From Bifidobacteriaceae bacterium (GTDB lineage Bacteria > Actinomycetota > Actinomycetes > Actinomycetales > WQXJ01): DNA of 52,729 nucleotides. The translations under genes were made by a program, and so were the position numbers. The stretch's first letter is position 1. Each line of letters opens with the position of its first letter. The notes under the pieces were generated by a model. That model made no database searches. It saw only the letters and a program-made list of their open reading frames with translations, and was not told where the DNA came from. The DNA is taken from the NCBI GenBank assembly GCA_031281585.1, contig JAITFE010000083.1, forward strand, positions 1-52,729, in the 5' to 3' direction. Shown here in pieces: positions 1 through 52,729 of this stretch.

Positions 1-71
1 CATCGTTCGACTTGCATGTGTTAAGCACGCCGCCAGCGTTCGTCCTGAGCCAGGATCAAACTCTCCATCAA
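1..71 (-). rRNA. 16S ribosomal RNA, 5' end only (partial)
   Basis: Read on the minus strand, bases 64-45 are the universal 27F site at the start of 16S rRNA (AGAGTTTGATCCTGGCTCAG), followed by the usual GACGAACGCTGGCGGCGTG. Counting from the E. coli numbering, where this site begins at nucleotide 8, puts the mature 5' end near base 71. The rest of the gene lies beyond the left window edge. Confidence 0.95.
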
Positions 72-254
72 AAAACAGAAAACAAAACCCCGACCAAACA
101 AAAAATGTCCAACCGGTCCCAAAAACAAACCGGCGTCAACACAATCCACAAACACGCTATTGAGATAACAAACAACAAACCCGCCCCGACCTTCGCGGCA
201 GACAGCTCTAGCCGCTGTTGGAGTCAGATTTGGCCCGCCGACAGGCGGCGAACC
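72..254 (-). other. rRNA operon leader
   Basis: This is the transcribed leader between the predicted rrn start site and 16S rRNA. On the minus strand it carries the segment around 180-145 ending in CTCAATAGCGTGTTTG, which resembles the boxA/boxC-type antitermination and processing sequence of actinobacterial rrn leaders. It is T-rich compared with its surroundings. I see no coding capacity in it. Confidence 0.6.
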
Positions 255-260
255 TGGACT

Positions 261-289
261 ACATTACACACTCCTCCCGAGGCGGTCAA
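261..289 (-). promoter_or_regulatory. rRNA operon promoter (-35 TTGACC, 17-base spacer, -10 TAATGT)
   Basis: On the minus strand TTGACC (289-284) and TAATGT (266-261) are spaced by exactly 17 bases and point at the 16S gene. The expected start site is near 254. Good hexamers, ideal spacing and position make this the likely sigma-70-type rrn promoter. Confidence 0.6.
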
Positions 290-333
290 ATCAGGCTTGC
301 GGTCCGCCCACCAGACGCGAAACCGCAGGTCAC

Positions 334-351
334 AGGCCCTCTGGCGGGCCT
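334..351 (-). terminator. Possible hairpin after gcvP
   Basis: A perfect 6-base stem (AGGCCC / GGGCCT) with a 6-base loop lies 40 bases after the gcvP stop. There is no U-run, so it is only a weak candidate for separating the gcv operon from the rRNA promoter. Confidence 0.25.
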
Positions 352-390
352 CGCGACCCGCCTTCAGACCCGACCGCGAGGGACCCCGGC

Positions 391-3246
391 TCAGGGCAGC
401 TTCAACACCAGGTGGCGGTCTCCGTAGGAGGCGTCCACCCGGCCGACCGGGGGCCAGTATTTTCCGCCCGCAGTTCCCGCCGGATAGGCGCCCAGGGACC
501 TGGGGTATGGCTCGGCCCAGGCCTCGTCCAGCAAAGCCGAGGCGGTGTGCGGGGCGTTCCGCAGGGGCGAGCGCTCCGCCGGCCATTCCCCGTCCGCAAT
601 TCGGCCGGCCTCCGCCGCGATAGCCGCCATCGCGTCGCAGAAGCGGTCCAACTCCGCCAGCGTCTCCGATTCGGTGGGCTCCACCATCAGCGTGCCCGCC
701 ACCGGGAAGGACATGGTGGGGGCGTGGAAGCCGAAATCCATCAGCCGCTTCGCCACGTCATCCACCGTCGCACCCGTGCGGCGGGTGAACTCGCGCAGAT
801 CGAGCAGGCATTCGTGCGCCACATACCCGCCGGGGCCGCGATACAGCACCGGGAAGGCCCCCTCAAGGCGTTGGGCCACATAGTTGGCCGCCAGGACCGC
901 GCCGTCGGTGGCCGCCACCAGCCCGCGCGCGCCCATCAACTGGATGTACGCCCAAGAAATGGAGAGCACCAGGGCCGAACCGAAAGGCGCGGCCGAGACG
1001 GCACCGCTTTTCGAGGGTAGACCGCCGAACGGGTGGCCCGGCAGGTAGGGGGCCAAGTGCCGCCGCGCCGCCACCGGCCCCACGCCCGGCCCGCCGCCGC
1101 CGTGCGGGATGGCGAACGTCTTGTGGAGGTTTAGATGGGACACGTCCCCGCCGAAATGCCCCGCCTTCGCCCAGCCCACCAGTGCGTTGAAATTGGCGCC
1201 GTCAATGTAGACCTGCGCGCCCGCCTCATGCGCCGCCGCGCACAAGTCCCGCACCCCCGCCTCGTAGACCCCGTGCGTGGACGGGTAGGTCAGCATCAAA
1301 GCGCCGACCTTGCCCGCATGCTCCGCCAGTTTGGCGCGCAAGTCCGCCAGCGACACGTTCCCGCCGGGGTCCACGCCCACCGGCACCACCTGGTAGCCGG
1401 CCAGCGCCGCCGACGCGGCGTTGGTGCCGTGGGCGCTGGTGGGGATCAGGCAGACCGTCCGCTCCGGGTCGCCCCGGTCCAGGTGGTAGCGCCGGATCGC
1501 CAAGAGGCCGGCCAGTTCGCCTTGCGAGCCCGCATTGGGTTGGAGCGACAGCGCCTCATAGCCCGTGAGTTCGAGCAGCGCCGCGCCCAACTCGGCCATT
1601 AGCTGGACCGACCCGGCCGCGTCCCCCAAAGGCTGGAAGGGATGCAGGTCCGCGAACTCGGGCCAGGTCAGTCCCGCCAACTCGGTCGCGGCGTTGAGTT
1701 TCATGGTGCAGGACCCGAGCGGGATCATCCCCCGGTCCATCGCGTAATCCTTGTCCGCCAGCGACTTCAGGTACCGCGTCAGCCCCAGTTCGGTGCGGTG
1801 CCCGTGAAAGACCTCCTGCGTCATGAACTCTCCGCGCCGGTCCAGTCCGCCGAAATCGGGCGGCGCCCCGGCATCCCCGCCGCCAGGCCCCACGGCGGAG
1901 GGATCTCCCCCGAACGCCTCGACGACACAGTCCAAATCCTGAGGCGTGGTGGCCTCGTCGGTCGAAAGATAAACCGTGTCCGCGTCGTGAAGCCACAGCT
2001 TCAGGCCCGCCTTGTCGGCCGCCTGGACAACCTGCCGGGCGCGGCCCGGAACCACAACCGCCAGCGTGTCGAACAAGGGGCCGGACCGCACTTCCACGCC
2101 GACGATGCCGTCCAGCCGCTCGCGCAGCGCCCTCGCCTGGGCGTTCACCCGGCTCGCGATTCGGCGCAGCCCGTCCGGGCCGTGCCAGACCGCGTACGCG
2201 GCGGCCATCACCGCGAGGAGCACCTGCGCGGTGCAGACATTGGACGTGGCTTTGTCGCGGCGGATGTGCTGTTCGCGGGTGACCAGGGCGAGGCGCAGGG
2301 CCGGGTCGCCGTGGGAGTCGCGCGTCAGCCCGACCAGACGGCCCGGCAGTTGGCGGACCAAGTCCTCGCGGACGGACAGGTAGGCGGCGTGCGGGCCGCC
2401 GAAGCCCATGGGCACGCCGAAACGCTGGGTCGAGCCGACGGCGATGTCCGCGCCCGCCTCGCCCGGCGGTTGGACCAGGGCCAGCATCAACGGGTCGGCT
2501 CCCACCGCGAGCAGCGCCCCCGCCTCGTGGGCCAAGGCCGCCGGCCCCGCCAGGTCGATCAGGCGGCCGGAGGCGCCCTGGTACTGGACGTACAGTCCGG
2601 CGGCGCCTTCCAGCGCCGCCGCGTCGGGCGCCTCCGGGTCGAAGTCAACCAGTTCGATCCCAAGCGGCTCCGCCCTGGTCTCAAGGACGGCCCGGACCTG
2701 GGGAAACACATCCACGTCCACCGCGAAGCGACGCTTTGCCCCGCGCGCCGCCCGGTGGCAGAGGGTCATCGCCTCGGCCGCGGCCGTGGCCTCGTCCAAC
2801 AGGGAGGCGTTCGCCACCGGCAAACCCGTCAGCTCCGCGATCATGGTCTGAAAGACGAAGAGCGCCTCTAACCGACCCTGCGAGATCTCCGGCTGGTACG
2901 GAGTGTAAGCCGTGTACCAGGACGGGTTCTCCATGATCAAGCGGCGGATCACCGAAGGCGTGACCGTGCGGTAATAGCCCAGCCCGATCATCGAACGGCC
3001 GGGGTTGTTCAGGGCGGCCAACTCCGCCAACCGCTCGAGGACCTCGGCCTCCGACTTGGGCGCCGGCAAGTCCGGCGGATCGGCCCTGAGGTCGCCGGGC
3101 AGCGCCCGGTCCATGATGCGCTCGGCGGGGTCCAAACCCAAAGCGCGGCGGATGGCGGCGCCTGCGGCGGTGGCGACGGCATCGGCGGCAATGGCGGCGT
3201 CAGCCGGGGCGAAGCCAAGGTGGCGCTGAGCGAACTCCTCCGCCAC
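391..3246 (-). CDS. gcvP: Glycine dehydrogenase (decarboxylating), P-protein
   Basis: This PLP enzyme takes the carboxyl group off glycine and hands the aminomethyl group to the lipoyl arm of the H-protein, in the glycine cleavage complex. It is a 951-residue single-chain P-protein, the usual full length, with both the N-terminal and the C-terminal PLP-type halves. The PLP lysine is about K709 in [16 protein letters not shown], with the typical glycine-rich stretch after it. It starts at GTG, overlapping the gcvH stop by one base, and is the last gene of gcvT-gcvH-gcvP, so coupled translation is likely. No glycine riboswitch is visible upstream of the operon. Confidence 0.97.
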
Positions 3247-3629
3247 TAGTGGGCGTCCTCAACCGTCAACGGGGCGTAGGCGTCGCAGTCCAGAAGGTCG
3301 CCCTGGGCGGTCGGGGCGACTTCGAACAGCCAACCTTCGCCGTAGGGGTCCTCGTTCACCAGCTCGGGGGCGCTCAGGACGGCCTCGTTGACGGCTGTGA
3401 CCTGGCCGGACACCGGGGCGAACAGCGGCGAGACGGACTTGGTCGACTCGATCTCGCCGCATTCCGCGCCCGCCGAAACCGGATCGCCCACTGCGGGCAG
3501 GCTCAGGAACACCACGTCACCCAGCGACTGGGCGGCGAATTCGGTCACGCCCACGCGGGCCGTGGGGCCGCCGGGGTCGCGGACCCATTCGTGGTCGGCG
3601 GTGAAAAACAGGTCGGCGGGGATCGTCAT
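3246..3629 (-). CDS. gcvH: Glycine cleavage system H-protein
   Basis: This 127-residue carrier protein shuttles the aminomethyl intermediate from P- to T-protein on a lipoyl group. The lipoylated lysine is K64 in [18 protein letters not shown], the position and motif normal for the family. The start ATG overlaps the gcvT stop as ATGA, and its stop overlaps the gcvP start by one base, so the three genes are tightly coupled. Length is standard and nothing looks broken. Confidence 0.97.
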
Positions 3630-4801
3630 GGTTGGCTCCTTGGTGTGCTGCGGGTAGTCGGTGGGTTTGCGCGCTTGGGACCCGTGGCGGCGCTGCCGCC
3701 ACCAACCCCTGCCGCGTTTCTGGTATAGAACGGGAGGCTCGTCACCTCGTAAGGCGCGAGCTGGCCCCGGACGTCGATCTGGACCGGCGTGCCGGGAGCC
3801 GGCTCCGCTCCCTCGATGAAGGCTAGCGCGATTGGGCGGCCAAGGGTGGGCGACAACGCCCCCGACGTGACCCGTCCCCGGACCTGGCCGTCGATCAGGA
3901 CTTGGTAGCCGGCCCTGGCCGCGCGGCGGCCCTCGCCCGCCAAACCGACCAGATGCTTGGTGGCCTGCCTTTGGCGAAGGGCCGCTTTGCCGACGTAGTC
4001 GCCCTGTTTGTCCCGCACGAACGCCCCCTGGCCGCCCTCAATCGGCGTGGTCTGGCGGTCCAGTTCGTGGCCGTACAAAGGCATGCCCGCCTCCAGGCGC
4101 AACGTGTCACGGGCCGCCAGGCCCGCTCTGACCAGGCCGAACGGTTCGCCCGCCCGGAGCAGTTCGTCCCACAGTTGGCGGGCCGCGCCCTGGCTGATAG
4201 AGATTTCGAAGCCGTTCTCGCCGGTGTAACCGGTGCGGGCCAGCACGACCTCGTGGCCGTTGAAAGTGGTCTCGGCCGCCCGGTAATAACCCAAATCGTT
4301 TGCCGCTTCGAAGCCCGCCGCCCTGAGGATTTCAAGGGCCTTGGGCCCCTGCACGGCGATCAGGGCCCTGTCCAGGGTGAAGTCGGTCAGCGTGGCTTCA
4401 AAACCGCGCAGCCTGGCCGCCAGCGCGTCCACCACCGGCTCGCGGTTGGAGGCGTTGGCGACCACGAAGAACCGGCCGCCGGCCAGCCGATAAACGATCA
4501 AATCGTCGATCACGCCGCCGTCCTGGGCCAAGATCATTGAGTACGAGGCCCGGCCCAGCGGCATTTGGGAATGGCCGCCCATCAGGGCGTAGTCAAGCGC
4601 CTCGCCCGCCTGCGGCCCGGCCACCTCCAGCTGGGCCATGTGCGACAGGTCGAACAGCCCCGCGGCCTGGCGGACGGCCTGGTGTTCCGCCAACTCCGAG
4701 CCGAAGCGGAGCGGCAGCTCCCAACCCCCGAACTCGGTGAACTTGGCGCCGGCCGCGCGGTGCTCCGGATCTAGCGGTGACTTTCTCGGTTCGCTTGACA
4801 C
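3626..4801 (-). CDS. gcvT: Aminomethyltransferase, T-protein
   Basis: T-protein releases ammonia and passes the C1 unit from H-protein to tetrahydrofolate. The 391-residue product begins with the family's N-terminal pattern (FTEFGGWELPLRFGSELAEH), keeps the internal GYTGENGFEIS motif, and closes the aminomethyltransferase C-terminal domain at about residue 360. A roughly 30-residue Gly/Ser/Pro-rich tail follows that is not typical. The GTG start has no purine-rich site before it; instead TACCTT lies exactly 6 bases upstream, the spacing of a -10 box for a leaderless mRNA. It is first of gcvT-gcvH-gcvP and follows tyrS on the same strand with 70 bases between. Confidence 0.95.
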   Translation of the reverse strand: MSSEPRKSPLDPEHRAAGAKFTEFGGWELPLRFGSELAEHQAVRQAAGLFDLSHMAQLEVAGPQAGEALDYALMGGHSQMPLGRASYSMILAQDGGVIDDLIVYRLAGGRFFVVANASNREPVVDALAARLRGFEATLTDFTLDRALIAVQGPKALEILRAAGFEAANDLGYYRAAETTFNGHEVVLARTGYTGENGFEISISQGAARQLWDELLRAGEPFGLVRAGLAARDTLRLEAGMPLYGHELDRQTTPIEGGQGAFVRDKQGDYVGKAALRQRQATKHLVGLAGEGRRAARAGYQVLIDGQVRGRVTSGALSPTLGRPIALAFIEGAEPAPGTPVQIDVRGQLAPYEVTSLPFYTRNAAGVGGGSAATGPKRANPPTTRSTPRSQP

Positions 4802-4871
4802 CTGACAAAGGTATCAACGCCGCGCGGCCTTCCCGGCGCCGCCCCGCTCCGGACTCGCCGCCGGGCGGCGG

Positions 4872-6152
4872 TCAGGCGACTCGTTCGGCCACCGCCAGGG
4901 TCTTGCGGCCCCGCCGCAGCAGGGCGTAGCGGCCGTGGAGGAAGTCCTCCGGTGTCAGCACCGCGTCCGGGTCCGTCACCTTGGCGTTGTTGACGTAGAC
5001 GCCGCCGGACGCCAGGGTCCGCCGGGCCGCGCCCTTCGACTTTTCCACGCCCGATGCCGCCAACGCGTCCACCACCGTCACCTCGCCATCCGCCGGGGTC
5101 ACCTTGGCGGTCGGAAGCTCGGCCACGGCGCTCGCCAACGTGTCCGCGTCAAGGTCCTGAAGCGAGCCGGCGCCGAAAAGCGCCCGGGCGGCATGGTCGG
5201 CTTGGCGGGCCGCGTGCTCCCCGTGCACCAGAACCGTGACGTCCCAGGCCAGGGCCTTTTGGGCGGCACGGTCCTGCGGGCGTTCGGCCGTCGCAGCCGC
5301 CAACTCGTCGATCTCCTCCGGCGAGCGGAACGTGAAGACCTTGAGGTAGCCGGGCGCGTCCGCGTCCGCCTGGCCCAGCCAGAATTGGTGGAACGCGTAG
5401 GGCGTGGTCATGGCCGGGTCCAGCCAAACCGTGCCGGACTCCGTTTTGCCGAACTTGGTGCCGTCCGCCTTGGTGATCAGGGGCGTGGTGAAAGCGTGGA
5501 CGGTTTTCCCGTCCGCCTTGTGGATCAGTTCGACCCCGCCCAGCAGGTTGCCCCACTGGTCGTTGCCGCCGGTCTGCAGCGTGCAACCGTAGCGGCGGCT
5601 GAGCTCCAAGAAGTCCATGCCCTGCAGCACCTGGTAGGAGAACTCCGTGAAGGAGATGCCCTGTTCGGAGGCCAGGCGGCGGGCGACCGTCTCCTTCGCC
5701 AGCATGGTGGAGAGGCGGAAATGCTGGCCCACGCCGCGCAGGAAGTCGATCGCGCCGAGGCCGGCGGTCCAGTCCAGGTTGTTGACCATGCGGGCTTTGA
5801 ACGCCCCATCGAAGTCCAACAGCGGAGCGATCTGGCGCCGGATGCGCTCAACCCATCCCGCCACCAAATCGGGGTCGTTGAGCGTGCGCTCGCCAGTCAT
5901 CTTCGGGTCGCCGATCAGGCCCGTCGCGCCGCCGACCAGCGCCAACGGGTAGTGCCCGGCCTGCTGTATGCGCGCCAGCGTCAGAATCTGGACCAGGTTG
6001 CCGATGTGCAGCGACGGCGCCGACGGGTCAAAACCGCAGTAATAGGTGACCGGGCCCGCCTCAAAGTGACGTTTGAGGGCCGCTTGATCGGTCGACTGGG
6101 AAATCAGCCCGCGCCAGGCCAGGGCATCGAAGAGGGATTCAGACACGCGCAC
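4872..6152 (-). CDS. tyrS: Tyrosyl-tRNA synthetase
   Basis: The enzyme charges tRNA-Tyr. The 426-residue protein is a normal bacterial class I TyrRS: the HIGH-type motif is HIGN at residues 49-52, the KMSKS-type loop is KFGKT at 233-237, the tyrosine pocket sequence GGNDQWGN is at 195-202, and an S4 RNA-binding domain occupies about 355-420. It starts with GTG; a second in-frame GTG two codons on is an alternative. The gene stands between the TauE-like gene and gcvT on the minus strand. Confidence 0.96.
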   Translation of the reverse strand: MRVSESLFDALAWRGLISQSTDQAALKRHFEAGPVTYYCGFDPSAPSLHIGNLVQILTLARIQQAGHYPLALVGGATGLIGDPKMTGERTLNDPDLVAGWVERIRRQIAPLLDFDGAFKARMVNNLDWTAGLGAIDFLRGVGQHFRLSTMLAKETVARRLASEQGISFTEFSYQVLQGMDFLELSRRYGCTLQTGGNDQWGNLLGGVELIHKADGKTVHAFTTPLITKADGTKFGKTESGTVWLDPAMTTPYAFHQFWLGQADADAPGYLKVFTFRSPEEIDELAAATAERPQDRAAQKALAWDVTVLVHGEHAARQADHAARALFGAGSLQDLDADTLASAVAELPTAKVTPADGEVTVVDALAASGVEKSKGAARRTLASGGVYVNNAKVTDPDAVLTPEDFLHGRYALLRRGRKTLAVAERVA

Positions 6153-6206
6153 TATTGTCCCCCATGGCGCCGCCGGCCCCGGTCAGGCCGATCCGAGGGC
6201 CGCCGG

Positions 6207-7007
6207 TCAGCGGCGCTGGGCCCTCGCGGCGCGCAGCGACAATTGGACGGCGGTCACCACCAGGAGGGCCGCGAACATCAGGTTGCCCGCGCGCGGCGGG
6301 ACGAGGAAGGCCAGGGCGCTCCCGCCGAACGAGGTCGCGGCCGCCGTCAAACCGGTGGCCAGGGCGGGGCGCCAGGCGACCAGGCCGCTTTTGCGGTTGG
6401 TGGCCGAACCGGAGATCGCCGAGGGGATCATCACCGCCAGCGACGTGCCGCGCGCCGCCAGGTCGCCGAATCCGAAGACCGCCATCAGCGCGGGGACCGC
6501 GATCACCCCGCCGCCGATGCCGAACAGGCCCGCCGCGAGCCCCATCACCAGCCCCAGCGTGGCCAGCCCCAGCCAAGCCGCCGCGCCCATGGCGCCGGCC
6601 TGGGCACGCTGGGGTTGGAAGAACACCATGGCGACGGCGGTGGCGGCGATCAAGGCGACGAACGCCCAGTTCAGCGCCGCCAACTTGACGACCCTGAGGA
6701 ACCTGGCCCCAGCCCACGCCCCCGCCATGCCGCCCGCCGCGACCACCGCGGCGGGGATGAGCTCAAGATGGCCTCTCACGCCATACGTGGCCGCGCCGAC
6801 AATCGCGGTCGGGATGATCGCCGCCAACGAAGTGGCCGAGGCGCGGCGTTGGTCCAACCGGCCCAGCCAGATCAGCAACGGCACCATCACGATCCCGCCG
6901 CCCAGTCCGAACATGCCGCTGAGCAATCCCCCGATTGCCCCGGCCGCCCCGAACCGCCAAACCGGCGCGGGCGGCGGCTCGTCTGTTCCGGAGGTGCGGC
7001 TGGTCAC
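6207..7007 (-). CDS. TauE/SafE-family membrane transporter (sulfite exporter family)
   Basis: A 266-residue polytopic inner-membrane protein with about eight hydrophobic segments in two related halves. Each half opens with the family's glycine-rich signature: GMFGLGGGIVMVPLL near residue 35 and AGLFGIGGGVIAVPAL near 160. Members export sulfite, sulfoacetate or other small organosulfur anions, but the substrate cannot be read from the sequence. It begins at GTG and lies 52 bases after the small kinase gene, between housekeeping genes that give no clue to its substrate. Confidence 0.85.
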   Translation of the reverse strand: MTSRTSGTDEPPPAPVWRFGAAGAIGGLLSGMFGLGGGIVMVPLLIWLGRLDQRRASATSLAAIIPTAIVGAATYGVRGHLELIPAAVVAAGGMAGAWAGARFLRVVKLAALNWAFVALIAATAVAMVFFQPQRAQAGAMGAAAWLGLATLGLVMGLAAGLFGIGGGVIAVPALMAVFGFGDLAARGTSLAVMIPSAISGSATNRKSGLVAWRPALATGLTAAATSFGGSALAFLVPPRAGNLMFAALLVVTAVQLSLRAARAQRR

Positions 7008-7059
7008 CCGCCGATTCTACGGAACAGGCCGGGCCCAAGGCCGCCCCTGGGCCGCAGGA

Positions 7060-8999
<1,940 letters not shown>

Positions 9000-9177
9000 C
9001 TAGTCCAACGCAGTCCGGCTCTCATGACCAGGGATGTGTATACAACATTGCCGTGGACCTGATTCTTCGACGGCTCTGCCATGATTCCCTGGCGGGTCTA
9101 CGAGAAAACCGCCACCCGGCACGGGTTGACGTCGACCAGGCCCACCAGGCGCCTGGGAGTATCCGCACAAGACAGTC

Positions 9178-10269
9178 TCAATTGTCGGGGCGGTCCGCCG
9201 TCAGGCGCGCCGCCGAGTCGGCCGCGATAGCCGACTCGATCACCGGCTCGAGGTCCCCGTCCAGCACCTGGTCCAGGTTGTAGGCCTTAAAGCCGGTCCG
9301 GTGGTCGGCGATCCGGTTCTCCGGGAAGTTGTAGGTGCGGATGCGCTCCGAGCGGTCCACGGTGCGGACCTGAGAGCGCCGCGCGTCCGCCGCTGCCGCC
9401 GCCGCCTCCTCCGCCCGCATGGCCAACAGGCGCGCCCGCAGAATCCTGAGGGCCTGCTCCTTGTTTTGCAGCTGCGACTTTTCGTTTTGGCAGCTAACCA
9501 CCACGCCGGTGGGCAGGTGGGTGATGCGCACCGCGCTGTCCGTCGTGTTGACGGACTGACCGCCCGGACCGGAGGACCGGAACACGTCCACCCGCAATTC
9601 GTTCGGGTCGATCTCCACCTCCGCCGGATCGTCCGCCTCCGGCATGACCAGCACGCCCGCGGCCGAAGTGTGGATGCGGCCCTGCGACTCCGTCACCGGG
9701 ACGCGCTGAACCCGGTGCACGCCGCCCTCGTATTTCAAGTGCGCCCAAACGCCGTCCTGCGGCTCCGGGTTGCCCCGCGCCTTGATCGCCAGGGACATGT
9801 CCTTGACGCCGCCGAGTTCCGTCCCGTTGAGATCCAGCACCTCGACCGTCCAACCCTGACGCTCCGCGTAACGCTGATACATCCTGAACAAGTCGCCGGC
9901 GAACAGCGCCGACTCCTCGCCGCCCGCCCCGGCCTTGATCTCCATGATCACGTCGCGGGCGTCGTCCGGGTCGCGTGGCGCGAGCAGCTCCGACAAGCGT
10001 TCGGCCGCCGCCTGACGAGCCCCCGCCAAAACGGGGAGCTCCTCGGCGAAGGCCTGGTCGGCATCGGACAACTCGCGGGCGGCCGCCAAGTCCGCGTCCG
10101 CCGCCTCCAACTCGCGGAAAGCCCTGACGATCTGCGACACGTGGGCGTAACGCCGACCAACGGACCGGGCCCGGCCCGCCGAAGCGTGCAAAGCCGGGTC
10201 CGACAATTGGGCCGTCAAGTCCTCAAACTCCGCGATCAGCGGAGCGACAGCCCCACTCAGGTCAGCCAT
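9178..10269 (-). CDS. prfA: Peptide chain release factor 1
   Basis: RF1 ends translation at UAA and UAG. The 363-residue protein has the peptidyl-hydrolysis motif GGQ at 236-238 and the codon-reading tripeptide as PVT (191-193) within [16 protein letters not shown], a variant of the usual PxT of RF1. The open frame extends 26 codons further upstream, but ATG at 10269 is chosen because MADLSG matches a normal RF1 N-terminus and length. It follows rpmE closely, and prmC, often next to it, is not seen in this window. Confidence 0.95.
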
Positions 10270-10285
10270 TGGCCCACCCGCCCAA

Positions 10286-10510
10286 CTACTTCGAGGCTCC
10301 GGCCTTCCGCTTGCCGTAGCGCGCCTCGAAGCGGGCGACCCGGCCACCGGTGTCCAGAATCTTCTGCTTGCCGGTGTAGAACGGGTGGCAGGCCGAGCAG
10401 ACGTCGGCGTTGATGACGCCGGACTTCTTGGTCGAACGGGTTGTGAAAGTGTTGCCGCAGGTGCAGGTCACCGTGGTCTCCACGTACTGCGGGTGAATGT
10501 CCTTCTTCAT
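10286..10510 (-). CDS. rpmE: 50S ribosomal protein L31 (zinc-binding form)
   Basis: A 74-residue L31 of the C+ type: zinc-binding cysteines C16, C18, C38 and C41 are all present (VTCTCGN and DVCSACHPF), so this is the zinc-containing paralogue. A clear ribosome site TTAGGAG lies 8 bases before ATG. It sits in the usual order rho-rpmE-prfA. The 153 bases upstream contain a perfect hairpin at 10558-10575 (GGCGTG / CACGCC) that could act as a leader structure, though this is a guess. Confidence 0.96.
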
Positions 10511-10663
10511 GGGTTGTCTCCTAACGCAAGCGCCGGGTCGCCACCCCCTGTTGGGGCGGCGTGAACCGGCACGCCCAAAGTATTCTGCCAGAACGTTCCG
10601 TCCGGCGTGGTTATTCCGGTTTGGCGCGCGATGCCGTCCGGCGCCGCGCGCTTGGTGGCCCGG

Positions 10664-12511
10664 TCAGTGGAGATCCGGCGTGGTCTTGTTGACCTGCAGC
10701 AAGAACTCCGCGTTGGACTGGGTCTTGCGCATCCGCTCCAGCAGCAGTTCAATGCCTTGCTGCTGGTCCAGCGCGCCCAGGACCCGGCGCAGCTTCCAGT
10801 TGATCTTCAACTCCTCCGAGCCCATCAGCCACTCCTCGCGGCGGGTGCCGGAGGAATTGGCGTCGATGGCCGGGAAGATGCGCTTCTCCGACAGCCCGCG
10901 GGACAGGCGCAACTCCATGTTGCCGGTGCCCTTGAACTCCTCGAAGATGACCTCGTCCATCTTGGAGCCGGTCTCCACCAGCGCGGTCGCCAGAATGGTC
11001 AGCGAGCCGCCGCCCTCAATGTTGCGGGCCGCGCCGAAGAACTTCTTCGGCGGGTAGAGCGCGGACGAGTCGACGCCGCCGGACAGGATGCGGCCGGAGG
11101 CCGGCGCCGCCAGGTTGTAGGCGCGGCCCAGGCGGGTGATGCCGTCCAGCAAGATGACCACGTCGTGGCCCAGTTCGACCAGGCGCTTGGCCCGTTCGAT
11201 GGCGAGCTCCGCCACGATGGTGTGATCCGATGGCGGGCGGTCGAAAGTCGAGGAGATGACCTCGCCCTTGACGGAGCGCTCGAAATCGGTCACTTCCTCC
11301 GGCCGTTCGTCCACCAGGACCACCATCAGGTGGACCTCCGGGTTGTTGACCGCGATCGCGTTGGCGATGGCCTGCATGATCATGGTCTTGCCCGCCTTGG
11401 GGGGCGACACGATCAAGCCGCGCTGGCCCTTGCCGATGGGGCTGATCAAATCGATCACGCGGGTGGTCAAGTTCTCCGGCTGGGTCTCCAGCTTCAAGCG
11501 CTCCTGCGGGTACAGGGGCGTCAGGCTGGCGAACTCGGGCCGTTTGCGGGCCTCGTCCGGGCTCATGCCGTTGACCGAGTCGAGCCGGACCAACGCCTTG
11601 AACTTCTGTTGACGGCCTTGCGACTCGCCGTCGCGGGGCTGACGCACCGCGCCCACAATCGCGTCGCCCTCGCGCAGAGCCGCCTTGCGGACCTGGCCCA
11701 GCGAAACGTAGACGTCGTTGTTGCCCGGCAGGTAGCCGGAGGTGCGCACAAAGGCGTAGTTGTCCATGACGTCCAAGATCCCGGCCACCGGAATGAGCAC
11801 GTCGTCATCGCGGAGTTCCACCTCTTCGAGCGAGGCGACGTCGCGCTGGCGTTGCTTGCGGTCCCGGTAGCGGTCCCGGCGGCCGCGGCGGCGGCCGGAC
11901 CGGTCGTCGTCTTCGGCGTAGCTGCGCTGCTGGTTCTGACGGTCGCCGCCCTGGCGATCGTTGTTGCCCTGGCGGTCGTTGTTGCCCTGGCGGTCTCCGC
12001 GCTCATGATTGGCCGGAGCCGATTCGGACCTGCGGTCCCGTTCCGACCCGGCGGCCTTGGCTTCAGCCGGGGCGTTCGGAGACCCTCCGGTCGGCGCGCC
12101 TGCCGGCGCGCCCGCGCGGCGGCCCCGGCGGCGGCCAGTCGCCTCAAGGTCTGCTTTGACCAGGTTGACAGCCTCCGCCGCGCGGGCGGCCCTGTCGTCA
12201 CGCGACTGGTCGGGCGGAGCTTTCCGGCCCTGGCCGGGGTCCTGCTCCGGCGGCGCCGGGGCGGTTTCAGGCCGGTTCGGCGCCGCAGATGGCGGCGCCG
12301 CGGCAGCGGGCGCTCCCCCAGTCGATGGTTTGGTCCCCGCGCGCGGCGTTCGAGCGGCCGGGGCTGATTGTGTGGCTTTAGAGCCTCCGATGGCGGCGAT
12401 CAGATCGGCCTTGCGCATCCGAGAGGTACCTTTGATACCCATCGATCCGGCTAAGGACTGCAACTCGGCCAATCTGAGCGAGCCAAGGGGCTTGTCGGTT
12501 GTGGTTGTCAC
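10664..12511 (-). CDS. rho: Transcription termination factor Rho
   Basis: Rho is a hexameric RNA-dependent ATPase that ends transcription. The start is taken at GTG 12511, preceded by AAAGG, giving 615 residues beginning MTTTTDKPLGS; the longer open frame upstream has no Rho-like sequence. Residues about 5-42 are the SAP-like Rho N-terminal domain. Residues about 45-225 are a low-complexity insertion rich in Ala/Pro, then in Arg/Gly/Asn/Asp, with repeats of RQGNND. The cold-shock-type RNA-binding domain follows from about 228, then the ATPase core with Walker A SPPKAGKT at about 369-376. Long insertions of this sort are usual in actinobacterial Rho. Confidence 0.95.
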   Translation of the reverse strand: MTTTTDKPLGSLRLAELQSLAGSMGIKGTSRMRKADLIAAIGGSKATQSAPAARTPRAGTKPSTGGAPAAAAPPSAAPNRPETAPAPPEQDPGQGRKAPPDQSRDDRAARAAEAVNLVKADLEATGRRRGRRAGAPAGAPTGGSPNAPAEAKAAGSERDRRSESAPANHERGDRQGNNDRQGNNDRQGGDRQNQQRSYAEDDDRSGRRRGRRDRYRDRKQRQRDVASLEEVELRDDDVLIPVAGILDVMDNYAFVRTSGYLPGNNDVYVSLGQVRKAALREGDAIVGAVRQPRDGESQGRQQKFKALVRLDSVNGMSPDEARKRPEFASLTPLYPQERLKLETQPENLTTRVIDLISPIGKGQRGLIVSPPKAGKTMIMQAIANAIAVNNPEVHLMVVLVDERPEEVTDFERSVKGEVISSTFDRPPSDHTIVAELAIERAKRLVELGHDVVILLDGITRLGRAYNLAAPASGRILSGGVDSSALYPPKKFFGAARNIEGGGSLTILATALVETGSKMDEVIFEEFKGTGNMELRLSRGLSEKRIFPAIDANSSGTRREEWLMGSEELKINWKLRRVLGALDQQQGIELLLERMRKTQSNAEFLLQVNKTTPDLH

Positions 12512-12529
12512 TAATGAACCTTTGTCTAT

Positions 12530-12557
12530 TGGATAGCGGATCCGCGGGCACGCACAA
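12530..12557 (-). promoter_or_regulatory. Likely rho promoter (TTGTGC, 16-base spacer, TATCCA)
   Basis: On the minus strand TTGTGC (12557-12552) and TATCCA (12535-12530) are 16 bases apart. They would give a start near 12523, about 12 bases before the GTG of rho and just upstream of its AAAGG site. The hexamers are only moderate matches. Confidence 0.35.
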
Positions 12558-12759
12558 CTGCGCTGCCAGTTCGGACCCAGGATTAAGCGGCCCGCGCCGT
12601 TCAATTCATCGACGGCGGCCTGCACGCTCGCAAAATATGTTAGCACCATTCGCTGGCAAGGTCGGATGACACGCTGCCATTGGACCGCGAAGCGAGCCAG
12701 CCGCGCCGGGCGCCCGCGGGGCGGAGCCACAGATTCGGCTCCGTGATAGCTTGATCCGC

Positions 12760-15456
12760 GTGGTAGAGAGCACCCCCGAACTCCCAGAAAACTTCCCGAC
12801 CGGCACCAATCCCCCAAGCGCGAACGGCCCGTACGGCGCCGGAGCCTATCCGCCCTTCCCAGACCAGCAGACGTATCCGCCGGCTTATCCGACCGGCCAG
12901 CCGCAGGGCTACCCGGCAGGCCAGCCGCAGGGCTACCCGCCGGGCTATCCGCCAGCCCAGCCGCAGGGCTATCCGCCGCCTGGGCCGCAGAGCTACCCGG
13001 CCGGGTATCCGCCAGCCCCGCCGCAGGGTTATCCGGCCGGCCGGCCGCAAGGCCCCCCGCAGGGGTACCCGCCCAGTTATTCGCAAGCTCAGCCGCAGGG
13101 ATATCCGCCGGGGCCGCCTGCGGGGAAGCCCAAGTCCGGGAGCAAAAGGCCCGGCCGCAAGCGAGCCTGGCCAAAGGTTCTGATTGCCGCCGGGGTGGCG
13201 GCGGTGCTCGCGACCGGAGGGATTGTCTACCTCAAGGTCTGGCGGCCAAACCCAACCGCCGGCCCGTCCGCTTCGCCCGCAGGCGCCGAGGACCAGCTAA
13301 TCGACCCCGCCTACCTGGAGGGTCTGCCGTACGACTTCGACGAGCCCAAGGTCATCAAGCCCACCGACGAGTTCGAAATCAAGTTCGACAAGGACGTGGA
13401 CGTGGACACCTTGGCCGATCAGATCTTCGAGGAGAAGTTCCGGGTCGAGGGCGACCCGTTGCTGGATTCGCGTGGGCCCATGGATTACCGGGGCTTGGTC
13501 GAGATCTACCTCGACCCGCAACTGACCACCGTCGCGCGGGCCGACTTCTTCGGCGGACTGTATGGAGACACCCTCAGCCTGTCACCGCTGCCGGTGATCG
13601 CCTACCAGGCGAGCACCGCGTTGGGCGACAGCTTCCAGGTGTCCGAAGAGCCGACGTGGCAGGAGTCCGACGTGCTGTGGGTCGCCCAGTATTACGACAA
13701 GGCAGGAGCGGAGCTAGACAGGCCGCGAGTCACCCCGTTGATAGTGGACCGCGAAGGCCTTCCCATGGCGAGCCCGGTCGAATCCTTCAACTACAGCCTG
13801 GCCGCCAACGGCGGGATCGATTTCTCCTGGGCCCCGGTCGAAGGCGCAGACGGCTACCTGGTGATGGTCCGAAAAGACGGCGTCCGCACGGTGCGGGACG
13901 ACAAGATGGGCGAACCCAATCCGGAGCCCATGTACACCGTCGCCGCACTGTCCACGACCACCCACGCCAACACCGTGGACGACGCCACGGAGGACAGCGC
14001 GCTCTCCGCTTTCGGCCTGGACCAAAACGAGGTCTTTTGGATCGCCCCGATCAGCGAAGACGACATCGCCCAGAACCGCTCGATGGTTGACGGCGAATAC
14101 GCGGGGATGGTCGACTACACAGACGACTTCGACCTGGCTTACAACGCGAAGCAGATGGTCGGCATTGTCGCCTACGGCAAAGGCGACTCGGTGCTCAGCG
14201 TCCCCCGGTGGCAGCGACTGGACGCGCTGTGGAGCCAACTGCCGATGGCGCTCACCTGGCAGGCGTGGCAGGAACACCGCCAGGCCTGCAAGGATCTGCC
14301 GACGTTTTCGGAGCAGGCGGTGTGCTTTTCCACTCTGCCCGTGACCATGGCAGACGGCCACACCGCCATGGCGCCCGCCAGGTTCGCTGTGGACACCGCC
14401 AGGGTGGAACCCTCGGGCGCAATAGTCGACAGCGTCAAAATCAACTTCGACGCGTTGAGGGTCGAGGTAAAACTGGCCCAGGGCGTGATCACGGACGAGG
14501 TCAGTTTCAGGGACCCGCCCGCCGACTGGGAACGGCAACTTCAGGAAGCCGCCGCGCTCGCGGCCCGCGCAGGCCCGCCAGCCGGGCTCGCCGCGAGCTT
14601 CTCCTACGCCGAAACGGATTGGGAAGAGCTTCTGAAGAACGCGAAAGAACCCTCTTCCGAGTTGCCGGACGTGCCTTATCCGGTCTCCGGCTCCTCCGAC
14701 TACGTCAAATTCGTGGCCGCCAATCTGATGGCGGGCAACTTTGTGCTAGACATCACCAAGTTTGACGACGGCCGCGTGGGCACGCCGACCTTCCAAGACG
14801 TGGTCGAGGAGGCCGTCGCCCAGAATCCCTACATCATTGGGAACCGGGGCGACGGCCGGGTGGTCAAAGAGGGGAACCGGACGCTTGGATACGCCTACGT
14901 TGAGCACGACCCGGACGCCGAAATGCGCCAGGAAAAGCAACAGGCGATCGCCGACCAGGTCGCGGAGGCGATCGACGAGGTCATCACGGACGGCATGTCG
15001 GACCGGGACAAGGCCATGGCCCTGAACAAATGGTTGGCGGGCCATGCCAAATACGACTACGACGCGCTGGCGCTCATCGAGGAGACGGATGACCTAGTCG
15101 CGAGCTTGGCGTTGTTCGTCGACTACCCCAACAACCAAAACGCCTATGGGGTGCTGGTGGAGGGCAAGGGGGTCTGCGCCAGCTACGCGCAAGGCTACAA
15201 GGCGCTCGCCGACGCCGCCGGCCTTCAAGCGGTGGTGGTCACGGGCGTGGTCTTGGACAGCGGCAGCCGTCACGCTTGGAACAAGGTCTTCATGGACGGC
15301 AAGTGGCAAGCGGTGGACCCGACCTGGAATGACGACCCGAACGACTCAGGCGAGGAGCTGAGCAAGTACTTCGGGGTCACCGACGATTCCTTGGGACGGA
15401 CGCTCGACAACGACTGGCTGGTCGACTCGAAGATCGCGGAGCACGCCGCCGTCTAG
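12760..15456 (+). CDS. Membrane-anchored transglutaminase-like protein with PQGYP-repeat cytoplasmic tail
   Basis: About 898 residues. Residues 1-130 are a Pro/Gln/Gly/Tyr-rich tail with many copies of a PQGYP unit. One membrane segment follows (about 140-160, AAGVAAVLATGGIVYLKVW) after a basic stretch, then a large outside domain. The C-terminal 130 residues are a transglutaminase-like cysteine-protease fold: candidate triad C806 in GVCASYAQGYK, H838 in SRHAWNKV and D853 in VDPTWND. Proteins of this type act on the cell envelope, as peptidases or cross-linkers, but the substrate is unknown. GTG at 12760 is preferred because TAGCTT lies 7 bases before it (leaderless pattern); TTG at 12751 is the alternative. 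Confidence 0.8.
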   Translation: MVESTPELPENFPTGTNPPSANGPYGAGAYPPFPDQQTYPPAYPTGQPQGYPAGQPQGYPPGYPPAQPQGYPPPGPQSYPAGYPPAPPQGYPAGRPQGPPQGYPPSYSQAQPQGYPPGPPAGKPKSGSKRPGRKRAWPKVLIAAGVAAVLATGGIVYLKVWRPNPTAGPSASPAGAEDQLIDPAYLEGLPYDFDEPKVIKPTDEFEIKFDKDVDVDTLADQIFEEKFRVEGDPLLDSRGPMDYRGLVEIYLDPQLTTVARADFFGGLYGDTLSLSPLPVIAYQASTALGDSFQVSEEPTWQESDVLWVAQYYDKAGAELDRPRVTPLIVDREGLPMASPVESFNYSLAANGGIDFSWAPVEGADGYLVMVRKDGVRTVRDDKMGEPNPEPMYTVAALSTTTHANTVDDATEDSALSAFGLDQNEVFWIAPISEDDIAQNRSMVDGEYAGMVDYTDDFDLAYNAKQMVGIVAYGKGDSVLSVPRWQRLDALWSQLPMALTWQAWQEHRQACKDLPTFSEQAVCFSTLPVTMADGHTAMAPARFAVDTARVEPSGAIVDSVKINFDALRVEVKLAQGVITDEVSFRDPPADWERQLQEAAALAARAGPPAGLAASFSYAETDWEELLKNAKEPSSELPDVPYPVSGSSDYVKFVAANLMAGNFVLDITKFDDGRVGTPTFQDVVEEAVAQNPYIIGNRGDGRVVKEGNRTLGYAYVEHDPDAEMRQEKQQAIADQVAEAIDEVITDGMSDRDKAMALNKWLAGHAKYDYDALALIEETDDLVASLALFVDYPNNQNAYGVLVEGKGVCASYAQGYKALADAAGLQAVVVTGVVLDSGSRHAWNKVFMDGKWQAVDPTWNDDPNDSGEELSKYFGVTDDSLGRTLDNDWLVDSKIAEHAAV
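12893..13128 (+). repeat. Coding repeats for PQGYP units
   Basis: About ten imperfect copies of a 15-30 base unit built on CCGCAGGGCTACCCG encode the proline/tyrosine-rich tail of the transglutaminase-like protein. Such tracts change length easily by slippage or recombination. Confidence 0.8.
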
Positions 15457-15465
15457 CGCCGGCGC

Positions 15466-16197
15466 CTACAACAGGGCGCGCAGGTCGTCGATCACTACAG
15501 TGGCCCCGGCCGCGCGCAGCGCTTGGGCGCCGACCCCTCGGTCCACGCCCACCACCAGGCCGAAGGTGCCCGCCCGGCCCGCCTCGACGCCGGAAATGGC
15601 GTCCTCCACCACGGCGGCGGCGCCGGCCGGGACGCCAAAGTGACGCGCCGCGTACAAGAAAGTCTCCGGGGAGGGCTTGCCCGCCAGATGCCGGCGGGCC
15701 GCCAGAACGCCGTCGACGATCAGGCCGAAACGGCCGGCCAGCCCGGCCGCCTGAAGCACCGGAACCGCGTTCTTCGAAGAAGACACGACCGCAAGCCGTT
15801 TGCCCGCCGCCGCGAGCGCGTCCAGCACTTCCACGGTGCCCGGATACGGGTCCACGCCGCCCTCGGCCAGCAGGCGCGCGAATTCGGCGTTCTTGCGGTT
15901 GCCGAGCGCGCCGACCGAGCCGTCTCCCGGCGGATCGGAAATCGAGCCGAACGGCAAACGGACGCCCCGCGACTCCAGCACGGAGGCGACGCCCTCGAAG
16001 CGCGGCTTGCCGTCGATGTACCGGAAATAGTCGTCATCCGAGTACGGGGCGAAAACGGTACCGTCCCCGTTTTTGGGGTCTTCTAGGAACGGGCCGATCG
16101 TGGCCGCCCACGCCCGGCGGTGCAGATCCGCGGTCGGAGTCAGCACGCCGTCCAGGTCGAACAAGAACGCGTCAATCCCAGGCCACAATTCGCGCAT
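15466..16197 (-). CDS. HAD-superfamily hydrolase, beta-phosphoglucomutase-like
   Basis: A 243-residue HAD enzyme of the beta-phosphoglucomutase group. All four HAD motifs are visible: DLDGVLTP with nucleophile D14 and acid/base D16, VVSSSKN (motif II), GKPSPETF (motif III) and VVEDAISGVEAG (motif IV). The family interconverts beta-glucose 1- and 6-phosphate or hydrolyses sugar phosphates. ATG at 16197 is chosen since GAGGGG lies 10 bases upstream; GTG at 16203 is also possible. It follows thrB on the same strand and converges with the transglutaminase-like gene, 9 bases apart. No disaccharide phosphorylase is nearby to support a trehalose or maltose pathway. Confidence 0.85.
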   Translation of the reverse strand: MRELWPGIDAFLFDLDGVLTPTADLHRRAWAATIGPFLEDPKNGDGTVFAPYSDDDYFRYIDGKPRFEGVASVLESRGVRLPFGSISDPPGDGSVGALGNRKNAEFARLLAEGGVDPYPGTVEVLDALAAAGKRLAVVSSSKNAVPVLQAAGLAGRFGLIVDGVLAARRHLAGKPSPETFLYAARHFGVPAGAAAVVEDAISGVEAGRAGTFGLVVGVDRGVGAQALRAAGATVVIDDLRALL

Positions 16198-16231
16198 GCG
16201 CACATTTCCCCTCAACTTGTTAAGCCAGACT

Positions 16232-17122
16232 TCAGTCGACGCGAGCCACGCTGCCGCCTTGGGCGGCGATCGCCAAACGCTGGAAGCGCCAACCGCTCGG
16301 CTCCGGCACCTGGTCCGGGTCGGTCGTCAACACCAACACCGCCGGCCCCGCGCCGGAGATGACCGCCGCGAAGCCCTCCCGGCGCAAGTCCGCCACCAGG
16401 TGGGTGGTCGCGGGCATGACCTCCGCCCGGTACGGCTCATGCAACCGGTCCTCAGTCGCGTCGAACAGCAGCGACGGGTCGGACGCCAGCGCGTGCACCA
16501 GCAGGGCGGCGCGGGAGACGTTAAACGCCGCGTCCACATGCGGCACCCGCACCGGCAGCGCGGAGCGCGCCACCGCCGTCGCCACCACGCCGTCCGGGAT
16601 CAGCGCGACCGCCGAAATGGCCGGATCAATCTGCAAGGGTGCCGCTTTTGGCTGCTTCCCCGCCATCCACGCGACCGTGGCGCCCCCGAAGACCGCCGGC
16701 GCGGCGTTGTCCGGGTGGCCCTCATAGCCGGCGGTGAACTGGAACACTCGCCCGGCGTTCAAAACGGACGGGTTGGCGATCAGCCCGCGCGCGATCAGCG
16801 CCCCCGCCGCGACCGCCGCCGCCGACGAGCCCAACCCCTTGCCCTGCGGAATGCGGTTGAAGCAGTTCAGCTCCAGATTGACGGGCGGCGCGCCCACCGC
16901 CTCCAGCGCGCGGTGCGCGGAGCGCAACACCAAATGCGACTCGTCCTCCGGCAACACGCCGGCGCCTTCCCCGTGCACCGTCACATGTGACGGGCCCGCG
17001 CCGGCGCGCGCCTCAATCTGGTCCCACAACTCCAGGGCCAGCCCCAGCGAATCGAACCCCGATCCCAGATTTGCGCTGGTGGCGGGCACTTTCACCACCA
17101 CGTGATCGGCCGCGAAACGCAT
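16232..17122 (-). CDS. thrB: Homoserine kinase
   Basis: Phosphorylates homoserine on the way to threonine. The 296-residue GHMP-family kinase has the N-terminal PATSANLGSGFDSLGLAL segment (13-30), the ATP loop PQGKGLGSSAAA at 92-103, and the C-terminal GAGPAVLVL motif. It begins at ATG 5 bases after the hom stop, so the two are co-transcribed. thrC, which often lies between hom and thrB in actinobacteria, is absent from this cluster. Confidence 0.95.
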   Translation of the reverse strand: MRFAADHVVVKVPATSANLGSGFDSLGLALELWDQIEARAGAGPSHVTVHGEGAGVLPEDESHLVLRSAHRALEAVGAPPVNLELNCFNRIPQGKGLGSSAAAVAAGALIARGLIANPSVLNAGRVFQFTAGYEGHPDNAAPAVFGGATVAWMAGKQPKAAPLQIDPAISAVALIPDGVVATAVARSALPVRVPHVDAAFNVSRAALLVHALASDPSLLFDATEDRLHEPYRAEVMPATTHLVADLRREGFAAVISGAGPAVLVLTTDPDQVPEPSGWRFQRLAIAAQGGSVARVD

Positions 17123-17127
17123 CGCCG

Positions 17128-18435
17128 CTATTCCCCTTCGACCCGCAGCACACCCGCCACCTGCTCCACGGCGTCGAGTCCCGCCACCGCCGCCACCGTT
17201 TTCTGCAGCGCCCCCTCACGGGCCTGGTGGGTGACCACCGTCAGGTCCGCCAGCCCCCTGCCGTGCGAGCCGGGCGTCTGCCGGACCGCCTCGATCGAGA
17301 CGTCCTCGCCCGCGATCACCTTGGAAACGGCCGCAAGCACCCCCGGTTGGTCCTTGACCACCAACCGGATTTGGAACCTGGTCAGGGCCTCCGAGACCGG
17401 CAAAGCGGGCAGGCGGAGATAGGTCGACTCGCCCGGCCCGCGCGTGCCCGCCACCTTGTGGCGCGCCACGGTCACCAAGTCGCCCACCACCGCCGATGCC
17501 GTGGGGCGGCCCCCAGCCCCCCGCCCGTAGAACATCAACTCGCCCGCAGCCTCGGCCTCCACGTAGATGGCGTTGAAAGCGCCCCGCACCGACGCCAGCG
17601 GGTGCGAGGCGGGCACCAGCGCGGGATGCACCCGCGCGATCACCCCTTGCGACCCGCGCCGCTCGACAATGGCCAACAGCTTGATGACATGGCCGGTGGC
17701 GGCCGCTGCGGCGACGTCGGCGGCGGTGACGCGGGCGATGCCCTCCCGGTAGACGTCATCGGCGGAAATACGGGTGTGGAACGCCAAGGAGGCCAAAATG
17801 GCGGCTTTCGAGGCGGCATCGTACCCCTCGACGTCTGCGGTCGGGTCGGCTTCGGCGTAACCCAATTCCTGGGCCTGGCGGACCACGTCGGCCAAGTCCA
17901 GACCCTCCGTGGTCATCCGGTCCAAGACGTAGTTGGTGGTCCCGTTGACAATGCCCAGGATCCGGGTGATCGTGTCGCCCGCCAGCGACTCGCGGATCGG
18001 CCGCAAGATCGGGATGGCGCCGCCCACCGCGGCCTCGAAGTAGAGGTCCACGCCGGCTTGTTCGGCGGCATCGTAAAGCTCGGGGCCGTGCGAGGCCAAC
18101 AGGGCCTTGTTCGCCGTCACCACCGAGGCGCCCGACTCGAAAGCCGCCAAAATGGCGGAGCGGGCGGGTTCGATCCCGCCCAGCAACTCGACCACCACGT
18201 CGGCCTGGCGGGCCAGGGCGACCGGGTCCTCGGTCAGCAGCGCCGGGTCCAGACCGGCCGCCCCCGGGGGCAGCGGCACGGCCTTCTCCTTGACCGCCAC
18301 GCCGACCAACTCCAGCGGCGCGCCCACGCGCGAGCGCAGGTCGGGGGCCGAACCGAGGAGCAGCCGAACCACTTCGCTGCCAACGGTGCCGCAGCCGAGC
18401 ACGGCGATCTTGATGGGACGGAAAGCTTGGCTCAC
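17128..18435 (-). CDS. hom: Homoserine dehydrogenase
   Basis: Reduces aspartate semialdehyde to homoserine at the branch to threonine and methionine. The 435-residue protein has the N-terminal nucleotide-binding motif GCGTVG at 14-19, the catalytic domain with VTANKALLA and the NGTTNYVLDRM segment, and a C-terminal ACT domain (about 350-430), the usual site of threonine feedback. It starts at GTG with AAGGAG 5 bases upstream. It lies between lysA and thrB in a minus-strand aspartate-family cluster. Confidence 0.96.
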   Translation of the reverse strand: MSQAFRPIKIAVLGCGTVGSEVVRLLLGSAPDLRSRVGAPLELVGVAVKEKAVPLPPGAAGLDPALLTEDPVALARQADVVVELLGGIEPARSAILAAFESGASVVTANKALLASHGPELYDAAEQAGVDLYFEAAVGGAIPILRPIRESLAGDTITRILGIVNGTTNYVLDRMTTEGLDLADVVRQAQELGYAEADPTADVEGYDAASKAAILASLAFHTRISADDVYREGIARVTAADVAAAAATGHVIKLLAIVERRGSQGVIARVHPALVPASHPLASVRGAFNAIYVEAEAAGELMFYGRGAGGRPTASAVVGDLVTVARHKVAGTRGPGESTYLRLPALPVSEALTRFQIRLVVKDQPGVLAAVSKVIAGEDVSIEAVRQTPGSHGRGLADLTVVTHQAREGALQKTVAAVAGLDAVEQVAGVLRVEGE

Positions 18436-18534
18436 TGGGACTCCTTGCCGGTGCGGGTGAACGGTGTTTGGACCGATGGGATTGTTTGGTGCTAATGCGA
18501 GCTTATTACCTGCGCGGGCGCCGCCCGGCGCGGC

Positions 18535-19950
18535 CTAGGCGTAGAGGTCGCGGGCCAACAGGTCCTCCATTGACTCGCGGCGGACCAACACGGTCAACAG
18601 GCCGTCCCGCACGGCGGCGATGGGCGGGCGCGGGATCGCGTTGTAATTGGAGGACATCGAGTGGCAGTAGGCGCCCGTGACCGGGACCGCCAACAGGTCG
18701 CCGGCGGCGATGTCGGCCGGCAGGTATTCGTCCTTGACCACTATGTCCCCCGACTCGCAGTGCTTCCCGACCACCCTCGCCAGGCGCGGGGACGCCGTCG
18801 AATAGCGGGAGGCCAGCGTGGCGGAATAGTCCGCGCCGTACAGGGCGGTGCGGATGTTGTCGCTCATCCCCCCGTCGACCGACACGTAAAGCCTGGTGAA
18901 ACCGCCGTCAAGCAAGACGGGTTTGACGGTGCCGACCGTGTACAGCGTGACGCCGGCGGGCGCCGCGATGGCCCGGCCCGGCTCCACCGTCACGTGCGGG
19001 GTGGCCACGCCCTCGGCGCGGCACTCGCGTTCCAGGTGGGCAGCCATGTTGGCGGCGATGGTCGCCGGGTCCAGCGGGTCGTGGCCGGTGGTGTAGGCCA
19101 CGCCGAACCCGCCGCCCAAACCCAATTCGGGGAGGGTCAGGCCGTGCTCCCGTTCGACGCGCGCGGTCAGGCGGGCCATCCGGCCCATGGTCAACTGGAA
19201 CGCCTCCGTGTCGAAGATCTGCGACCCGATGTGGGTGTGGAAGCCCCTGAAGTTCAGGTTCGGCTGGGCGGCCAGCCTTGCCGCGCCCTCCTCCGCCGAG
19301 CCGTCCGCCACCGACAAGCCGAACTTCTGGTCCTCGTGGGAGGTGGCGATGTACTCATGCGTGTGGGCCTCGATCCCGATGGAGCACCGCAGCATCACGT
19401 CTGGTTCGTGTCCCTGGGCCGCCGCCAGGCGGGCCACCTGGTCGATCTCCGCCAAAGAGTCGATCACGATCAGGTCGACCCCCACCCCCATGGCGAATTC
19501 CAGTTCCGCGTCCGATTTGTTCGAGCCGTGGAAGGTGACCTGCTGGGGGGCTATGCCGCCGCGCAGGACGATGTCCAACTCGCCCCCGGAGCACACGTCC
19601 ACCGCTAGCCCGTCCTCGGCCAGCCAGCGGGCTATTCCCACTGTGATCAGCGCCTTCGCGGCGTAATGGACGCGCGCGCCGGCGAGGGGGGCGAAGGCCT
19701 GGCCGAACGCGTCGGCGAAGCCCTTGGCGCGGGCGCGGAAATCCTCCTCGTCGATCACGTAGGCGGGGGTGCCGACCTGGGCGGCGATCTCCTGGACCGT
19801 CAGGCCGCCGATTCGGAGCACGCCGTCCTTGTCTTTGAGGGCGTTTCCCGGCCAGATCGGCTGCAAGAGGGCGTTGACGTCCTGGGGCACCTCCAACCAG
19901 GCCGGCGCCCGCCCCTGGGCGTGCAGCGAGCCGGCTTCATGCGTCGACAT
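18535..19950 (-). CDS. lysA: Diaminopimelate decarboxylase
   Basis: Last step of lysine synthesis: meso-diaminopimelate to lysine. The 471-residue PLP enzyme has the PLP lysine K99 in VHYAAKAL, the phosphate-binding LGLGGGFGVAY loop, and the CESGDIV segment that supplies an active-site cysteine from the other subunit. ATG at 19950 is chosen because GGAGAGG lies 8 bases upstream. An in-frame GTG at 19956 overlaps the argS stop as GTGA, but lies too close to that site. The order argS-lysA-hom-thrB is typical for actinobacteria. Confidence 0.96.
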   Translation of the reverse strand: MSTHEAGSLHAQGRAPAWLEVPQDVNALLQPIWPGNALKDKDGVLRIGGLTVQEIAAQVGTPAYVIDEEDFRARAKGFADAFGQAFAPLAGARVHYAAKALITVGIARWLAEDGLAVDVCSGGELDIVLRGGIAPQQVTFHGSNKSDAELEFAMGVGVDLIVIDSLAEIDQVARLAAAQGHEPDVMLRCSIGIEAHTHEYIATSHEDQKFGLSVADGSAEEGAARLAAQPNLNFRGFHTHIGSQIFDTEAFQLTMGRMARLTARVEREHGLTLPELGLGGGFGVAYTTGHDPLDPATIAANMAAHLERECRAEGVATPHVTVEPGRAIAAPAGVTLYTVGTVKPVLLDGGFTRLYVSVDGGMSDNIRTALYGADYSATLASRYSTASPRLARVVGKHCESGDIVVKDEYLPADIAAGDLLAVPVTGAYCHSMSSNYNAIPRPPIAAVRDGLLTVLVRRESMEDLLARDLYA

Positions 19951-19952
19951 GG

Positions 19953-21614
19953 TCACATCCTCTCCGGGGCGGTCACGCCCAGCAGCCCCAGGCCGCTGGC
20001 CAAGACCTGGCCGGTCGCGTCATTCAGCCACAGCCTTGTGCGGTGGACGTCCGTGATCGGCTCATCCGCGAACGGGATGACCCGGCGCTGGTCGTACCAC
20101 TTGTGATACGCGCTGGCGAGCGCCTCCAGGTAGCGAGCCACACGGTGCGGCTCGCGCAACTGGGCGGCCTGCGCCACGACCTCCGGGAACTGGGCCAACT
20201 GGCCCAGCAGGACCGCCTCCGATTCGTGGTCCAGGGTTTCCGGGGCGAAGCCGTCCGCCCTGGCGACCCCCGCCTGGGCCGCGTTGCGGCCAACCGAACA
20301 GGTCCGCGCGTGGGCGTATTGGACGTAGTAGACGGGGTTCTCATTGGATTGCGACGCCCACAGGCCCAAGTCGATCTCCAACGACGAGTCGATCGACGAG
20401 CGCACCAGCGCGTAACGCGCCGCGTCCACCCCCACCGCGTCCGTCAAGTCCTCAAGGGTCACCACCGTGCCCGCCCGCTTCGACATCTTGACCGGCTGGC
20501 CGTCCTTGACCAGGAAGACCAGTTGGCCGATCAACACCTCGACCCGGTCCGGGTCGTCCCCCAAGGCCGCCGCCGCCGCTTTCAGCCTGGCGATGTAGCC
20601 GTGGTGGTCCGCCCCCAACAGGTAGACCGCCCGGTCCGCCCCGCGGCCCCGCTTGTTCTTGAAATAGGCGATGTCGCCCGCTATGTAGGCCGCCTGGCCG
20701 TCCGATTTGATGACCACCCGGTCCTTGTCGTCGCCGTAGTCGCTGGACGCCAGCCACCACGCGCCGTCGCTTTCGTAAAGCCGGCCGTTCTGTTTGAGTT
20801 GCCCGATCACGTCCGCGACCTCACCCGAGTCATGCAGCGACTGTTCGTGGAAGTAGACGTCGAAGTCCACGCCGAAACCGTGCAAGGTCCGCTTGATCTC
20901 TTCGAACATGGCCTCGACGCCGTCCGCGCGGAAGCCCTCCAACTGCTCCTCGCTTGGCCTGCGCGTGATGTCCGGTTCGTGTTTCACAATCGCCTGGGCG
21001 ATGTCCTCGATGTACTGGCCGCCATACCCGTCCTCGGGTGTCGGCTCGCCGTGGGCCGCCGCCATCAGGGAACGCGCGAACCGGTCGATCTGCGCGCCGT
21101 GGTCGTTGAAGTAGTACTCGCGGACAACCTTGGCGCCCTGGGCCTCCATGACCCTCGCGATCGAATCCCCCACCGCCGCCCAGCGGGCGCCCGCCAAATG
21201 CAGGGGGCCGGTCGGATTGGCGGAGACGAACTCCAGGTTGACGGTTTCACCCTTCAGGGCCGCCGCCCGGCCGTACTCGCTCCCCGCCTCCACGATCTCT
21301 TTGGCCAGCGCGCCGGCGGCGGCTTTCGCCAAGGTGATGTTTATGAAACCGGGGCCGGCCACGTCGACTGAGGCGACGGCATCGTGCGCGGAAATGTATT
21401 TCGCCAAAACGGCGGCGAACTCCCTGGGGGGCAGGCCCGCGCGCTTGGCCAGCTGCAACGCCACATTGGTCGACCAGTCGCCGTGTTCGCGCTGGCGGGG
21501 GCGCTCGACCCTGACCTGGTCGGGTAGCGCGGCGGGGTCCAGCGGCAACGCGGCCTGGGCCACGGCTTGCCTCAAGGCCAGGCCCAGGGCCTGGGAAAGC
21601 TCTGCGGGAGTCAC
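19953..21614 (-). CDS. argS: Arginyl-tRNA synthetase
   Basis: Charges tRNA-Arg. The 553-residue class I enzyme has the N-terminal ArgRS domain with the NVALQLAK segment near residue 50, [20 protein letters not shown] at 131-150 (a HIGH-type motif read as HLAG), KMSKRAGT in the second signature loop, and the DALR anticodon-binding domain at the C-terminus. The GTG start has no ribosome site, but TAGCAT lies exactly 6 bases before it, so a leaderless mRNA is likely. It is divergent from the FadR-type regulator. Confidence 0.95.
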
Positions 21615-21670
21615 CGGGCAATGCTACTAGGGCCGCCGGCGTGCCTGGATTGGTGTGTTTGGATTGGAGG

Positions 21671-22345
21671 GTGTCGGAGCAGCCGCCGGAACGCCGGATC
21701 GGACTGATCGACCAGGTCGCCGAGGACATGCGCGAACAGATCGTGTCCGGGGCCTGGCCGGTCGGCACCCGCATACCCACCGAGCCGGAGTTGGCCGCGC
21801 TGGCCGGGACCGGGCGCAACACCGTGCGCGAGGCGGTGCAGGCGCTGGTCCACGCCGGGTTGCTGGAACGCCGCCAGGGGTCCGGGACGTACGTGATCTC
21901 CGCCTCGGAGCTGCCAACCGTGATGGAGCGGCAATTCGCGTGCGCGTCCCAAAGGGACGTGCTGGAGGTGCGCCAGGCCCTGGAGATCGTGGCGGCCTCG
22001 CTGGCGGCGCGGCGGCGGACGCCTGAACAGGTCGAAAACTTGCGCTCGTTGCTTCGCGCCCGTTCTGCGGCGGTGGCTGAGCACGACCTGGATTTGATGG
22101 TGGAGACGGACATGCGCCTGCACCGGTTCATCGCGGAGATCGCGGGGAACCCCGTGTTGGCGGAGCTTTACGCCACGGTGTTGGGGGCGGTCGCGGACAA
22201 CGTGCGCTACAACTTCGAGCGCCTGGGGTCGCGCGGCGACTCCCACTTGGGCCTGGTGGAGGCCATCGCCTCCGGCGACCCGGCGCGGGCCGGCCGGGAG
22301 ATCGAGGCGTACTTGGCGCAGATGGCGGAGCCGGATTCGGACTGA
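21671..22345 (+). CDS. FadR-type GntR transcription regulator
   Basis: About 224 residues: an N-terminal winged helix (residues 10-75) with the GntR pattern VGTRIPTEPELAALAGTGRN followed by TVREAVQALVHAGLLERRQG, and a C-terminal all-helical FCD domain with the metal-binding histidine positions (DMRLHRFI and SHLGLVEAI) characteristic of FadR-subfamily regulators. These sense small acids or sugar acids. The open frame begins at 21641, but the first ten codons look non-coding; GTG at 21671 is preferred. It is divergent from argS, and no metabolic gene is next to it, so the target is unclear. Confidence 0.85.
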   Translation: MSEQPPERRIGLIDQVAEDMREQIVSGAWPVGTRIPTEPELAALAGTGRNTVREAVQALVHAGLLERRQGSGTYVISASELPTVMERQFACASQRDVLEVRQALEIVAASLAARRRTPEQVENLRSLLRARSAAVAEHDLDLMVETDMRLHRFIAEIAGNPVLAELYATVLGAVADNVRYNFERLGSRGDSHLGLVEAIASGDPARAGREIEAYLAQMAEPDSD

Positions 22346-22411
22346 TTTGTGGTTGGCGGACTGCGCTGGCGGCGGGACCCGGATAGAGAATTACGCTCTA
22401 TGCTTCGGGGC

Positions 22412-22736
22412 CGACGGAATCTTACATTCGGCGGCCCGTGCCAGATGGAATCCTACGTTCGGCGCCGAATGTCGTTTTTTATCTGGTCCGCGCCGCCGAA
22501 TGTAAGTTCCTGTCTGGCGCGGGGCGCCGAGAGTAGGTTCTTGTCTTTGAGCAATTCCCGTATTCCCTGGTCGCGGGATTGGAGCTCGGTTCGAGACAGA
22601 TGAAATCCTACATTCACGCGCTGGGTCCAGATAAGGACGTACACTCGGCGCCCCAGGCCAGATGGAATCCTACATTCGCCGCCGAATGTCGTTCCCTATC
22701 TGATCCAGGCCGCCGAATGTGAGTTCCTGTCTGGCG
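22412..22736. repeat. Array of ten degenerate inverted 25-base repeats
   Basis: Ten copies of a unit close to CCAGATGGAATCCTACATTCGGCGG occur in both directions. Forward copies begin near 22412, 22441, 22595, 22625 and 22658; reverse copies lie near 22464-22486, 22492-22519, 22523-22551, 22681-22703 and 22711-22736. Neighbouring forward and reverse copies form long hairpins at 22441-22486 and 22658-22703. The blocks 22441-22519 and 22658-22736 are direct copies of 79 bases with about 70 identical. There is no gene here. The array lies between the FadR-type gene and tRNA-Arg. I do not recognise the family. Confidence 0.85.
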
Positions 22737-22966
22737 GGGGCCACTCCCCGCGATGGCCGCCCCGCTGCCGAAACGGCGGCCGCGCCGACAACCGCCAAGA
22801 ACTTCTTCGCTGCCTTTCCCCCGGGCTTATCCGGTCGCGGTCTTGGGGCGTCAACTCACCTGATCGCCGGGCTTTACTCATCGGCGCATGAATGACCTGC
22901 CCCAGGCTTGCCGATGTGGACCGGACGGGGCGCTGGTACAGTAGGTGGCCGGCCCAAGCTGGCCGC

Positions 22967-23042
22967 GCCCTCGTAGCTCAGGGGATAGAGCGTCCGCCTC
23001 CGGAGCGGAAGGTCGCAGGTTCGAATCCTGTCGAGGGCACCA
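22967..23042 (+). tRNA. tRNA-Arg (anticodon CCG)
   Basis: A full cloverleaf of 76 bases including encoded CCA. The acceptor arm GCCCTCG pairs with CGAGGGC, the D-loop is AGCTCAGGGGATAGAGC, the anticodon loop CTCCGGA sits between TCCGC and GCGGA, and the T-arm has GGTTCGAATCC. The anticodon CCG reads CGG arginine codons. Confidence 0.96.
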
Positions 23043-23214
23043 GGTCGGCGCTTCGGACGCCGGCGCGAGGCAGTCATGGCGCGGCCCGCCCCTATTCACT
23101 GCAGACGGGTGGGTAGTAGTGCCCAGGTTTTGGCGCGCGCGGGCAGTGGGTTGGATAGCGTGACGGCATTGGTCCACAGCCGGGCCGCCCAGCCAAACAA
23201 AATAGGGGCCTCAG

Positions 23215-24154
23215 ATGTTCGCAGACAGGTCCGCCAACTGTTCTTTGCGCCGGAGTCTTGCCGGGGTCGCCGCGCTGCCGCTCGCCTTAGCCGGGCCGAT
23301 GCTCGCCGCCCCGGCCGCCAGCGCCGAGATCGTGTAACCGTCGGCCTGCGATGCCGACGCCGAATGCCCCGAACCCGTCTACACCGTTGTGTCCGACCAG
23401 ACTTTGGCCGAGCCGCTCGAACTGTCGGCGGACGCCACCTTGGAGGTGAGCCCCGGAGCGACGTTGACGTTGGAACCGGGCGCCCAGATCACCGGCGGTG
23501 CCGGGATAGTCAACCAGGGCGCCATCGTTGTCCAAGGCGACTTCGACTTGGCCCAAGACTTGGACAACGAGGGAACCTTGGCGGTCGGCGACGGCGCCAA
23601 CCTGGTCAAGACCGGGAACCAATTGGAAAACCTCGGACTGATCGAAGTCGGCCCCGCCGGGACCCTGACCCTGCGCGAAACGGGCATCCGTAACACCGGC
23701 CAAGTCGTCAACCGGGGAACGGTCAGGTTCGGCGGAGTGTATGACGCCTACTTGGATCACAGCCAACCGACCGAGCGGCGACGATTTTGTGAACGACGGC
23801 TCGGTCGACAACCGCGCCGGACACATCTACCTGACGTGGTCGCGCGTCAACGGCCTAGGCTCCTGGCTCGGGGCCGACGAGCACGCCCCGCTGTTCCAAG
23901 TCACAGTTTCGGCTGGCCGCCGGACCGCGGACAACGACTTTGTCGCTTTCCCGGAATGCCGCCCCGACCTCACGAACCAGTCTGAACTTGGCGAAGGGGC
24001 CTCACACAACCTGGTTGACGGCAAGGCCTCGCTGTTCGCGTACCAAGGGTTCGAGCCTCCTCGCGCGCTGGATGACCCGGATTGCGCAAGTTCGGCACCG
24101 CCGACCAGCGCCCCGCCGTCGGAACCCCAATTCGCCCGACACCCCCCGGCTTGA
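23215..24154 (+). pseudogene. Broken secreted surface protein (beta-helix-like repeats)
   Basis: ATG 23215 opens a signal peptide (LAGVAALPLALAGPMLAAPAASA) that is cut by an in-frame TAA at 23335, codon 41. The same frame continues to about 23770 with mature-type sequence made of short repeats such as NEGTLAVGDGANLV and NRGTVRFGG, like a beta-helix. The frame then shifts: the continuation SGDDFVNDGSVDNRAG is in another frame and runs to a TGA at 24152. The two lesions indicate an inactivated exported protein. Its last 45 bases belong to a dispersed repeat, so the original C-terminus may be lost. Confidence 0.7.
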
Positions 24155-24237
24155 GCCCTCTCAGGCGCGGTCCCCCGCCCAGCCCAAAAGCCTCCCCCAA
24201 ACGCCAGCATGGTCACCAACGCCCCCCAACACGGTGG
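24109..24237. repeat. Dispersed repeat, copy A (about 130 bases)
   Basis: This stretch matches 25423-25561 over its whole length, with a few substitutions and one indel in a C-run. Both start CGCCCCGCCG and end CAACACGGTGG. Copy A covers the end of the broken surface gene and runs up to the DUF4352 gene. No known element is recognised. Confidence 0.85.
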
Positions 24238-24293
24238 CTCTTTTGTTCCGGGATTCGACTATTTGGGTTCTGCCCGCACTATCATCGTGCTTC

Positions 24294-25069
24294 ATGACTC
24301 TCAACCCCGGGCCGTTCTCCGGATCGCATCCGCAGATGCCCCCCCCCCCGCTGGATTTAGCCAATTCGGCCAACCTCTGAACCAGCCGTTCCCCCAACAG
24401 CCTTACCCGCAACAGCCGTTCCCCCAACAGCCGTTCCCCCAGCAGCCGTTCCCGCAATCGCCCGGTCAATTCCCCGCCCAACCAGGGTTCGCCCCTCCAG
24501 GCCCGCCCCTTCCTCCCCCGCCAAGGCGCACGGTGCTAAGGCGCTGGTGGTTTTGGGCCATTGTTGGCGTGGTGGTCGTGGCGGCGGGATACTCCTTCGC
24601 CACGGACCCCAGCCCTGACGGGAATTCCGCTGCCAGCCGCAGCACACCCGCGCAGGGCAGCGGAAAGCAAGAGTCGGCCGCGCCCGCCATAGGCGTGCCA
24701 GTCGTTGACGACGGCCTCCAGTTCGTTGTCAACTCGGTGGCCTGCAGCACCGAGCCTATGACCGACGACACCTGGGCGCCGCTCGAACCAAACGGCCAGT
24801 TCTGCAAAGTCAACGTGTCGGTCACGGCGCTGACAAACATCGGCATGTACCTGGGCGACATCACCATCACAACGGCGCAGGTCAGCGGTGAGATCGAACC
24901 GGCCATCGGCGCGATGATGTACGAGGGGACCCTTAACGCAGATTACATCAGCAACGGGCAGACCCTCACGGGCGACGTGGTATTCGACATCGCCGTCGAT
25001 GATTCTGTCGAGACCGTGGTGCTCAAGAAGACCGCCCTGTCGGACGGCATTTCAGTGCCGACCCGGTGA
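24294..25069 (+). CDS. Membrane-anchored DUF4352-type protein, start frame set by a poly-C tract
   Basis: Pro/Gln/Phe-rich N-terminus with PFPQQ repeats, one membrane segment (WWFWAIVGVVVVAAGYSFA), a polar linker, then a C-terminal beta domain (VVDDGLQFVVNSVACST, then FCKVNVSVTALTN) like DUF4352 lipoproteins exposed at the cell surface. The natural start is ATG 24294 (MTLNPGPFSGSHPQM), with TATCAT 8 bases upstream. From it, however, the frame closes soon after an 11-C run at 24339-24349; one more C (or two fewer) would join it to the long frame. As written, the long frame is open from ATG 24209, which lies in repeat DNA and is an unlikely start. The tract may be a phase switch or a sequence error. 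Confidence 0.65.
24339..24349. repeat. Poly-C tract (11 C) near a start codon
   Basis: An uninterrupted run of 11 C, 43 bases after ATG 24294, sits exactly where the start frame and the long coding frame disagree. Runs of this length are prone to slippage. Confidence 0.9.
24385..24462 (+). repeat. 15-base coding repeats (PFPQQ)
   Basis: Five or so tandem copies of a 15-base unit such as CCGTTCCCCCAACAG encode PFPQQ in the N-terminal tail of the DUF4352-type protein. Confidence 0.8.
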
Positions 25070-25679
25070 TCGCCGGCGCTGGTCGGCGACCGCCCCAGCG
25101 TGAAGTGTCGCGGTGAGCCCGCACCAGCCAGCTAGCCGATAGACGATGATCCCACGTGCGCCAGTTCGGCCGAGACTATCCGTGTCGCCGGGGCGGCCGT
25201 CTGGCGCCGCGCGAGCCGCGGCTGCAGCCTGGCGAGAGGTAGCCGGTCAAGTCGCCAGGAATAGGTACCGTCCCCGTTTTGGGTGCCCCTCCCTCAGTTC
25301 GCGGCGCGCTGGTGGCCGGCGAAACCGCCGCGTTGGATTGACTGCGCCTCGAATTCGTCCGAGTCCTCCGGACCGCCTTGGCCCATGCCCGGACACGGGG
25401 AGGCGTCTTGATCGAACTCCGGCGCCCCGCCGCCGGAACCCCAATTCGCCCGACCGCCCCCCCCCCGGCCCGGCTTGAGCCCTCTCAGGCGCGGTTCCCC
25501 GCTCAGCCCAAAACCCTCCCCCAAAAGCCAGTATGGCCACCAACGCCCCCCAACACGGTGGTCAACACGCCCACCCGCTTCTTGGCGCCGGCCAGTCCGG
25601 GGGCGTTTCGCACTGGTTGTCCAACCCGGGCCAACCTGATACTTGGGTGCGCGTCGGCTGAGAATCGCCTGTGAGTTTG
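25070..25679. other. Gene-free stretch with repeat elements
   Basis: Between two convergent genes there is about 600 bases without a supported gene. It contains a 24-base tract at 25257-25280 centred on GGTACCGTCCCCGTTTT, whose 17-base core recurs at 16057-16073, a C10 run at 25457-25466, and copy B of the dispersed repeat (25423-25561). The open frames here have no protein-like features. Confidence 0.6.
25423..25561. repeat. Dispersed repeat, copy B
   Basis: This is the second copy of the repeat at 24109-24237, in the same orientation, about 1.3 kb away. It has extra bases in the central C-rich part (a C10 run). It lies in non-coding DNA, which suggests the repeat is a mobile or duplicated intergenic unit and not part of a gene. 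Confidence 0.85.
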
Positions 25680-27302
25680 TTAGGCGGCTACGGTCCGGCC
25701 GGCCGCGAGCATCACCCGGCGGTCGCATTGCGCGGCCTCTTGAGGGTAATGAGTGGTGACCAGGACACCCGCGCCGTCTTCGGCGTTGGCCCGCAGGGCT
25801 TTCCACAGCCGCGCCCGCGCCAACGGGTCCATGCCGGAACTCGGCTCGTCCAGGATGAGCAGCTCCGGGACGTGCTGAGACGCCGCCAGGTAGGCCAGCA
25901 GCCGCCGCACCCCGAGCGGCAGGCGTCCCACGGGTGTCGCGCCCAACTCGGCCGCGAATTCGGCGGCGGCCGGGCTCACCGCCGCGCCGTGAACGCGGGC
26001 GGCGAAGAGGAGATTGTCGCGGGCAGAGAGTGACGGGTAAAGGCCCAGGCCTTGGGCGACGTAGCCGAGTCGCCGCCGCGATTCGAGCGTCGGCTTGGCC
26101 CCGAACAGCTCGCAGGACCCGCTGGTCGGGACCTCGATCCCCAGAATTATGCGCATCAGCGTGGTCTTGCCCGCGCCGTTGCCGCCCACCAGCCCAACGA
26201 CTTCGCCCCGGCCGACGCTCAAAGAGACGCCGCTCAGCGCCGTCACGCTCCCGTAGACGCGGGTGACGTTGTCCGCGCGGATTGCGGGTTCGGGGCGCGC
26301 CGGGGCCGCCTCGGCCGGTGCGGTCCCGGCGGCACGCGGGCCCGCACGCACGGCGGCCGCCGAAGCGCTGAGGGCGGCGGGCGCCCGGCGCCCAGAGGCG
26401 CGCTCTGCGGCAAGCAGCAAGGCGACACTCGCGTTTTCCAGGTCTGGCGCGACGGGGATGAAACCGGTCGGCTGGTCGCTCAGGGGACCCGGCGCCCACA
26501 GGTACGTCGCCCGGCCGCGCCGCCATGACCACGGCCCGGCCGCAGAGCCTGTTTCGCCGCCCTTCGGCGCGAGCGCCGAAGCCCCGGCGCCCTCGCCCGC
26601 ATCCGTGTCGGCAGGCTGGTCACCGCACGGGGCGCCGGTTGGCGCCGAACGCCACAAGCGGCCGGGCATTTGCGCGGTCACCTGGCTCGGCGTGCCGACG
26701 GCCAGGGTCTTGCCGGCGTCAAGGAGGAAGACCTGGTCGGCGCGCTCGGCCTCGTCGAGGTAGGTGGTCGCCAAGATGACGGTCGCGCCCTCGGCCGCCG
26801 CCTGGGCGATCATCTCCCAAAGCTCGCCGCGGCTGGCTTGGTCGACCCCGGTGGTGGGCTCGTCCAACAGCACCAAGCCGGGCCTGTGCAGGGTGGCCAG
26901 CGCGAAGCCCAACTTGCGCCGCATGCCGCCGGACAAGCGCGCGGCGACGCGGTCACGGGCGTCCTCCAGCCCGGCGCGTTCCAACAATTCGTCAGCGCGG
27001 GCGCGCGCCTGGGCGCCCGGCAAACCGTGAACCCGGCTGACAAACTCGACGTTCTCCCGGACCGAGAGGTTTAGCCAGACGCCGCCGTCCGCGCTTTGGT
27101 AGCCGATCTCGCGGCGGTCGGCCGGGGGCGGCAAAGCGGGCGAGAAAGGCGCCAGGCCGGCCAGCGCGCGCAGCAGCGACGATTTGCCGCCGCCGTCGCC
27201 GCCGACCAGCGCCGTTATGCGTCCGGGCGGGAACGACCCGCTGAGGCCGTCCACCGCCACAGTGGCTCCGAACCGGACCGAGGCCCCGGCCAGCGTGATC
27301 AT
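25680..27302 (-). CDS. ABC exporter ATPase with two fused nucleotide-binding domains (YbhF-like)
   Basis: 540 residues with two ABC ATPase domains. The first (about 1-225) has an unusual Walker A GGDGGGKSS, signature LSGGMRRKL and Walker B LVLLDEPTTGVD. The second (about 325-540) has GGNGAGKTT, a weaker signature (LPLGVRRLL) and LLILDEPSSGMD. A roughly 100-residue Ala/Pro/Gly-rich linker joins them. This layout is that of YbhF-type ATPases, which energise drug or lipid export with ABC-2 permeases. Its ATG overlaps the permease stop by one base (TGATG), so the two are co-translated. The degenerate second signature suggests one weak ATP site. Confidence 0.88.
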   Translation of the reverse strand: MITLAGASVRFGATVAVDGLSGSFPPGRITALVGGDGGGKSSLLRALAGLAPFSPALPPPADRREIGYQSADGGVWLNLSVRENVEFVSRVHGLPGAQARARADELLERAGLEDARDRVAARLSGGMRRKLGFALATLHRPGLVLLDEPTTGVDQASRGELWEMIAQAAAEGATVILATTYLDEAERADQVFLLDAGKTLAVGTPSQVTAQMPGRLWRSAPTGAPCGDQPADTDAGEGAGASALAPKGGETGSAAGPWSWRRGRATYLWAPGPLSDQPTGFIPVAPDLENASVALLLAAERASGRRAPAALSASAAAVRAGPRAAGTAPAEAAPARPEPAIRADNVTRVYGSVTALSGVSLSVGRGEVVGLVGGNGAGKTTLMRIILGIEVPTSGSCELFGAKPTLESRRRLGYVAQGLGLYPSLSARDNLLFAARVHGAAVSPAAAEFAAELGATPVGRLPLGVRRLLAYLAASQHVPELLILDEPSSGMDPLARARLWKALRANAEDGAGVLVTTHYPQEAAQCDRRVMLAAGRTVAA

Positions 27303-28501
27303 CAGCGGGCGCCCCCGTGGGTCAACGCGAACCGCATCCGGGCGGTGGCTGCGCCGAACACGACCACAGCCATGCCGACCAGGATCACGGCGGGCGGCCA
27401 AAGCGAGCCGAGGGTCGCGTCCCGCAGCATGACGCCCACGGCGATCTCGCGGAACCAGGTCAACGGCAACACGTAGCCGATCCAGCGCACGCCCAGCGGC
27501 ATCAGATCCAGCGGGAAGATCAGCCCCGACAGCAACACCTGTGGAACCAAGAGCATGATGGCCATTTGGATGGCCTGGGCGGCGTTTTGCGACACCGAGG
27601 AGATCAGCACGCCAACGCCCAACGCCGCGAAGCAGAACACCACGGCTGTGGCGCCGTAAAGCCACAGGCTGCCGGTGAACGGCACGCCGAACAGGCCGAC
27701 CCCGATGCACGTCACCACCACCATGTCCGCGAGAGCCAAGACGAAATACGGCACGATCTTTCCCAGGATGATGACGCTGGGCCGCAGCGGCATGACCGCC
27801 AGTTGCTCAAGGGTGCCCGTCTCGCGTTCGCGGACCAGGCCGATGCTGGTGATCAACGTGCCGATGAACATCAACACCATGCCAGTCAGCCCCGGCACTA
27901 TCACCCAGGAGGTCTTGAGGTCGGGGTTGAACAACACCGCCACCAGCCGGTCCGCGTCGAGGTCCGGCGGGGCGAATTGGGCCGGGTCGAAAGAGGCCAA
28001 GGCGCCCCTTTGGGACAGCGCTTGGACCAGTTGTTCTTGGGCCGCCGTCATGCGGTCGCGCGAGTCCTCCGCCGCCAGGCGGGCAAACGTCGCCTGGGCC
28101 GCCTGTGCGCTGAACAGGGCCGAGCCGTCCGCGTAGGCCCGCATGCGGTCCGTCAGTGGCGCCGCCGGGTCGGCCTCCGGCAGGGCCACGATCACCACGG
28201 CGGCCCGCTGGTCCCGCAGCATGTCACGGGCGGCCAGTTCCAATGAGGCCTGGGTGGCCTGCGCCCCCGAAGGCTCCACCGCCACCACGTCGATCGCCTC
28301 GCGCGCGGTCTGATACGCCTCGATGTCCTCGGCGAGGGCCGCCGCCGCCGGGCCGGTCACAACGACGGAGACCCGCTTGACGGAGAAGTTGGCCGCGTAG
28401 CCGAAAACGGTCAGCATCACAATCGGCAACACCACCAGCATGGCGAAAGTGCGTTTGTCCCGCGCCAGTTCGCGGAACTCCTTGACGATCAACGCGCGCA
28501 T
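27302..28501 (-). CDS. ABC-2 type permease (YbhR/YbhS-like)
   Basis: 399 residues: a first membrane helix near residues 20-37 (TFAMLVVLPIVMLTVFGYA), a long outside loop of about 150 residues, then five or six helices in the C-terminal half with the ABC-2 signature VRERETGTLEQLAVMPLRP. This is the membrane half of a YbhFSR-type exporter; one permease gene is present, so it probably works as a homodimer. There is no ribosome site; TAGGTT lies 6 bases before ATG, which fits a leaderless mRNA. The gene is divergent from a TetR regulator. Confidence 0.88.
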   Translation of the reverse strand: MRALIVKEFRELARDKRTFAMLVVLPIVMLTVFGYAANFSVKRVSVVVTGPAAAALAEDIEAYQTAREAIDVVAVEPSGAQATQASLELAARDMLRDQRAAVVIVALPEADPAAPLTDRMRAYADGSALFSAQAAQATFARLAAEDSRDRMTAAQEQLVQALSQRGALASFDPAQFAPPDLDADRLVAVLFNPDLKTSWVIVPGLTGMVLMFIGTLITSIGLVRERETGTLEQLAVMPLRPSVIILGKIVPYFVLALADMVVVTCIGVGLFGVPFTGSLWLYGATAVVFCFAALGVGVLISSVSQNAAQAIQMAIMLLVPQVLLSGLIFPLDLMPLGVRWIGYVLPLTWFREIAVGVMLRDATLGSLWPPAVILVGMAVVVFGAATARMRFALTHGGAR

Positions 28502-28518
28502 TTGTGTAACCTACCATT

Positions 28519-28538
28519 GTTTCATCACTTGACGAAAC
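28519..28538. promoter_or_regulatory. Probable TetR operator
   Basis: A 20-base inverted repeat with arms GTTTCATCA and TGACGAAAC (8 of 9 pairs) and a 2-base centre lies 17 bases upstream of the permease start and about 90 before the tetR start. It is where a TetR dimer would block the exporter promoter. Confidence 0.55.
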
Positions 28539-28628
28539 CCCGCCCGGCGCCGCTGTTTCCCCACCGGCGGAAATCACGGCGGGTTAGGATCGACGGGGCA
28601 AGGCCGCATGAGATTGGAGGCGCCCACC

Positions 28629-29291
28629 ATGAACGGCAGCGATGGCCGCGGGGCTGGCCGCCGGGGGCCACGCCCCACCGAAACCGCCTGGTCCGAGCGG
28701 ATTCTCCAGGCCGCGCGGGCCCAGTTCGGCGAGCGCGGCTACCAGGCCGCCACCGTGCGCGGGATAGCGCGCGCCGCCGGGGTGGACCCGAAGCTGGTCC
28801 ACTACTACTTTGGGGCCAAGGAGGAGCTTTTCGACGCCGCGATCACGCAGGCGATCCGCGAGCGCGGGCAAACCCCCATTCTGGAGCACCTGGCCTCCCG
28901 CGCCGAAGGCGCCCCAGACGCGGGCGTGGGCGCCCGCTCGGTCAGGGCGATCCTGACCGCGCTGGAAGACGAGCGCCTGGGCCCGGCCTTCCTTGGACTG
29001 GTCCGGAACCTTGGCACCCACGAGGAGTCGCGCCGCGTCTTGGTCCGGTTCGTGGCCAACCAGATCATCGGCGCGATCGCGCCGCGCCTGGCCGGCCCGG
29101 ACTCCGAAGCCCGGATCGCCTTGGCGGGCTCCCATGTGCTGGGAATTGTGATGGCGCGGTACGTGCTCAGGGTTGAGCCTCTGACCAGCCTGTCCGTTAG
29201 CCAGATCGCGGAGGCGGCCGGTCCGGCCCTGGACCGCTACCTGTTCGCCGCCGACTTGCCGCTGAGCCCTCCCGCGCCGCCCCGCCCCTGA
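28629..29291 (+). CDS. TetR-family transcription repressor
   Basis: A 220-residue repressor. The helix-turn-helix region (about 18-64) runs AWSERILQAARAQFGERGYQ, then VRGIARAAGVDPKLVHYYFG, a clear TetR_N pattern, followed by a C-terminal ligand-binding domain of the TetR_C type. ATG 28629 is chosen because GGAGG lies 8 bases upstream; an upstream ATG at 28608 has none. It is divergent from the ABC exporter genes, and the intergenic palindrome supports control of that pair. The inducer is unknown. Confidence 0.88.
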   Translation: MNGSDGRGAGRRGPRPTETAWSERILQAARAQFGERGYQAATVRGIARAAGVDPKLVHYYFGAKEELFDAAITQAIRERGQTPILEHLASRAEGAPDAGVGARSVRAILTALEDERLGPAFLGLVRNLGTHEESRRVLVRFVANQIIGAIAPRLAGPDSEARIALAGSHVLGIVMARYVLRVEPLTSLSVSQIAEAAGPALDRYLFAADLPLSPPAPPRP

Positions 29292-29299
29292 TATAGTCA
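29288..29299 (+). promoter_or_regulatory. Shared promoter motif CTGATATAGTCA, copy 1
   Basis: The same 12 bases recur at 31149-31160. Here the motif contains a -10-like TATAGT (29292-29297) 31 bases before the Nudix regulator start; the -35 side is poor. The sequence after it (GCTATCA at 29307) partly mirrors it. It may be the binding site of the Nudix regulator itself. Confidence 0.45.
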
Positions 29300-29327
29300 G
29301 AGCGAAGCTATCAACGCGGAGGCGAAA

Positions 29328-30056
29328 ATGACCGAAGCCTACGACCCCAGCCAGTTTCCACCCTTCGCCGTCACCGTGGACCTGGCCGTTTTCACCCTGC
29401 GCAGCGGCCGTCTGCACGTGCTGCTCATTGAGCGCGGCGAGGAGCCGTTCCTCGGCCGGTTGGCGCTCCCAGGCGGATTCTTGCGGCCCGACGAGGACGC
29501 CGGGCAGGCCGCCCGCCGGGAACTCACGGAGGAGACCGGCCTGGCGCTTGGCTCCCCGTATCACTTGGAACAGCTCCGCACCTATTCGGGCGTCGCCCGC
29601 GACCCCCGGATGCGGGTGGTCACCGTCGCCTACGTGGCGTTCGCGCCCGACCTGCCGGACCCGGTCGCCGCCGCCGACGCGCGCGCCGCCCGCTGGGTCG
29701 ACTTGGCGGAGGCCCAAGCCGCCCACTTGGCGTTCGACCACGGCCAGATCCTGGACGATGCCGTGGAGCGGGTCCGCGCCAAACTCGAGTACACCACGAT
29801 CGCCACCAGGTTCCTCCCCCGTCAGTTCGCGATCGGCCAGTTGCGGGCCGTCTACCAGGCCGTTTGGGGCGAAGCCGTTGAGCTTCAGAATTTCCGCCGC
29901 AAGGTGCTCTCCGTGCCGGGCTTCATCGAGCCCGTCGGCCAGGTCCGCACCGGCGTGCCCGGCCCCCCGGCGCGCCTATACAAGGCCGGCCCGGCCACCG
30001 CGATCGACCCTCCGTTCTCGCGCGCACGCGCACCGGAGCCCCGGAAACGGCCGTGA
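29328..30056 (+). CDS. Nudix-domain transcription regulator, NrtR type
   Basis: 242 residues. Residues 12-150 are a Nudix domain with an intact Nudix box at 50-72 (G5xE7xREUxEExGU: GFLRPDE, then RRELTEETGL). Residues about 158-215 form a winged helix (QFAIGQLRAVYQAVWG, then NFRRKVLSVPGF) as in NrtR regulators, which repress NAD-related genes and are released by ADP-ribose-type ligands. The intact box means hydrolase activity may persist. A good ribosome site (GGAGG) precedes ATG. The stop overlaps the next start as GTGA, so it is co-translated with the J-domain gene. Known NrtR function is from the family; the ligand here is inferred. Confidence 0.85.
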   Translation: MTEAYDPSQFPPFAVTVDLAVFTLRSGRLHVLLIERGEEPFLGRLALPGGFLRPDEDAGQAARRELTEETGLALGSPYHLEQLRTYSGVARDPRMRVVTVAYVAFAPDLPDPVAAADARAARWVDLAEAQAAHLAFDHGQILDDAVERVRAKLEYTTIATRFLPRQFAIGQLRAVYQAVWGEAVELQNFRRKVLSVPGFIEPVGQVRTGVPGPPARLYKAGPATAIDPPFSRARAPEPRKRP

Positions 30057-31069
30057 CCGGGGTGGCGGGCAGCCCCGCCCACGCCGCGAGGACGGCCCCG
30101 GAGAGGGTCCCAGCGGTGGCGGAGATTCTGGCCGCGGCCGAATGGCGCGATCTCGGTCTGCCCCACGACCCCTCGGCGTTGCGGCGCGCCCAGCGCCACG
30201 TCCATCCCGACCTGTGCGCCGACCCGTCCGCGGGAGCAGCCTTCGCGCGCCTGCGCGACCTCTACCAGCAACCCGAGTTCCGCCTGCGGGTCGCCGACGG
30301 CGCCCGCGAGGAGCCCGGCCGCCTCCGGTGGACCCTCAGGCCCGGCTTCGGGGATTTGGCCTTGGCCGCCGACCAGGCCCACGCCGCCCTGGAACACGCC
30401 CGCGAGCGCCGCTTCTTCACGCGCCGCGTGGTCGGGGAAGGCGGTGGGGACGCCCGCGTCATCGAATACCGGACCGCCCCAGCGCACGATGCCGTCCCGC
30501 CCGCCCGGCCGTCAGGCGCCGGCACGCCCGGAGTCGGGTCGCCCGGCCGCCCCGGCGACTCGTCCCGGCCCCATCCAACTGACGGCGGGCGAGGCGCCGC
30601 CGAGCAATGGTGGTTCTTGGCCGAGTTCGGGCCGTTGGACACTCGCACTTCGATCTGGGTGGCCAGGCGCCTGGCCGCCGCGATCATCCAAGCCGCCCAA
30701 GTGGGATGGGCCCACACCGACGTCAATCCGATGACTGTGGTGATCGAACCCGCCCAGCACGGCCTGCGTCTTGACGGCTGGTGGCTCGGCCGGCCGATTG
30801 GCGAACGCCTCACGGTTCGCCCGGCCGCTCCCACCCCGCCGCGCTACCTGGGGGGCGCCCCCGCAGACCCGCTGCTCGCCGTGGCGCAAGCCGCCGCCAT
30901 GCTGGCCGGCGGAGGCGCGACCGGGGACTTGCGCGATCTGTTCGCGCGGAACGCCCTGCGGCCCGAAACGCCGGAGCGGTTCTTCGAGGAGGTGCTGGAC
31001 TGCTCGCGCCGCCAAGTCGGCGCGGACCGCTGGCACCCGCTGGCCCGCCCGGCCACGCCGCCCATCTGA
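30053..31069 (+). CDS. J-domain protein with kinase-like C-terminal domain
   Basis: 338 residues of unknown function. Residues about 20-75 are J-domain-like: helices around the HPD motif at 51-53 (RHVHPDLCADPS, then FARLRDLYQQ). After a Pro/Gly-rich linker (145-182) the C-terminal part resembles a protein-kinase core: GWAHTDVNPMTVVIE at 219-232 reads as a catalytic loop (HTD for HRD), and LRLDGWWLG at 238-246 could stand for the DFG region. The loop asparagine is replaced by threonine and no clear glycine loop is seen, so it may be a pseudokinase. It overlaps the Nudix gene by 4 bases. J-domains recruit Hsp70; the target is not known. Confidence 0.65.
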   Translation: MTGVAGSPAHAARTAPERVPAVAEILAAAEWRDLGLPHDPSALRRAQRHVHPDLCADPSAGAAFARLRDLYQQPEFRLRVADGAREEPGRLRWTLRPGFGDLALAADQAHAALEHARERRFFTRRVVGEGGGDARVIEYRTAPAHDAVPPARPSGAGTPGVGSPGRPGDSSRPHPTDGGRGAAEQWWFLAEFGPLDTRTSIWVARRLAAAIIQAAQVGWAHTDVNPMTVVIEPAQHGLRLDGWWLGRPIGERLTVRPAAPTPPRYLGGAPADPLLAVAQAAAMLAGGGATGDLRDLFARNALRPETPERFFEEVLDCSRRQVGADRWHPLARPATPPI

Positions 31070-31130
31070 AGCCCCACAGGGAAAAACCGGGCCCGCGATT
31101 GCCACGAATGAACGGGCGGTCGGACCGCAG

Positions 31131-31158
31131 TTGACAATCCGCGCGGCACTGATATAGT
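31131..31158 (+). promoter_or_regulatory. Strong promoter of the VWA gene (TTGACA, 16-base spacer, TATAGT)
   Basis: A perfect -35 (31131-31136) and a near-consensus -10 (31153-31158) lie 16 bases apart, 50 bases before the VWA gene. The -10 is part of the 12-base motif CTGATATAGTCA (31149-31160) shared with the Nudix gene promoter. Confidence 0.65.
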
Positions 31159-31181
31159 CATAGTGACTCAATAAAGAGTCA
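31149..31181 (+). promoter_or_regulatory. Probable operator: shared motif copy 2 plus inverted repeat
   Basis: CTGATATAGTCA (31149-31160) is followed by a perfect inverted repeat TGACTC / GAGTCA with a 6-base centre at 31164-31181. Three related half-sites (TAGTCA, TGACTC, GAGTCA) thus cover the -10 and start region of the VWA promoter, a good position for a repressor, most simply the Nudix regulator encoded upstream. Confidence 0.5.
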
Positions 31182-31207
31182 TCACATTTCTACCAAGGAG
31201 GATCATC

Positions 31208-32140
31208 ATGGGAAGCGGATCATGGAGCCACGCGACCTACGCCGCCGCGACCGGGGTCCGGGTCGCCTCCGGAACGGCCTTCGGCTACGACCGCCACGCG
31301 CGGGCGACCGGGGTCGCCAAGGCGCACGAGGCGCTGGACCCCACCAAACTGAACGCCGCGGGCAAGAACGTCCGCGAGGCGTTCGACAACCCCGACCACC
31401 CGACCTCTCTGCCGATCGTGGTCGGCTTCGACTCGACCGGCTCGATGGGCTCGGTGCCGCGCGTGGTCCAGCACAAACTCGCCACCCTGTTCGCCCTGTT
31501 GATCGACAAGGGATACGCCACCGACCCGCAAATAGCCATCGCCACCTACGGTGACGCGACCTGCGACTACGTTCCGCTGCAGATCAGCCAGTTCGAATCC
31601 GACAACCGCATTGACGAAAACCTGGACCGGCTCTACCTGGAGGGCGGCGGCGGCGGCAACGACGGCGAGACCAGCCAATTGCTGCTCTACTACCTGGCCC
31701 ACCACACCGAGACCGACGCTTGGCGCAAGCGGGGCAAGAAAGGCTACGTCTTCCTGATCGCGGACGAGAAGCAAATCCCGATCGCCCCCGGACACGTGCG
31801 CGAATTCATCGGCGACGGCCAGCCCCTGGGCGACCTCAGCTTTGAGGGGATCGCCGCCGACGTCGCGAAGACCTGGGAAATCAGAATCCTGCTGATCAAC
31901 AACGCGGCCGCGTTCACGCAAGGGTCGCAGGCGTTCTACGGGGCGCTCTTCGGCCGCGACAACGTGGTCTTGGTGCAAGACCCGGACGCGATCGCGGAGA
32001 CCATCGCCGCGATCATCGGCTTCGAGGAGGGACGCGACGCCGCCGCGATCACGGCCGACCTCACGGCCGCCGCCGGCAAAGAGGTGGCGCTGCGGGTTGG
32101 CCAGGCCCTGCGCCGGCCGGTGGGGGCCGGGCTGAGGTGA
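31208..32140 (+). CDS. VWA-domain (TerY/Ro60-like) protein
   Basis: 310 residues, no signal peptide or membrane segment, so cytoplasmic. A Gly/Ala-rich N-terminus (GSGSWSHATYAAATGVRVA) leads to a von Willebrand A fold: first strand IVVGF, then the MIDAS motif DSTGS at 75-79, later strands with QIAIATYGD and YVFLIADE. The metal site appears intact apart from weaker later motifs, so metal-dependent ligand binding is expected. AAGGAGG lies 6 bases before ATG, among the best ribosome sites in the window. Family members act as scaffolds in stress systems; here it lies between the J-domain/kinase-like gene and a PurA-like gene. Confidence 0.8.
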   Translation: MGSGSWSHATYAAATGVRVASGTAFGYDRHARATGVAKAHEALDPTKLNAAGKNVREAFDNPDHPTSLPIVVGFDSTGSMGSVPRVVQHKLATLFALLIDKGYATDPQIAIATYGDATCDYVPLQISQFESDNRIDENLDRLYLEGGGGGNDGETSQLLLYYLAHHTETDAWRKRGKKGYVFLIADEKQIPIAPGHVREFIGDGQPLGDLSFEGIAADVAKTWEIRILLINNAAAFTQGSQAFYGALFGRDNVVLVQDPDAIAETIAAIIGFEEGRDAAAITADLTAAAGKEVALRVGQALRRPVGAGLR

Positions 32141-32187
32141 CCGGACGGCATCGTCTATAAGGAAACCGCCGACAGGAGGGACGCGAG

Positions 32188-33342
32188 ATGAACGGCCAGA
32201 CCCCGAGCGCCTTGATTGTGGTCGGGCTGGGGTGGGGCGACGAGGGCAAGGGCGCGACGGTGGACGCCCTCGCCGCCCGCCACCCGGCGGACCGGGTGGT
32301 CCGCTTCAACGGCGGCCAGCAGGCCGCGCACAACGTGGTGGCGGGCAAGGTCCACCACACGTTCGCCAACTTCGGTTCGGCGGGGCTGTCGGGGGTCCCG
32401 ACTTGGGTGGCGGGCGACTGCACGGTCGAGCCGAGCGCCGCCTGGGCGGAACGGCTGGCTTTGCGGAGCCTGGGCGTGGACCCCGACCTGTTCGTGGTCG
32501 AGGACTGCCTGGTCACGACGGCGCTTCACGTCGCGGCGAACCGCGCTCGCGAGGCGGCGCGGGGAGCCGGGCGGCACGGCTCGACCGGACGCGGCTTCGG
32601 CGAGACGATCGCCTACGGGCTGGACCAGCCCGAATGGGCGCCCCGTGCCCGCGACCTGGCCGAGCCGGCCGCCTTCCTCGCGAAAGGCGAGCGCCTGCTG
32701 GCGCACTACGGCGAGCAGGGCGTGTTGGACCCGGAAGGGTTCGACCGGGCGGAACTCCGGGCCGCCCTGGAGCGGCAGTGCGCCGACGCGGCGGCGGGCC
32801 TGCGGCTGGTCAGCGCCGACCGACTGCTGGAGGAGATCGGCGCCGGCCGCACCATCTTCGAGGGCGCCCAGGGGTTCTGGCTCGACCAGAACTTCGGCTT
32901 CCAGCCCCACACCACGTGGTCCACCACCACGCCCGCGCCCGCCCGCCGGCTCTGCCGCCAGGCCGGGATCGGGGACGTGACCGCGATCGGCTGCGTCCGC
33001 ACGTACGCGACCCGGCACGGCGCCGGCCCGCTGCCCGCCGAGGGCGCCATGCCGCCCGGCCGCGTCCCCTCAGACGATCCGGGCGCGCGGACCTACCGCC
33101 CGCCGGAGCCCCACAACGGCGACGCCGCCTTCGCCGGCGTCTTCCGGGTCGCGCCCCACGACCCGGCGTACCTCCGGGCGGCGATCGACCAGACGATGGT
33201 CGACGTCCTCGCGGTCAACCACCTTGACGTTTACGACCATTTCGCCACCACCAGCGGGCCCATGCCGCTGGATTCGTTCGGTCCGGTGTTGGTGCGGGCC
33301 GCCGGACCCGACCGGGCGGACCGCCAGTTCACCGGGATCTGA
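32188..33342 (+). CDS. Divergent, short adenylosuccinate-synthetase-like enzyme
   Basis: 384 residues versus about 430 for PurA. Kept: the P-loop WGDEGKG at 16-22 with the catalytic aspartate, the histidine in GGQQAAH (H48; PurA has GGHNAGH), STGRGFG at 132-138, FEGAQG at 224-229, HGAGPLP at 277-283 and a KLD-like HLDVYD at 345. Changed or lost: the TGRxRRxGWLD segment that binds aspartate and IMP is replaced by PEPHNGDAAFAGVFRV, and the C-terminal 80 residues are shortened. It probably ligates an amino acid to a nucleotide with GTP, but the substrate likely differs from IMP plus aspartate. AGGAGG precedes ATG. It lies 47 bases after the VWA gene and is probably co-transcribed. Confidence 0.8.
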   Translation: MNGQTPSALIVVGLGWGDEGKGATVDALAARHPADRVVRFNGGQQAAHNVVAGKVHHTFANFGSAGLSGVPTWVAGDCTVEPSAAWAERLALRSLGVDPDLFVVEDCLVTTALHVAANRAREAARGAGRHGSTGRGFGETIAYGLDQPEWAPRARDLAEPAAFLAKGERLLAHYGEQGVLDPEGFDRAELRAALERQCADAAAGLRLVSADRLLEEIGAGRTIFEGAQGFWLDQNFGFQPHTTWSTTTPAPARRLCRQAGIGDVTAIGCVRTYATRHGAGPLPAEGAMPPGRVPSDDPGARTYRPPEPHNGDAAFAGVFRVAPHDPAYLRAAIDQTMVDVLAVNHLDVYDHFATTSGPMPLDSFGPVLVRAAGPDRADRQFTGI

Positions 33343-33365
33343 GCGGCCACGCGCGCCCCGCGCCA

Positions 33366-33394
33366 TTGAAACGCGGGTATTGGCCCACTATCAT
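33366..33394 (+). promoter_or_regulatory. Promoter of the peptide ABC importer operon (TTGAAA, 17-base spacer, TATCAT)
   Basis: TTGAAA (33366-33371) and TATCAT (33389-33394) have ideal spacing in the gap before the importer genes. The start would be near 33401, leaving a leader of about 95 bases before ATG 33497. Confidence 0.55.
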
Positions 33395-33496
33395 CATGCA
33401 CAGTCGCCACGCACCCAGGGCGGCTTCCACACAACACCAGTGGCAACAAGCTGGCTCCGTTTCCGGAGGCGGCCCTTCCGAGAACAGGGCGAGCGC

Positions 33497-34546
33497 ATGG
33501 TCAAGTGGTACCTCCGGCACCGCGGACTGCTCAACTACATCATTCGCCGGCTCGGAATTGCCGTTTTGCTCGCGTTCGGCATCACGATTATCACCTTTCT
33601 GCTGGCCAACCTTGTGCCGAACGACCCGGTGGTCGCCGCGCTTGGCGAGGTGGCCGCCTCAAAACCGGATCTGGTCGCCGCGTTCCGCGCCCAATACGGC
33701 CTGGACAAGCCCCTTTACGTGCAGTACTGGATCTACCTGACGAACTTGCTGCACGGCGACCTGGGCACCAGTTACATAACGCGGCACGCCGTGGCCGAGG
33801 ACCTTTCCACCAACTTCCCGGCCACGCTTGAATTGGCGCTTTTCACCATTGTCAGCGCCGCCGTCATTGGCCTGTTCTTCGGCGTCCTGGCGGCCTACCG
33901 CAAGGGCAAGGCCTCCGACCAGGTGCTGCGGGTCGTGTCGCTGGTCGGCATCTCGGTGCCCAGCTTCTGGCTCGCGATCCTCTCTTTGTACCTCTTCTAC
34001 TTCCGCCTGCGCTGGACCCCCGGCTCCGGCCGGCTCTCCCCGGGCGCTCCCCCGCCCAAGCGCATCACCGGCCTGTACACCGTGGACGCCCTGGTGACCG
34101 GCGACTTCGAAACCTTCGTGGACGCCGCGGGGCACCTGATCCTGCCGGTGTTCGTCCTCACCCTCTACGCCGTGGGCCTGCTCACCCGCTTCACCCGCAC
34201 CACCGTCCTCGAAGTCCTGGACAAGGACTACGTCCACGCCGCGACGGCCAAGGGCCTGCCGCTGCGCACGGTCTTGTTCAAGTACGTGCTCCGGGGCGCC
34301 ATGATCCCCATCCTCACGATCATCGGCGTGGTGTTCGGCGGCCTGCTGTCCGGCACGGTCCTGATCGAGTCGATCTTCTCCCGCCCGGGACTCGGCTCCT
34401 ACGCTTTCAGGGCCGCCATGAGCCTGGACCTGGTGGCGGTCATGGGCACCGGCCTGGTGATCGGCCTGATCTTCATCATGACCAATTTCCTGGTCGACCT
34501 GGCCTACGGCCTGATCGACCCGCGCGTGCGGGTGGGCCAGCGATGA
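33497..34546 (+). CDS. Peptide ABC importer permease (DppB/OppB family)
   Basis: 349 residues with six membrane helices; the first (about 15-36) is IAVLLAFGITIITFLLANLV. The cytoplasmic EAA loop that docks on the ATPase is visible as HAATAKGLPLRTVLFKYVL near 250. The start is set at ATG 33497 (MVKWYLRHRG), where family similarity begins; the open frame continues upstream into non-homologous sequence. It is first of five plus-strand genes encoding a complete dipeptide/oligopeptide-type importer. Its stop overlaps the next start as ATGA. Confidence 0.9.
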   Translation: MVKWYLRHRGLLNYIIRRLGIAVLLAFGITIITFLLANLVPNDPVVAALGEVAASKPDLVAAFRAQYGLDKPLYVQYWIYLTNLLHGDLGTSYITRHAVAEDLSTNFPATLELALFTIVSAAVIGLFFGVLAAYRKGKASDQVLRVVSLVGISVPSFWLAILSLYLFYFRLRWTPGSGRLSPGAPPPKRITGLYTVDALVTGDFETFVDAAGHLILPVFVLTLYAVGLLTRFTRTTVLEVLDKDYVHAATAKGLPLRTVLFKYVLRGAMIPILTIIGVVFGGLLSGTVLIESIFSRPGLGSYAFRAAMSLDLVAVMGTGLVIGLIFIMTNFLVDLAYGLIDPRVRVGQR

Positions 34547-35484
34547 GCGGCCCGAAGGCGGCCCCGGCCCCCGGCGCGGCACCCGCCCCATCGCCCGCCA
34601 AGGCGCCGGGGCGCCAAAACGGCCGCGCGGGCGCCAGGTTCGCCCGCCGGGTCGCAGGGCGCCGCCGCATCCCCCAGGCCTTCCGCACGCCCCTCGGCGT
34701 CCTGGCGGTCGTGATTGCGGCCGCCTGGATCCTGACCGCGATCCTCGCCCCCTGGCTGGCCCCCCACGACCCGGTCGCGCAAGACTTCGCCCCCTTCCTG
34801 CCGCCCAGCGGCGAGCACTGGTTCGGCACCGACGAGACGGGCCGGGACTACTTCTCGCGCGTGATCGCGGGCTCGCGCATCTCGATTTCCCTGACCTTCC
34901 TCCTGGTGGCCATCTCGATCGCGGTCGGCTCCTTCTTCGGGATAGTGGCGGGGTTCTTCGGCCGTTGGCTGGACGAGGTCATCATGCGGTTCGCCGACCT
35001 TTTCATGAGCTTCCCCACGGTCATCCTGGCCATGATCACGGCCGCCGCGCTGGGCCCGTCGCTTTTCAACTCCGTGCTCGCGGCGGTGGTGGTCTCCTGG
35101 CCGCTGTACGCGCGTTTGACGCGCTCGCTGGTCCTCAACCTGCGCCAGGCCGACTACGTCTCCGCCGCCCGCCTCCTGGGCCAGTCCCCCGGCCGCGTCA
35201 TGAGCCGCGACGTCCTGCCCAACATTGTCAGCCCCACGCTCATCATGGGCACCTTGGACCTCGGGACCGCCACCCTCCTCCTGTCCGGGCTGTCCTTCCT
35301 GGGCCTGGGGGCCAAACCGCCCACGCCCGAGTGGGGCTCAATGGTGAGCTTCGCCATCCACAGCTTCGACAAGTGGTGGCTGGGGCTGTTCCCGGGGCTG
35401 GCCATCTTCACCGTGGTGGTGGCCTTCAACATAATCGGCGACCTGCTGCGCGACCAACTGGACCCGGAGGTGGCCAAACTGTGA
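34543..35484 (+). CDS. Peptide ABC importer permease (DppC/OppC family)
   Basis: 313 residues. An Ala/Pro/Lys-rich cytoplasmic tail (1-45) is followed by six membrane helices and the EAA loop SAARLLGQSPGRVMSRDVLPN near 205-225. The N-terminal motif HWFGTDETGRDYFSRVIAGSR at about 89-109 is the hallmark of DppC-type permeases. It pairs with the upstream DppB-like subunit; both ends overlap neighbours by 4 bases, so the subunits are made together. Confidence 0.92.
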   Translation: MSGPKAAPAPGAAPAPSPAKAPGRQNGRAGARFARRVAGRRRIPQAFRTPLGVLAVVIAAAWILTAILAPWLAPHDPVAQDFAPFLPPSGEHWFGTDETGRDYFSRVIAGSRISISLTFLLVAISIAVGSFFGIVAGFFGRWLDEVIMRFADLFMSFPTVILAMITAAALGPSLFNSVLAAVVVSWPLYARLTRSLVLNLRQADYVSAARLLGQSPGRVMSRDVLPNIVSPTLIMGTLDLGTATLLLSGLSFLGLGAKPPTPEWGSMVSFAIHSFDKWWLGLFPGLAIFTVVVAFNIIGDLLRDQLDPEVAKL

Positions 35485-36317
35485 CCGTCCTCGAGATCAG
35501 GAGTCTGGGGCTGGTGATCCACTCCGAAGGCCGCGACATCCCCATCCTCGAAGGCGTGAGCCTCGCCATCCAGCAGGGCCAGATTTTGGGCCTGGCCGGC
35601 GAATCGGGCTCCGGCAAGACCATGACCGGGCTGAGCGTCATGGGGCTGGAGCCGAAGAACTCCACGTTGACCGGCGCGATCACGGTTGACGGCGCCGTCA
35701 TCACGGGGCCGGACCGGAAACGGCGGCTGGCGGAGTTGCGCGGCTCGCACATGGCGATGGTGTTCCAGGACCCGACCACGTCTCTCCACCCCATGCTGAC
35801 GATCGAGTCGCAATTGACCGACCACGCGCGCCTCCACCTGGGCTTGGACCGGGCCGCCGCCCGCGACCGCGCCGCCGAACTGCTCCGGCGGGTCGGGATT
35901 GACCGCGCCGGCTCGCTCAAGCGCTACCCCCACGAGTTCTCCGGCGGCCAGCGCCAACGCATCGCCATCGCCTCCGCCCTCATGTGCTCCCCGAAGCTCC
36001 TGATAGCCGACGAGGTCACAACCGCCCTTGACGTGACCGTCCAAGCCGGGATTCTGCGCCTGATCCGGGGCCTGGCCGAGGAACTCGGCCTGGCGGTCCT
36101 CTTCATCAGCCACGACCTGGGCGTGATCTCCGCGCTGGCGGACGACGTGGCCGTGATGCAACGCGGCGCCATCGTGGAGGCCGGCCCCAGGCTCCAGGTT
36201 TTCACCGAGCCCGAACACGCCTACACCAAAGCTTTGCTGGCGTCGCTGCCAGGCGCCAAGGGAGGGCTCGCGTCGCGCGAGGACCTTTATCGGATCGACC
36301 TGAAAAAGGACTTGTGA
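35481..36317 (+). CDS. Peptide ABC importer ATPase (DppD/OppD family)
   Basis: 278 residues with a single ABC ATPase domain: Walker A GESGSGKT near 41-48, Q-loop VFQDPTTSLHP, signature FSGGQRQRI, Walker B LLIADEVTTALD and the switch histidine in FISHDLG. In Walker B the usual ADEPT proline is valine (ADEVT), a small change. The GTG start overlaps the DppC-like stop as GTGA. The C-terminal oligopeptide/dipeptide extension (EPEHAYTKALLASLPG) is present. Confidence 0.92.
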   Translation: MTVLEIRSLGLVIHSEGRDIPILEGVSLAIQQGQILGLAGESGSGKTMTGLSVMGLEPKNSTLTGAITVDGAVITGPDRKRRLAELRGSHMAMVFQDPTTSLHPMLTIESQLTDHARLHLGLDRAAARDRAAELLRRVGIDRAGSLKRYPHEFSGGQRQRIAIASALMCSPKLLIADEVTTALDVTVQAGILRLIRGLAEELGLAVLFISHDLGVISALADDVAVMQRGAIVEAGPRLQVFTEPEHAYTKALLASLPGAKGGLASREDLYRIDLKKDL

Positions 36318-37186
36318 TGGCCGAGCCGCTGCTGAAAGTCCGCGACCTGCGCGTCACCTACCCCGGCCCGCCTCCGGTCAAAGCCGTCCGGGGCATCTCC
36401 TTCGACCTTTACCCGGGCGAGGTCCTGGGCCTTGTCGGCGAGTCCGGCTGCGGCAAGTCGACCGTCGCCCGCGCGGTCAGCGGCCTGCTCAAGCCCTCGC
36501 ACGGCATCGTCGAATTCGGCGGCAACCTGGTCAAACCGCTCACCATGCGCCGACGGCCCATTGGCCACACCGGCGTCCAGATGGTCTTCCAAGACCCGGC
36601 CAGTTCCCTCAACCCGCGCCGCCGGGTGGGCCGTCAGGTCGCCGACGGGCTCGCCACCGCCGCCCGCCGCCACGCCGACGATGCCGTCAAGGCGCCCGGC
36701 TTGGACCGCCACCCGGCCGACGATGCCGTCCAGGCCGTCACGGCGGCCGGAACGGGACGCTCTGCTTTGACGCCCGCCGAATGGCTGGAACGCGTCGGCC
36801 TGGAGGCGGCCGACGCGTCCCGTTTCCCCCGTTCCTTCTCCGGCGGACAACGCCAGCGCATAGCGATCGCCCGGGCCTTGGCCGCGGAGCCGAGCCTGCT
36901 GATCGCCGACGAGCCGATCTCCTCGCTGGACGCCTCCACGCAGGCGCGCGTGGCCGGAATCATGTGCCAACTGGCCGCCGAGGAGGATGTGGCCCTGCTC
37001 TTCATCTCCCACGACCTGTCGATTGTGCGCCTGATCGCAGACCGCCTGTTGGTGATGGTTGACGGCCAAATCGTTGAAGAGGGCCCCACAGACCGAATCT
37101 GGGACGCCCCGGAGCACCCGTACACCCGGCGGCTCCTCGCCTCCATCCCGAAACCCGACGGCCTGGGAATCCTCCCAGGCGGCTAA
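36317..37186 (+). CDS. Peptide ABC importer ATPase (DppF/OppF family)
   Basis: 289 residues. Walker A GESGCGKST, Q-loop MVFQDPASSLNPRR, signature FSGGQRQRI, Walker B LLIADEPISSLD and FISHDLS are all intact. ATG 36317 is chosen (AAGGA 6 bases upstream); it overlaps the previous stop by one base. Between the Q-loop and the signature, at about 113-153, is an unusual Ala/Asp-rich linker containing PADDAVQA- and ADDAVKA-type segments. These are encoded by two close copies of a 12-base palindromic motif (36677 and 36719), which suggests that a small insertion has lengthened this region. Confidence 0.92.
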   Translation: MAEPLLKVRDLRVTYPGPPPVKAVRGISFDLYPGEVLGLVGESGCGKSTVARAVSGLLKPSHGIVEFGGNLVKPLTMRRRPIGHTGVQMVFQDPASSLNPRRRVGRQVADGLATAARRHADDAVKAPGLDRHPADDAVQAVTAAGTGRSALTPAEWLERVGLEAADASRFPRSFSGGQRQRIAIARALAAEPSLLIADEPISSLDASTQARVAGIMCQLAAEEDVALLFISHDLSIVRLIADRLLVMVDGQIVEEGPTDRIWDAPEHPYTRRLLASIPKPDGLGILPGG

Positions 37187-37230
37187 CCGCAACCACTAAG
37201 AACCGACACAACCCCAACCAGGAGAGAAAC

Positions 37231-38793
37231 ATGAAGAAGCCCCTACTCGTCGGCGCCGCGCTGCTCGCGGCGGGCGCCCTCGCCCTCGGCGGTTGCGCCG
37301 GCGACGACGAAACCCCCGCGAAAAAGGAAGCCACCCTGGTGATCGACGCCACGTTCGACGCGTTCGACACCACCGACCCGGCCCGCGAGCGCTCCTCCAT
37401 GGGCGCCCTCACCGTCAAGGCCATGTACGAGTCCCTGATCACGTTCGACGGCGGCGACCTGTCAAAGACGGTGCCGGGCCTGGCCACCATGGCCGTGAAC
37501 GACGAGTACACCGAGTTCACGTTCAAGCTCGACACGAAACGCAAGTTCGTCTCCGGCGCCACCGTCACCGTGGAAGACGCCATCTACACCCTTGAACGCG
37601 CCCGCAGCCTCAACACGCTGAACTCCCCGTATCTGGCGAACCTGGAGTTCACGAAGACCGACGACGAGACCCTCACGATCACCTCGGAAACCCCCCGCCC
37701 CGAACTGCCCGGCATTCTTGGGTCAAGCTGGGCCGGAATTGTGGAAAAGAAGGTCGTCGAGGAGAACGGCGGCACCATGGGCGAGGGCGACACGGCCGAC
37801 AAGTGGTTCAACACGGCCACGGCCGGGACCGGCCCGTACACCATTGACCGGGCCGACTTCTCCGCCGAACTGGTGTTGAAGCGCAACCCGAACTACAACG
37901 GCGACAAGCCGGCCGGCTACGACCGCGTCATCCTGCGCAAGGCCGACGCGTCCACGCAGAAGATGGCCCTGGAGGCCGGGGACGCTCAGATGGTCCTGGA
38001 CATCTCGCCGGCCGAGGCCGCCACGCTCGATCCGAGCATGGTGCTCTCCACGCCGTCCCTGTCCAGCATCTACCTGCTGACTAACTTCAAGTTCTTCGGG
38101 TTGGAGGGCCTCAAAGGCCTGCGCGCCGCGATCGACTACGACGCCCTGGTGGAGCAGGCAGGCGCGGGCGCCCAGCAACTCAACTCGATCATCCCGTTCC
38201 AGTTCGCCGGCGCGGCGCCCGAATCGGCCCGCCTCAAGCGCGACCTGGCCGTGGCCGAGCCGATCGCCAGCGCGTTCACGGAGACGATCCACGTGTCCTA
38301 CCTCTCCGACGCCACGATCTACGGCCTGCAGTTCACCTCCCTGGCGGAGAAGCTTCAGGCGCAGTTGCAAGAGGCCGGTTTCAAGGTGGAGCTCAAGCCC
38401 ACCCCCGGCTCGGTCTTCTGGGCCGACTACATGGCCGGGACGATCGAGGTGGGCCTGGCCTACTGGCTGCCCGAATACCTGGACCCGGCCGGCTACCTGG
38501 TCTTCGCGCCCAAGAACCAGTGGGCCGAGGAGAACGTGTTCGGCGACACCTACGCCAACTGGACCGAGGCCAGCGCGGAGTTCACCGAGACGATCGGCGA
38601 GTGCTACACAGTGGTCGAGCCGACCGCCCGCGCCGCCGCCTTCGCCAAGTGGGGCGAACTGTCCAACCAGGAGTCCGCGTACGTGCCGCTGTTCCAGCCG
38701 GCCATCAACATAGGCCACGCGGCGGACGTGGACGGGATTGTCTACAACGGCATGTGGACCGTCGACGTGGGCATGCTAAAGCCCAAGTCGTAA
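37231..38793 (+). CDS. Peptide-binding lipoprotein of the ABC importer (SBP family 5)
   Basis: 520 residues. The signal peptide (KKPLLVGAALLAAGALALGG) ends in a lipobox with cysteine about residue 23 (ALGGCAG), so it is a lipid-anchored outer-face protein. The family-5 fold is recognisable by VPGLATMAVNDEYTEFTFKL, then YTLERARSLN, and RNPNYNGDKPAGYDRVILR. It delivers peptides, or possibly nickel or other ligands, to the DppBCDF-like complex encoded just upstream. A good ribosome site (AGGAGA) precedes ATG. A strong hairpin follows the stop. Confidence 0.93.
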   Translation: MKKPLLVGAALLAAGALALGGCAGDDETPAKKEATLVIDATFDAFDTTDPARERSSMGALTVKAMYESLITFDGGDLSKTVPGLATMAVNDEYTEFTFKLDTKRKFVSGATVTVEDAIYTLERARSLNTLNSPYLANLEFTKTDDETLTITSETPRPELPGILGSSWAGIVEKKVVEENGGTMGEGDTADKWFNTATAGTGPYTIDRADFSAELVLKRNPNYNGDKPAGYDRVILRKADASTQKMALEAGDAQMVLDISPAEAATLDPSMVLSTPSLSSIYLLTNFKFFGLEGLKGLRAAIDYDALVEQAGAGAQQLNSIIPFQFAGAAPESARLKRDLAVAEPIASAFTETIHVSYLSDATIYGLQFTSLAEKLQAQLQEAGFKVELKPTPGSVFWADYMAGTIEVGLAYWLPEYLDPAGYLVFAPKNQWAEENVFGDTYANWTEASAEFTETIGECYTVVEPTARAAAFAKWGELSNQESAYVPLFQPAINIGHAADVDGIVYNGMWTVDVGMLKPKS

Positions 38794-38813
38794 ACCCCGA
38801 CCCCAGCCGGAAG

Positions 38814-38855
38814 CCCCTTCCCGCCGCGCCGCCCATGCGGCCCGGCGGGAGGGGG
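38814..38855 (+). terminator. Terminator hairpin of the peptide importer operon
   Basis: Arms CCCCTTCCCGCCG (38814-38826) and CGGCGGGAGGGGG (38843-38855) pair at 12 of 13 positions, with an inner loop containing CATG. It starts 20 bases after the binding-protein stop. There is no U-run, as is common for GC-rich actinobacterial terminators. Confidence 0.55.
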
Positions 38856-38941
38856 CCGGTGGCCGGGGGGCGGGAGGGAGCTGGCGACGGCCCGGCCCGG
38901 CCTTACCGGCGGGCGGCGGGCCCGTCCTCGCAGCCGCGGCG

Positions 38942-39301
38942 TCACGGGCCCGACCCGGCGGCCAAACGCTCCACGTTGAAGCGGGTCATTTCGGCTATCA
39001 GCTCGAACGGGATGGGTTTGTCCCAGGGAAACTGAACGGCGCCCTTGGATGTCTTGTACTCGGAAAGCCTCCCGGCGAACGCGGCGACGGCAGACGGCAT
39101 CGGATAAACGCCCAAGTGGTTTTTCATCGCGGCGAAGTGCATGACGGCTCGGCCCTGCTTGAAAGTGGGCATGCCGTAGGAGATCGCCTCCACCGCGTCG
39201 GGGGCCGCCCGCGCCACCGTTAGGCGCACGCGCTCCAGAATTGCGCGGCGCTCGCCGCTGAAGGCGGCCAGGTACTCATCCACGGATGCGGGGGCGTTCA
39301 T
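38942..39301 (-). CDS. DUF1801 (YdhG-like) protein
   Basis: A 119-residue cytoplasmic protein of the DUF1801/YdhG family: N-terminal SVDEYLAAFSGERRAILERV, the conserved EAISYGMPTFKQ segment and HLGVYPMP. The fold is frataxin-like and some relatives are linked to iron handling, but the role of this group is not settled. It converges with the peptide importer operon and stands alone. Confidence 0.85.
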   Translation of the reverse strand: MNAPASVDEYLAAFSGERRAILERVRLTVARAAPDAVEAISYGMPTFKQGRAVMHFAAMKNHLGVYPMPSAVAAFAGRLSEYKTSKGAVQFPWDKPIPFELIAEMTRFNVERLAAGSGP

Positions 39302-39481
39302 GCCCCCGATCCTACGTCTTCATCCCCCAGTTCTGAGCGGAAGTGCAGGAACTCGCAGCGCTTTGGAGGCTGGAGGCCGGCGTGCTGAATGGAGGCTTCC
39401 TTCGGTTTTTCTGCAACCGGGACACCGACGACTTGCCGCTCCGCCGGCGCACGGTCCACGGAATCGAGGAACCGCCCCGGC

Positions 39482-40090
39482 TCAGACGATTCGAGCCTTG
39501 ACCCGCCTGCACAGCACGCCCAGGCCAGGGTGGTCGCACGCCTCGACCAGGACCGCGATCCGCTCGCCGAACATGGCGAAGTCCAGGGCGAGCAAAGTGT
39601 CCGCGCTGGCCAGTCCCGCCCCGAAGACCACGTCCGGGCCTTGGATGGAGAACTCGAGGCCGTCCACGCCCAGCGCCAGTTGGTCCTTAGAACAGGCGAA
39701 CCGCTCCACCGGGGAATCGGCCACGTTGGGCAGGCCGCCGTCCCGTTCCAGCAGCGGCCCCACCCCTTCGATGTGAGTGGCGGGCGAAAAGCGCAACCCG
39801 ACGCCAATCGAGCCGACCAACGAGTCCCGATACTCTCTGCCGACAAACACTGCGGCGGCAGTTGGCGACCACTCCCGCACCAGCGCCAATGAGGTTCGTT
39901 CCCGCGTGTCCTCGACCCAGACCTCGTCCCCGGTCAGGAACCGGCAGGGCTGGGCCTCCAGTTCCAGATCGCAGTAGGCGTCTGGCCGCACCTGGCGCCG
40001 CGTCACCGTCACCCGGTCCAAGCGGGGCGGGCGCCAGAAGCGTTGGAGGAACTGGGCTCTGTCCACAAGGCTCAAGTCTGGCAGCTTCAA
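39482..40090 (-). CDS. Hypothetical protein
   Basis: About 202 residues with balanced composition and no signal peptide or membrane segment. Notable are two tryptophan/arginine-rich segments (FLQRFWRPPRLDRVTVTRRQ) near the N-terminus and a possible beta-rich middle. I do not recognise a family. The start is uncertain: the frame opens at TTG 40090 and a GTG eight codons later is also possible; neither has a good ribosome site. It is divergent from the DUF2510 gene. Confidence 0.5.
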   Translation of the reverse strand: MKLPDLSLVDRAQFLQRFWRPPRLDRVTVTRRQVRPDAYCDLELEAQPCRFLTGDEVWVEDTRERTSLALVREWSPTAAAVFVGREYRDSLVGSIGVGLRFSPATHIEGVGPLLERDGGLPNVADSPVERFACSKDQLALGVDGLEFSIQGPDVVFGAGLASADTLLALDFAMFGERIAVLVEACDHPGLGVLCRRVKARIV

Positions 40091-40215
40091 CGCCGTCGAC
40101 TGCCCGCTGGCCGGCGGCGGCGCGTTCGGCGCGCGCCTTCGTGCCTGGACACCCCCAGCTTGCTAACGTGACCTGAGCACTGCCTATTCCATTGCGACAG
40201 GAAGCGAGACCCCCG

Positions 40216-40605
40216 ATGACTGACAGCACGGCAGGCTGGTACAACGACGGAACAGGAACCAACCGGTGGTGGGACGGCCGAAGCTGGACCGACCAGGTCC
40301 AGCCGCCACCCGCCTCGGCCGGCGGCCCTCAGGGGCTGGTCGACCAAATCAGGGCGGACGCCACCGCCGGAGCCGCGCCCCGGCCGGCCCCTGCCGGGGC
40401 GAGCTACGTGGTCCTCCAGGTCATACTGAAAGAGAAGTTCTGGGGCACCGGCTCTGGGAACCTAACCGAGTTGGAGAAGGTGATCAACGCCCAGGCCTCG
40501 CTCGGCTACCGGCTGCACACCATCACCACGGCGGCCTCCGGCAGCAAAGGCATAGGCGGAGGCGACCGCATCCAGGCGACCATGGTCTTCGAACGCCTCA
40601 CCTGA
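40216..40605 (+). CDS. DUF2510 / DUF4177 domain protein
   Basis: 129 residues in two small domains. Residues 6-26 (AGWYNDGTGTNRWWDGRSWT) are a DUF2510 motif, common in actinobacterial membrane-associated proteins. The C-terminal 60 residues (ASYVVLQVILKEKFWG, then LTELEKVINAQASLGYRLHT) match the DUF4177 pattern. There is no membrane segment. The start is set at ATG 40216, close to the first domain; a possible GGAAG site lies about 11 bases upstream. The function is unknown. Confidence 0.75.
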   Translation: MTDSTAGWYNDGTGTNRWWDGRSWTDQVQPPPASAGGPQGLVDQIRADATAGAAPRPAPAGASYVVLQVILKEKFWGTGSGNLTELEKVINAQASLGYRLHTITTAASGSKGIGGGDRIQATMVFERLT

Positions 40606-40693
40606 CGCCGGAGGGAGGGTGCCGGATTGGCCTGAAACCGCCCCCGAACCCCGTTTGAGGTCAATCAGGCAGCGGCGGGCGACGCGATGTGCG

Positions 40694-42091
40694 CTATCGG
40701 TTGGGGTGCTCCTGGGCGGCCCGGCGGCATCGGCGGGCTTCGGCTTCGAGGTAGGCAGCGTGCGTCACGTTGATCGCCAACTGCTCGCTGCGGGACTCGG
40801 CCGCCGCCAGCTCCCCGACCTCGAAAACGGCGCGGGCCTGGGCGGTGAAAGCGGATCGCGCGGCGGCGTCCTCCAGTTTGGCGGCCGTGGCCAAGGTGCG
40901 GTCAACCGAGTCGTACAACCTGGACAACCGGCGGGACTCGGCCCGCTGGGCAGGCGTAGCGGATGCGGCCGAGGTGGGGCTGGCGGTTTCCAGCTTGATG
41001 GTCTTGGTCCGCACGTCGGCGATCGCCCCGAGCATGTCCATTAGGGTCTCCTCGATGGCGTCGCGCGAGTCGGGGGCCGCCCAGTTGGACTCCGCGCGCT
41101 TCCACCATGGGGAACTGGCTTTGTCCAGCGGCGGGGCGATCCAGTGCCGGACCCGCCCGTTCGCCAGCGCGACGGCCAGCCTGCGGTAGCTCAGCCAGCG
41201 CAGCCCGACGGCCTCCGGGTGGCCGTCTATCAGCGTCCACACCTGGGCTTCGGGCCTGTGCTCGCGCAGCCAGACCATGCCGCCCGAGGCCAGCCAGCGC
41301 CCGTCCGGCGACCACGCCAACGGCCAGAGGGCGTCTCCGGGCAGGTACAGCACCTTCCAGGCGACGCCTGTGTCCGGGTCGGGTCGCGTGTTCAGCTCGA
41401 GGGCGCCCCCGGCCAGGTCCCAAAACCGGATCTCCCGGGTTTCCGAACCAGCGCTCAGCACCCGCCCGTCCGGCGTCCACGCCAGCGCCCGCACCGGGCC
41501 TTCCCGTTCGTTCATACCCGGGCCGCCGCTCGTGGGCAGGACATGACGGCATTGGCCGGTGAGCGGATCCCACAGCCGGACCGTCTGGTCGCTCGATCCA
41601 GTCGCCAAGGAGCGCCCATCCGGCGCCCATTCCAACGCGGTCACCGGCCCCTGATGGCCCTCCAGCCGCCGCAGCGCCTCGCCGGTGGCGGCGTCCCAGA
41701 TGACGGCGGTCCGGTCTGCCGACCCGCTCGCGATGGCCGACCCGTCCGGCGACCACGCCACCGCCGCCAGCGGGCCGCCGGCCCCCTCCAGCACTGCCCG
41801 GCAGCGGCCGTTCTCCGCGTCCCACACCCTGACGGCGGAATCTGCAGACGCGCTGGCAACAGCCATTCCGTCGGGCGACCAGGCGACCGATTCGACCCAG
41901 CCTCGGTGGCCCTCCCCGAGGCCCAGCACCTTCCCGCTGCGGGCGTCCCGCAGCGCCACCCGCCCGTCCCGCAGACCCTGGGCCACGACAGTCCCGTCCG
42001 CCGACCAGGCCGCAGAACAGATCAGCCCCTGGCCGTCTTCGCCCTTCCACGCCCACTCGCCGCCGCAGGGTCCCGGTTCCGTCGACTCCAT
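40694..42091 (-). CDS. WD40-repeat beta-propeller protein
   Basis: 465 residues. Residues about 20-320 contain seven or so WD40 repeats, very clear in the first five: AVRVWDAENGRCR, TAVIWDAATGEAL, TVRLWDPLTGQCR, each after a SPDG turn. The last 130 residues are helical and charged. There is no signal peptide or membrane segment, so it is probably a cytoplasmic scaffold. AAGGAGG lies 6 bases before ATG. No partner enzyme such as a kinase or caspase is fused or adjacent, so its client is unknown. Confidence 0.85.
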   Translation of the reverse strand: MESTEPGPCGGEWAWKGEDGQGLICSAAWSADGTVVAQGLRDGRVALRDARSGKVLGLGEGHRGWVESVAWSPDGMAVASASADSAVRVWDAENGRCRAVLEGAGGPLAAVAWSPDGSAIASGSADRTAVIWDAATGEALRRLEGHQGPVTALEWAPDGRSLATGSSDQTVRLWDPLTGQCRHVLPTSGGPGMNEREGPVRALAWTPDGRVLSAGSETREIRFWDLAGGALELNTRPDPDTGVAWKVLYLPGDALWPLAWSPDGRWLASGGMVWLREHRPEAQVWTLIDGHPEAVGLRWLSYRRLAVALANGRVRHWIAPPLDKASSPWWKRAESNWAAPDSRDAIEETLMDMLGAIADVRTKTIKLETASPTSAASATPAQRAESRRLSRLYDSVDRTLATAAKLEDAAARSAFTAQARAVFEVGELAAAESRSEQLAINVTHAAYLEAEARRCRRAAQEHPNR

Positions 42092-42547
42092 TGCCCGCCT
42101 CCTTGTTCTTGCTGCGGCTTTCCCAAGCCCGGCCGTGGCCGCCGCCCCGGCCGGCTCAATCAGGTACGGCCATCATGGCGCCTCCCCCGGGCGCGGATCA
42201 CATCGTTGCAGACTCGTGCGTTCGCAAAGCCGTCGGGCTTCTCCGGGCTCGATTGGGAGCAGGGCCAGGATGCGCGCCCAGCTCAATTGTCGTATAGGCG
42301 ATCTGACAGTCTGTTTGCTGCTGCCAGCCGAACTCTGCCGTGACCGAGAAGAAGGACGCCGTCGCTTTGGCGGTGGTTGGCGCGTTGTCTGTCCAGCCCG
42401 GCGGACCCGGCCGGGCCGGAACAATGAGCGGTCCGCATTAGCATCCCGTCGGCAAGGGTTCCCCCAATTGGGTCTGGGCAAGGCCGCAAACGGCTGGCGA
42501 ACTCGCTCCCGGATCCGAGGAGATTGCGGCATCCCGTCCGCCCACAC
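42092..42547. other. Gene-free stretch
   Basis: About 455 bases between the WD40 gene and the predicted nuclease gene. I see no supported gene, RNA or repeat. Base composition is less GC-rich than in the core genes, like the rest of this accessory region. Confidence 0.4.
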
Positions 42548-43249
42548 TCACCGTCGAAGCCTGTACGTCCTGAACAGGCGAACCAGCAGACTACGCAGGC
42601 TCGATTCGCCGGACAACCTGGGGAGGACGCCGTCGTCCGCCTCGACATTAGGGCTCCCAGCGAGAAGGGCGGATGCCGACGAACCGGCCGTTGTGCACAC
42701 GAACACGGTGTTCTTCGCCGAGGTGTCATGCCGGAGGCCCAAGAACTGCCGCCCAACCCCCAACGTCACAGGAACGGTGTAATACTTGGCTTCCACGAGC
42801 AGCCATGCGGCGCTGCTCGGCGGATCGAGACGAGCTTCTCGGCACCGCCTCGCCACGGTTGCAGGCAGAACCAAGACGTCTGCTTCATGCGTGACCCTAG
42901 ACTTTCCAACAACATACACTCCGGTATGCACTTCGAGGTCGGGGCGGTTGGCCACAGAAAGCACAGCATGCGTGAACAGTGCGCCTAACTGGGACACTCC
43001 GTTGCACAGTCTTCCCGGCGACCGTCGGAGGTGAAGCACCGAAGCGCCTTGTCCTTCATAGTCGCGAATCTGGACTGAATAGCCTTGGTTATCGGCGGCG
43101 GCCAGCACAAGGCCGAAGATGTAGGCCTCGTAAAGGTCATTCCCCGGCGTTGCGCCGCTCATGCTGGTCCGCGTCGCGATTGGCAGGTTGCGCTGCAAAC
43201 TGGCCAGCAGCGCGCTTGGTGTCTGCGGCGTTGGTGTCACGCCGGCCAT
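42548..43249 (-). CDS. Predicted PD-(D/E)XK nuclease-like protein
   Basis: 233 residues from ATG 43249. The order of conserved acidic residues fits the PD-(D/E)XK fold: a helix with E42 (NDLYEAYIFGLVL), D124 after a strand (RVTHEADVLVLP), then the ExK motif E153-A-K155 (WLLVEAKYYTVP) and a helix (VGRQFLGLRHD). Restriction and repair nucleases share this pattern, but the specific family is not recognised. An upstream start at 43291 is also open. The ATG lies 13 bases inside the end of the preceding gene, so the two form a coupled pair. Confidence 0.6.
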   Translation of the reverse strand: MAGVTPTPQTPSALLASLQRNLPIATRTSMSGATPGNDLYEAYIFGLVLAAADNQGYSVQIRDYEGQGASVLHLRRSPGRLCNGVSQLGALFTHAVLSVANRPDLEVHTGVYVVGKSRVTHEADVLVLPATVARRCREARLDPPSSAAWLLVEAKYYTVPVTLGVGRQFLGLRHDTSAKNTVFVCTTAGSSASALLAGSPNVEADDGVLPRLSGESSLRSLLVRLFRTYRLRR

Positions 43250-43800
43250 GAAAGGCCCACCTGATCGAACTCTTGAACGGGGCGCAGCCACGCTCCGCGT
43301 ACAACCCCAAAGTGCTCGCGAAGCCCCTGCACTGCGTGAACCACTTCGCGAATGGCCTTTGATCTCTCGTCATCGTGCCTTTCCCCAAGGGTCCAGGACC
43401 TCTCGCCTTCGGCAGCATCACCAATCGTGTCAGGTTGCACGTACCCGCCCAAATCATCGCTCGGGTCGGCGAACGTCACATCGGTGTGAAATCCGCCATT
43501 GGTGAGGCGCCTGGGAGCGGCCAGCACAGCCTGCTCGGTGATGTGAGCTCCTGCTACCGCTGCTTCGATGAGATCAAGCACGTTTGCCCACCGCTGCTTC
43601 ATACCTATTGCCTGCACTCGGAACTCCCCCTTGCGCGCTGCGGGTTCATTGCCTCGGTGCGTCCGGTCATCCGCCGCGAACTCCTGCACCTGACCCACTC
43701 GAGCCGTCGCTTGTTCTTGTTCGACCAGCGCGTCAAGGCCTGCCTCCCTGAGAACCTCGTGAAGCTTCAGCAGCAGTTCGGCCATTTCAGCGTCTTCCAC
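43237..43800 (-). CDS. Hypothetical partner of the predicted nuclease
   Basis: 187 residues, GTG start with GGAGG about 11 bases upstream; ATG 43785 is an alternative. The N-terminus is a leucine-rich amphipathic helix (ELLLKLHEVLREAGLDALVE). There is no membrane segment. Nothing links it to a known family. Because its stop lies within the start of the nuclease-like gene, it is probably an inhibitor, specificity partner or co-toxin. This last point is inference from gene order alone. Confidence 0.5.
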   Translation of the reverse strand: MEDAEMAELLLKLHEVLREAGLDALVEQEQATARVGQVQEFAADDRTHRGNEPAARKGEFRVQAIGMKQRWANVLDLIEAAVAGAHITEQAVLAAPRRLTNGGFHTDVTFADPSDDLGGYVQPDTIGDAAEGERSWTLGERHDDERSKAIREVVHAVQGLREHFGVVRGAWLRPVQEFDQVGLSWPA

Positions 43801-44244
43801 TCGTCAGCGCTCCTCCCAAAACGTGATCTGACACACAGCCCAAGCTTAACCCGAGGCGGACTGGGAAGCCCGTGTGTGAGCGCGTGCCGATGGCTGTCTA
43901 GGCGCTGATGACTGCCGAGGACTGGATCAGGGCGATGGCGCTCGCCGCCCTAGTTCGCTCCTTCGCCAGCACCCGGTTCATCCAAGTCCATCGCGGCCAG
44001 CAGCACGCGGCCGGATCGATCACCGAGCCCTTGCGTCCGCACGGCACCTGATCTGTGCCTTTGGAGTCGCTGGGCAGCAACGTTTCGCCCGGCCAACACG
44101 GCCGCGTGATCCAACGGCCGGTGTTGAATCGTCTGACGCTGTCGGGTCCGGCAGATCCGTGCTCGTACCTGGTGCTTGGGGTCCAAGGAGAGGTGGCGAC
44201 CCAGGGCGGTCTCCGCCGCTGTCACCACGGCCTATTCAAATGAT
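43801..44244. other. Stretch without a supported gene
   Basis: About 440 bases between two minus-strand gene pairs. Short minus-strand frames (43898-44080 and 43950-44228) are not recognisable; they could be worn transposase or plasmid-type remains, but I cannot support that. Confidence 0.35.
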
Positions 44245-44646
44245 TCAGCGGAGCGAGGTCTTGGCTTCTGTCACGAGCGCGCGGGCACCCCGAAGAGCCG
44301 ACTTCCTGGTGGAGTCGGTGAGCCACTCGTCGCCGTACTGCGACCTGGTCTTGAGTCTGCCCAGCACACGCAGCTTGCCGCCCAGCTCTTTGTCGACACG
44401 ATCAAGGAAATCGGCCGCCTGGTCGTGGTCCGGGCCGCTGTAGCGTTCGCCGAGGCGTGCATAGCAGATCGCGTCTGCCGCCGCGATTCCAGCCAGCACG
44501 CAGTTGCCGATGCACGCGTTGACCGCGCCGTCCGACGGGTCGTCCTCCAGCATCTCCGCGAGGGCCAGATACTGTTCGGCGATGCTGAGACGGCGACGCC
44601 CTTGTGCCGACCCGCCAGCGCTGGTGCGGAATTCTTTGGGGCTCAT
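44245..44646 (-). CDS. HEPN-domain toxin of an MNT/HEPN module
   Basis: 133 residues of mainly helical sequence. The HEPN RNase motif Rx5H is present at R68 to H74 (GERYSGPDHDQAADFL). The ATG (44646) overlaps the stop of the upstream nucleotidyltransferase gene as ATGA, the usual order for MNT antitoxin then HEPN toxin. In such modules the HEPN protein cleaves RNA and the MNT partner silences it by adding nucleotides. The frame is open further upstream, but that part is inside the partner gene. Confidence 0.75.
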   Translation of the reverse strand: MSPKEFRTSAGGSAQGRRRLSIAEQYLALAEMLEDDPSDGAVNACIGNCVLAGIAAADAICYARLGERYSGPDHDQAADFLDRVDKELGGKLRVLGRLKTRSQYGDEWLTDSTRKSALRGARALVTEAKTSLR

Positions 44647-45284
44647 GAGTTTTCGGCGTCCTTTCGGGCCGCGCGGATCAAGCTGCGAGCGTCTTCGCCG
44701 GTAATGGTGCGGACATCGCGTTCCCATTCATCCACGATTCCGGCCCCGCCCGCTGCCATGAGGGCGAGCTGCGCCCGAGTCACCGTCACGGCCTGGAGCG
44801 GGTTGCCCGTCCAACTTCGCACGCGCCGTTCGAGGCCGTCGACCTGCCCGGTCCATGTTTCGGCGTCCGGGTCAAGGCCGTCAGCGGCGATGATCAGCAG
44901 GTCGATGTCACTGTCGGCTGTGGCCTCGCCACGAGCGACGGAACCGTAAAGTGCGGCGCTGATCGGTTGGGGGGCCAGGTCGCTGACGGCATCGGCGATC
45001 CTGCTGTCGGCTTCAGCGCGGGCCCTGACGCCGGCGACGACAACCGGGGCGAGCACATGGCTCCGATTCAGTTGGTACAGATTGCCGCGCGCGGCTGGGA
45101 TGGCATTGACGATGCCGTGCCGGACAAGACGCTCAAGCGCGAGCACCAGGCCGTACCGAGATCCCCTTCCGGCCACGCTCCGAATCCGAGTTGCGGACAG
45201 GGCAGTGTCGACGTCGGCGAGCACCGTAAGGGCCGCACTCTCGAGTCCCGGCGCGATAGTCGCGAGCGGGCTCACCATGTCCAT
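44643..45284 (-). CDS. MNT-domain nucleotidyltransferase antitoxin with N-terminal winged helix
   Basis: 213 residues. Residues 10-80 resemble a winged helix (RYGLVLALERLVRHGIVNAI, then GNLYQLNRSHVLAP), likely for DNA binding. Residues 100-205 are a minimal nucleotidyltransferase with the catalytic GSVARGEATADSDIDLLI at 114-131, acidic pair D126 and D128. It is upstream of, and overlaps, the HEPN gene. There is no ribosome site before ATG; TAGCCT lies 6 bases upstream, and two palindromes cover that region, so autoregulation is likely. Confidence 0.8.
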   Translation of the reverse strand: MDMVSPLATIAPGLESAALTVLADVDTALSATRIRSVAGRGSRYGLVLALERLVRHGIVNAIPAARGNLYQLNRSHVLAPVVVAGVRARAEADSRIADAVSDLAPQPISAALYGSVARGEATADSDIDLLIIAADGLDPDAETWTGQVDGLERRVRSWTGNPLQAVTVTRAQLALMAAGGAGIVDEWERDVRTITGEDARSLIRAARKDAENS

Positions 45285-45307
45285 GCTAGTAGGCTAGCGT
45301 AACGCTA
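45285..45307. promoter_or_regulatory. Overlapping palindromes at the MNT/HEPN promoter
   Basis: A perfect 13-base palindrome TAGCGTAACGCTA (45295-45307) overlaps an inverted repeat GCTAG / CTAGC with a 4-base centre (45285-45298). Together they cover the -10 box and start of the antitoxin mRNA, a fitting operator for its winged helix. Confidence 0.5.
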
Positions 45308-45442
45308 TTAGAGTTGCATTAGTCGACTCCACGATCTTCCGGTAATCCCCCATGCGGCGTCGCCGAACTCCAACTGACCGACGCGTCCGGCCTAACTGCC
45401 CCACCCCCAGATTGCGCCGACAACGCGCATGACTTCGAACAT

Positions 45443-45787
45443 ATGGCGGACGTGTTGGTGGCGAACCCGAACATCTGGATTCACCCCAGCACACGGGGCG
45501 AAGGCATCACCCTTATGTTCGGGTGGCCACCTGAGTCCACGGAAGCAATGGCGGACCCAGCCGAATCCCTCGTAGCCGACGCCGTTGGCCTGATCTTGGG
45601 CAACCCGCCTTCCCACGACCATTTCCGCCCGTCAGCGGCGGGTGTCAGCTATCTCCGGCTTGTTTGGGAAAGGGCCAGAACGGCGCGAGATGGTCAGGAC
45701 GACGATCGCCCACGACAGACCGGCCGGTGGTGTAACACAGTCGAGCTGGTCGAGGTCAATGGCTTCTTCGCTCATAGCGGGCGATAG
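45443..45787 (+). CDS. Hypothetical protein, possibly a gene remnant
   Basis: 114 residues from ATG 45443, beginning MADVLVANPNIWIHPST. Composition is protein-like up to about residue 75, then turns Arg/Asp-rich. The frame is open for 40 codons before the ATG with similar composition, so the true gene may once have been longer. No family is recognised and there is no ribosome site. Confidence 0.3.
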   Translation: MADVLVANPNIWIHPSTRGEGITLMFGWPPESTEAMADPAESLVADAVGLILGNPPSHDHFRPSAAGVSYLRLVWERARTARDGQDDDRPRQTGRWCNTVELVEVNGFFAHSGR

Positions 45788-45790
45788 GTA

Positions 45791-45813
45791 CTTGCAGCAT
45801 CAAATGCTGCAAG
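45791..45813. promoter_or_regulatory. Perfect 23-base palindrome before the MazEF-like module
   Basis: Arms CTTGCAGCAT and ATGCTGCAAG pair at all ten positions around a 3-base centre. It ends 18 bases before the antitoxin GTG, a typical place for a toxin-antitoxin operator. It could also form a hairpin. Confidence 0.6.
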
Positions 45814-45831
45814 CTTTGACGCACTCGGCGC

Positions 45832-46125
45832 GTGATTGGGACGGTCCCCAAAAGCGTGCCGCTGACTCCAGCCCAAGTGGCGCTTGTCGAGCGCGTCCGC
45901 GAGCCGGGCACGCCCGAGCGGGTAGCCGTTGAGCGCGTCGCCGGGCCGCTGGTTGGGACGCTGTCCGAGGCTCGGGCATTGAGCGAACTGATCGAAGTGG
46001 CCCTAAGCGCCCTGCGGGAGATTCGGCTCGAACAGGGCTACGCGGCGCTGGCTTCCGCTTCCGGCAAGGAGGAGGAAGCACACGCGCGGGCCATCCGCGC
46101 CCGCCGGGGACGGCTTGACGACTGA
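45832..46125 (+). CDS. Antitoxin of a MazEF-like module
   Basis: 97 residues, GTG start; the central part (PLVGTLSEARALSELIEVAL) is helical and the C-terminus is charged (SGKEEEAHARAIRARRG), as expected for a toxin-neutralising tail. It has no strong family match that I can name; the assignment rests on its size, its one-base overlap with the MazF-like toxin gene (TGATG) and the palindrome upstream. GTG at 45856 is another possible start. Confidence 0.6.
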   Translation: MIGTVPKSVPLTPAQVALVERVREPGTPERVAVERVAGPLVGTLSEARALSELIEVALSALREIRLEQGYAALASASGKEEEAHARAIRARRGRLDD

Positions 46126-46436
46126 TGTACCTCTTCTCCAGGGGCCAGGTCTATTGGGCCGACATCGGCACCGGCCGCAAGCCCTACCTGGTCGTCTCCA
46201 ACAACGCGCGTCACCGGCAACTCGGCACCGCGCTGGTGGTCCGCGTCGCCACCATGAGGAAGCCCGATCTGGACACGATGGTGACCCTCGGCCCATCCGA
46301 ACCTTTGGCGGGCAGCGTCCTGTGCGACGACACCACGGTTCTCTACGCCGACGACCAAGTCGAGCCCGTCGGGGCGCTCTCCCCGGAAACGATGCTGCGG
46401 GTAAACGCCGCACTCGGAGTCGCGCTGCCGATTTGA
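46125..46436 (+). CDS. MazF/PemK-type mRNA interferase toxin
   Basis: 103 residues with the MazF fold signature: N-terminal RGQVYWADIGTGRKPYLVVS with the loop and arginine of the family, then the strand LVVRVATMRK, and SVLCDDTTVL in place of the usual conserved DQ-type segment near the active site. MazF toxins cut mRNA at short sequences. It directly follows its antitoxin gene. Length is typical and the frame is intact, so it is probably active. Confidence 0.85.
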   Translation: MYLFSRGQVYWADIGTGRKPYLVVSNNARHRQLGTALVVRVATMRKPDLDTMVTLGPSEPLAGSVLCDDTTVLYADDQVEPVGALSPETMLRVNAALGVALPI

Positions 46437-46778
46437 CGAGATCGCTCAGCAACGCCCGGAAACGCGGGCCCACACCCGAGCCTTGAGGCGCGCGCCCAAC
46501 TGGCCCGTCACGCCGAGTCGACGTGCAGACGCTCGGCGGATTCGAGGGACGGCGACTCGTGGGCTTGCGCGATGACGCATCATCTCGGAAGCCCTGGAGC
46601 CTCGCAGCCGGATCCGACTCTAGGCCGACTCGATCACACGTCAAGACCCGGATACTCCGGCCGGACAAATCCATGCACCCGGCCTCAAGCAGGCGCTGGG
46701 CCGGGGGGAAACGATCGCACACTGGTCAAGGCCCGCGCAGTCGTCAGGGGAGCCAAACGGAAGGCCCGACCCCCCAAT
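46437..46778. other. Gene-free stretch
   Basis: About 340 bases after the MazF-like gene with no supported gene, RNA or repeat. Open frames crossing it have no protein-like features. Confidence 0.4.
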
Positions 46779-46850
46779 GAACGGGTCAGTGGTTCGGTAA
46801 GCGAACGCTGGTGGAGCATAGGAGGCAAAGTTCCAACCCTGTCCACTTCG
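46779..46850 (-). repeat. Decayed copy of the 3' part and flank of tRNA-Ala
   Basis: CAATGAACGGGTCAGTGGTT and the following bases match the flank and 3' end of the intact tRNA-Ala at 49131-49200: both have GTAAGCGAAC, then CTGGTGGAGCATA, and a weaker match through the T-arm (TTCCAACCCTG against TTCGAACCCTTG). It lacks the rest of the tRNA. Such copies are left when an element integrates at a tRNA 3' end. Confidence 0.65.
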
Positions 46851-46868
46851 CTGAAAGCCCTTGTCAGA

Positions 46869-47177
46869 GTGCGGAAGGAGTACGAGGCGGGGAGGCTGCC
46901 CCCTCCCGGAAAATCTCAAAGTGTGAGACGGAGGCAGTTTCGGCGGCTCACGGAGTCGCAGGTCGAGGACATGGCCGAGCAGTATCGGAACGGCAAGACG
47001 GTGTACGAGTTGGCCCCGATTCTTGGCATCGACCGGCAGACCGTCGGAATCATTCTGCGGCGCCATGGGGTGGTTGCTCAGGATCAGCCGCCGATCACCG
47101 TGCCCGACGGGCCGGGAATGGTGTCACCAAGAAGAACGCGCATCCCTCCGCATACAAGCCGAGAAGCTCGAAGTTGA
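46869..47177 (+). pseudogene. Helix-turn-helix fragment, recombinase-like C-terminus
   Basis: About 102 residues from GTG 46869. The middle (RRLTESQVEDMAEQYRNGKT, then VYELAPILGIDRQTVGIILR) is a helix-turn-helix like the C-terminal DNA-binding part of serine recombinases. No catalytic domain is present, and upstream lies the decayed tRNA copy, so it is most likely the tail of a lost recombinase. A small stand-alone DNA-binding protein is the alternative. The open frame extends upstream without a good start. Confidence 0.45.
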
Positions 47178-47188
47178 AGCGCTAGGGC

Positions 47189-47592
47189 ATGCCGTTCGAT
47201 TGGGTCAGTATTGATCCGAATCTATACCATGCTGGGAGGATGTGTTGGGATGTGCGGCTCTGGGAGGACGTGGAGTCGTGGATCTTGGGGCTGGATGACG
47301 AAACCTACAACGTGGTCGCCGCCGCGATCACCCGGTCGAGGCCGAGGGACCCGCGCTCGGCAGGCCAACAGCAGATCGGATCAGAGGCTCTCGTCATCAC
47401 AACATGAAGGAACTCAGGCCCGGTTCGGCGGGACGTGGGAAAGTCAGAATCCTGTTCGCGTTCGATCCCAGGCGGCGGGCGGTGCTGTTGGTCGCAGGTG
47501 ACAAGGCTGGCCGGTGGGAGCAGTGGTATGACCGGAGCATCCCTTTGGCGGACGACAGGTTCGATGAGTGGCTGGAAGGCGAGGAGGAGTGA
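47189..47592 (+). pseudogene. HigB-like toxin gene with a frameshift
   Basis: Two adjacent frames together make one HigB/RelE-type toxin (phage Gp49-like). The first gives WDVRLWEDVESWILGLDDET; after a shift near 47330 the correct continuation is VEAEGPALGRPTADRIRGSR, then HNMKELRPGSAGRGKVRILF, ending in the conserved DPRRRAVLLVAGDKAGRWEQ. One base appears to be missing (or two extra). A short intact frame from ATG 47404 (62 residues) covers only the C-terminal half. The antitoxin downstream is intact. Sequencing error or programmed frameshifting are less likely alternatives. Confidence 0.7.
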
Positions 47593-47593
47593 G

Positions 47594-47914
47594 ATGAGCA
47601 AGACTGTCACCTGGCAGGAGGTGCGCGCCAAGCGCCCCGTGGATAAGGCGGTTGTGGCCTCCCACGTCTCGCGGATGGAGGCAGAGGAGCGCGCGTACCG
47701 GTTGCGCGAGATCCGCGAGGAGTTGGGCATGACTCAGAAGGAACTCGCTGAGCGGATGAACCTCACCCAGCCGACCATCTCCGCCTTGGAAGCCGGCGAC
47801 CTGGACCGTTCCGGGCTGGCCACCCTGAAGTCATACGTCGAGGCCCTTGGCGGCACCATCGAGGTGACCGCGACTTTCGGCGACCGCAAGTTGGTGCTGT
47901 CACGCCACGCCTAG
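47594..47914 (+). CDS. HigA-like XRE antitoxin
   Basis: 106 residues. Residues about 40-95 are an XRE helix-turn-helix (LGMTQKELAERMNLTQPTIS, then ALEAGDLDRSGLATLKSYVE), followed by LGGTIEVTATFGDR, a tail common in HigA antitoxins. GAGGAG lies 7 bases before ATG. It directly follows the frameshifted HigB-like gene, the usual toxin-first order. It may now act only as a repressor or as protection against related toxins. Confidence 0.85.
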   Translation: MSKTVTWQEVRAKRPVDKAVVASHVSRMEAEERAYRLREIREELGMTQKELAERMNLTQPTISALEAGDLDRSGLATLKSYVEALGGTIEVTATFGDRKLVLSRHA

Positions 47915-48039
47915 TCGGCCCTGCGGTGCCGCCCTTCAACTCCGGTGAATGGCAGGTCGTCAAGAGGGTAAGGAACCTATGGGGCCGCGTACCACTCACT
48001 GGCGGCGGCCTGTCCCTCACCCCGAATGCTAAGGACTAT

Positions 48040-49044
48040 ATGGCGCGGCTTGCGGAAACTGCGGCTGCGCCGGATCCCAAGAGCAAGAAGCGGCACCACT
48101 ATGTGCCCCGGGCGTACCTGCGAGCATGGTCATTCGACAATCGTCGCGTTTGGGCGCTTGACACCGCGACCGGCGCGGCCAGACCGCTCGGGCTAAACGA
48201 CTTGTGCGTGGCCGAGAACTTTCACCGTGTAGTTGGAGGTGATGGACAACCTCACAATCGCGTAGAGGAGATGTTCACCATCGCGGAAGAGGAACTGATC
48301 CGCGTCCAGCGGTTGTTCGATGGTTTGGACGATCCCAGCACACTGCAGTTCGACGACCTCATGGGTCTGGGCCTAGCGATGGCGGTTCAACGCATGAGGA
48401 CGCTTCAGGAACGCCGCCTGATGCTGCAGTACAACGCGTGGCCTGCGGCCTAAAATCCGACCGATTGGGCAAGCCTGCAGAACACCGCCAGTGGCCCGTT
48501 CCGGGAGGCGACCTTCCACACCGAGATGGTATTCCGCTCAATGTGGGACGCTGCGGACATTCTGACGACGCGACACATCGAAGTGTGGCACGACGACCGA
48601 TCGCGGTTCCTCACCTGCGACGTCCCCGTCTTCCTGCCACTTCGCAGAAACGTAAGACCAGCACTCAACGATGCCACCCACATAGTTTGGCCCATCAGTC
48701 CACAGCGAACGATTGCGCTGGTCAACGAGCCGAGCGGCGAGAAGGCGACTCTTGTGGCGGCCAAAGGAAAACACGTGGGCATCGTGAACCACGGCGTTGA
48801 GCAGTGCCGCGAGCGCATGATCTTCGCCAGCGAGGAACAGAAGGACCGACTGCCGTCCGGCGAGAAGTTCAGACGCCGCACGCAGATTCGACTGCGTTGC
48901 TCGGACCACAATCCACGAGGCGATCGCATCCCACCGCCGGGGTGCTGCTTTGAGCTGGGATACTGTTTCTCTGATGTGCCCGACATCGTTCTGTGCGCTC
49001 AAGGGCTGCATCGACCGGCGCCAGAAGTGCTCCGACACATCTAA
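48040..49044 (+). pseudogene. DUF4238 protein with an in-frame stop
   Basis: One reading frame of about 335 codons, the normal DUF4238 length, is interrupted only by TAA at 48451. The N-terminal half has the family start KKRHHYVPRAYLRAWSFDNR, then VWALDTATG; the C-terminal half continues with RHIEVWHDDRSRFLTCDVPV and VWPISPQRTIALVNEPSG. ATG 48040 is preceded by AAGGA. DUF4238 proteins are often found in mobile or defence-rich DNA, function unknown. A base error could restore it, but as written it is inactive. Confidence 0.7.
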
Positions 49045-49166
49045 ACGAAGTGGGTCTCCAGGCTGACGGCTGGTTGCCCACCAAGCAACGCCGCCCAGCG
49101 ATCCTGGACGAGGATGCACCCGAGCCAGACTCAATGAACAGGTCAGTGTTTCGAGTAAGCGAACTC

Positions 49167-49242
49167 TGGTGGAGCATAAGGGATTCGAACCCTTGACCTC
49201 TTCCATGCCATGGAAGCGCGCTACCAACTGCGCCAATGCCCC
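49167..49242 (-). tRNA. tRNA-Ala (anticodon GGC)
   Basis: A 76-base cloverleaf with encoded CCA. Acceptor GGGGCAT pairs with ATGCTCC (one G-U), D-arm GCGCAGTTGGTAGCGC, anticodon loop ATGGCAT between CTTCC and GGAAG, T-arm AGGGTTCGAATCCCT. The anticodon GGC reads GCC and GCU. Its 3' end marks the right border of the accessory region. Confidence 0.96.
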
Positions 49243-49433
49243 GCGAGCCCCGCCATCTTACCAAACAGGCAGCCCGGCGGCTCGGACTACTTTAGGGGAC
49301 CGGCAGGTCAGGCGCCAAACCGGCCCGCTGGCGCATGCCCACCGCCGATGCCGTCGCCGCAAGTCCCCCAAACCTGCCCGGTTCCGCAAACCCGCCTCGC
49401 AGGCCCGGCCCGCAACCGTCCGGCCCACAACCG

Positions 49434-50081
49434 TCAGGCCCAGGGCGTCAGTCCCGGCCGCCCGTCCACGTCCCCCAGGTCGTAGCCGACCAGCCGCCAG
49501 GCGGGCGCCCGCCGCCCGCCGCCCTCCAGCACCGACCAGTGCGCGTTGCGCATCACCCGCAGCCCCAGCCAGTCGGCGGGGTCAAGTTCCAAGAGCCCGG
49601 TGATCCCGCACACCGACGCGCCGCCGTGGCTGGTTACCACAATGGTGGAGCCGTCCGGCGCGCCGTCAACAGCCTCCAGCACGCAGGCGACGATCCGCGC
49701 GGCCGCGTGGTCCCGCGTCTCCATCCCGATCTGAGGCAGGTCCTCCCCCGCCCGCCAGCGTTCGTACAGGTCAGGCCAGCGCGCTCCGATGTCCTTGATG
49801 GCCAGGCCCTCCCAGGTTCCGAACTCGCGCTCCCGCAGACGCTGGTCCGTGACCACCGGCAGGCCCGTCAGCGCCGCCAGGGCGTCAGCTGTCTGGCGGG
49901 CCCGCGCCAAGTCCGAAGACCAGATCGCCGTCGGCTCCAACGCAGCCAACTGCGGGGCGGCGACCCGCGCCTGCGCCAGCCCCACCTCGTCCAGCGGAAT
50001 GTCCGATGCCCCCTGAATCCGCCCCTCAAGGTTGTAAGCGGTCTGGCCGTGCCGCCAGATCACCACCCGCTTGGCGGTCAC
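49434..50081 (-). CDS. Histidine phosphatase / phosphoglycerate mutase-like protein
   Basis: 215 residues of the histidine phosphatase superfamily: the phosphohistidine motif IWRHGQTAYNLEGRIQG is at about 8-24 (H11), RARQTADAL follows, then the acid REREFGTWEGL and the second histidine in VVTSHGGASVC. It is probably a phosphatase and not the glycolytic mutase. The GTG start overlaps the rsfS stop as GTGA, and this pairing is common in actinobacteria. The frame is open upstream, but inside rsfS. Confidence 0.9.
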   Translation of the reverse strand: MTAKRVVIWRHGQTAYNLEGRIQGASDIPLDEVGLAQARVAAPQLAALEPTAIWSSDLARARQTADALAALTGLPVVTDQRLREREFGTWEGLAIKDIGARWPDLYERWRAGEDLPQIGMETRDHAAARIVACVLEAVDGAPDGSTIVVTSHGGASVCGITGLLELDPADWLGLRVMRNAHWSVLEGGGRRAPAWRLVGYDLGDVDGRPGLTPWA

Positions 50082-50470
50082 GCCACCGCCGCCGCCAAAG
50101 GCGGCGCCGCCTCGACCAGTCCGTCCAACTCCACGGCCGGGCAGTCCTTCCAAAGCTTTTCGAGCGCGTAGAACTCCCGGTCTTCGGCGTGCATGACGTG
50201 GACCACGATGTCCTCGAAGTCAAGCAGGACCCAGCGCGCCCCCGAACGCCCTTCCCGGCGCTTCGGTTTCGCGCCCAAAGCCGCCAGTCGCTCCTCGACG
50301 GCATCGACAATCGCGTCGACCTGCCGTTCGGTGGCGCCGGTGGCCATGACGAACACGTCCGTCAGCGGCAGGCGGGAACTGACGTCCAGCGCCACAATGT
50401 CGGTTGCTTTGATCGAATCGGCCGCGCGGGCCGCTTCCTCGGCTAGTTGCAGCGCTCGGGCATCAGCCAC
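50078..50470 (-). CDS. rsfS: Ribosomal silencing factor RsfS
   Basis: 130 residues. RsfS binds L14 on the 50S subunit and blocks subunit joining when nutrients are low. The family pattern is clear: IVALDVSSRLPLTDVFVMAT near 25-44, ERQVDAIVDAVEERL, then SGARWVLLDFEDIVVHVMHA and REFYALEKLWKD. It starts at GTG with AAGGAG 8 bases upstream. It lies between the Pro-rich membrane protein and the phosphatase gene on the minus strand. Confidence 0.95.
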   Translation of the reverse strand: MADARALQLAEEAARAADSIKATDIVALDVSSRLPLTDVFVMATGATERQVDAIVDAVEERLAALGAKPKRREGRSGARWVLLDFEDIVVHVMHAEDREFYALEKLWKDCPAVELDGLVEAAPPLAAAVA

Positions 50471-50489
50471 TCAATAATCTCCTTCGCGA

Positions 50490-52715
50490 TTAGTTCAGTA
50501 GGAACAATCTCACAAGTGTGAACACCACGCCAAGTCCCACGCCCCAGGCCCCCGCCACCAGCGCGCGCCGCCCGGATTGCGCGGGCGCCGTCCCCCACGG
50601 CGCGTCCGGGCCGTCGAGCCATGGTCCCCGGCCGTCGGGGCCGATCTCCGGCGGCCCCTCCCAGCCCATGTCCTCGTCCTCGTCGGCGGTCACCTCGGCC
50701 GCGTAGGCGGCGGCCTCGGCGGGCACCGGGGCGGCCAGGTCGGCGACCGGTGGCTCCGCCTCCGCAGCGTCCCCGATTCGCCCTCCCGACGATGCCGTCC
50801 AGTCCGCTCCCAGCGCACCCGCCGACGGCATTGCAGACCAGTCGGGCACTCCCGGCTCGGGCGCCGGCGGCCCGAACGACACCGGACCGAATTCGATCGG
50901 CCCGAACGGGTCGTCCCCGCCGAACACGTCGGGCGGGGGCACTTCAACGGGCATGTTCCAGTAGTCGTCCAGTTCCGAGTCCGGCGCTGCGCCTCTCGGC
51001 GCGGAGGCTTCCCGCCCGGAAGCCGACTCCGGCTGTGGCACAGGAGCGCCACCGGCCGGCGAGCCTGCCGCCGGCGGAGGCCATTCGCCCAGGTCCCACT
51101 GCGCGGGAGCAGGCGAATAGGCTGCTGCGTCCGGTGGTGCCTCAGTCGGGGCCGCAAACGCTGGTCCGGCGACAGGGGGGGACAGTTCAGGATCAACGAA
51201 CATGTCGCCTGCTGTCGGCGGCACCGCCATGGACGGGTCGGCGGCGTGCCTGGGCAGCCCAGTCGGCCTGGCGGGAGCCACGTCAAGCGCGTCGATTGGA
51301 GGCGCCGCTGGCGGATACGCCGCCGCTGCGGGCGGATCGACTGGGGCCTCGGCCGACAAGCGCCCGGGCGGTGCGATTGGAGACGCCGCCGGCGGATACA
51401 CCGCCGCTGTCGGCGGTTCGAACGGGGCCTCGGCCGGCAAACGCCCGGAGGGCGCGATTGCAGACGGCGCCGCTGAATGGTCGGCGGGCGCCTGAGGCAG
51501 GGCCTGGTCGGGCTGCGAGTCGGCGGGCTCCTGTCGGACCGGCTCTGCGGCCGGCTCAGTCGGCCGCCCGCCGCCAGCCGGGTACGGCTCGACAAACGTG
51601 GCGCCGCCGGGTCCGGCCGCCGCCCCTGGCGGGCCAACCTCCACAGGGCCGACATCCGCCAACTGGGCGGCCGCCGGGTCGCCAAGTGCGGGAGTGTCCC
51701 GCCGGGCTCCAGCTTCCGGAACCCATGGAGACGGGGCGGGCTCGGCCTCGGTCCCAGTCCCGAACACAATGGGAACGGCCCGCGCGGCCTCAGACCTCGC
51801 CCGAGCCGTGGCCGGCTCTGCGGGCGGAGGCTTTGGCGGGGGGGCCGAACTGGCCGGAGGCGCCTGAGTACCGGGTGGGCCTGCGGCCGGTTGGAGCCGA
51901 CCGTGAACCAACGGCGCCAGGCCCGCGAACGAGGCGTTCGAAACCCCCGCTTGCGGAAGGACCCGGAAGAAGCCCTCCTCGTCAAGTTCTTCCTCGGTTT
52001 CGGCCGGCTCGCGCCGGGAAGTCAAGTCGAGGAAGGAATCCCCGTTCTCATCCCAGAAGTAGTCCTCATCCCCCTGGGCCGCGCCGTGGCCTGCGAAGGT
52101 CGGGGCGGTCGCAGCGGGCGTGTCGGAATACACGGGAACGCGGCCGATGTGCACGGCCGGAGGCGGCTCGGCGGCTGGCACCCGAGGCGCGGCAGCGGCA
52201 GGGAGCCCTTCCGGCGCTTGGACGGATCCGCCTGCGGCGCTCGGCGGACCGCCTTGGGCGCCGGGCGGCGGCTGGACAGAACCGCTGGTGGCAACGGCCG
52301 GAACACCGGACGGCACCTGGTCAGGACCGCTCACGCCAACCGGCGGGACACCCTGGACGCCCGTGGCCGCCTGGCCCGCCCCGCTCGCCACATCCGACAC
52401 GCCGGGCGGCGGCTGGACAGAACCACTGCTGGCAACGGCCGGAACACCGGGCGGCACCTGGTCAGGACCGCTCACGCCAACCGGCGGGCCGGCCTGGACG
52501 CCTGGCGCCCCAAGGCCCGCCGCGCCTACGACCCCTGCGGCCGCGCCGGGCGGCGGCTGGACAGACCCACTGGTGGCGACGGTCGGACCACCGGACGGCG
52601 CCTGGTCAGGACCGCTCGCGAAGGCGGCCCGAGGATCGGGTGGCGCCTCTGCCACGGGCGCGTCCGCCGCCGGGGCCGCGCCAGCCGCGCCCTGCCCCTG
52701 AATCGACCGCCGCAC
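50490..52715 (-). CDS. Pro/Ala-rich repeat protein with one C-terminal membrane segment (5' end may be outside the window)
   Basis: At least 741 residues, mostly low-complexity Pro/Ala/Gly with acidic patches (DEDYFWDENGDSFLDLTS, EETEEELDEEGFF-like stretch near 225-250). The N-terminal 170 residues hold three copies of a 47-48 residue unit with GVSGPDQVP and SGSVQPPPG. The only membrane segment is at the extreme C-terminus (ALVAGAWGVGLGVVFTLVRL), so the bulk is probably cytoplasmic with a tail anchor. The GTG at 52715 is the last start in the window, but the frame stays open to 52729, so the true start may lie further out. It is 19 bases from rsfS. The function is unknown. Confidence 0.7.
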   Translation of the reverse strand: MRRSIQGQGAAGAAPAADAPVAEAPPDPRAAFASGPDQAPSGGPTVATSGSVQPPPGAAAGVVGAAGLGAPGVQAGPPVGVSGPDQVPPGVPAVASSGSVQPPPGVSDVASGAGQAATGVQGVPPVGVSGPDQVPSGVPAVATSGSVQPPPGAQGGPPSAAGGSVQAPEGLPAAAAPRVPAAEPPPAVHIGRVPVYSDTPAATAPTFAGHGAAQGDEDYFWDENGDSFLDLTSRREPAETEEELDEEGFFRVLPQAGVSNASFAGLAPLVHGRLQPAAGPPGTQAPPASSAPPPKPPPAEPATARARSEAARAVPIVFGTGTEAEPAPSPWVPEAGARRDTPALGDPAAAQLADVGPVEVGPPGAAAGPGGATFVEPYPAGGGRPTEPAAEPVRQEPADSQPDQALPQAPADHSAAPSAIAPSGRLPAEAPFEPPTAAVYPPAASPIAPPGRLSAEAPVDPPAAAAYPPAAPPIDALDVAPARPTGLPRHAADPSMAVPPTAGDMFVDPELSPPVAGPAFAAPTEAPPDAAAYSPAPAQWDLGEWPPPAAGSPAGGAPVPQPESASGREASAPRGAAPDSELDDYWNMPVEVPPPDVFGGDDPFGPIEFGPVSFGPPAPEPGVPDWSAMPSAGALGADWTASSGGRIGDAAEAEPPVADLAAPVPAEAAAYAAEVTADEDEDMGWEGPPEIGPDGRGPWLDGPDAPWGTAPAQSGRRALVAGAWGVGLGVVFTLVRLFLLN
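52261..52620. repeat. Long tandem-type coding repeats, period 141-144 bases
   Basis: Three copies begin CCGGGCGGCGGCTGGACAGA or nearly so at 52261, 52402 and 52546, each about 75-105 bases alike, within the Pro/Ala-rich protein gene. They may cause length variation and assembly difficulty. Confidence 0.85.
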
Positions 52716-52729
52716 GGGCGGGGCCGCCT

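Follow-up and report, generated by a model that had tools for sequence, protein, structure and literature searches.

A conserved four-gene system of bacteria and phages combining an NrtR-type Nudix regulator, a J-domain-pseudokinase, a VWA protein and a PurA-like enzyme

The stretch of DNA analyzed here (the window, 52,729 nucleotides from a Bifidobacteriaceae bacterium) carries four neighboring genes that an earlier note had proposed to be a single undescribed system, raising the question of whether these genes belong together and, if so, what they do. As the note had described, all four genes are present on the plus strand, the first two overlap by 4 bases (GTGA), and strong ribosome sites precede the VWA gene (AAGGAGG) and the PurA-like gene (AGGAGGG). 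The genes and regulatory elements are as follows.

29289 to 29313, plus strand: palindromic operator 1, TGATATAGTC-agagc-GAAGCTATCA, 14 bases before the regulator gene (sequence)
29328 to 30056, plus strand: NrtR-type Nudix transcription regulator (Pfam NUDIX and NrtR_WHD)
30053 to 31069, plus strand: J-domain-pseudokinase (HPD at residues 51 to 53; model matches J-PKAc chimeras)
31131 to 31158, plus strand: promoter of the VWA-PurA-like unit, with TTGACA at 31131 to 31136, a 16-base spacer and TATAGT at 31153 to 31158 (sequence)
31150 to 31181, plus strand: operator 2, with half-site TGATATAGTC at 31150 to 31159, centre atagt and then GACTCAATA (sequence)
31208 to 32140, plus strand: VWA protein (MIDAS DxTGS at residues 75 to 79; VWA fold in the model)
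32188 to 33342, plus strand: PurA-like GTP-dependent ligase paralogue (Adenylsucc_synt, 1e-44; monophyletic; rebuilt aspartate loop and IMP-phosphate pocket)

The NrtR-type Nudix regulator, the J-domain-pseudokinase, the VWA protein and the PurA-like enzyme form one conserved system, as had been proposed. Starting from the VWA protein, the analysis reached 93 loci, of which 61 encoded all four families and 90 the PurA-like gene; the reverse search, from the PurA-like gene, found a VWA gene on 75 of 80 viral contigs. The VWA and PurA-like genes are separated by a median of 1 bp, gene order and strand differ among the loci, and no VWA, J-domain-pseudokinase or NrtR-type gene was found at 44 normal purA loci. 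The co-occurrence check suggested in the note thus clearly returned neither a set confined to one genome nor a VWA/PurA-like pair surrounded only by unrelated neighbors. The hosts include Actinobacteria, Proteobacteria, Chloroflexi and one Clostridia bacterium, and the patchy distribution extends to plasmids and phages; the window copy itself lies in ordinary chromosomal surroundings. A scan of genome contigs with the single VWA sequence of the window gave no match, whereas an alignment-based scan gave at least 550, so the early appearance of rarity reflected the lower sensitivity of the former. Sampling 396 genomes from the phylum gave two to three matches, which makes the system widespread yet sparse. 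No fifth core gene recurred within 6 kb of the cellular copies, where recurring neighbors mostly reflected genus-level synteny, and no effector nuclease recurred near them. The kinship with ter systems suggested in the note found no support in this count of neighbor families. Identity with a known anti-phage system was rejected, as PADLOC returned weak partial matches only. The searchable literature yielded no description of the four-gene set, which is apparently undescribed, with an earlier mention elsewhere possible at what we judge a rather small chance; related but different work on ADP-ribosylglycohydrolase (ARG) systems, jumbo-phage NAD genes and PurZ did surface.

The label of NrtR-type Nudix protein was borne out by the window regulator, in which both the Nudix domain (3e-19, 69.6 bits) and the NrtR winged helix (9e-13, 48.6 bits) exceeded the Pfam cut-offs and the Nudix box GFLRPDEDAGQAARRELTEETGL is complete; its match to NCBIfam NtrR (6e-40) fell below the cut-off, and its PDB relatives are AraR 5bs6 and 3gz5. 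By sequence, a palindromic operator at its own operon also agrees with NrtR-type membership, although more weakly in the window than in relatives. There, operator 1 overlaps an extended -10 element (TGaTATAGT, 29289 to 29297), and its arms are imperfect, pairing at 7 of 10 positions around a 5-base centre, while many relatives pair at 8 to 10 of 10 positions at the same place. Among 90 promoters of relatives, 23 contained arms of 10 with a 5-base centre and at least 9 of 10 positions paired, against 0.2 expected, and the palindrome occurred exactly once per genome in all 10 relatives' genomes. The shared 12-base promoter motif of the earlier note, CTGATATAGTCA, does occur at two sites (29288 to 29299 and 31149 to 31160), with no further site in the window at up to two mismatches, but it is more than a promoter element, as it forms the left half of an operator palindrome; a good -35 element (TTGACA) accompanies the second site only. 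Operator 2 also contains a second, perfect inverted repeat, TGACTC-aataaa-GAGTCA (31164 to 31181). The core TGATATAGTC was found only at operators 1 and 2 in the whole 4-Mb genome, which by itself is weak proof because the same pattern read backwards likewise has two genome sites. Going by these sequence signals, the NrtR-type protein seems dedicated to its own operon, on which it would act at a single site.

For the VWA protein, the sequence match to Pfam VWA was weak (0.13), but the label given in the note holds at the level of fold, since the model (pLDDT 93.5) best matched integrin beta-I domains (Z 16, residues 66 to 276, rmsd 2.9 over 186 residues) and the MIDAS DxTxS with its distant Asp is present. 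Across the family the MIDAS is intact, with D75, T77, S79 and D186 essentially invariant, and D116, E130, G148, E154, D186 and E187 are invariant. The J-domain/kinase-like label likewise stood and could be refined to pseudokinase. The window protein had no Pfam match despite its HPD motif, while its model best matched J-PKAc chimeras in Foldseek; in the family, the H, P and D are kept in 106, 107 and 109 of 117 members, respectively, and Pfam DnaJ was found in 5 of 10. An active Ser/Thr protein kinase was rejected despite the kinase fold, as the HRD Asp is lost in 112 of 117 members (kept in 5; HTD in the window copy) and the DFG region is replaced by xGW/xDW, with an Asp at the DFG position in about 60 of 117. 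The J-domain-pseudokinase seems dispensable in some lineages, because eight genomes lacking a local copy contained no full-length relative elsewhere.

The PurA-like protein is related to PurA over its full length and forms a monophyletic clade, and in all 15 host genomes tested it is a second paralogue alongside a normal PurA. Its GTP/phosphoryl-transfer core (GDEGKG, His41, Gln224, Asp333) is present: D13, K16, H41, E221 and Q224 occur in all 170 members and D333 in 164. We take the residue roles from E. coli PurA to be catalytic for Asp13 and His41, aspartate binding for Arg303 and Arg305, and binding of the IMP 5'-phosphate for Asn38, Thr129 and Arg143. R303 is deleted in 170/170, and the aspartate loop TTGRxR is replaced (T300 by W/Y/F, T301 by Q in 160/170, R305 by F/W/L). 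In the IMP-phosphate pocket, N38 is replaced by Q in 169/170 and R143 is found in 7/170, whereas T129 is mostly C or V but remains T in the window; V273 is H in 169/170. Because Arg303 is gone, the aspartate loop replaced and the IMP-phosphate pocket remodelled, the enzyme is, judging from these residues, probably neither an adenylosuccinate synthase nor PurZ. The PurA equivalog was also rejected on its best score of 128 bits, far under the NCBIfam cut-off of 402. For PurZ, the profile score was 28.5 bits against a cut-off of 300, and Asp13 is invariant, whereas PurZ has Ser in its place (PMC12884076). Databases name members of this clade adenylosuccinate synthetase and, in phages, 2-aminooxy adenylosuccinate synthetase, so that a large clade of PurA relatives bears the former name though its aspartate-binding loop is gone. 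These features also bear on whether the enzyme is a backup adenylosuccinate synthase, giving AMP under inhibition of the normal enzyme (e.g., by ppGpp) with chaperone-like partners helping; the full-length relation, the universal GTP-site residues with D13 and H41, and the presumed benefit to phages in need of purines speak for it, but the lost phosphate- and aspartate-site residues, the low equivalog score and the lack of a VWA partner at normal purA loci make it rather improbable. The window copy of the system may be diverging, given its poor J-domain-pseudokinase N-lobe and the F-A-G that it has in place of the W/Y/F-Q-G loop.

The connection to NAD or ADP-ribose drawn in the earlier note gains new, independent support from genomic context, since NAMPT, NAPRT, NADAR or ADP-ribosylglycohydrolase genes adjoin, or sit inside, a minority of copies. 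NAMPT lies within 6.2 kb in four of the five NAMPT-bearing viral records (16 records examined; P about 2e-5). One locus (L136) carries, on one strand, genes for NrtR, VWA, an NMNAT-like/Nudix protein, NAMPT, PurA-like and the J-domain-pseudokinase, and the Clostridia genome carries, also on one strand, NADAR, ARG, AMMECR1-LigB, radical SAM, NrtR, NAPRT, PurA-like, J-domain-pseudokinase and VWA; NADAR is near the VWA gene at two other loci as well (L015 and L011). No NAD gene was found within 6 kb of most cellular copies, the window copy included. ARG was rejected as a core component, being within 6 kb at 3 of 88 cellular loci, with none found in the window's genome.

In our reading, held with about even confidence, the system is a dedicated NAD+/ADP-ribose-linked response module; the repression, its ligand, the chemistry of the enzyme, what the partners do and what the system is for are inferred in this account. 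The NrtR-type protein would repress its own operon alone via the palindromic operator until an ADP-ribose-like ligand rises. Against this choice of ligand, AraR and similar NrtR relatives respond to different ligands. Also counting against the module are the missing NAD genes around most cellular copies, the imperfect operator 1 of the window and the possibly diverging state of the window copy. Derepression would yield the core pair of VWA protein and PurA-fold enzyme, the latter using GTP to activate a 6-oxo purine (nucleoside, nucleotide or dinucleotide) other than plain IMP and coupling it to a non-aspartate amine. The VWA protein may be an obligate metal-dependent partner holding or supplying the second substrate, and the J-domain-pseudokinase may bring in DnaK for assembling or loading the pair. 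The pair would thereby make a modified purine nucleotide or conjugate for use in NAD-linked stress and phage conflict; the module is also found in large phages. A bolder version, which we regard as a long shot, makes the N-terminal Gly of the VWA protein the nucleophile in place of aspartate, giving a protein-purine conjugate via the purine 6-position. It is suggested by the near-invariant Met-Gly start (Met 163/168, Gly 165/168), from which Met removal would bare the Gly amine, and by the loss of the arginines that bind the aspartate carboxylates; the exceptions to Met-Gly mostly involve alternative or doubtful gene starts. If true, such a conjugate would be a new kind of protein modification.

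Alternatively, this could be a module of phage origin, since retained by bacteria, for NAD+ recovery or counter-defence; its enzyme would mend a damaged adenine dinucleotide of the NAD or ADP-ribose type, or restore its amino group, using ammonia or some other small amine. The lost aspartate-binding arginines, the remade 5'-phosphate pocket and the NAMPT and NMNAT-like genes adjacent to the enzyme gene in some large phages would fit, as would a tree that has at least eight virus/cell changes and places two viral contigs as sister to the window clade (support 1.0); but most phage copies, e.g., those of cluster C mycobacteriophages, lack nearby NAD genes, and we consider this reading improbable. 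Somewhat less remote, though still unlikely, is a host defence or stress system akin to Nudix-regulated ADP-ribosylglycohydrolase systems, off by default and induced by released ADP-ribose, in which the VWA and J-domain proteins bind damaged or ADP-ribosylated clients and the PurA-like protein is a processing enzyme or effector. A similar regulator and VWA protein in described systems (PMC9503650), sporadic ARG and NADAR neighbors and the patchy, plasmid- and phage-borne distribution favor it, while the weak PADLOC matches, the scarcity of ARG, the lack of a recurring effector nuclease, the commonness of the system in phages themselves and the ordinary surroundings of the window copy weigh against it. 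Returning to the response module, if its NAD/ADP-ribose link holds, it would represent a new enzyme activity within NAD-centred bacteria-phage conflict. At least several hundred bacterial species carry the system, as do many large phages. Its reaction can be tested directly, with Rhodococcus and the cluster C mycobacteriophages that infect the laboratory host M. smegmatis as sources of the genes.

Several known systems resemble this one in part. The Ter and VMAP/MoxR conflict systems share a VWA protein and sometimes a kinase-like partner, but their enzyme and regulator differ, and genes of the Ter, MoxR or VMAP kind were not seen to recur here. The phage NAD+ reconstitution pathway NARP2 consists of NAMPT and NMNAT, and in some giant phages NAMPT and NMNAT-like genes occur in the same gene cluster as the present system, whereas the pathway has no VWA, PurA-like or J-domain-pseudokinase component. 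NrtR- and AraR-type regulators share the Nudix domain, winged helix and palindromic operator but govern NAD or arabinose genes, while the regulator here would act at a single site on its own operon. PurA shares the fold, the GTP site and the catalytic Asp13 and His41 and differs in its aspartate loop and IMP-phosphate pocket, the PurA-like enzyme being a second copy beside it. PurZ and PurZ0 of phage 2-aminoadenine synthesis (PMC12884076) are likewise phage-borne PurA paralogues with changed substrates, but their partners differ. The ARG-centred systems have a Nudix-type regulator and VWA or other chaperones, the VWA protein being predicted to act as a Mg-dependent peptide-binding chaperone (Iyer et al. 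2022, PMC9503650); they share with the present system an NrtR-type Nudix regulator, a VWA protein, the ADP-ribose theme and occurrence in actinobacteria and proteobacteria, but their core is an ADP-ribosylglycohydrolase, whereas here ARG is sporadic and a PurA-like ligase is accompanied by an obligate VWA protein and a J-domain-pseudokinase.

The four plus-strand genes placed in the window by the earlier note proved to be real and correctly positioned in the window sequence, as follows:

29328-30056, plus strand: NrtR-type Nudix regulator
30053-31069, plus strand: J-domain-pseudokinase protein (J-pseudokinase)
31208-32140, plus strand: VWA protein
32188-33342, plus strand: PurA-like enzyme

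Pfam searches assigned NUDIX and NrtR winged-helix domains to the first gene and Adenylsucc_synt to the fourth, while the third yielded a weak VWA match and the second none; the identities of these latter two proteins were settled by structure models. In the VWA model (pLDDT 93.5), residues 66-276 resembled integrin beta-I VWA domains (Z 16), with ∼64 extra residues N-terminal to this fold, and across the family the MIDAS is intact, D116, E130, E154, D186, and E187 are additional invariant polar positions, and the Met-Gly start is nearly invariant. For the second protein (pLDDT 81.5), the top three PDB matches were structures of J domain-protein kinase A fusions, and its family profile matched Ser/Thr kinases; among 117 J-pseudokinases, HPD was retained in ∼107 and the HRD aspartate in just 5.

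A search with the VWA alignment recovered >550 relatives in one-genome-per-species data. Of the 93 loci examined, 90 had the PurA-like gene next to VWA and 61 held the complete set of four families, which supports the earlier proposal of one system. The gene order was NrtR-JK-VWA-PurA (JK, J-pseudokinase) in 31 loci, JK-VWA-PurA-NrtR in 25, and VWA-PurA-NrtR in 15, with NrtR divergent in Alphaproteobacteria and shuffled orders in one Clostridia and one Atopobiaceae genome; such constant membership under changing order is strong evidence of joint function. Conversely, of 80 viral contigs identified through their PurA-like protein, 75 carried VWA and 50 the J-pseudokinase, the PurA-like gene lying close to the contig end in each of the five contigs without VWA, and none of the partner genes was present at 44 normal purA loci. 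The J-pseudokinase is considered accessory, because a search of eight genomes (Nocardia, Hamadaea, Catenuloplanes, and Kutzneria) without a local copy detected no full-length relative, two controls being detected. In 11 viral contigs where it was not found, a 112-amino-acid unknown protein lies immediately upstream of VWA (e.g., L148, 3797-4132) and might be its stand-in.

Considering the active site, 170 PurA-like members were aligned with Escherichia coli PurA (E. coli numbering). Residues for GTP and phosphoryl transfer (Asp13, Lys16, His41, Glu221, and Gln224) were present in all 170 and Asp333 in 164, while Arg303 was deleted in all, Thr300-Thr301 was replaced by aromatic-Gln, Arg305 by a hydrophobic residue, and Asn38 and Val273 by Gln and His, respectively (169/170 each), with Arg143 mostly lost. 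In E. coli PurA, the altered positions bind aspartate and IMP. On these residues, the simplest reading would be an enzyme that activates a 6-oxo purine at the expense of GTP, with an amine other than aspartate and a nucleotide other than IMP. In a tree that included 41 normal PurA sequences, the family formed a single clade (support 0.845) on a long branch (1.33), and a normal PurA was also present in 15 of 15 host genomes tested; in Micromonospora rosaria (contig 58, 16840-27815) it lies ∼9 kb from the PurA-like gene. Identification as PurZ was rejected, since PurZ has Ser at position 13 (PMC12884076), where Asp is invariant here. That paper counts 481 phage PurA homologues, 147 of them phage PurZ, and the remainder probably includes the present clade.

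In a minority of copies, the neighborhood points to NAD and ADP-ribose metabolism. NAMPT-family genes were nearby in five viral loci. In one of these, a 417-kb giant-phage contig (L136, 889-6395), VWA and PurA-like flank an NMNAT-like/Nudix gene (Pfam support for the Nudix part alone) and NAMPT; NrtR precedes this block and a J-pseudokinase match follows it. NrtR through PurA-like share one strand, and NADAR lies further downstream. In L098 and L099, genes were found whose match to a cytidylyltransferase-like (NMNAT-type) domain scores close to the Pfam threshold. When 16 viral records were searched whole, NAMPT occurred in 5, and in 4 of these no more than 6.2 kb separated it from PurA-like (P about 2e-5, an optimistic value as three of the records were already known to carry NAMPT when the set was picked). 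Of all loci seen, the one with the richest NAD context is that of Clostridia bacterium MS499-75 (L248, contig 43, 2768-13413), where NADAR, ADP-ribosylglycohydrolase (ARG), AMMECR1-LigB, radical SAM, NrtR, NAPRT, PurA-like, J-pseudokinase, and VWA genes occupy one strand, NAPRT overlapping NrtR by 4 bases. NADAR was also near VWA in a relative of the window copy (L015) and a Vibrio phage (L011), and farther off in L099 and L136. Three cellular loci had ARG at a distance of ≤6 kb, and two more had it somewhat farther away. Because most copies lack such neighbors, these genes are guides to the pathway rather than core parts. A role of the four genes in an NAD/ADP-ribose response is a plausible proposal.

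Regarding regulation, the 12-base motif that the earlier note read as a shared promoter element does stand at both window promoters (29288-29299 and 31149-31160), yet it is the left half of an operator overlapping the promoter, not a promoter motif alone. The operator is a palindrome with a 5-base center:

GTTTTAGTC-N5-GACTAAAAC: Nocardia and Rhodococcus promoters
GTTTGAGTC-N5-GACTCAAAC: promoters of Lentzea and kin
GATAGGGTC-N5-GACCCTATC: Antribacter promoter

Arm pairs matching at ≥9 of 10 positions were found in 23 of 90 relatives' promoters, against 0.2 expected from shuffles. The Nocardia-type palindrome occurred exactly once per genome in 10 of 10 whole genomes (one mismatch allowed), and those positions that were compared by hand lay directly upstream of this operon, so the regulator, a Nudix protein that would bind this predicted operator, looks like a local switch. 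A complete Nudix box, as in the window, was present in 23 of 84 regulators, indicating that hydrolase activity is no family requirement.

The module was found on plasmids of Rhodococcus, Tsukamurella, Agrobacterium, Acetobacter, and Variovorax, and VWA in ∼190 Mycobacterium phages as well as Rhizobium and Vibrio phages, adjoining PurA-like in those phages examined. At least eight viral-cellular switches were required on the PurA-like tree, in which the window and Antribacter copies were sister to two viral contigs (support 1.0). A TROVE/Ro60 RNA-binding protein lies downstream of the viral module in L096 (8106-9614), L097, L155, and L011, L096 and L097 being sister to the window's own copy, and in six viral contigs (L128, 6741-7541, and five others) PurA-like is followed by an R2K-type ATP-grasp gene, to which an ATP-dependent DNA ligase is added downstream in L128. 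The window system lies between a TetR/ABC-2 exporter cluster (25680-29291) and an oligopeptide-type ABC transporter operon (33480-37186), in ordinary chromosomal surroundings where no mobile element was noticed. Its PurA-like loop has F-A-G in place of W-Q-G, and the N-lobe of its pseudokinase is poor; hence, Rhodococcus or Micromonospora copies are better to study.

In the searchable part of the literature, no described counterpart of the VWA-PurA-like core was found. The closest described are the ARG systems with a Nudix regulator and VWA (PMC9503650), which have two component types in common with this system but differ from it in their core enzyme.
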